Positions 1-20,565 of a stretch of 20,565 nt of DNA are shown piece after piece. The DNA comes from a virus. The notes beneath the pieces were generated by a model. The model did no database searches and had not been told where the DNA came from. It was given only the letters and a program-made list of their open reading frames with translations. The translations under genes were made by a program, and so were the position numbers. The number at the start of each line of letters is the position of its first letter. The stretch's first letter is position 1. Location of the stretch: the IMG/VR virus record IMGVR_UViG_3300044678_001267, positions 1 through 20,565 of that record; one strand, given 5' to 3'.

Positions 1-45
1 ATGTTAGGGTTTGTTACTTCTATTTGTCGGGCGATCGAACTACCG

Positions 46-74
46 TTCAAAAAAATGTAAAACTCTGTTATAAT
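46..74 (+). promoter_or_regulatory. Promoter for the small membrane protein
   Basis: TTCAAA (46-51), a 17-base spacer and TATAAT (69-74) with an upstream TGT form an extended -10 sigma70-type promoter. The expected start site is near 81-84, almost at the ATG at 84, so the transcript would have little or no leader. The -10 matches the other promoters of this window. Confidence 0.6.
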
Positions 75-83
75 TTTACTACA

Positions 84-305
84 ATGGAACTGAAAATGGC
101 TGCCGAAGTTATCGTGAGTATTCTATCTATATTCGGATCTATCGCTTTAGGTGTTAGATGGTTAGTAAAACATTACCTAAGCGAACTTCGTCCGAACTCA
201 GGATCATCCATAAAAGATCAAGTAAACCGCTTAGAACAAAAGGTAGAAATCATCTATGACATCATATTGTCGAACTCTGAAAAACCTTCTAAGCGTAAAA
301 AATAA
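84..305 (+). CDS. Small single-helix membrane protein, possible holin or accessory membrane protein
   Basis: This 73-residue protein has a short N-terminus, one hydrophobic segment at about residues 7-29 (VIVSILSIFGSIALGV core), and a charged, coiled-coil-like tail with heptad-like spacing (VNRLEQKVEIIYDII) ending in lysines and arginine. That layout matches small phage membrane proteins, some of which act as holins or holin partners, but no family is recognised. The reading frame is open upstream to a TTG at 24. I chose ATG 84 because a good extended -10 promoter lies at 66-74, inside the longer version, and the TTG has no ribosome binding site. A secreted lysozyme lies about 4.6 kb downstream on the other strand, so a lysis role is possible but not shown. 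Confidence 0.55.
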   Translation: MELKMAAEVIVSILSIFGSIALGVRWLVKHYLSELRPNSGSSIKDQVNRLEQKVEIIYDIILSNSEKPSKRKK

Positions 306-313
306 TTTCGACC

Positions 314-344
314 TATATATAATATATCTTTATATATAATATAT
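314..344 (+). repeat. AT-rich 14-bp direct repeat overlapping an inverted repeat
   Basis: TATATATAATATAT occurs at 314-327 and again at 331-344, a period of 17 bases. The arms ATATCTT (324-330) and AAGATAT (347-353) also form an inverted repeat around the second copy. The melt-prone composition would suit a DNA-unwinding element, but simple AT-rich drift could also produce it. Confidence 0.6.
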
Positions 345-484
345 ATAAGATATCTAAGGTATTAGGATATTCTTTTTTTCTTTATATATATTAATTATAC
401 ACATTGTTTTCCTGGTCTAATATAAATTCCCTCACAAACCTTAAAAACCAATTATAACGATTTGGTGAATTCTTTATTAACAAC

Positions 485-493
485 TTATCCACA
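485..493 (+). promoter_or_regulatory. Perfect DnaA-box 9-mer (TTATCCACA)
   Basis: The sequence matches the classical high-affinity DnaA box exactly and lies about 140 bases downstream of the AT-rich repeats. A near match (TTATCCAAA) occurs around 6161. A single box can arise by chance in 20 kb, so an origin role is only a possibility. Confidence 0.3.
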
Positions 494-513
494 AACCTTC
501 TGTATACCTGGCA

Positions 514-522
514 TGATATAAT
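514..522 (+). promoter_or_regulatory. Orphan extended -10 promoter TGATATAAT
   Basis: This is identical to the -10 elements of several tail genes here, but no gene starts after it. The ATG three bases downstream opens only four codons (MSDT). Transcription from about 528 would run into the hairpin at 549-574, so it may drive a short RNA. Confidence 0.5.
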
Positions 523-527
523 TTTAT

Positions 528-583
528 GTCTGACACCTGAGTAAATCTCGATACCCACCGTTTCTTGGGTGTTGGACTTTTAA
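528..583 (+). ncRNA. Possible ~55-nt small RNA between an orphan promoter and a terminator-like hairpin
   Basis: The interval is inferred only from the TGATATAAT element at 514-522 and the hairpin plus T-rich tail ending near 582. It matches no known RNA family that I recognise. GACACC (531-536) could alternatively pair with GGTGTT (568-573), so two competing folds are possible. Confidence 0.25.
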
Positions 584-585
584 TT
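548..585 (+). terminator. Rho-independent terminator-like hairpin
   Basis: Bases 549-557 (CGATACCCA) pair with 566-574 (TGGGTGTTG), counting G-U pairs, around an 8-base loop. TTTT runs follow from about 578. The stem is moderate and the T-tract is interrupted. It sits just before the promoter of the gene at 610, a sensible place to end an upstream transcript. Confidence 0.45.
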
Positions 586-594
586 TTAATAAAA

Positions 595-603
595 TGATAT
601 AAT
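595..603 (+). promoter_or_regulatory. Extended -10 promoter with leaderless spacing
   Basis: TGATATAAT ends exactly six bases before the ATG at 610, so the normal start point falls on or next to the A of the start codon. No Shine-Dalgarno sequence precedes this gene, which agrees with leaderless translation. TTGGAC at 573-578 is a poorly spaced -35 candidate (about 20 bases). Confidence 0.6.
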
Positions 604-609
604 GCTAAT

Positions 610-984
610 ATGTGTACAACCGTAGAAAAATTTGGATCTGACCCCGCCACCCTTAAATGGCAAATAATTCGTGGAGACTCTTCTCTGATAAGAATTGACT
701 TTTTACAAAACGACGAAACAACACATTACGACACAACAGGATGGACTTACCTTGCCTCCGCATATGACCCTAAAACCGATATAATCGACCCTCTAACGGT
801 CGTTTCAGGCTCAGGGTATGTTCAGGTAAAGGTAGACCCAAGTTTGAGTGCATTTTGGGGCTCTACGTACCGTTCTAGCGTTGCAGAACTTATGTTTGAT
901 TTAGAAGTAACTATCGACGACACAGTTTGGACACCAGTTATAGGAACCATCACAGTTCTTGGTGACATTAGTGGTACCTTATAA
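610..984 (+). CDS. BppU N-terminal-like phage baseplate/tail sandwich protein (copy 1 of 3)
   Basis: This 124-residue, beta-rich protein begins with a segment KWQIIRGDSSLIRIDF. The KW..(I/V)RGD(S/T) pattern followed by short strands recalls the N-terminal domain of phage baseplate upper proteins (BppU), an immunoglobulin-like sandwich. It ends TVWTPVIGTITVLGDISG. The genes at 1859 and 6187 share the same opening and closing pattern, so the three are paralogues. The likely role is a structural adaptor in the tail or baseplate. The start is fixed by a promoter six bases upstream and no ribosome binding site is visible. The stop overlaps the next start (TAATG), suggesting translational coupling to the 33-codon gene that follows. 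The fold is inferred from pattern only. Confidence 0.75.
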   Translation: MCTTVEKFGSDPATLKWQIIRGDSSLIRIDFLQNDETTHYDTTGWTYLASAYDPKTDIIDPLTVVSGSGYVQVKVDPSLSAFWGSTYRSSVAELMFDLEVTIDDTVWTPVIGTITVLGDISGTL

Positions 985-1085
985 TGCCAGTCATAAAAAT
1001 TTCAAATGTTAAAAATGATTTACCGTCCGTTATAAAAATAACAGACTCAACAGGCTCAGAAAAAATCGTAAAGATAACAAAATAA
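984..1085 (+). CDS. 33-residue micro-protein coupled to BppU-like gene
   Basis: ATG overlaps the previous stop in the arrangement TAATG, and the frame runs 33 codons to TAA at 1083-1085. The product contains SNVKNDLPSVIKITDSTGSE and looks like two or three beta strands rich in Ile, Val and Lys. No family is recognised. A real gene is supported by the exact overlap start and by the ribosome binding site of the next gene starting right at its stop. The other BppU-like genes (1859, 6187) are also followed by a TAATG-overlapping partner, so this may be a minimal version of that partner. It is short enough that chance cannot be excluded. Confidence 0.55.
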   Translation: MPVIKISNVKNDLPSVIKITDSTGSEKIVKITK

Positions 1086-1094
1086 GGAGACGCT

Positions 1095-1832
1095 ATGGCA
1101 ATATCACGAAACATGGGCTTTCCTATACAAGAAAAACAAAAAATCAGTATTGTTGAACAAGAAACCCCACAACTACAATTTTTACCAGTCCCAGGACCAC
1201 AAGGTTCCCCAGGACCACAAGGTGCAATGGGTCCACAAGGAATACAAGGTCCCAAAGGTGATAAAGGCGATAAAGGTGATTCAGGTGCAGACGGAAAAGA
1301 TGGCAAGAATGGCAAGAATGGTATAAACGGTAAAAATGGAGAAAGTTATGTTCCAGTTTACAAACAACAAACAGGATGGGCTAGTTACGAAGACAAGTCT
1401 TCTAGAATTTTTAGCGTAGAACCAACTAGAGGTGAAAATGGTTGGCACGATATATATATTGATAAAAAAGATATTTTAAAAAACCATTCATTTCTACCCT
1501 TAAATTGCAACACTCTTTATAACGAACAGGCCAGATCATTTACCTTTAGAAGTTTAGAAATAGGATCAACTATTAGAATTACTTATAATTTTTCACTTGA
1601 AACCTTTGTTAATAATACTGAACTTTGGTTTGCTACCGTATACCCCGAAATTAACAAATCAGTTCTAACAATGGTTGGATCATTTAAATATCAAGGAATC
1701 TTTGACCTAACAGTTGACCAAACAATACACATAGAAAATAAAGAAATGTGGTTTAACTTCTGCAGACCATATGCAAAATCAGATTTTTTAACAAACCTAA
1801 TACTAAAAAAAATATATGTATCAGTTTCATAG
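1095..1832 (+). CDS. Collagen-like tail fibre protein
   Basis: This 245-residue protein has three parts. An N-terminal stretch (1-33) probably anchors to the virion. An uninterrupted Gly-X-Y run covers residues 34-82 (sixteen triplets such as GPQ, GSP, GPK, GDK, GKN). A C-terminal beta-rich domain (about 85-245) contains WASYEDKSSR near its start. Collagen triplets in phage fibres form a trimeric rod, and the C-terminal domain often drives trimer formation or binds the host surface. Lysine occupies the Y position in several triplets and proline lies in both X and Y positions, the sites hydroxylated in animal collagen. Hydroxylase-like and glycosyltransferase genes lie downstream in this window. 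A strong ribosome binding site (AAGGAGA, 1084-1090) fixes the start. Confidence 0.9.
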   Translation: MAISRNMGFPIQEKQKISIVEQETPQLQFLPVPGPQGSPGPQGAMGPQGIQGPKGDKGDKGDSGADGKDGKNGKNGINGKNGESYVPVYKQQTGWASYEDKSSRIFSVEPTRGENGWHDIYIDKKDILKNHSFLPLNCNTLYNEQARSFTFRSLEIGSTIRITYNFSLETFVNNTELWFATVYPEINKSVLTMVGSFKYQGIFDLTVDQTIHIENKEMWFNFCRPYAKSDFLTNLILKKIYVSVS

Positions 1833-1834
1833 CA

Positions 1835-1843
1835 TGATATAAT
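1835..1843 (+). promoter_or_regulatory. Extended -10 promoter TGATATAAT
   Basis: The element begins three bases after the stop of the collagen-like gene. It is followed 15 bases later by the ATG at 1859, with AGGAGG (1849-1854) between. This unit is leadered, unlike those at 595 and 5614, although the -10 is the same. Confidence 0.6.
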
Positions 1844-1858
1844 GAACTAGGAGGGTTT

Positions 1859-2212
1859 ATGGCATTTCCAGGCACATACAACATTAATTATTACAAGGGT
1901 GACCGTTATGAATTCGTTATATACCCCAAAGACGCTGCAGGCAACACATTTGACTTAACAGGATATACCTCTGCCTTTTCCATCGCTGACTCAACTGGAC
2001 CAGATCCAGACGAAGGCCCATTTGCAGCAAGTGCAGTTATTAGCAACGCTAAAGATAAAATTACTTGTGTAATATTACCAGAATTAGGTGCAGATAATCT
2101 AGATGCAGGAACCACATACTATTACGATGTTCAAGTATCAAACGGAGTAGAAGTTGTTTACACACTTCTAAAGGGAACAATTACTGTAACAGCAGATGTA
2201 ACTGGTGCATAA
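1859..2212 (+). CDS. BppU N-terminal-like baseplate/tail protein (copy 2 of 3)
   Basis: This 117-residue sandwich-like protein opens with INYYKGDRYEFVIYPKD, the same pattern as the RGD(S/T) segment of the gene at 610. It closes with VYTLLKGTITVTADVTG, matching that gene's ending. It is therefore a divergent paralogue and probably occupies an equivalent structural role in the tail or baseplate. A very good ribosome binding site (AGGAGG) and a promoter at 1835 show that it starts its own transcription unit. Its TAA overlaps the ATG of the next gene (TAATG at 2210-2214), so the two are probably translated together and may bind each other. Assignment to BppU is from motif resemblance, not from a search. 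Confidence 0.75.
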   Translation: MAFPGTYNINYYKGDRYEFVIYPKDAAGNTFDLTGYTSAFSIADSTGPDPDEGPFAASAVISNAKDKITCVILPELGADNLDAGTTYYYDVQVSNGVEVVYTLLKGTITVTADVTGA

Positions 2213-2796
2213 TGGCTGATGTAGTATTAACCACCGACGAACTTTTAGTATTAAGCGGACCAAGTAGCGTAAACGTAGAAGTTGACTTTGGACCTGAAGG
2301 TGAACGTGGAAGTTTGTTTTATGTTTCAGTAGGAAACCCAAATACAGCACTTATTGGCCAAACACCAAAAGCAAAAGACCTATGTGTTAATGTTTTAAAA
2401 ACAGATAACGAATATTCATATGTTTATCAGTACAATTCTGATGGTGCTGACGGATTTCAATGGTACCCAATAATTAAACTAAACCCACTTCAATACAATA
2501 AAATAATGACTGGAACATTTGTTGATGGATCTAAAGTATTTAATATTCCTGTAAATTATATTGTTGATGAAGAAACTTCTCAAACCTTAACTAGTGCAAA
2601 TTTTAATATCACTTACAGTATTCCAAACGAAAACCCAATAGCGTCTTCTATAGAAATAGGTTCTTTTACAAACGACCCAGTAAGTGGATTACAGGTAATT
2701 CCAGTAACGGTAAACGCTGTTGAGTATGCTAGTTCTACCTGGCAAAATTTAACTGGTGTAAAAACGGTTCATTTTGTAATATCTATCGTGGTATAA
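2212..2796 (+). CDS. Tail fibre/appendage protein of unknown family
   Basis: This 194-residue protein is coupled by TAATG to the preceding BppU-like gene. Residues 1-40 include LSGPSSVNVEVDFGPEGERG, a short Gly/Pro stretch that leads into FYVSVGNPNTA, a pattern I associate with actinophage tail-fibre proteins. The rest is rich in beta-forming residues and ends in a hydrophobic strand (VHFVISIVV), as expected for a sandwich or trimeric knob. No enzyme motif or membrane segment is seen. Its stop codon (2794-2796) lies inside the -10 element of the next promoter, showing how tightly the units are packed. A structural role is inferred from composition and neighbours. Confidence 0.75.
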   Translation: MADVVLTTDELLVLSGPSSVNVEVDFGPEGERGSLFYVSVGNPNTALIGQTPKAKDLCVNVLKTDNEYSYVYQYNSDGADGFQWYPIIKLNPLQYNKIMTGTFVDGSKVFNIPVNYIVDEETSQTLTSANFNITYSIPNENPIASSIEIGSFTNDPVSGLQVIPVTVNAVEYASSTWQNLTGVKTVHFVISIVV

Positions 2797-2797
2797 T
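2789..2797 (+). promoter_or_regulatory. Extended -10 promoter TGGTATAAT overlapping a stop codon
   Basis: The TAA stop of the upstream gene is part of the TATAAT hexamer (2792-2797). The next ATG (2815) lies 17 bases downstream after a GAAGGTG ribosome binding site. The predicted start site is near 2804. Confidence 0.5.
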
Positions 2798-2814
2798 GAT
2801 GAAGGTGATGAACA

Positions 2815-3255
2815 ATGGCTGATGTTAGCATAGGAAATATATATTCTACTAAAGTTCCAGGCTATGAAGATGCCGCAGATATTCAGACTGCTCTGAGAGC
2901 ATACCATTACGGCTCAAGCACATATGATGAAACAAACAGCAATACTGCTGCATTAGTAAATCCATCAATTGCATACCATTTAAAAAACATTCAAGACTCA
3001 ATTGATGCATTAGAGGCATTAGGAACAGGTTCCGTTGTTTCAAATACACAACCAACAACAGTTCAAGAAGGATTGTTATGGTTAGACATAGATTCAACAC
3101 CAGGTAACACACCAGTAAACCCAACAGCAATTTATACAGCAATAGAACCATCAACACCAACAGATGGAACCCTTTGGGTAGTAAAAGGATCTAGCCCACT
3201 TGAAATGAAAATTTATAATTCAGCAACTTCTGATTGGGATACCATAGGTGCATAA
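2815..3255 (+). CDS. Tail protein with two LW-D type beta-hairpin repeats
   Basis: This 146-residue protein has an N-terminal half with helical segments (IAYHLKNIQDSIDALEALG). Two short repeats follow, near residues 76-95 (QPTTVQEGLLWLDIDSTP) and 111-145 (PSTPTDGTLWVV...MKIYNSATSDWDTIG). The pattern P..(D/E)G.(L/M)W.(D) followed by a K(I/V)Y strand and a Trp is a recurrent motif of phage fibre proteins; the gene at 9606 carries another copy (DNGDMWFD...LKIYYETDWFTI). It is probably a structural fibre or adaptor protein. It has its own promoter and ribosome binding site upstream and overlaps the next micro-gene by TAATG. No enzymatic residues are apparent. Confidence 0.8.
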   Translation: MADVSIGNIYSTKVPGYEDAADIQTALRAYHYGSSTYDETNSNTAALVNPSIAYHLKNIQDSIDALEALGTGSVVSNTQPTTVQEGLLWLDIDSTPGNTPVNPTAIYTAIEPSTPTDGTLWVVKGSSPLEMKIYNSATSDWDTIGA

Positions 3256-3353
3256 TGTCTGATAACATAATTTTAAAAGAAATTGCAATTGCAAAACTAG
3301 TTGCACTAGGTTTAACAGAAGAAGAACTTAAAGCAATAGGAATCGGTGAATAA
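3255..3353 (+). CDS. 32-residue helical micro-protein
   Basis: The gene is bounded on both sides by TAATG overlaps (3253-3257 and 3351-3355), which is strong evidence for a translated frame even though it encodes only 32 residues. The product is predicted to be one or two short helices: LKEIAIAKLVALGLTEEELK, then AIGIGE. The LGLTEEELKAI stretch looks like the helix-turn-helix-like ends seen in short phage tail-associated peptides, but I recognise no family. It may be a small structural peptide or may serve mainly to couple translation of the genes around it. Confidence 0.6.
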   Translation: MSDNIILKEIAIAKLVALGLTEEELKAIGIGE

Positions 3354-4003
3354 TGCCATCATTAAATACTACTGGTAAAACAGCATACGTTTACGATCAA
3401 GAAACAGACACATTTTACGCACTTGGTGCAAACACAAACACTGCTGCAAATTATATTTGGTCTGGAACACAAGAATTTCAAAACAATGTTACATTTGCAG
3501 ATACCAATGCAGTAATTACTGCTAAGGCTGGAATAAACAACTTTTTAAATCCTTCAGCAAGAGATGCAGCATTATCTGCACCAGTAAGAGGAACAGTTTG
3601 TTTTGTTAGACAAACCGCAGGTGCTGTAGCAATTAATGATTTACAATTTTACAACGGAACTAATTGGATATCTTATGGTGGTTTAGTTACCTTTAATAAG
3701 CAGGCTGGTAGCGGAACACAAAATTATGATTTAACATTAAGTGATATTGGTCAAAGTATAACTTTTGATTCTACAGGAGCATGGACAGTAACTATTCCAC
3801 CTAATTCAAGTATTGCTTTTCCAATAGGATCAGAAATAGATGTTTTTAGAATGAATACTGGGTCTGTTACATTTGTTGCAGGTGCAGGAGTTACTTTAAA
3901 TAGTAAAAATGCAAATAAAGCAATTGCAGCAAGGTACTCAGGTGCATCCTTGTTTAAGTTTGATACAAACACCTGGCTTCTAGTCGGCGACTTGATCGCA
4001 TAG
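3353..4003 (+). CDS. Tail fibre protein with C-terminal adhesin module (shared with gene at 10128)
   Basis: This is a 216-residue protein. The N-terminal part contains a strand-rich segment with VYDQETDTFYALG. Residues 85-110 (VCFVRQTAG...LQFYNGTNWISYGG) resemble the common fibre hairpin YNGT.W. Residues 115-216 form a module also found at the end of the 591-residue fibre at 10128: TVTIPPNSSIAFPIGSEIDV here, LTIPLNSAVAFPVGTSIDIL there, and both finish NTW(L/V)(L/V)xGDL(I/T)A. Such shared C-terminal modules are usually receptor-binding or trimer-closing domains. The start overlaps the previous stop, so translation is probably coupled. It ends just before a ribosome binding site for the PASTA-Hint protein. 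Confidence 0.8.
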   Translation: MPSLNTTGKTAYVYDQETDTFYALGANTNTAANYIWSGTQEFQNNVTFADTNAVITAKAGINNFLNPSARDAALSAPVRGTVCFVRQTAGAVAINDLQFYNGTNWISYGGLVTFNKQAGSGTQNYDLTLSDIGQSITFDSTGAWTVTIPPNSSIAFPIGSEIDVFRMNTGSVTFVAGAGVTLNSKNANKAIAARYSGASLFKFDTNTWLLVGDLIA

Positions 4004-4012
4004 GGGTTTGCT

Positions 4013-4918
4013 ATGGCATTATTTGGAAAACTAGTTAAATACGTTGTAAAAAAAGGAATGAAACTGGTTCCTAATTTTATTGGAAGAACAAGTGCACAGG
4101 CTCAAGCAGATGTTGTATCTGAAGGTTTTGTTTTAGGTAATGTAACCACTACAGTTTCTGGAGAACCTGCTGAATTAGCAAACGATGGATTAATTGTTGA
4201 ACAAATTCCCGCAGTTACAACACCAGCAGATTATGAAGCAACTGTTGATTTGACCGTAAGGCAGTTTAGTTTTACACCATTTGGTGTATTTGGGTTTTCT
4301 CCTTTTACAGTATTTGGGTTTTCTCCTTTTAACGTATTTGGTTTTTCTCCCTTTAACGTATTTGGATTTTCACCATTTAGAGTATTTGGATTTTCACCAA
4401 TTTCATATGGATTTACACCTACTTATTGTATAGATGAAAATACACCAGTATTAACTAAAGAAGGATATAAGTTAGCAAAAGATATAGTTGTTGAAGATAT
4501 ATTAATTACTAAAACTTTTGACGGTTTACCTATAACAAACCACGAAGGATTAAAATCTTGGTCAGGTGATGTAGTTACTGAGTATAACACTGTAGAGTCT
4601 AAAGTAACAAACATTAAAAAAACCAATGTTTCTGAAACTATTATAATTAACGATGATATTTATAAAAGATTTTCTACTCAAGAAGATATTTTAGTAATAA
4701 GAGATAATAAACTAATATTTTGTGTTGCTTCTGAATTAAAAATAAATGATCAAATAGCAAAAAGTCCAACCGAAATGATTGGCGATCAAGCAGCATGTAT
4801 TGTTTATAAAATAGAAACAGTAAAAGAAGATAGAGATGTTTATGATTTTATGAGAGAACCATTTGGCTTGGTTGTAGCAGATTCTTTACTTGTATATAAC
4901 GCTTATCCAGTAAATTAA
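4013..4918 (+). CDS. PASTA - FxVFGFSP repeat - Hint domain tail protein
   Basis: This 301-residue protein has three parts. Residues 18-82 resemble one PASTA domain (LVPNFIGRTSAQAQADV start, VEQIPAV middle, ATVDLTV end), a fold known for binding peptidoglycan. Residues 90-129 are five tandem octapeptides F(G/T/N/N/R)VFGFSP. Cys139 then opens a Hint domain: YCIDENTPVLTKEGYKLAKDI fits Hint block A, and the protein ends GLVVADSLLVYN (Asn296) plus AYPVN. Hint domains self-process at the N-terminal Cys and C-terminal Asn. The usual block B T..H is replaced by STQED, and no Cys, Ser or Thr follows the last Asn. It is therefore closer to a bacterial intein-like domain than to a splicing intein. AGGGG lies six to seven bases before the start. 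The stop overlaps the convergent lysozyme gene. A paralogue lies at 11935. Confidence 0.85.
   Translation: MALFGKLVKYVVKKGMKLVPNFIGRTSAQAQADVVSEGFVLGNVTTTVSGEPAELANDGLIVEQIPAVTTPADYEATVDLTVRQFSFTPFGVFGFSPFTVFGFSPFNVFGFSPFNVFGFSPFRVFGFSPISYGFTPTYCIDENTPVLTKEGYKLAKDIVVEDILITKTFDGLPITNHEGLKSWSGDVVTEYNTVESKVTNIKKTNVSETIIINDDIYKRFSTQEDILVIRDNKLIFCVASELKINDQIAKSPTEMIGDQAACIVYKIETVKEDRDVYDFMREPFGLVVADSLLVYNAYPVN
4280..4399 (+). repeat. Five tandem 24-bp coding repeats (FxVFGFSP)
   Basis: Each 24-base unit encodes one octapeptide. The variable residue reads G, T, N, N, R in order. A nearly identical peptide array lies at 12553-12672 in another gene. Confidence 0.95.
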
Positions 4919-5490
4919 TCTTTAGGAAACTGGTACATAAATTCTCTAGTTTTTGAAGTTATGCCTTTCCAAGGTCCCCAATTTTTTCCACCATCACTCA
5001 TTATGTAAGCAACTTGACAGTTAATTGATGGATTTAAAAGTTGACTAGTGTAGTCTAAATTATATTTTTCTTTTCTATCAGCATTAAGGTCACCAATCAT
5101 ATTTATTTGAAATAATCCGTATGACTTGTCTCCAGTGCTTTTATTGCCATTAAAAGCCAAGGCGTTACCCATTGATTCTTTTTTAACAATGGCCCAAGCC
5201 TCAACTAAGTGTTTATTTTCAAAACCACAAGCAGATAGCAAAGTTTTTAGTTCAATGTCAGTAAGTTGTCCTTTATCCTGATATTCAGCAAGGGTTCTTA
5301 CATTATCTCTAGATGGTTTATTTAAATGATCTGGCCTAGAAAGCAAAAAAACCGCCTCAGCGGTAAATGTTGCATATTTATCGTTTTTCAGGTTAGTTTC
5401 AACACCTTGAGCATTAGAAATGTTCAAAAATACTGAAGATAATCCAAGACTTGCGAGCAATCCTATTAAAAATTTTTTATCTTTTTTCAT
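4915..5490 (-). CDS. Secreted lysozyme-like / lytic transglycosylase-fold peptidoglycan hydrolase
   Basis: This is the only convincing minus-strand gene, with 191 residues. Residues 1-27 form a signal peptide: a lysine-rich start, a hydrophobic core (FLIGLLASLGLSSVFL) and SNA before the likely cleavage at 27/28. The mature part has AWAIVKKES with Glu105 as the likely catalytic acid, then SYGLFQIN, the classic lysozyme/SLT signature. NPSINCQVAYIM and WGPWKGI follow. Cys88 and Cys158 could form a disulfide outside the membrane. It would cleave glycan strands of the host wall during lysis or entry. A ribosome binding site (AGGAGAG), a promoter at 5539-5567 and a palindrome at the start site serve it alone. 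Its stop overlaps the converging plus-strand gene by four bases. Confidence 0.88.
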   Translation of the reverse strand: MKKDKKFLIGLLASLGLSSVFLNISNAQGVETNLKNDKYATFTAEAVFLLSRPDHLNKPSRDNVRTLAEYQDKGQLTDIELKTLLSACGFENKHLVEAWAIVKKESMGNALAFNGNKSTGDKSYGLFQINMIGDLNADRKEKYNLDYTSQLLNPSINCQVAYIMSDGGKNWGPWKGITSKTREFMYQFPKD

Positions 5491-5509
5491 AGTTCTCTCC
5501 TAAGAAAAC

Positions 5510-5532
5510 ATGACACCCTTGGTAGGTGTCAT
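5510..5532 (-). promoter_or_regulatory. Perfect 8-bp palindrome at the lysozyme transcription start
   Basis: ATGACACC (5510-5517) and GGTGTCAT (5525-5532) are exact inverted repeats around a 7-base centre. The predicted start site of the minus promoter falls at about 5532. The element is therefore either an operator covering the start point or a hairpin at the very 5' end of the mRNA. Confidence 0.6.
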
Positions 5533-5538
5533 ATATCA

Positions 5539-5567
5539 AGTATAACATCTATTTGCCAGCAAGTCAA
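5539..5567 (-). promoter_or_regulatory. Strong sigma70-type promoter of the lysozyme gene
   Basis: On the minus strand, TTGACT (5567-5562), a 17-base spacer and TATACT (5544-5539) with an upstream TGT are seen. It has the best -35 element in the window; most of the plus-strand tail promoters lack one. This suggests a different timing class for the lysozyme. Confidence 0.75.
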
Positions 5568-5613
5568 ATCAAAAATGTCATATTAGTAAGATAATACAAA
5601 AAATTATTTAAAA

Positions 5614-5622
5614 TGATATAAT
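5614..5622 (+). promoter_or_regulatory. Extended -10 promoter with leaderless spacing
   Basis: TGATATAAT ends six bases before the ATG at 5629. There is no Shine-Dalgarno sequence, only an A/T-rich upstream region. Confidence 0.65.
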
Positions 5623-5628
5623 ATTTGT

Positions 5629-6156
5629 ATGGCAACAGGTCAATCAAGCATATATAATTTACCATACCCACAAGTTGATGATAGTGTAAACGTACATGGA
5701 GATATTGCTTCTTTAGCAACTTCATTAGATAATACACTTGCTGGACTTGGCTTATCTTACATGAAATTAGATGTAATTAATACATCTGGAGCATCAATTG
5801 CAGCAGGATCTCCTGTATTTATTAATGGTCATAATTCAGGACAAGATTTAACAACAGTAGGAAAAGCAATTCCTACAACAACATCACCAATATTAGGATT
5901 ATTAAAATCTACAACAGCAAATAATGCACAAGGAATATGTGTAGTCTCTGGAGTATTACCAGATGTGAATACATCTGAATTTGTTGCAGGTGATATTTTA
6001 TATGTAAAGACTGGTGGAGGTTTAACAAACGTTAGACCAGCAGGTGGTGCAGGTGCTGTAGCAGTTTGTGCTTACGCAGATGCATCTAATGGAGTTCTTG
6101 TAGTTACCGCCAAAGGTAACGGTACTTGGGGAGCATTAAAGAACGGTCTTTCATAA
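5629..6156 (+). CDS. Phage tail/virion surface protein
   Basis: This 175-residue protein opens with SIYNLPYPQVDDSVNVHGDI, a pattern typical of fibre N-termini in actinophage-like genomes. From about residue 48 it has a beta-rich domain: VINTSGASIAAGSPVFINGH, AIPTTTSPILGLL, GICVVSGVL, and AGDILYVKTGGGLTNVRP. That layout (a modified-residue-tolerant strand pair, then GD.LYV...GGLT..RP) recurs in decoration and tail proteins of many environmental phages. It is very likely structural, and the exact place in the virion is unknown. Start choice rests on the leaderless promoter; the stop is followed 15 bases later by the next promoter, so this is a one-gene unit. Confidence 0.8.
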   Translation: MATGQSSIYNLPYPQVDDSVNVHGDIASLATSLDNTLAGLGLSYMKLDVINTSGASIAAGSPVFINGHNSGQDLTTVGKAIPTTTSPILGLLKSTTANNAQGICVVSGVLPDVNTSEFVAGDILYVKTGGGLTNVRPAGGAGAVAVCAYADASNGVLVVTAKGNGTWGALKNGLS

Positions 6157-6171
6157 TTATTTATCCAAACA

Positions 6172-6180
6172 TGATATAAT
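6172..6180 (+). promoter_or_regulatory. Extended -10 promoter with leaderless spacing
   Basis: TGATATAAT ends six bases before the ATG at 6187, and no ribosome binding site is present. Just upstream, TTATCCAAA is one base away from a DnaA box. Confidence 0.65.
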
Positions 6181-6186
6181 TACAAT

Positions 6187-6594
6187 ATGGCCATTCTCAG
6201 AAACTCATCTCAAGATTTATACAACGTAGGTGCTAAACCCCCAACCGTTAAATGGACAGTAGTTCGTGGTGACACCTCAGCGTTTAAAGTTTACGTAACA
6301 GACGATGCACAAGCCCCTTTAGTTATAGCAGATTGGAACATTGCTATGAAAATTAAAAGACCAAACCTTGCTAAAGATCTTGGAGTAATAACAGATAATG
6401 CAAACACAGTTATGCTCTTAACTCCAGCAGCAGATGCAGATGATTTGGCTGGAGAATTTACAGTTAAACTTGCAGCAGAAGAATCACACAACCTTCAAAC
6501 AGGAGATATTTTTGATATTGAGTTATCTACATCAGAAATTGTTTGGACAGTTGCACAAGGCAGTCTGATTATCCTTGAAGATGTAACTGACTAA
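6187..6594 (+). CDS. BppU N-terminal-like baseplate/tail protein (copy 3 of 3)
   Basis: This 135-residue protein carries the clearest version of the repeated domain: PTVKWTVVRGDTSAFKVYV near residues 19-37, WNIAMKIKRP as the next strand pair, and EIVWTVAQGSLIILEDVTD at the end. It aligns by eye with the proteins at 610 and 1859 at both ends. The fold expected from BppU relatives is an immunoglobulin-like sandwich that mediates protein contacts in the baseplate. As with the other two copies, its stop overlaps the ATG of a partner gene (TAATG, 6592-6596). It starts leaderless from the promoter at 6172. A structural adaptor role is inferred. Confidence 0.8.
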   Translation: MAILRNSSQDLYNVGAKPPTVKWTVVRGDTSAFKVYVTDDAQAPLVIADWNIAMKIKRPNLAKDLGVITDNANTVMLLTPAADADDLAGEFTVKLAAEESHNLQTGDIFDIELSTSEIVWTVAQGSLIILEDVTD

Positions 6595-6818
6595 TGGCAA
6601 CAGCAATTATTGTTGATGACAATAAACAAAAATTAAGACGTATTGAAACCTCAGACTATTACCAAACCAAAATATCCTACAAACCTAGCACGGTAGAAAT
6701 AAATTACACCTTACCTTTTAGAATAAGATTTACAACAATAACAGTAGAAGGGTATGGTCCAGGTAATGTGCCCCCAATTCCTTTACAGGTTATTGGCTAT
6801 AGCAACTATATACTGTAG
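6594..6818 (+). CDS. Small tail-associated partner protein
   Basis: This 74-residue protein is coupled to the BppU-like gene by a TAATG overlap. Its second half is a strand-rich segment ending VPPIPLQVIGYSNYIL, a compact hydrophobic C-terminus suggesting that it packs against another protein. The motif FRIRFTTITVEGYGPGNVPP looks familiar from small conserved proteins of uncultured actinophages, but I cannot name a family. It is probably a structural or assembly partner of the sandwich protein upstream. Its stop codon overlaps the putative -10 of the glycosyltransferase gene. Confidence 0.7.
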   Translation: MATAIIVDDNKQKLRRIETSDYYQTKISYKPSTVEINYTLPFRIRFTTITVEGYGPGNVPPIPLQVIGYSNYIL

Positions 6819-6821
6819 AAT
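6816..6821 (+). promoter_or_regulatory. Weak -10 (TAGAAT) before the glycosyltransferase
   Basis: TAGAAT overlaps the stop codon of the previous gene and ends six bases before the ATG at 6828, the same spacing as the leaderless units. The TG is directly adjacent rather than one base away, so this match is weaker. Confidence 0.35.
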
Positions 6822-6827
6822 AGACAT

Positions 6828-7559
6828 ATGACTAAAAAAGAAAAACCTAACATTTTTATAGCAACCCCAATGTACGGTGGGGTTTGTCATGGATACTTTA
6901 TGAAGAGCATTATGGGACTAGTAATGAAACTAACCTATAAAGGATACAAAGTAACGTTTAACGATTTATACAATGAATCTTTAATCAACAGAGCCAGAAA
7001 CACCCTTACAGAACTATTTTTAAGATCTGATGCTGACTACCTATTGTTTATTGATGGTGACGAAGGTTTTAACGCTGATGGTGTTATAGATATGATTGAT
7101 GCAGATTTAGATATTATTGGGGCTGCCGTGCCAATGAAAGCAATTAACTGGGCTAACGTAGAAAAAGCAGCAGAATTAAAAAAACCTGATTTGAAAAGGT
7201 TTGGATCTTATGTAAACATAAACTTTGTTGATAGACAAGACTTGCACAAGGTAGCAGATAATCCTAAAAAACCATTAGAGGTAAAAAACATAGGAACTGG
7301 TTTGCTGTTAATTAAACGTAATGTTTTTGAAACAATGAAAGAACATGTTGGAAAATATAAAAGTGATCAACTAGATTTGGGTGGTATTAAAAAAGGTGAA
7401 TACATTTATGATTTTTGGAAAACACAAGTAGACCCAGAAGAGGAAAGACTTTTGTCAGAAGACTACTATTTCTGTACACTATGGCGTAAACTTGGCGGTT
7501 CTGTATATGTAGCACCACACGTTAAGGTAGTGCACGTAGGAACCTATATATTTGTTTAA
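6828..7559 (+). CDS. GT-A fold glycosyltransferase (family 2-like)
   Basis: This 243-residue protein shows the layout of a GT-A glycosyltransferase. An N-terminal strand IFIATPMYGG is followed by RARN near residue 57. LLFIDGDEGF holds the metal- and sugar-nucleotide-binding DXD (Asp76, Asp78). IGAAVPMK and NIGTGLLLIKR follow, then SEDYYFCTLWRKLGG with Glu211-Asp212 as likely acceptor-side acids. The end is VAPHVKVVHVGTYIF. It would transfer a sugar from a nucleotide sugar in the host cytoplasm. Lying between tail genes, it could decorate virion proteins, phage DNA or a host surface polymer; the target is not shown. There is no signal peptide or membrane segment, and no clear ribosome binding site before the ATG. 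Confidence 0.85.
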   Translation: MTKKEKPNIFIATPMYGGVCHGYFMKSIMGLVMKLTYKGYKVTFNDLYNESLINRARNTLTELFLRSDADYLLFIDGDEGFNADGVIDMIDADLDIIGAAVPMKAINWANVEKAAELKKPDLKRFGSYVNINFVDRQDLHKVADNPKKPLEVKNIGTGLLLIKRNVFETMKEHVGKYKSDQLDLGGIKKGEYIYDFWKTQVDPEEERLLSEDYYFCTLWRKLGGSVYVAPHVKVVHVGTYIFV

Positions 7560-7583
7560 TTTGCAATAATTTTGTAAAAATAA

Positions 7584-7592
7584 TGTTATAAT
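7584..7592 (+). promoter_or_regulatory. Extended -10 promoter TGTTATAAT with leaderless spacing
   Basis: The hexamer ends six bases before the ATG at 7599. No Shine-Dalgarno sequence is visible. Confidence 0.65.
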
Positions 7593-7598
7593 TTAGTC

Positions 7599-8045
7599 AT
7601 GGCACAACAATCAATTTCAACAGTAAAATCACGTTATGAGACTGGCGATAGGCCATCTCAGCAAGACTATGAAGATTTAATTGACACTACCGCGTCCCAA
7701 GCAACACGCCTTGGTACTTTCGGTAATAACGACAACACAATATCAGAAATTCAGAATATAACAATTTTTGATAGTTTTGATGCAACAGAGTGGAGAATGG
7801 TTAAGTACCTTGTTTCAATTTCTAAAACAACACAAGGCGATAACTATTTCTACGCAACAGAATTGACCATATTGGTTGACGGAGCAGATGTTTCCGTAAG
7901 CGAATATGGAACAATAGACAATGATGGGAATATTGGAACCATAAGTGTCTCAAGGGCTGGAAATACAGTGGCTTTAACAATCACTCCAGACTCAGTAATA
8001 AAGCCTGTCACCTTGCGTTACGCACGCATGGGACTTAAGGCATAA
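7599..8045 (+). CDS. Tail protein with GDRP-type head and C-terminal sandwich
   Basis: In this 148-residue protein, residues 8-30 (TVKSRYETGDRPSQQDYEDLIDT) are a recognisable head found at the start of many fibre proteins, probably a virion attachment helix. Residues 58-148 form a beta domain: VKYLVSIS, YATELTILVDGADVSVSEYG, GTISVSRAGNTVALTITPD. The same domain closes the 508-residue fibre just downstream (AEFLVKVAYG, ITEYAIVGTNGSASTISADV). The two genes are 11 bases apart and are probably transcribed together. The role is structural, perhaps a short fibre or a chaperone-like cap. No enzyme residues are seen. Confidence 0.8.
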   Translation: MAQQSISTVKSRYETGDRPSQQDYEDLIDTTASQATRLGTFGNNDNTISEIQNITIFDSFDATEWRMVKYLVSISKTTQGDNYFYATELTILVDGADVSVSEYGTIDNDGNIGTISVSRAGNTVALTITPDSVIKPVTLRYARMGLKA

Positions 8046-8056
8046 GGAGATAAAAA

Positions 8057-9583
8057 ATGGCAACAGTAACAAAAAATTTCAAGATTAAACATGGTTTAGT
8101 CGTTGAAGGAACAACAGGTACTATTGATGGCTTTGACATTCTGACAAAAAGTACAGATAATCAACAGTACATTATAGACCTGGTTGGTGGAGACGCTTCA
8201 TCAAACGCAGTAGCAAACACACTAGTACTTCGTGATGCAAATGCAAACTTTTTTGCAAATACAATCACAGCAGACTTAGTTGGAGATGTAACTGGTCAAG
8301 TATCAGACATTTCTAATCATAATTCTGATGATGTAGCAGAAGGTACAACAAACCTTTACTTTACAGATGAAAGAGCAGAAACAGCAATGGCTGGACTTTA
8401 CGATCCAGCAGGCTCAGCAGCAAATGCTTATGCAAACGCTCTGTCTGATGCAGAAGATTATGCTGATGGATTAGCAACTAACTATGATCCAGCAGGATCT
8501 GCAGCAAATGCTTTAGCAAATGCAAACTCATACACTGACAACGCAATTTCTAATGCAGTCTCTGACTTAGAAGAATACACTGACAACGCAATTTCTAATG
8601 CAGTCTCTAACTTAGAAGATTATGCAGACTTTGCAGTAGGTAATGCAATTGCTGATTTAACAAACAATGCACCAGCGTTATTAGATACACTTAACGAAAT
8701 CGCAGAAGCAATTGGTGACGATGCAAACTTTGTTGGAACAATAACCAACTTAGTTGCAGAAAAACAAAATGCTTTGATTGCAGGAACTGACATTGATATC
8801 GTAGGAAACACAATTTCCTTTACTGGAAGTTACGATCCTTCAGGCTCAGCAGCAAATGCTTATTCAAATGCAACTGCTTATACAGACCTAGAAATAGGAA
8901 ATGCATATGCAGATTTAGAACTGTTTGCTAACAACGCAGCAGGAAATGCTTTAGCAAATGCAAATTCTTACACAGACAATGCAATTAATCTTTTGTCAAC
9001 AACTGATATCGAAGAAGGAACAAACGAATACTTCACAGATACAAGGGCTAAAGAATCAGCAGCAAGTTTGTTAACACTGGCAACTCTAACAAATATCACA
9101 ATCACAGGTAACTCTGAAGGATTGGTAATTACAGCAGAAAATGGTGTAGGAGACTCTAACACAGATGCTTTGATTGAAGGTTCAACAAACCTTTACTTCA
9201 CAGATCAACGTGCAGTAGATGCTCTTGAAGCAATAATACCTAATTTCACTGAAATTGATATTAACACAGTTGCTAGACAAGTAGCAGCAACAGTAAATGC
9301 TCCAACAGCAAGCACAGTTACAGCAATTGACTGGGCATTAGCAGAATATCGCTCAGCCGAATTCTTAGTAAAAGTTGCTTACGGTGCACACACAGAAGTT
9401 TCAAAAGTTATCTTAACTCTTGATACTTCAAACAACATCGCAATCACAGAATACGCAATTGTAGGAACAAATGGATCTGCATCCACAATTTCTGCAGACG
9501 TAAACGGAACAGATGTAAGACTAAGAGTAGCAACAGCCAATAACAACTCAGATGTAACAGTTGTTGGTACATTGTTAGTCTAG
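8057..9583 (+). CDS. Long tail fibre protein, Ala/Asn-rich coiled-coil repeats
   Basis: This 508-residue protein starts with KNFKIKHGLVVEG, a head also present in the gene at 9606. The shaft has three copies of EG(T/S)(T/N)..YFTD.RA, typical of marine and freshwater phage long tail fibres. It also has Ala/Asn-rich heptad-like stretches (NAISNAVSDLEEYTD), including a 15-residue tandem duplication at residues 159-188. A DLTNNAPALLDTLNEIAEAI segment recurs in the fibre at 10128. Residues 420-508 form a C-terminal sandwich shared with the gene at 7599. It is probably a trimeric host-recognition fibre. The start is supported by AAGGAG, eight bases upstream. Confidence 0.88.
   Translation: MATVTKNFKIKHGLVVEGTTGTIDGFDILTKSTDNQQYIIDLVGGDASSNAVANTLVLRDANANFFANTITADLVGDVTGQVSDISNHNSDDVAEGTTNLYFTDERAETAMAGLYDPAGSAANAYANALSDAEDYADGLATNYDPAGSAANALANANSYTDNAISNAVSDLEEYTDNAISNAVSNLEDYADFAVGNAIADLTNNAPALLDTLNEIAEAIGDDANFVGTITNLVAEKQNALIAGTDIDIVGNTISFTGSYDPSGSAANAYSNATAYTDLEIGNAYADLELFANNAAGNALANANSYTDNAINLLSTTDIEEGTNEYFTDTRAKESAASLLTLATLTNITITGNSEGLVITAENGVGDSNTDALIEGSTNLYFTDQRAVDALEAIIPNFTEIDINTVARQVAATVNAPTASTVTAIDWALAEYRSAEFLVKVAYGAHTEVSKVILTLDTSNNIAITEYAIVGTNGSASTISADVNGTDVRLRVATANNNSDVTVVGTLLV
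8531..8620 (+). repeat. 45-bp tandem duplication in fibre gene
   Basis: Two adjacent 45-base units (8531-8575 and 8576-8620) are nearly identical. They encode YTDNAISNAVSDLEE and YTDNAISNAVSNLED. The high DNA identity suggests a recent in-frame duplication. Confidence 0.9.
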
Positions 9584-9605
9584 TAAAAAAATTAGGGGGC
9601 AGTAA

Positions 9606-10058
9606 ATGACTACAAATCTAAAAGATTTTAAAGTCAAGAATGGATTAGTCGTAACTAACGGCGGTTCATTTGGAAACGCGGTAGCAGTAGGAACACCTAC
9701 ACACTCAAGTCACGCTACTACTAAAGAATACGTAGATTCTGTAACTGGTATACCAGTAGCAAATACTGCCCCTATTTCCCCAGACAATGGGGATATGTGG
9801 TTTGATACCACGGCAGAAAGATTAAAAATTTATTATGAAACTGACTGGTTTACAATTGCAACAAGTAATGACATACAAAATATTCCAGATCACATTCACA
9901 ATACATCAATTGACGGAGACGGAAGAATATCAACAACCTTTTATGATGCCGCCAGTTATGACGATCCACAAACTTCTACAATAAATGGAGGATCCCCAGA
10001 TTTAATAACATGGGCTCAAACATTTGATGGTGGAAATCCAAGCAGTGAATTTAATTAA
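9606..10058 (+). CDS. Short tail fibre protein
   Basis: In this 150-residue protein, the N-terminus (LKDFKVKNGLVV) shares its attachment head with the long fibre at 8057. ATTKEYVDS near residue 38 is a common fibre linker motif. The hairpin DNGDMWFDTTAERLKIYYETDWFTI (written here as its outline, residues about 60-84) belongs to the LW/MW-D repeat seen in the gene at 2815. The C-terminal third, rich in Asp, Ser and Gly (GGSPDLITWAQTFDGG), is of unknown type and may be a variable tip. It follows the long fibre by 22 bases with AGGGGG as ribosome binding site. An alternative or accessory receptor-binding fibre is inferred. Confidence 0.8.
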   Translation: MTTNLKDFKVKNGLVVTNGGSFGNAVAVGTPTHSSHATTKEYVDSVTGIPVANTAPISPDNGDMWFDTTAERLKIYYETDWFTIATSNDIQNIPDHIHNTSIDGDGRISTTFYDAASYDDPQTSTINGGSPDLITWAQTFDGGNPSSEFN

Positions 10059-10073
10059 AACATTTTAAAAAAG

Positions 10074-10082
10074 TGTTATAAT
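10074..10082 (+). promoter_or_regulatory. Extended -10 promoter TGTTATAAT
   Basis: The promoter lies in the gap before the 591-residue fibre gene. The ATG is 45 bases downstream, so this unit has the longest leader of the + strand promoters, and the leader holds a hairpin. Confidence 0.6.
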
Positions 10083-10098
10083 TAAGTGAAAATACAAA

Positions 10099-10113
10099 GT
10101 AGGTAAGACCTAC
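10099..10113 (+). promoter_or_regulatory. 5' leader hairpin GTAGGT-AAG-ACCTAC
   Basis: This perfect 6-bp stem with a 3-base loop lies just before AAGGAG (10116-10121). It would sit near the 5' end of the mRNA, about ten bases after the predicted start. It could stabilise the transcript, act as an operator or tune translation. Confidence 0.5.
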
Positions 10114-10127
10114 ACAAGGAGATAAAC

Positions 10128-11903
10128 ATGGCAACAAGGATGCTACAACGTAGAGGAACTGCTGCACAGTGGGCTAATGCTAACCCTACTCTAGGTTCTG
10201 GAGAAATTGGTTTTGAAACCGACACAGGACAATTTAAAATGGGTGACAACTCTACAGCATGGGATGATTTGCCATACTTTAAAAATATAGAAGATCTAGG
10301 CGGAAACCTAGACGATTACATTTTATTAGAACAAAAAGGTGCAGCAAACGGTGTTGCTACATTAGATGGAAGCAATTTAATACCTACAGCACAGATACCT
10401 AGTGGTATTGCTAGAACTGCAGATTACGTTGCATTAACACAAAAAGGTGCAGCAAACGGTGTTGCCACATTAGATGGAAGCAATTTAATACCTGTAGCAC
10501 AAATACCAGATGCCATTGCTAGAGTTACATATGTAGCAAACGCAATTTCTAACGCTATATCAGATTTAACAAATAACGCACCAGCAATATTAGATACTCT
10601 TGCTGAACTGGCAAATGCCATTAACGATGATGGAGAGTTTTATTTAAGTATAGCAAATACTATTAATAATAGTTTAGATGCTGCTAATGAATACACAGAT
10701 AATAACATAAATACTTTAGCAAACAATGTTGCAGAACAAGCAGAACTACTAGCAAACACTGTTGCAAATAACCTTGCAAATGCAGTTGATACATTAACAA
10801 GTTCTATTGGAAATGTTGCAGGAAATCTAGAAGAAGAATTATTAGTTGTAGGAAACACAATAGCAAACGCAATCACAGATTTAGAAGAATACACAGATAA
10901 TGCAATTTCAGATCATAATCTAGAAACATTAAATGTGCACGGTATATCAAATACAGCAACACTTGTAACATTAACAGATTTAAGTAATCACGAAACTGAC
11001 ACATCAAACGTACATGGTATCACAAATACACTAGCAATAGTGTTTACAGATGATGCAAGACTTTCTGATGCAAGAACACCACTTGATAACTCTGTTACAA
11101 ATAACTCTATATCAGGAACAATCAATCAAGATAAAATTACAAACCTTGCAACAACACTAGGAAATCTAGCATCTCTTTCAGGTGCAGCCTTTACTGGTAA
11201 CGTTTCAACAACTGGTAATTTAACAGTAGACGGAGATTTCACTGTAAGTGGATCTAACGTTCTTGTGTCTGCAACACAAATTCAAATAGAGGACACTTTA
11301 CTACAACTTGGTCACACAAATGCTAACAACGTAGTAGATCTAGGTTTGGTGGTTTCTTATAATGATGGAACACAAAAACATGCTGGTATCGTCAAAGACG
11401 TTACAGATAGCAAATGGAAATTGTTTGATGGTGTTACATCAGAACCTGGAACAACAGTTAACTTTGGACAAGGTTCACTAGATGTCTTGGCACTTTTGAC
11501 ACTTGAGGCAAACTCAATCACTGCAACATCAGATATCACTGCAAACGGAATCGTATTTGCAGACGGTACACAAAGATTAGAAGGTGTACCTTCACGGACA
11601 CCAATTGTTCAAAAGACAGCAAGTTATACTTTGTCAGCATTGACTGAAAGAGACAACTTGGTAGAAATGGATAATGCTAGTGCAACAACACTAACTATTC
11701 CTCTTAATTCAGCAGTAGCCTTCCCAGTTGGAACATCAATTGATATTCTTCAAACTGGTGTAGGTCAAGTAACAATCGCAGGAGACGCAGGAGTAACAGT
11801 AAATGCTACACCAGGTCTCAAATTACGTACACGGTGGTCATCTGCTACTCTTTTCAAGAGAGCAACTAACACCTGGGTTGTATACGGCGATTTAACTGCA
11901 TAA
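10128..11903 (+). CDS. Large tail fibre protein (tropism-determinant type)
   Basis: This 591-residue protein has several modules. Residues 4-50 (MLQRRGTAAQWANANP, GEIGFETDTGQFKMGD, TAWDDLPY) match the N-terminal domain of phage tropism-determinant and fibre proteins. Two 36-residue repeats follow (QKGAANGVATLDGSNLIP). Long Asn/Ala-rich coiled-coil stretches include DLTNNAPAILDTLAELANAI. Around 367-460 a domain with IQIEDTLLQLGHTN and KHAGIVKDVTDSKWKLF is typical of marine phage fibres. Residues 494-591 form the adhesin module shared with the gene at 3353. It is probably a main receptor-binding fibre. A ribosome binding site (AAGGAG) and a hairpin-bearing leader precede it. Confidence in a fibre role is high; the receptor is unknown. 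Confidence 0.9.
   Translation: MATRMLQRRGTAAQWANANPTLGSGEIGFETDTGQFKMGDNSTAWDDLPYFKNIEDLGGNLDDYILLEQKGAANGVATLDGSNLIPTAQIPSGIARTADYVALTQKGAANGVATLDGSNLIPVAQIPDAIARVTYVANAISNAISDLTNNAPAILDTLAELANAINDDGEFYLSIANTINNSLDAANEYTDNNINTLANNVAEQAELLANTVANNLANAVDTLTSSIGNVAGNLEEELLVVGNTIANAITDLEEYTDNAISDHNLETLNVHGISNTATLVTLTDLSNHETDTSNVHGITNTLAIVFTDDARLSDARTPLDNSVTNNSISGTINQDKITNLATTLGNLASLSGAAFTGNVSTTGNLTVDGDFTVSGSNVLVSATQIQIEDTLLQLGHTNANNVVDLGLVVSYNDGTQKHAGIVKDVTDSKWKLFDGVTSEPGTTVNFGQGSLDVLALLTLEANSITATSDITANGIVFADGTQRLEGVPSRTPIVQKTASYTLSALTERDNLVEMDNASATTLTIPLNSAVAFPVGTSIDILQTGVGQVTIAGDAGVTVNATPGLKLRTRWSSATLFKRATNTWVVYGDLTA
10331..10493 (+). repeat. Two 55-bp near-identical direct repeats in fibre gene
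   Basis: Copies at 10331-10385 and 10439-10493 differ at about one base and have a 108-base period. Each encodes QKGAANGVATLDGSNLIP. They point to recent duplication or gene conversion inside the shaft. Confidence 0.85.
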
Positions 11904-11908
11904 CAGTT

Positions 11909-11917
11909 TGATATAAT
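11909..11917 (+). promoter_or_regulatory. Extended -10 promoter TGATATAAT
   Basis: The element lies six bases after the fibre stop. A 17-base gap with AAGGAG leads to the ATG at 11935, so the second Hint protein has its own transcription unit. Confidence 0.6.
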
Positions 11918-11934
11918 AATACTAAGGAGATAAC

Positions 11935-13194
11935 ATGGCGATAGGTAAAAAAGCAGGTAGAAAGTCACAGCAGGCTAATGACTTTTTAGAACCACAGCAA
12001 CCAACAATTACTTCAGCAACTAACGTTGGTACAGGTCGGGCTTTTAATAATGGTGCAGTTGATGTATCATTTACACTACCAGTAAATTCTCCAGCAGCAA
12101 CAGGTTTTACAGTGACTTCAAGTCCTGGATCTCTTACAGCAACAGGTGCAACTTCTCCGTTGCAGGTTACAGGATTATCATCAGATACAAGTTATACTTT
12201 TACAGTTGTTGCAACTAATGCATCAGGTAACTCGATTGCTTCAGCAGCATCAAGTTCAGTAACTGTGACAACAGTACCTGCAACACCTGCAGCACCAACT
12301 GCATCATCACCAAACGCTGATCAAGATCAAATTTCATGGACTGCACCAGCAAATGGTGGATCAGCAATTACAAATTATTACTGGGAATCAACCGACAGTA
12401 AAAATGGAAATACTGGAACAGGAACCAGTGCATCATTGGGACAAGAACCAGGAACAGCACAACGGTACAAGGTTCGGGCAACTAACGCTAACGGAAACTC
12501 AGAATTTTCTGCACTATCAAATGAAGTAACTACAACATTTTCTTTCGTACCCTTTGGTGTATTTGGTTTCTCACCATTTACAGTGTTTGGTTTCTCACCA
12601 TTCAACGTATTCGGTTTCTCCCCATTCAGAGTATTTGGTTTCTCACCATTTAGAGTATTTGGTTTTTCACCAACTACATATTGTGTAGACGAAGATGCAC
12701 CAGTTCTTACAACAACTGGAAATAAAAAAGCAAAAGATATTGAACTTGGAGACATGTTAATTGTAAAAGCATTTGAAGAAATGCCTATTGGAGATTTACC
12801 TAAAGTTATTTTTTGGAAAAAGAAGGGTAATTTAACAAATTATAGAGAATTAGAAGCACAAGTAACTAAGATTACACCAACAACAGTACACGAAACTGTT
12901 ATGTTTAACAATAATCCAGATATGAGATTTTCTTTGTTAGAAGATATGTTTGTAATTAAAAATGGTATGTATCAATTCATATCTTCAAGAGAAATACAAC
13001 CTGGAGATAAGATAATCACAAGAGACTCTTTAATGGTAGTAGAAACTGTTGAAATAGTTAACGAAGAAAGAACTGTTTATAGTTTTGGAAGATATCCAAT
13101 TGGATTGGTCATAGCAGGGGGATTAGTTCATTATAATGAATTTGCTCCTGAAGAAATAGAAGTGCCAGAAGGTTGGACAGGACCAATTTACTAA
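11935..13194 (+). CDS. Two fibronectin III domains - FxVFGFSP repeat - Hint domain tail protein
   Basis: This 419-residue protein contains two fibronectin type III domains at about 22-112 (GLSSDTSYTFTVVATNASG) and 114-201 (ISWTAPANGGSAITNYYW, YKVRATNANGNSEFS). Residues 207-246 are five octapeptides F(G/T/N/R/R)VFGFSP. Cys250 opens a Hint domain (YCVDEDAPVLTTTGNKKAKDI) that ends LVIAGGLVHYN (Asn401), followed by an 18-residue acidic tail. The block B His is again missing (SLLEDMFV), and Glu follows the terminal Asn. It is a paralogue of the protein at 4013 with a different N-terminal adhesive part. Expected chemistry is cleavage at Cys250 and/or Asn401, but the missing His may weaken or alter it. 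Own promoter and AAGGAG upstream. Function in the virion is inferred from neighbours. Confidence 0.87.
   Translation: MAIGKKAGRKSQQANDFLEPQQPTITSATNVGTGRAFNNGAVDVSFTLPVNSPAATGFTVTSSPGSLTATGATSPLQVTGLSSDTSYTFTVVATNASGNSIASAASSSVTVTTVPATPAAPTASSPNADQDQISWTAPANGGSAITNYYWESTDSKNGNTGTGTSASLGQEPGTAQRYKVRATNANGNSEFSALSNEVTTTFSFVPFGVFGFSPFTVFGFSPFNVFGFSPFRVFGFSPFRVFGFSPTTYCVDEDAPVLTTTGNKKAKDIELGDMLIVKAFEEMPIGDLPKVIFWKKKGNLTNYRELEAQVTKITPTTVHETVMFNNNPDMRFSLLEDMFVIKNGMYQFISSREIQPGDKIITRDSLMVVETVEIVNEERTVYSFGRYPIGLVIAGGLVHYNEFAPEEIEVPEGWTGPIY
12553..12672 (+). repeat. Five tandem 24-bp coding repeats (FxVFGFSP), second array
   Basis: The array has the same repeat number and peptide as 4280-4399, but many synonymous codon differences. 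The variable residue reads G, T, N, R, R. Confidence 0.95.
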
Positions 13195-13210
13195 GACATT
13201 ATTTACCATA

Positions 13211-13219
13211 TGCTACAAT
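13211..13219 (+). promoter_or_regulatory. Extended -10-like promoter TGCTACAAT
   Basis: One mismatch from TATAAT, with the TG in place. The ATG at 13243 follows 23 bases later with a weak AGGAAA ribosome binding site. It probably drives the two oxygenase-like genes. Confidence 0.45.
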
Positions 13220-13242
13220 AGTTGTAAGCAGATAGGAAAATA

Positions 13243-13908
13243 ATGAGACAAGGTCCACCACCAGAATTACGTGGTATTCAAGAATCAATTAAGCCACACA
13301 AATTTTTTGAAAGACATCTAAATAATGATTTAGATTTATTAGCAAATGAATTAACTGATAGATATCAAAGTATTGAAAAAGTAGAACTAGACGGTATTAC
13401 TCCAGTTAATAGTAAAGATTATTGGCAAGAGTCTGGTAGCGTTTCTACAGTTAAATGGAGAGAATATAACGTATTTCAATTTCATATTGATGGTATATAT
13501 GAGTTATATAAAAATATTCAAGACATGACGAAAGAGGCTTGTGAATATTATGAGATAGATTTTGAAAAACAAAGATTTATGTTGCAAGGATGGTTTAATA
13601 TAAATCATACCAAAAAAGGAAAACTAGACTGGCATGATCATGGACATACTGGTGCTCCAAATAATTTTCATGGATATTACTGCGTAAAAGCAGAACCATC
13701 ATCAACTTATTATAGAGTTTTTGGTAAAGATATGGAAAATAAAAATATTGATAATCGTGCTATTTTTTCAGAAATGGGACATCCTCATGCACAAGGTGAT
13801 TGGGATTGGGAAGGACCAAGAATTACAGTTGCATATGATGTTGTAACTTTGGAAGAGTTAAAACATGCTGGTAAAGATCATGAGCAACACTGGATACCTT
13901 TGATATGA
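13243..13908 (+). CDS. 2OG-Fe(II) oxygenase-like protein A
   Basis: In this 221-residue protein the core reads LQGWFNIN, then DWHDHGHTGAPNNFHGYYCV (His131, His133), a strand SSTYYRVF, and a later GHPHAQGDW (His180, His182) ending GPRITVAYDV (Arg193). The order H.H - GYY.V - H - RI(T/S)..(Y/F) resembles the 2OG-Fe(II) oxygenase family with an HxH-type first motif (TIGR02466/PF13759-like). His ligands would hold iron and the Arg would bind 2-oxoglutarate. The reaction would be hydroxylation of a protein, nucleotide or small molecule; the substrate is unknown. It overlaps its paralogue by ATGA. The iron-ligand assignment is inference, and a related cupin-fold enzyme is possible. Confidence 0.7.
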   Translation: MRQGPPPELRGIQESIKPHKFFERHLNNDLDLLANELTDRYQSIEKVELDGITPVNSKDYWQESGSVSTVKWREYNVFQFHIDGIYELYKNIQDMTKEACEYYEIDFEKQRFMLQGWFNINHTKKGKLDWHDHGHTGAPNNFHGYYCVKAEPSSTYYRVFGKDMENKNIDNRAIFSEMGHPHAQGDWDWEGPRITVAYDVVTLEELKHAGKDHEQHWIPLI

Positions 13909-14534
13909 TAAAGGAAAAACCAGAACATAAATTTTTTGAAAGATATGTTGACAATGATCTAACGCAACTTTCAAGATATTTGTTAAAACTTGAAAAAGAT
14001 TTATTTGAAGGGGTCTATCCAAAAGTTTCTAAAGAATTTGCTAATAATATTGGTGGTGTTCATAATTTAGGAACAAAGTTTAATATTTTTCAATGCTATA
14101 ACCCACAAATTCACAAGTTGTTTTCTGCACTTAGAGAACTAACTATAGAGGCTTGTGAGTATTACGATATTGATTATAAAAAACAATCTTACATGGTTCA
14201 GGGTTGGTTTAACACAGACGGAATAGCAGAACCACCAATTAATGAATCAACTCATTATCACGATCATCTAGGTGGTACTGGTGCACCAAACTTTCATGGT
14301 TATTACTGTGTAGATGCTGAGCCATCTTTTACTTATTATAAAATTGGTGGTCAAGATAAAGAATCAATTCAAAATATTAACAAAAACAATAGAGCCATAT
14401 TGTCAGAAACTGGTCACCCACATGGAATAGGTCCTTGGCCTTTTGATAAACCAAGAATTACTATTGCTTATGATATATCTCCAGTTACTCATATGAGTGG
14501 AAGTGAATTACAACATTGGGTTCCTTTACCTTAA
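13905..14534 (+). CDS. 2OG-Fe(II) oxygenase-like protein B (tandem paralogue)
   Basis: This 209-residue protein is clearly related to the preceding one along its length: HKFFER at the start, EACEYYDIDYKKQSYMVQGW, HYHDHLGGTGAPNFHGYYCV (His119, His121), ILSETGHPHGIG (His171, His173), PRITIAYDI (Arg184), and the ending LQHWVPLP. The conserved residues of the metal and cosubstrate sites are kept in both copies, so both are probably active and may act on different substrates or as a heteromer. It begins inside the stop of protein A (ATGA, 13905-13908), implying translational coupling; there is no separate promoter. The N-terminal third has diverged most, consistent with a substrate-specific lid. 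Confidence 0.7.
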   Translation: MIKEKPEHKFFERYVDNDLTQLSRYLLKLEKDLFEGVYPKVSKEFANNIGGVHNLGTKFNIFQCYNPQIHKLFSALRELTIEACEYYDIDYKKQSYMVQGWFNTDGIAEPPINESTHYHDHLGGTGAPNFHGYYCVDAEPSFTYYKIGGQDKESIQNINKNNRAILSETGHPHGIGPWPFDKPRITIAYDISPVTHMSGSELQHWVPLP

Positions 14535-14669
14535 ACAAGATTTTTTGTTTTATTGTTGGTCATAAAATAAAGAGTACTACTTGTCCATATACTAAAAATA
14601 CATACACGTTATGTGAACGTTGTAGTCCAAAACAACATACAGCAATGTCGTTTCACTAACGCACAAATC

Positions 14670-14688
14670 AAACACATGCAGTGTTTTT
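14670..14688 (+). terminator. Probable Rho-independent terminator after the oxygenase pair
   Basis: AAACAC (14670-14675), the loop ATGCA and GTGTTT (14681-14686) form a 6-bp stem followed by TT and, after AG, TTTT. It is weak but well placed, just before the next promoter. Confidence 0.45.
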
Positions 14689-14703
14689 AGTTTTAATAAA
14701 CTC

Positions 14704-14712
14704 TGCTATACT
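14704..14712 (+). promoter_or_regulatory. Extended -10 promoter TGCTATACT for the reductase
   Basis: The -10 is followed by a leader of about 30 bases and an AGGAG ribosome binding site just before the ATG at 14750. No clear -35 is present, and the leader is too short for a cobalamin riboswitch. Confidence 0.5.
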
Positions 14713-14749
14713 TAGTACTTATTCAATTTCATTTAATTAGGAGAAATCA

Positions 14750-16780
14750 ATGTCAGACTTTTTTAGTTTTAAACTTCCAGAGGATTTTATTACAAAATAT
14801 GTAACTATGGATAGCCCATTTGGGTTTAGCGATGCTGGAAACAACTCTTTAGGTGAAATTACTTTTATTAGAACTTATTCTCGTGTTAAAGAAGATGGAA
14901 CCAAAGAAAGATGGTACGAGGTTTGTAAACGTGTAATCGAGGGTATGTATTCAGTACAAAAGAATCATGCAAAAGAAAACAGATTACCATGGAATGACTA
15001 CAAGGCTCAAAAGTCTGCTCAAGAAGCATTTGATCGTATGTTTAATCTTAAATGGACACCACCAGGTCGTGGGATGTGGGCATTTGGAACCCCTATGACA
15101 ATGGAAAAAAGGAACTCTGCAGCCCTTCAAAACTGTGCCATGGTATCTACTAAGGATCTAGATAGAAACGACCCAGGAGCACTGTTTGCGTGGGTTATGG
15201 ATGCCCTTATGCTAGGCATTGGAGTTGGTTTTGATACCGTTGGACAAGATAAAGAATTTTCTATATATTCACCATTAGAAACTGAATCAGTTTATGAAAT
15301 TCCAGATACTAGAGAAGGTTGGGTTGAGTCTGTTAGATTATTATTAAATTCATATTTAAGACAAAGCCAAGCAAAACAAAAATTTAACTATGATTTAGTA
15401 AGACCATTTGGTGCCCCAATTAAAGGTTTTGGCGGTACAGCATCAGGACCAGAACCATTAATAAAATTACATAATCAAATTGATATTGTTATTGGAGGCA
15501 GAGCAGGAGAAAAACTTGACTCTAGAGCCATAGTAGATGTTGTTAACTTAATTGGAACTTGTGTTGTTGCAGGAAATGTTCGTAGATCAGCAACACTAGC
15601 ATTGGGTTCTGCTGAAGATAAAGATTTTATTAATTTAAAAAATCCAGATATATTTCCAGAAAGAAATTCATTTGATTCAAAGAATCCAGGTTGGGCTTGG
15701 ATGTCAAATAATTCTATTTCAGCAACAGTAGGTACTAAGTATGAAGATTATGTAGATTTGATAGTTAATAATGGAGAACCAGGTTTTATATGGTTAGATG
15801 TTGCTAGAAACTATGGTAGATTAAAAGATCCAGCAGATCATAAAGATTATAGAGTTATGGGTTTTAATCCATGTGCAGAACAACCATTAGAATCTTATGA
15901 ACTATGTACATTAGTTGAAGTTCATTTAAACAGACATAAAGATAAAGAAGATTTTTTAAGAACATTAAAGTTTGCATACCTATATGGAAAAACAGTTACT
16001 TTGGTTCCAACTCATTGGCAACAAACAAATGGCATTATGCAACGTAATAGAAGAATCGGAACTTCTTTAACAGGCATTGCTTCTTTTTCAGATAAACATG
16101 GTTTGCCAATAGTTCGTGAATGGATGGATGAAGGATATTCAAATATTAAAAAATATGATCATCAATATTCAGAATGGTTATGTGTTCGTGAATCAATAAG
16201 GGTTACAACAGTTAAGCCATCTGGTAGCGTAAGTATTCTTTCTGGAGCAACTCCAGGAGTTCATTGGGGTCCAGGTGGAAAGTTCTTTATGAGAGCAATT
16301 AGATTTGGTGAATCTGATCCTATGGTTCATTTATTTAAGGCTGCTGGATATAAAATAGAAGATGATGTTGTTTCTGCAAATACAAAGGTTGTTTATTTTC
16401 CAATTGCTTCAGAACATGAAAGAGCAGAAAAAGATGTTAGTCTTTTTGAAAAAATTGCTCTTGCAGCGACTGCTCAAAAATATTGGTCAGACAATGGTGT
16501 GTCAGTAACTTTATCTTTTGATAAAGAGACAGAGGCTAAGTATGTTGCTCCAGCCTTGCACATGTACGAAGGACAATTAAAGGCGGTATCATTCTTACCC
16601 ATGGGAAACACGGTATATCCACAACAACCTTATACAGAAATTACTGAAGAAGAGTATAATAGTTATGTAGGAAAGATTGCTAAAATTAACTGGGACGCTA
16701 TCTACGATGGAGTAGAAAATCTAGAAGCACAGGGTGAGGCATACTGTACTACAGATGTTTGTGAAATAAAGATAGGTTAA
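14750..16780 (+). CDS. nrdJ: Adenosylcobalamin-dependent (class II) ribonucleoside-triphosphate reductase, monomeric type
   Basis: This 676-residue enzyme reduces ribonucleotides to deoxyribonucleotides for phage DNA synthesis, generating its thiyl radical with coenzyme B12, without oxygen or a second subunit. Visible motifs are FIRTYSR (40-44), WTPPGRGMWAFGT (102-114), NCAMVST with Cys129, and NPCAEQPLESYELC with the likely thiyl Cys375, Glu377 and redox partner Cys386. VTTVKPSGSVSILSGATPGVHWG comes late, and the C-terminal shuttle pair Cys666-X4-Cys671 lies ten residues from the end. The order fits the Lactobacillus leichmannii-type monomeric enzyme (about 740 residues); this one is somewhat shorter. 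It is followed one base later by a hydroxylase-like gene, so the two form a small operon. Confidence 0.93.
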   Translation: MSDFFSFKLPEDFITKYVTMDSPFGFSDAGNNSLGEITFIRTYSRVKEDGTKERWYEVCKRVIEGMYSVQKNHAKENRLPWNDYKAQKSAQEAFDRMFNLKWTPPGRGMWAFGTPMTMEKRNSAALQNCAMVSTKDLDRNDPGALFAWVMDALMLGIGVGFDTVGQDKEFSIYSPLETESVYEIPDTREGWVESVRLLLNSYLRQSQAKQKFNYDLVRPFGAPIKGFGGTASGPEPLIKLHNQIDIVIGGRAGEKLDSRAIVDVVNLIGTCVVAGNVRRSATLALGSAEDKDFINLKNPDIFPERNSFDSKNPGWAWMSNNSISATVGTKYEDYVDLIVNNGEPGFIWLDVARNYGRLKDPADHKDYRVMGFNPCAEQPLESYELCTLVEVHLNRHKDKEDFLRTLKFAYLYGKTVTLVPTHWQQTNGIMQRNRRIGTSLTGIASFSDKHGLPIVREWMDEGYSNIKKYDHQYSEWLCVRESIRVTTVKPSGSVSILSGATPGVHWGPGGKFFMRAIRFGESDPMVHLFKAAGYKIEDDVVSANTKVVYFPIASEHERAEKDVSLFEKIALAATAQKYWSDNGVSVTLSFDKETEAKYVAPALHMYEGQLKAVSFLPMGNTVYPQQPYTEITEEEYNSYVGKIAKINWDAIYDGVENLEAQGEAYCTTDVCEIKIG

Positions 16781-16781
16781 G

Positions 16782-17312
16782 ATGGAAGATTTTAAGTCTC
16801 AAATCAAGTATGTTAAGGGTTTTATGAACCCTCAAGAAGCAGGTTTGGTAACAGAATATGCAAAAAAACATATTGAACTATTTTCTAATTATGGTAACGA
16901 AGAGCAAGAGTTTACAGTTCATACCTATCATGAAATACAGGGATTAGATCCTGCTCTTCTTAATACAATTCAAAATGTTGCATTGAGGGTTTATGATTTT
17001 GTTTCAAATAACTATGATTCTGAATTTGAAAATTTTATTGATGAAAAAACACATATCGCAAAATTTGTTGAAGGAAGAGGAATGCATGAACACTTTGATG
17101 CTTCTAGGCCAAAAGATATAGCAACTTTAGTTTATTTAAATGATGAATATCAAGGTGGAGACATATACTTTCCAAAATATGAAATGTCTTTTAAGCCAGA
17201 ACCTGGAGATCTATTATGTTTTCCAGACAATATAAACTTTATTCACGGTGTTAAGCCAATAGTTAAGGGAACAAGGTTTACATTACCTCGTTGGTTTACA
17301 CGCATTGTGTGA
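16782..17312 (+). CDS. Prolyl 4-hydroxylase-like 2OG-Fe(II) oxygenase
   Basis: This 176-residue protein has the compact double-stranded beta-helix layout of phage prolyl-4-hydroxylase-like enzymes. GMHEHFDASRP contains the HxD iron motif (His104, Asp106). IATLVYLNDEYQGGDIYFP follows, then a hydrophobic strand GDLLCFPDN. NFIHGVKPIVKGTRFTLPRWF holds the distal His155 and the 2-oxoglutarate-binding Arg165. It is cytoplasmic, with no signal peptide. Family members hydroxylate protein prolines or other substrates; the target here is unknown, although the collagen-like fibre is a candidate. It starts one base after the reductase stop without a strong ribosome binding site, implying coupling. Its TGA lies in the next promoter. 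Confidence 0.87.
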   Translation: MEDFKSQIKYVKGFMNPQEAGLVTEYAKKHIELFSNYGNEEQEFTVHTYHEIQGLDPALLNTIQNVALRVYDFVSNNYDSEFENFIDEKTHIAKFVEGRGMHEHFDASRPKDIATLVYLNDEYQGGDIYFPKYEMSFKPEPGDLLCFPDNINFIHGVKPIVKGTRFTLPRWFTRIV

Positions 17313-17318
17313 TAAAAT
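17310..17318 (+). promoter_or_regulatory. Extended -10 promoter TGATAAAAT overlapping a stop codon
   Basis: The TGA stop of the hydroxylase gene is the TGA of the extended -10. The hexamer TAAAAT is one base from consensus. The ATG at 17334 lies 15 bases beyond, with AGGAG between, the same spacing as the 1835 unit. Confidence 0.55.
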
Positions 17319-17333
17319 AGACTAGGAGAACCT

Positions 17334-20300
17334 ATGTCTAACCCATCCAATCTTTATGCAGAAAAAATTTTTTCAGAGCATCCAATATCACTCTGGGCAT
17401 TAGACGATAAATCTGATTATGTAATGCTGTTAGATGCAGGACAAAAAGATATAAGTTCTTGGACAGTCTCTGATTGTACGATTTCAGAAGAAACCAGCAT
17501 ATCTACTCAACCATTTCTTACAGAATCTTTATATAAAGTAACTGGTATACCTTCTACAACTATAAACAAAGTTGCAGTTTTAACCAGTGGTACTTTATTT
17601 AATTTTCAAGATCTTAGTTCAGAGTTAGACACTTTTGCCATATCTTGTTATTTTTATTCAAACAGTTTACATCTTAATTCAGTAGCAATAGGATATAAGT
17701 ATACTGATGTCATTACAGGTAACCCAGTTGAGGTTTTAAAAAATGTTCCAATATCTGTAAATAATAAATGGTTTTTGTTGTCAGAAACATTTAAGATTAT
17801 TAATCAAAATACAACAGTTCAAGCAATAATAAAAATAGGATATTCTGCTAGTGTTAACGGAAGCGAAGCCTATGAGTTTTTTTTAAATGGTTTATCAATA
17901 GGTCAATGGTCAGAAGAGTTTCAAAACTATTCTATTGGTTCAGATGTTGTAAACATTCCATCTAATATATCAATAGAAACTTCTGAAGGAATTGTAGCAA
18001 GATCATATGGGTCAGATGCAAATTATGGATATTATCTTGTTAATAATAATAAAGTGTATGCACAAAATTTTGGTGTTCCTTTAGTTTATGGTGCTTCAAA
18101 CGTTACAAAACTATTTCCAAATATTAACGAAGATGAGACGGCAAAACCATCTATAATATTTCCAGGTTTTGGATTTTTAAATGATTCTGGAAGATACAAT
18201 AATTATACTGTAGAAATGTGGATAAGGGTTGGGGTTGACACTTTAGAAAGCAAAAGAATATTTGGTCCAATAAATTCTAATGACGGTTTATATGTAGATG
18301 ATTGTTTTATTACTTTAGTTGTAGACAATAACTTTAAATCTGTTTATGTTGGAGAGTGGTTTAGACCAATGTTAATTCAGATAGTATATTTAGAAAATAA
18401 AGTGTTGTTATTTTTAAATGGTGAAAAAGTTGCAGATTTAAATATTAATAACTCTACAATAAATCTTTTATCAAAACTAGACGAAGCAGATAAAGATCAA
18501 GATTGGCTTGGATTTTACTCTTATGAAAACGTTTATCCATTTGAACTAGATTGTTTTGCTATATATCCTTATGTAATACCAGAAATAATTTCAAAAAAGA
18601 GATGGGTCTACGGTCAAGCAGTACAGAGTCTTGAATCTGTAGACTCTTCTTATAGTGGAAAATCAGCACACATAGATTACTCTTTTGCAGACTATGGTAC
18701 AAATTACCATTATCCTAATATTGGAAAATGGGAACAGGGAAAAATAGACAATTTAAGTTATAGCAATAGTCATTTAAGTACTCAGGATTATGAACTTCCT
18801 AACATAACAATAGGTAATAGTGTTGCAATTAATGATTGGTATACCGATTTATCAGAACTTCAAGATGAAGATAATCTTTGGGCTAGTTTTTTAACTTATA
18901 CTGGTTCATATACTTTTAATAATTTTAATATTTTAAATGAAGAAATTGCTTCTTTGCATGGTGTTTTTAAAACAACGTCACTATTAAATTCAACAATTCT
19001 GTTAATTAAAAATAAAAACAACTCAGATTTCTTTTCAATAGAAACAACAGGAGTGGGAGGTTTAGTATATAAAATTAACGTATCAGGAACAGAGACAATA
19101 CTTCATGAAACTACATATCAACAAAACGCATATCTTGAAATTGGTGTATATTTAGAAGATTTAATTTCTACATTTGGAAATGATGTTGCAACGTTTTTTG
19201 GTAACAAAGATTCTTTAAAACTTACATTATTGAATAATGAAGATGGAGATTCTTGTTTTGATCAAAACATGTATAGATTTGGATTATCAACAAAAAATAA
19301 TCACAAAATTTTTTCTTCACAATTTCAAGCAAATGGAATAATTAAAGATGACAGCAATATAAATGTGCACCTTGCTCACAACTTGGCTAGTTACACTCTT
19401 CACCCAACAGTAAAATATAATAAATATTATCTTGACATAGGTATTGCTGGATATTGGGAAGACTATGTTCCATTAAAATATTTTGCAAAATATACAACAA
19501 ATTCATCTGGTAAAAAAGAATATAGTTTGGATTATATTCAGTATAATATCAACTTTCCGTCACCATCTATTTTTAAAGTTGTTGAAAATGCAGGTGGGTG
19601 GACATATGGTCAGTTAGATGAAAAATTTGCAGTACCAGTACAGCAGTCTTATGAAGTTTTAGATAATTCTTTGTTTAGCGGGTATAATAATTATGAAGAT
19701 TTACAGTATAATAGATCAGATCTAAGTTATGAGTATGATTCAGTTAACTCACTAGTTCAGTCTTATGTATCTTTTCAGTTTACAAAAACAGGCATAAATA
19801 AATCTTTTGAATCATTTACAACAATTGCTCCAGCCTTAAAAAGCGGTATATTAAACCTAGACAATTACCCAGATTGGCAAAATACTATATTTTTAGTTGA
19901 AAACGATACAATCATTTATCCACCTTCATCTGTTAGTTTCGAAAGTTTATCAATGTCCACACACTTAAAGTTTAATGTAAGATCAACTATTAATAGAAAG
20001 ATAAAGATTAAATCATTAGAGTTTTCATCTAGATCATTAGAAGAAAATGCTTCTACCCCAATTAGTACAAAAACTGGAACTAAGTTGTATCCGTATATAA
20101 AGAATGGAATTTATAATGACTATAAGGGAAAAAATCCAATAAGCATTTACAAACATTCTAACCCATACCTATACCTAACTAGATATTCTGGAGTAAAATT
20201 AAAAGGTGATTTTAATTATTATCAAAATAGGGGTCTAAGTATGCCAATTAATGAAAACAAGGACACACTCTTTTCCGTATCAACTATACAGTTAGCAATT

Positions 20301-20565
20301 AAAAATGATAATTTTGAGTTTACCTATACTCCAGTTCAAATATTTCAAATAAATACGGTTGAATCAACGGTTAATTTTTACGTAGTTTCAAATGGAGACT
20401 CTGGACAAAGAGGCAAGATCTATGCTATTGATTCAAAGACTGGTCAGTTACAGAATGGAATATCTTACTACTTAAATGGAGTGTTAGTTGCAAATCCAGT
20501 AATAGATTCTAAAAACTGGTATTTTTTAAGCGTATCGTTTGCAACACCACTTAAATTTAACTCAT
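17334..20565 (+). CDS. Giant LamG/concanavalin-like tail protein (3' end outside the window)
   Basis: The frame is open from ATG 17334 to the last base: 1077 codons with no stop. The N-terminus reads SNPSNLYAEKIFSEHPISLW. A LamG-type sandwich is visible around residues 270-410: PSIIFPGFGFLNDSGRYNNY, then VEMWIRV, IQIVYLENKVLLFLNGEKVA and LGFYSYENVYPFELD. A similar pattern returns at the end (QNGISYYLNGVLVANP, WYFLSVSF), so at least two such domains are likely. LamG folds bind glycans or proteins, so a tail-tip or side-fibre host-binding role is expected. Its own promoter and AGGAG lie upstream. The protein is Asn/Ser/Tyr-rich with few cysteines. Length and C-terminal part are unknown. Confidence 0.85.
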   Translation, partial: MSNPSNLYAEKIFSEHPISLWALDDKSDYVMLLDAGQKDISSWTVSDCTISEETSISTQPFLTESLYKVTGIPSTTINKVAVLTSGTLFNFQDLSSELDTFAISCYFYSNSLHLNSVAIGYKYTDVITGNPVEVLKNVPISVNNKWFLLSETFKIINQNTTVQAIIKIGYSASVNGSEAYEFFLNGLSIGQWSEEFQNYSIGSDVVNIPSNISIETSEGIVARSYGSDANYGYYLVNNNKVYAQNFGVPLVYGASNVTKLFPNINEDETAKPSIIFPGFGFLNDSGRYNNYTVEMWIRVGVDTLESKRIFGPINSNDGLYVDDCFITLVVDNNFKSVYVGEWFRPMLIQIVYLENKVLLFLNGEKVADLNINNSTINLLSKLDEADKDQDWLGFYSYENVYPFELDCFAIYPYVIPEIISKKRWVYGQAVQSLESVDSSYSGKSAHIDYSFADYGTNYHYPNIGKWEQGKIDNLSYSNSHLSTQDYELPNITIGNSVAINDWYTDLSELQDEDNLWASFLTYTGSYTFNNFNILNEEIASLHGVFKTTSLLNSTILLIKNKNNSDFFSIETTGVGGLVYKINVSGTETILHETTYQQNAYLEIGVYLEDLISTFGNDVATFFGNKDSLKLTLLNNEDGDSCFDQNMYRFGLSTKNNHKIFSSQFQANGIIKDDSNINVHLAHNLASYTLHPTVKYNKYYLDIGIAGYWEDYVPLKYFAKYTTNSSGKKEYSLDYIQYNINFPSPSIFKVVENAGGWTYGQLDEKFAVPVQQSYEVLDNSLFSGYNNYEDLQYNRSDLSYEYDSVNSLVQSYVSFQFTKTGINKSFESFTTIAPALKSGILNLDNYPDWQNTIFLVENDTIIYPPSSVSFESLSMSTHLKFNVRSTINRKIKIKSLEFSSRSLEENASTPISTKTGTKLYPYIKNGIYNDYKGKNPISIYKHSNPYLYLTRYSGVKLKGDFNYYQNRGLSMPINENKDTLFSVSTIQLAIKNDNFEFTYTPVQIFQINTVESTVNFYVVSNGDSGQRGKIYAIDSKTGQLQNGISYYLNGVLVANPVIDSKNWYFLSVSFATPLKFNS

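Follow-up and report, generated by a model that had tools for sequence, protein, structure and literature searches.

Two array-linked Hint proteins in one viral window

Within the window, i.e., the whole analyzed stretch of viral DNA (20,565 nucleotides), an open reading frame on the plus strand (4013..4918) encodes a protein of 301 aa in which a PASTA domain, an octapeptide array and a C-terminal Hint domain follow one another. The PASTA domain (residues 19-82, 4067..4258) is a real yet marginal match to Pfam PF03793, scoring 23.9 bits (cut-off, 23.2). It is followed by an aromatic-proline array (residues 85-130, 4265..4402) of five VFGFSP units starting at residues 92, 100, 108, 116, and 124. 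Over residues 85-138, 32 of 46 comparisons at a period of eight are identities (shuffle mean, 7.5), a score reached by none of 20,000 shuffles, and synonymous differences set the units apart in the DNA without altering VFGFSP. The Hint domain occupies residues 139-301 (4427..4915): the segment CIDENTPVL begins at Cys139, and the C-terminus, SLLVYNAYPVN, holds Asn296. The reading frame, the PASTA-like domain, the repeat-plus-Hint architecture and both terminal motifs had been noted in a preliminary description made from the sequence, and all of them were confirmed. That description was incomplete, however, as it lacked a second copy of the same module.

This second copy is a paralogous plus-strand gene (11935..13194) encoding 419 aa, with fn3 in two stretches (Pfam fn3, E 1.3e-9) in place of PASTA, the same array (12559..12672), and a Hint domain that starts at its Cys (12682..13191). 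The two products share 50% identity over residues 73-298 of the focal protein. Collagen-like, Mtd_N, and cement-like proteins are among the products of neighboring genes, and the region therefore looks like a structural gene block, with the focal gene set among fibre-like genes. We infer that both proteins are located in the virion.

Elsewhere in the window, the products of 3353-4003 and 10128-11903 share a C-terminal stretch of some 100 aa, and both match phrog_21510, 8780, and 18179. Two adjacent ORFs, 13243-13908 and 13905-14534, appear similar by eye (KFFERHLNNDL / KFFERYVDNDL) and are perhaps a tandem duplication. On the minus strand, an ORF at 4915-5490 converges with the PASTA gene, overlapping its end by 4 bases, and encodes an N-terminus that looks like a signal peptide by eye, together with an SLT_3 lysozyme-like domain.

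The gene content suggests a likely actinobacterial host. The ribonucleotide reductase of the window is nearest to those of Actinomycetia phage DSL-LC01 (61.5%) and mycobacteriophage Gaia (60.6%), and WhiB was found over the cut-off in 12 of 28 records chosen for holding loci of the family, compared with 1 of 14 control genomes (Corynebacterium); the window's six closest records (G001-G005 and G008) lie outside the WhiB-positive 12, and the window itself lay outside that search. The nearest relatives of gene 6828-7556 belong to uncultured Manatee Spring phages, then to Stenotrophomonas and Caulobacter phages, and give no pointer to actinobacteria.

Distribution of the family and its alternative C-terminal ends

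Similarity scans returned overlapping sets of 11, 35, and the best 80 of 84 loci, some of the last having been fetched with patterns that hold Cys1 (C[IV]D) or RFS, and a scan with the array pattern alone matched at least 119 stretches. Among the matches listed, 226 records yielded 97 distinct array ORFs, 59 of which have a C-terminal tail of at least 140 aa that inspection and alignment show to be Hint-like. The similarity loci added 23 Hint domains that lie behind other aromatic-proline arrays (e.g., FFAPPG), bringing the total to 82. Array-linked Hint proteins are a large family in IMG/VR contigs. In loci L064-L108, a similar fn3 protein with a Hint domain carries a different tandem repeat (FFAPPG, FFGPPR, or YSFVP) as its linker array.

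The module is present in 25 of the 28 records, which were chosen for holding loci, and in two copies in 15 of them. A self-processing Hint domain on a phage tail protein had been called unusual, which agrees with the searchable literature discussed later; in this phage group, by contrast, the arrangement is common, at least among these chosen records. The three chosen records lacking a Hint match are those holding L044, L131, and L164. Hint-less relatives terminate just past the array: in L044, L131, L175, and L164, the gene ends right after FSVFGFR or NFAPWG, and does so in both paralogues of the contig. A third kind of end occurs in L038:122-673, L040:2521-3069, L042:9755-10303, and L116, where array proteins have a Cys-rich tail such as ...NFSNCCGAGSGAACATCSCRAC and no Hint domain; those of L038, L040, and L042 are of the PASTA type.

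At least two array ORFs were present in 25 contigs, of which 24 could be compared, and the end class was the same in 23 of the 24 (13 Hint/Hint, 9 short/short, and 1 Cys-rich/Cys-rich), the exception pairing one Hint with one Cys-rich end; these classes were counted by hand, the contigs are partly related, and one PASTA ORF in the count is cut, with the start of its Hint domain visible. Capped and capless versions of one kind of protein thus exist, and the two genes tend to switch as a pair. This paired switching suggests that the array and the end form a functional module that two partner proteins have in common.

Protein databases already list relatives, named for PASTA or fn3. The nearest BFVD models, as aligned to the Hint model, are A0A6J5NY54 (68% identity) and A0A6J5NYB8 (37% identity) from an uncultured Caudovirales phage, whose names (PASTA and fn3, respectively) omit the Hint part. 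Among 50,697 records of named phages, the sole match of the focal protein was phage NCTB (E 3e-4), and the Hint domain of the paralogue alone gave one partial match (E 0.6); at the limits used, neither the paralogue at full length nor three further Hint types matched any of these records. A scan of a genome collection returned one short match of 19 residues in a Planctomycetaceae MAG.

Fold of the C-terminal domain

Structure prediction and profile comparison both assign residues 139-301 to the Hint fold. An AF2 model covering residues 130-301, built with an alignment of the 59 array-linked domains, had a pLDDT of 90.5 and a pTM of 0.86; in a model of the full-length protein, the Hint domain alone was predicted with confidence (residues 1-137, pLDDT <50). 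The best Foldseek match in the PDB was 2lwy, a bacterial intein-like (BIL) domain of Clostridium thermocellum, followed by inteins, BIL2, and hedgehog. VIA-align superposed the model on 2lwy with a Z of 16.7 and an rmsd of 1.8 over 132 residues, and on hedgehog 1at0 with a Z of 15.1. The family sequence profile matched 2lwy (E 8.8e-8) and the Pho RadA intein (E 3.4e-6). The predicted structure contains the Hint horseshoe, whose absence would have spoken against the Hint domain that had been proposed, and the model is that of a member of the Hint superfamily.

At E 0.01, the focal Hint domain matched no family in Pfam, NCBIfam, or PHROGs. Within the set of 59, Pfam matches were to Intein_splicing (4), Hom_end_hint (4), and Hint (1), and NCBIfam matches to intein_Nterm (4). 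Weak Pfam matches to the unrelated families SpvD (2) and DrmE_C (1) were set aside. The PHROG family phrog_38766, annotated as "virion structural protein", was matched by 15 of the 59.

The resemblance to hedgehog bears on an idea put forward in the preliminary description, namely that a nucleophile on the virion or cell wall could take over a thioester at Cys139; such a transfer would anchor PASTA or fn3 and the array covalently. The fold, a nucleophile that is retained while the Asn is dispensable (see below), and the presence of a PASTA domain all fit this idea. In Hedgehog, however, a sterol-recognition region (Hog) follows the Hint domain, according to the parts of the review available to us (PMC7765530), whereas the focal protein ends with its Hint domain, which lies at the extreme C-terminus and has no extra recognition region past it. 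Moreover, no acceptor is known, and none of our sequence results indicates transfer chemistry. Thioester transfer to the wall or virion, for which little more than the fold and the kept nucleophile speaks, is therefore improbable.

Active-site residues and their conservation

The active site of the focal Hint domain is non-canonical. Cys139 (4427..4429) stands at position 1 as the block A nucleophile. HMMER alignment pairs the block B Thr-Pro-Ser-His of the Pho RadA intein with a Ser-x-x-Glu, so that Ser221 (4673..4675) takes the Thr position and Glu224 (4682..4684) the His position of the canonical Thr-x-x-His. In block G, Asn296 (4898..4900) is preceded by Tyr295, where His is usual. The residue after it is Ala297 rather than the Cys, Ser, or Thr of an intein, and five residues after Asn296 take the place of a C-extein. 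The domain also departs from BIL type A, which ends in His-Asn without a +1 nucleophile, and from type B, which has all intein motifs save the C-terminal one (PMC7765530, seen in part), as block B is altered too. Hence, the domain was rightly called atypical, although the changed block B and block G residues had gone unnamed.

Across the family, the position-1 nucleophile is among the most consistent features. Untrimmed, the alignment of the 59 array-linked domains has Cys at position 1 in 47, Ser in 12, and no other residue, which bears out the proposed Cys nucleophile. This alignment (A3) serves as a check on the 67- and 82-domain sets, which were trimmed or located at position 1 by the C/S motif, so that their counts there (67/67 and 37/37) are partly due to that motif. 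Site rates were computed over 163 sites for 67 representatives at <95% identity. Position 139 (58 C, 9 S) tied for the lowest rate, position 295 (41 H, 23 Y, 2 F, 1 N) ranked 9th, and position 224 (29 E, 21 H, 17 Q) 11th, whereas the block G Asn ranked only 71st.

Combining position 1 with the block B His position, the 82 domains divide into Cys/Glu (37), Cys/Gln (20), Cys/His (13), and Ser/His (12). Every Gln-type (20/20) and every Cys/His-type (13/13) domain keeps the HN end, compared with 5 of 37 of the Glu type, and Ser-type domains have an HD end in 10 of 12. The block B residue can differ between close relatives: the Hint domains of L093, L101, and L107 are 87-88% identical, with Gln in L093 and His in L101 and L107 (L101 vs. 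L093, 88%, 145/164).

Eight of the 82 domains retain Cys1, TxxH, and HN together (ending in HNK in six and in HNMYASK or HNMYAAK in two), and these could speak for a true intein or type A BIL that splices or ligates its flanking parts. The focal protein, by contrast, has Tyr-Asn rather than His-Asn, Ala at +1, and only five residues after the Asn, which itself is lost in 7 of 25 members of its own clade, making this reading very improbable.

That focal clade (25 members, picked from the tree by eye, bootstrap 44) has 13 invariant sites of 163. C139, S221, and E224 are among these, whereas the two sites between the Ser and the Glu, 222 and 223, show eight and six different residues. The naive probability that all three named positions fall within the 13 is 4e-4, a figure to be read with the fact that C139 and S221 were in the search patterns for some loci. 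The penultimate position is Tyr in 23 of the 25, and the F:13 site, placed by hand, is Gly in all 25. Asn296, on the other hand, is kept in only 18, and the C-terminal Asn chemistry presumed in the preliminary description is thus not maintained. Taken together, the counts at position 1 and at the Asn indicate that the nucleophile is kept throughout and the Asn step is lost in places.

As for the proposed cleavage at Cys139, the fold and the Cys nucleophile support it, but it cannot be assumed, because active-site residues are changed, including the penultimate His to Tyr295. These same changes, of the block B and the penultimate His in the focal clade, also speak for a catalytically dead Hint domain kept as a folded structural or oligomerisation cap, with Cys139 serving in packing, metal binding, or a disulphide. 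The Cys-rich tails and short ends found at this place in other genomes point the same way, in that an inert end piece is tolerated. By contrast, a position 1 restricted to Cys or Ser in all 59 domains, which is the nucleophile set of inteins, and a Ser and Glu that are fixed while neighboring residues vary are harder to reconcile with a dead domain, and Ser at position 1 is incompatible with a disulphide role.

Selection and apparent domain swapping

Selection, measured as dN/dS against the window sequences, differs between the two paralogues. For the fn3-type orthologues L016, L017, L019, and L020, dN/dS was 0.11-0.18 in the Hint domain, 0 in the array, and 0.35-0.44 in the fn3 part. The PASTA-type orthologues (n = 8) had higher values in the Hint domain (0.26-0.57), with 0.07-0.38 in the array, indicating that the focal Hint domain is less constrained than that of the paralogue. 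The PASTA-type values count in favor of a dead cap, while the low fn3-type values favor a removable one. In L021, the fn3 part is nearly identical (dN 0.035) and the Hint domain is far more distant (dN 0.31, dN/dS 0.45), which looks like a swap by recombination near the array.

A proposed removable cap without splicing

Our best reading, to which we assign a probability of roughly 0.45, is that the Hint domain is a removable C-terminal cap that uses N-terminal (Cys1) chemistry without splicing; a dead cap is a close and serious rival to it. Under the removable-cap reading, both proteins would be structural proteins of the fibre region that display PASTA or fn3 on a common aromatic-proline array, and each would be made with a C-terminal Hint cap. 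Cys139 would attack the Tyr138-Cys139 bond; Ser221 and Glu224 stand where Thr and His are usual, and the bulky Tyr138 would perhaps strain the scissile bond. The resulting thioester would then be hydrolysed or cleaved by a thiol, which would separate the cap from PASTA or fn3 and the array. Neither Asn cyclisation nor splicing would be needed; the mere five residues after Asn296 leave nothing to be ligated or released as cargo. The Hint domain would accordingly use only the N-terminal half-reaction.

The removable cap draws its support from the Hint fold, the Cys/Ser-only position 1, the invariance of C139, S221, and E224 in the focal clade, the low dN/dS of the fn3-type Hint domains, the phrog_38766 matches, and relatives that end after the array without a Hint domain. 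Precedents reported in the sources, as far as these were available, add to it: the rescue of an intein by its -1 residue, natural inteins without the block B His, and self-cleaving phage caps. Against it stand the importance of the block B His, the Tyr at the penultimate His position, the Gly at F:13, and the dN/dS of the PASTA-type Hint domains and of L021 (0.45). The bootstrap of 44 for the focal clade, the placing of position 1 by a C/S motif in the 67- and 82-domain sets, and the search patterns holding Cys1 or RFS also weigh against it.

The block B His is said to be highly conserved, and mutation of it to inactivate or inhibit the intein. Natural inteins that lack it are few; among those named are a degraded DnaB intein and also Tko CDC21-1, where a Lys is used (PMC7765530). 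However, large -1 residues restore the N-S acyl shift in a His73Ala Ssp DnaB intein (PMC6333167), so Tyr138 could possibly give steric help of this kind. A bulky -1 residue in place of the His was shown there in the laboratory, and the accessible text of the same study extends this to the speculation that some native inteins rely on one (Friedel et al., 2018; PMC6333167).

The family pattern fits natural compensation of this kind in part. Among Cys1 domains, the raw counts looked strong, as an aromatic residue precedes the Cys in 22 of 37 Glu-type, 5 of 20 Gln-type, and 0 of 13 His-type domains. Position -6 splits alike (Glu 23/29, Gln 7/17, and His 0/12), so that clade confounds the link between Glu and an aromatic -1 residue, and after thinning to <50% identity the Glu vs. 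His association is no longer significant (p 0.18). Of the 12 Ser1 domains with a His, 5 carry Tyr at -1. The residue before the Cys is unconserved and is Gly in 11 of the 20 Gln-type domains; steric strain does not account for these Gly residues, which count against the removable cap. We therefore demoted compensation by an aromatic -1 from evidence to a lead only. An internal Cys-Glu or Cys-Gln thioester was also considered. The more specific proposal, that a family with Glu or Gln for the block B His may still carry out the N-S acyl shift with Cys1, Ser, and Glu, perhaps with a bulky -1 residue, and may shed the cap from two array-sharing partners, is rather doubtful.

Relation to known systems and implications

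BIL domains of types A and B (2lwy; PMC4031507, PMC7765530) resemble the focal domain in their Hint fold, N-terminal Cys, and independence of a +1 nucleophile. The available parts of these sources place BIL domains in non-conserved, variable bacterial proteins and describe N-terminal cleavage as separable from splicing (PMC4031507, PMC7765530). The focal domain, unlike BILs, has SxxE for TxxH and Tyr-Asn in block G, and forms the very C-terminus of a phage fibre-type protein, where it follows an aromatic-proline array. In phage NCTB (LT598654, L012), three intein-annotated putative tail or large proteins (BN7874_132, _135, and _136) lie in one gene block; BN7874_132 differs from the focal protein in having TQQH and HN behind a Gly run, with no FGFSP array, and BN7874_136 shares 24% identity with the focal Hint domain. 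Self-cleaved C-terminal caps are known from the K1F tailspike and T5 fibre chaperones, where the cap is removed after the fibre has folded (PMC10579305). The same source, as far as available, describes these caps as an alpha-helical body with beta-hairpin tentacles that is cut at a Ser, whereas the focal cap has a Hint fold, and the likeness is an analogy only. Searches of 5.39 million open-access papers, outside which most subscription papers and preprints lie, turned up no phage fibre protein with an array plus Hint; the papers found on Hint domains or inteins, seen in part, concern terminase, helicase, or reductase genes, and one review of jumbo phages mentions neither term.

The His, Gln, and Glu variants of this family, together with its Hint-less versions, are a natural test of the loss or rewiring of a self-cleaving site. 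If the domain is active, phages would gain a second, Hint-based type of removable fibre cap.
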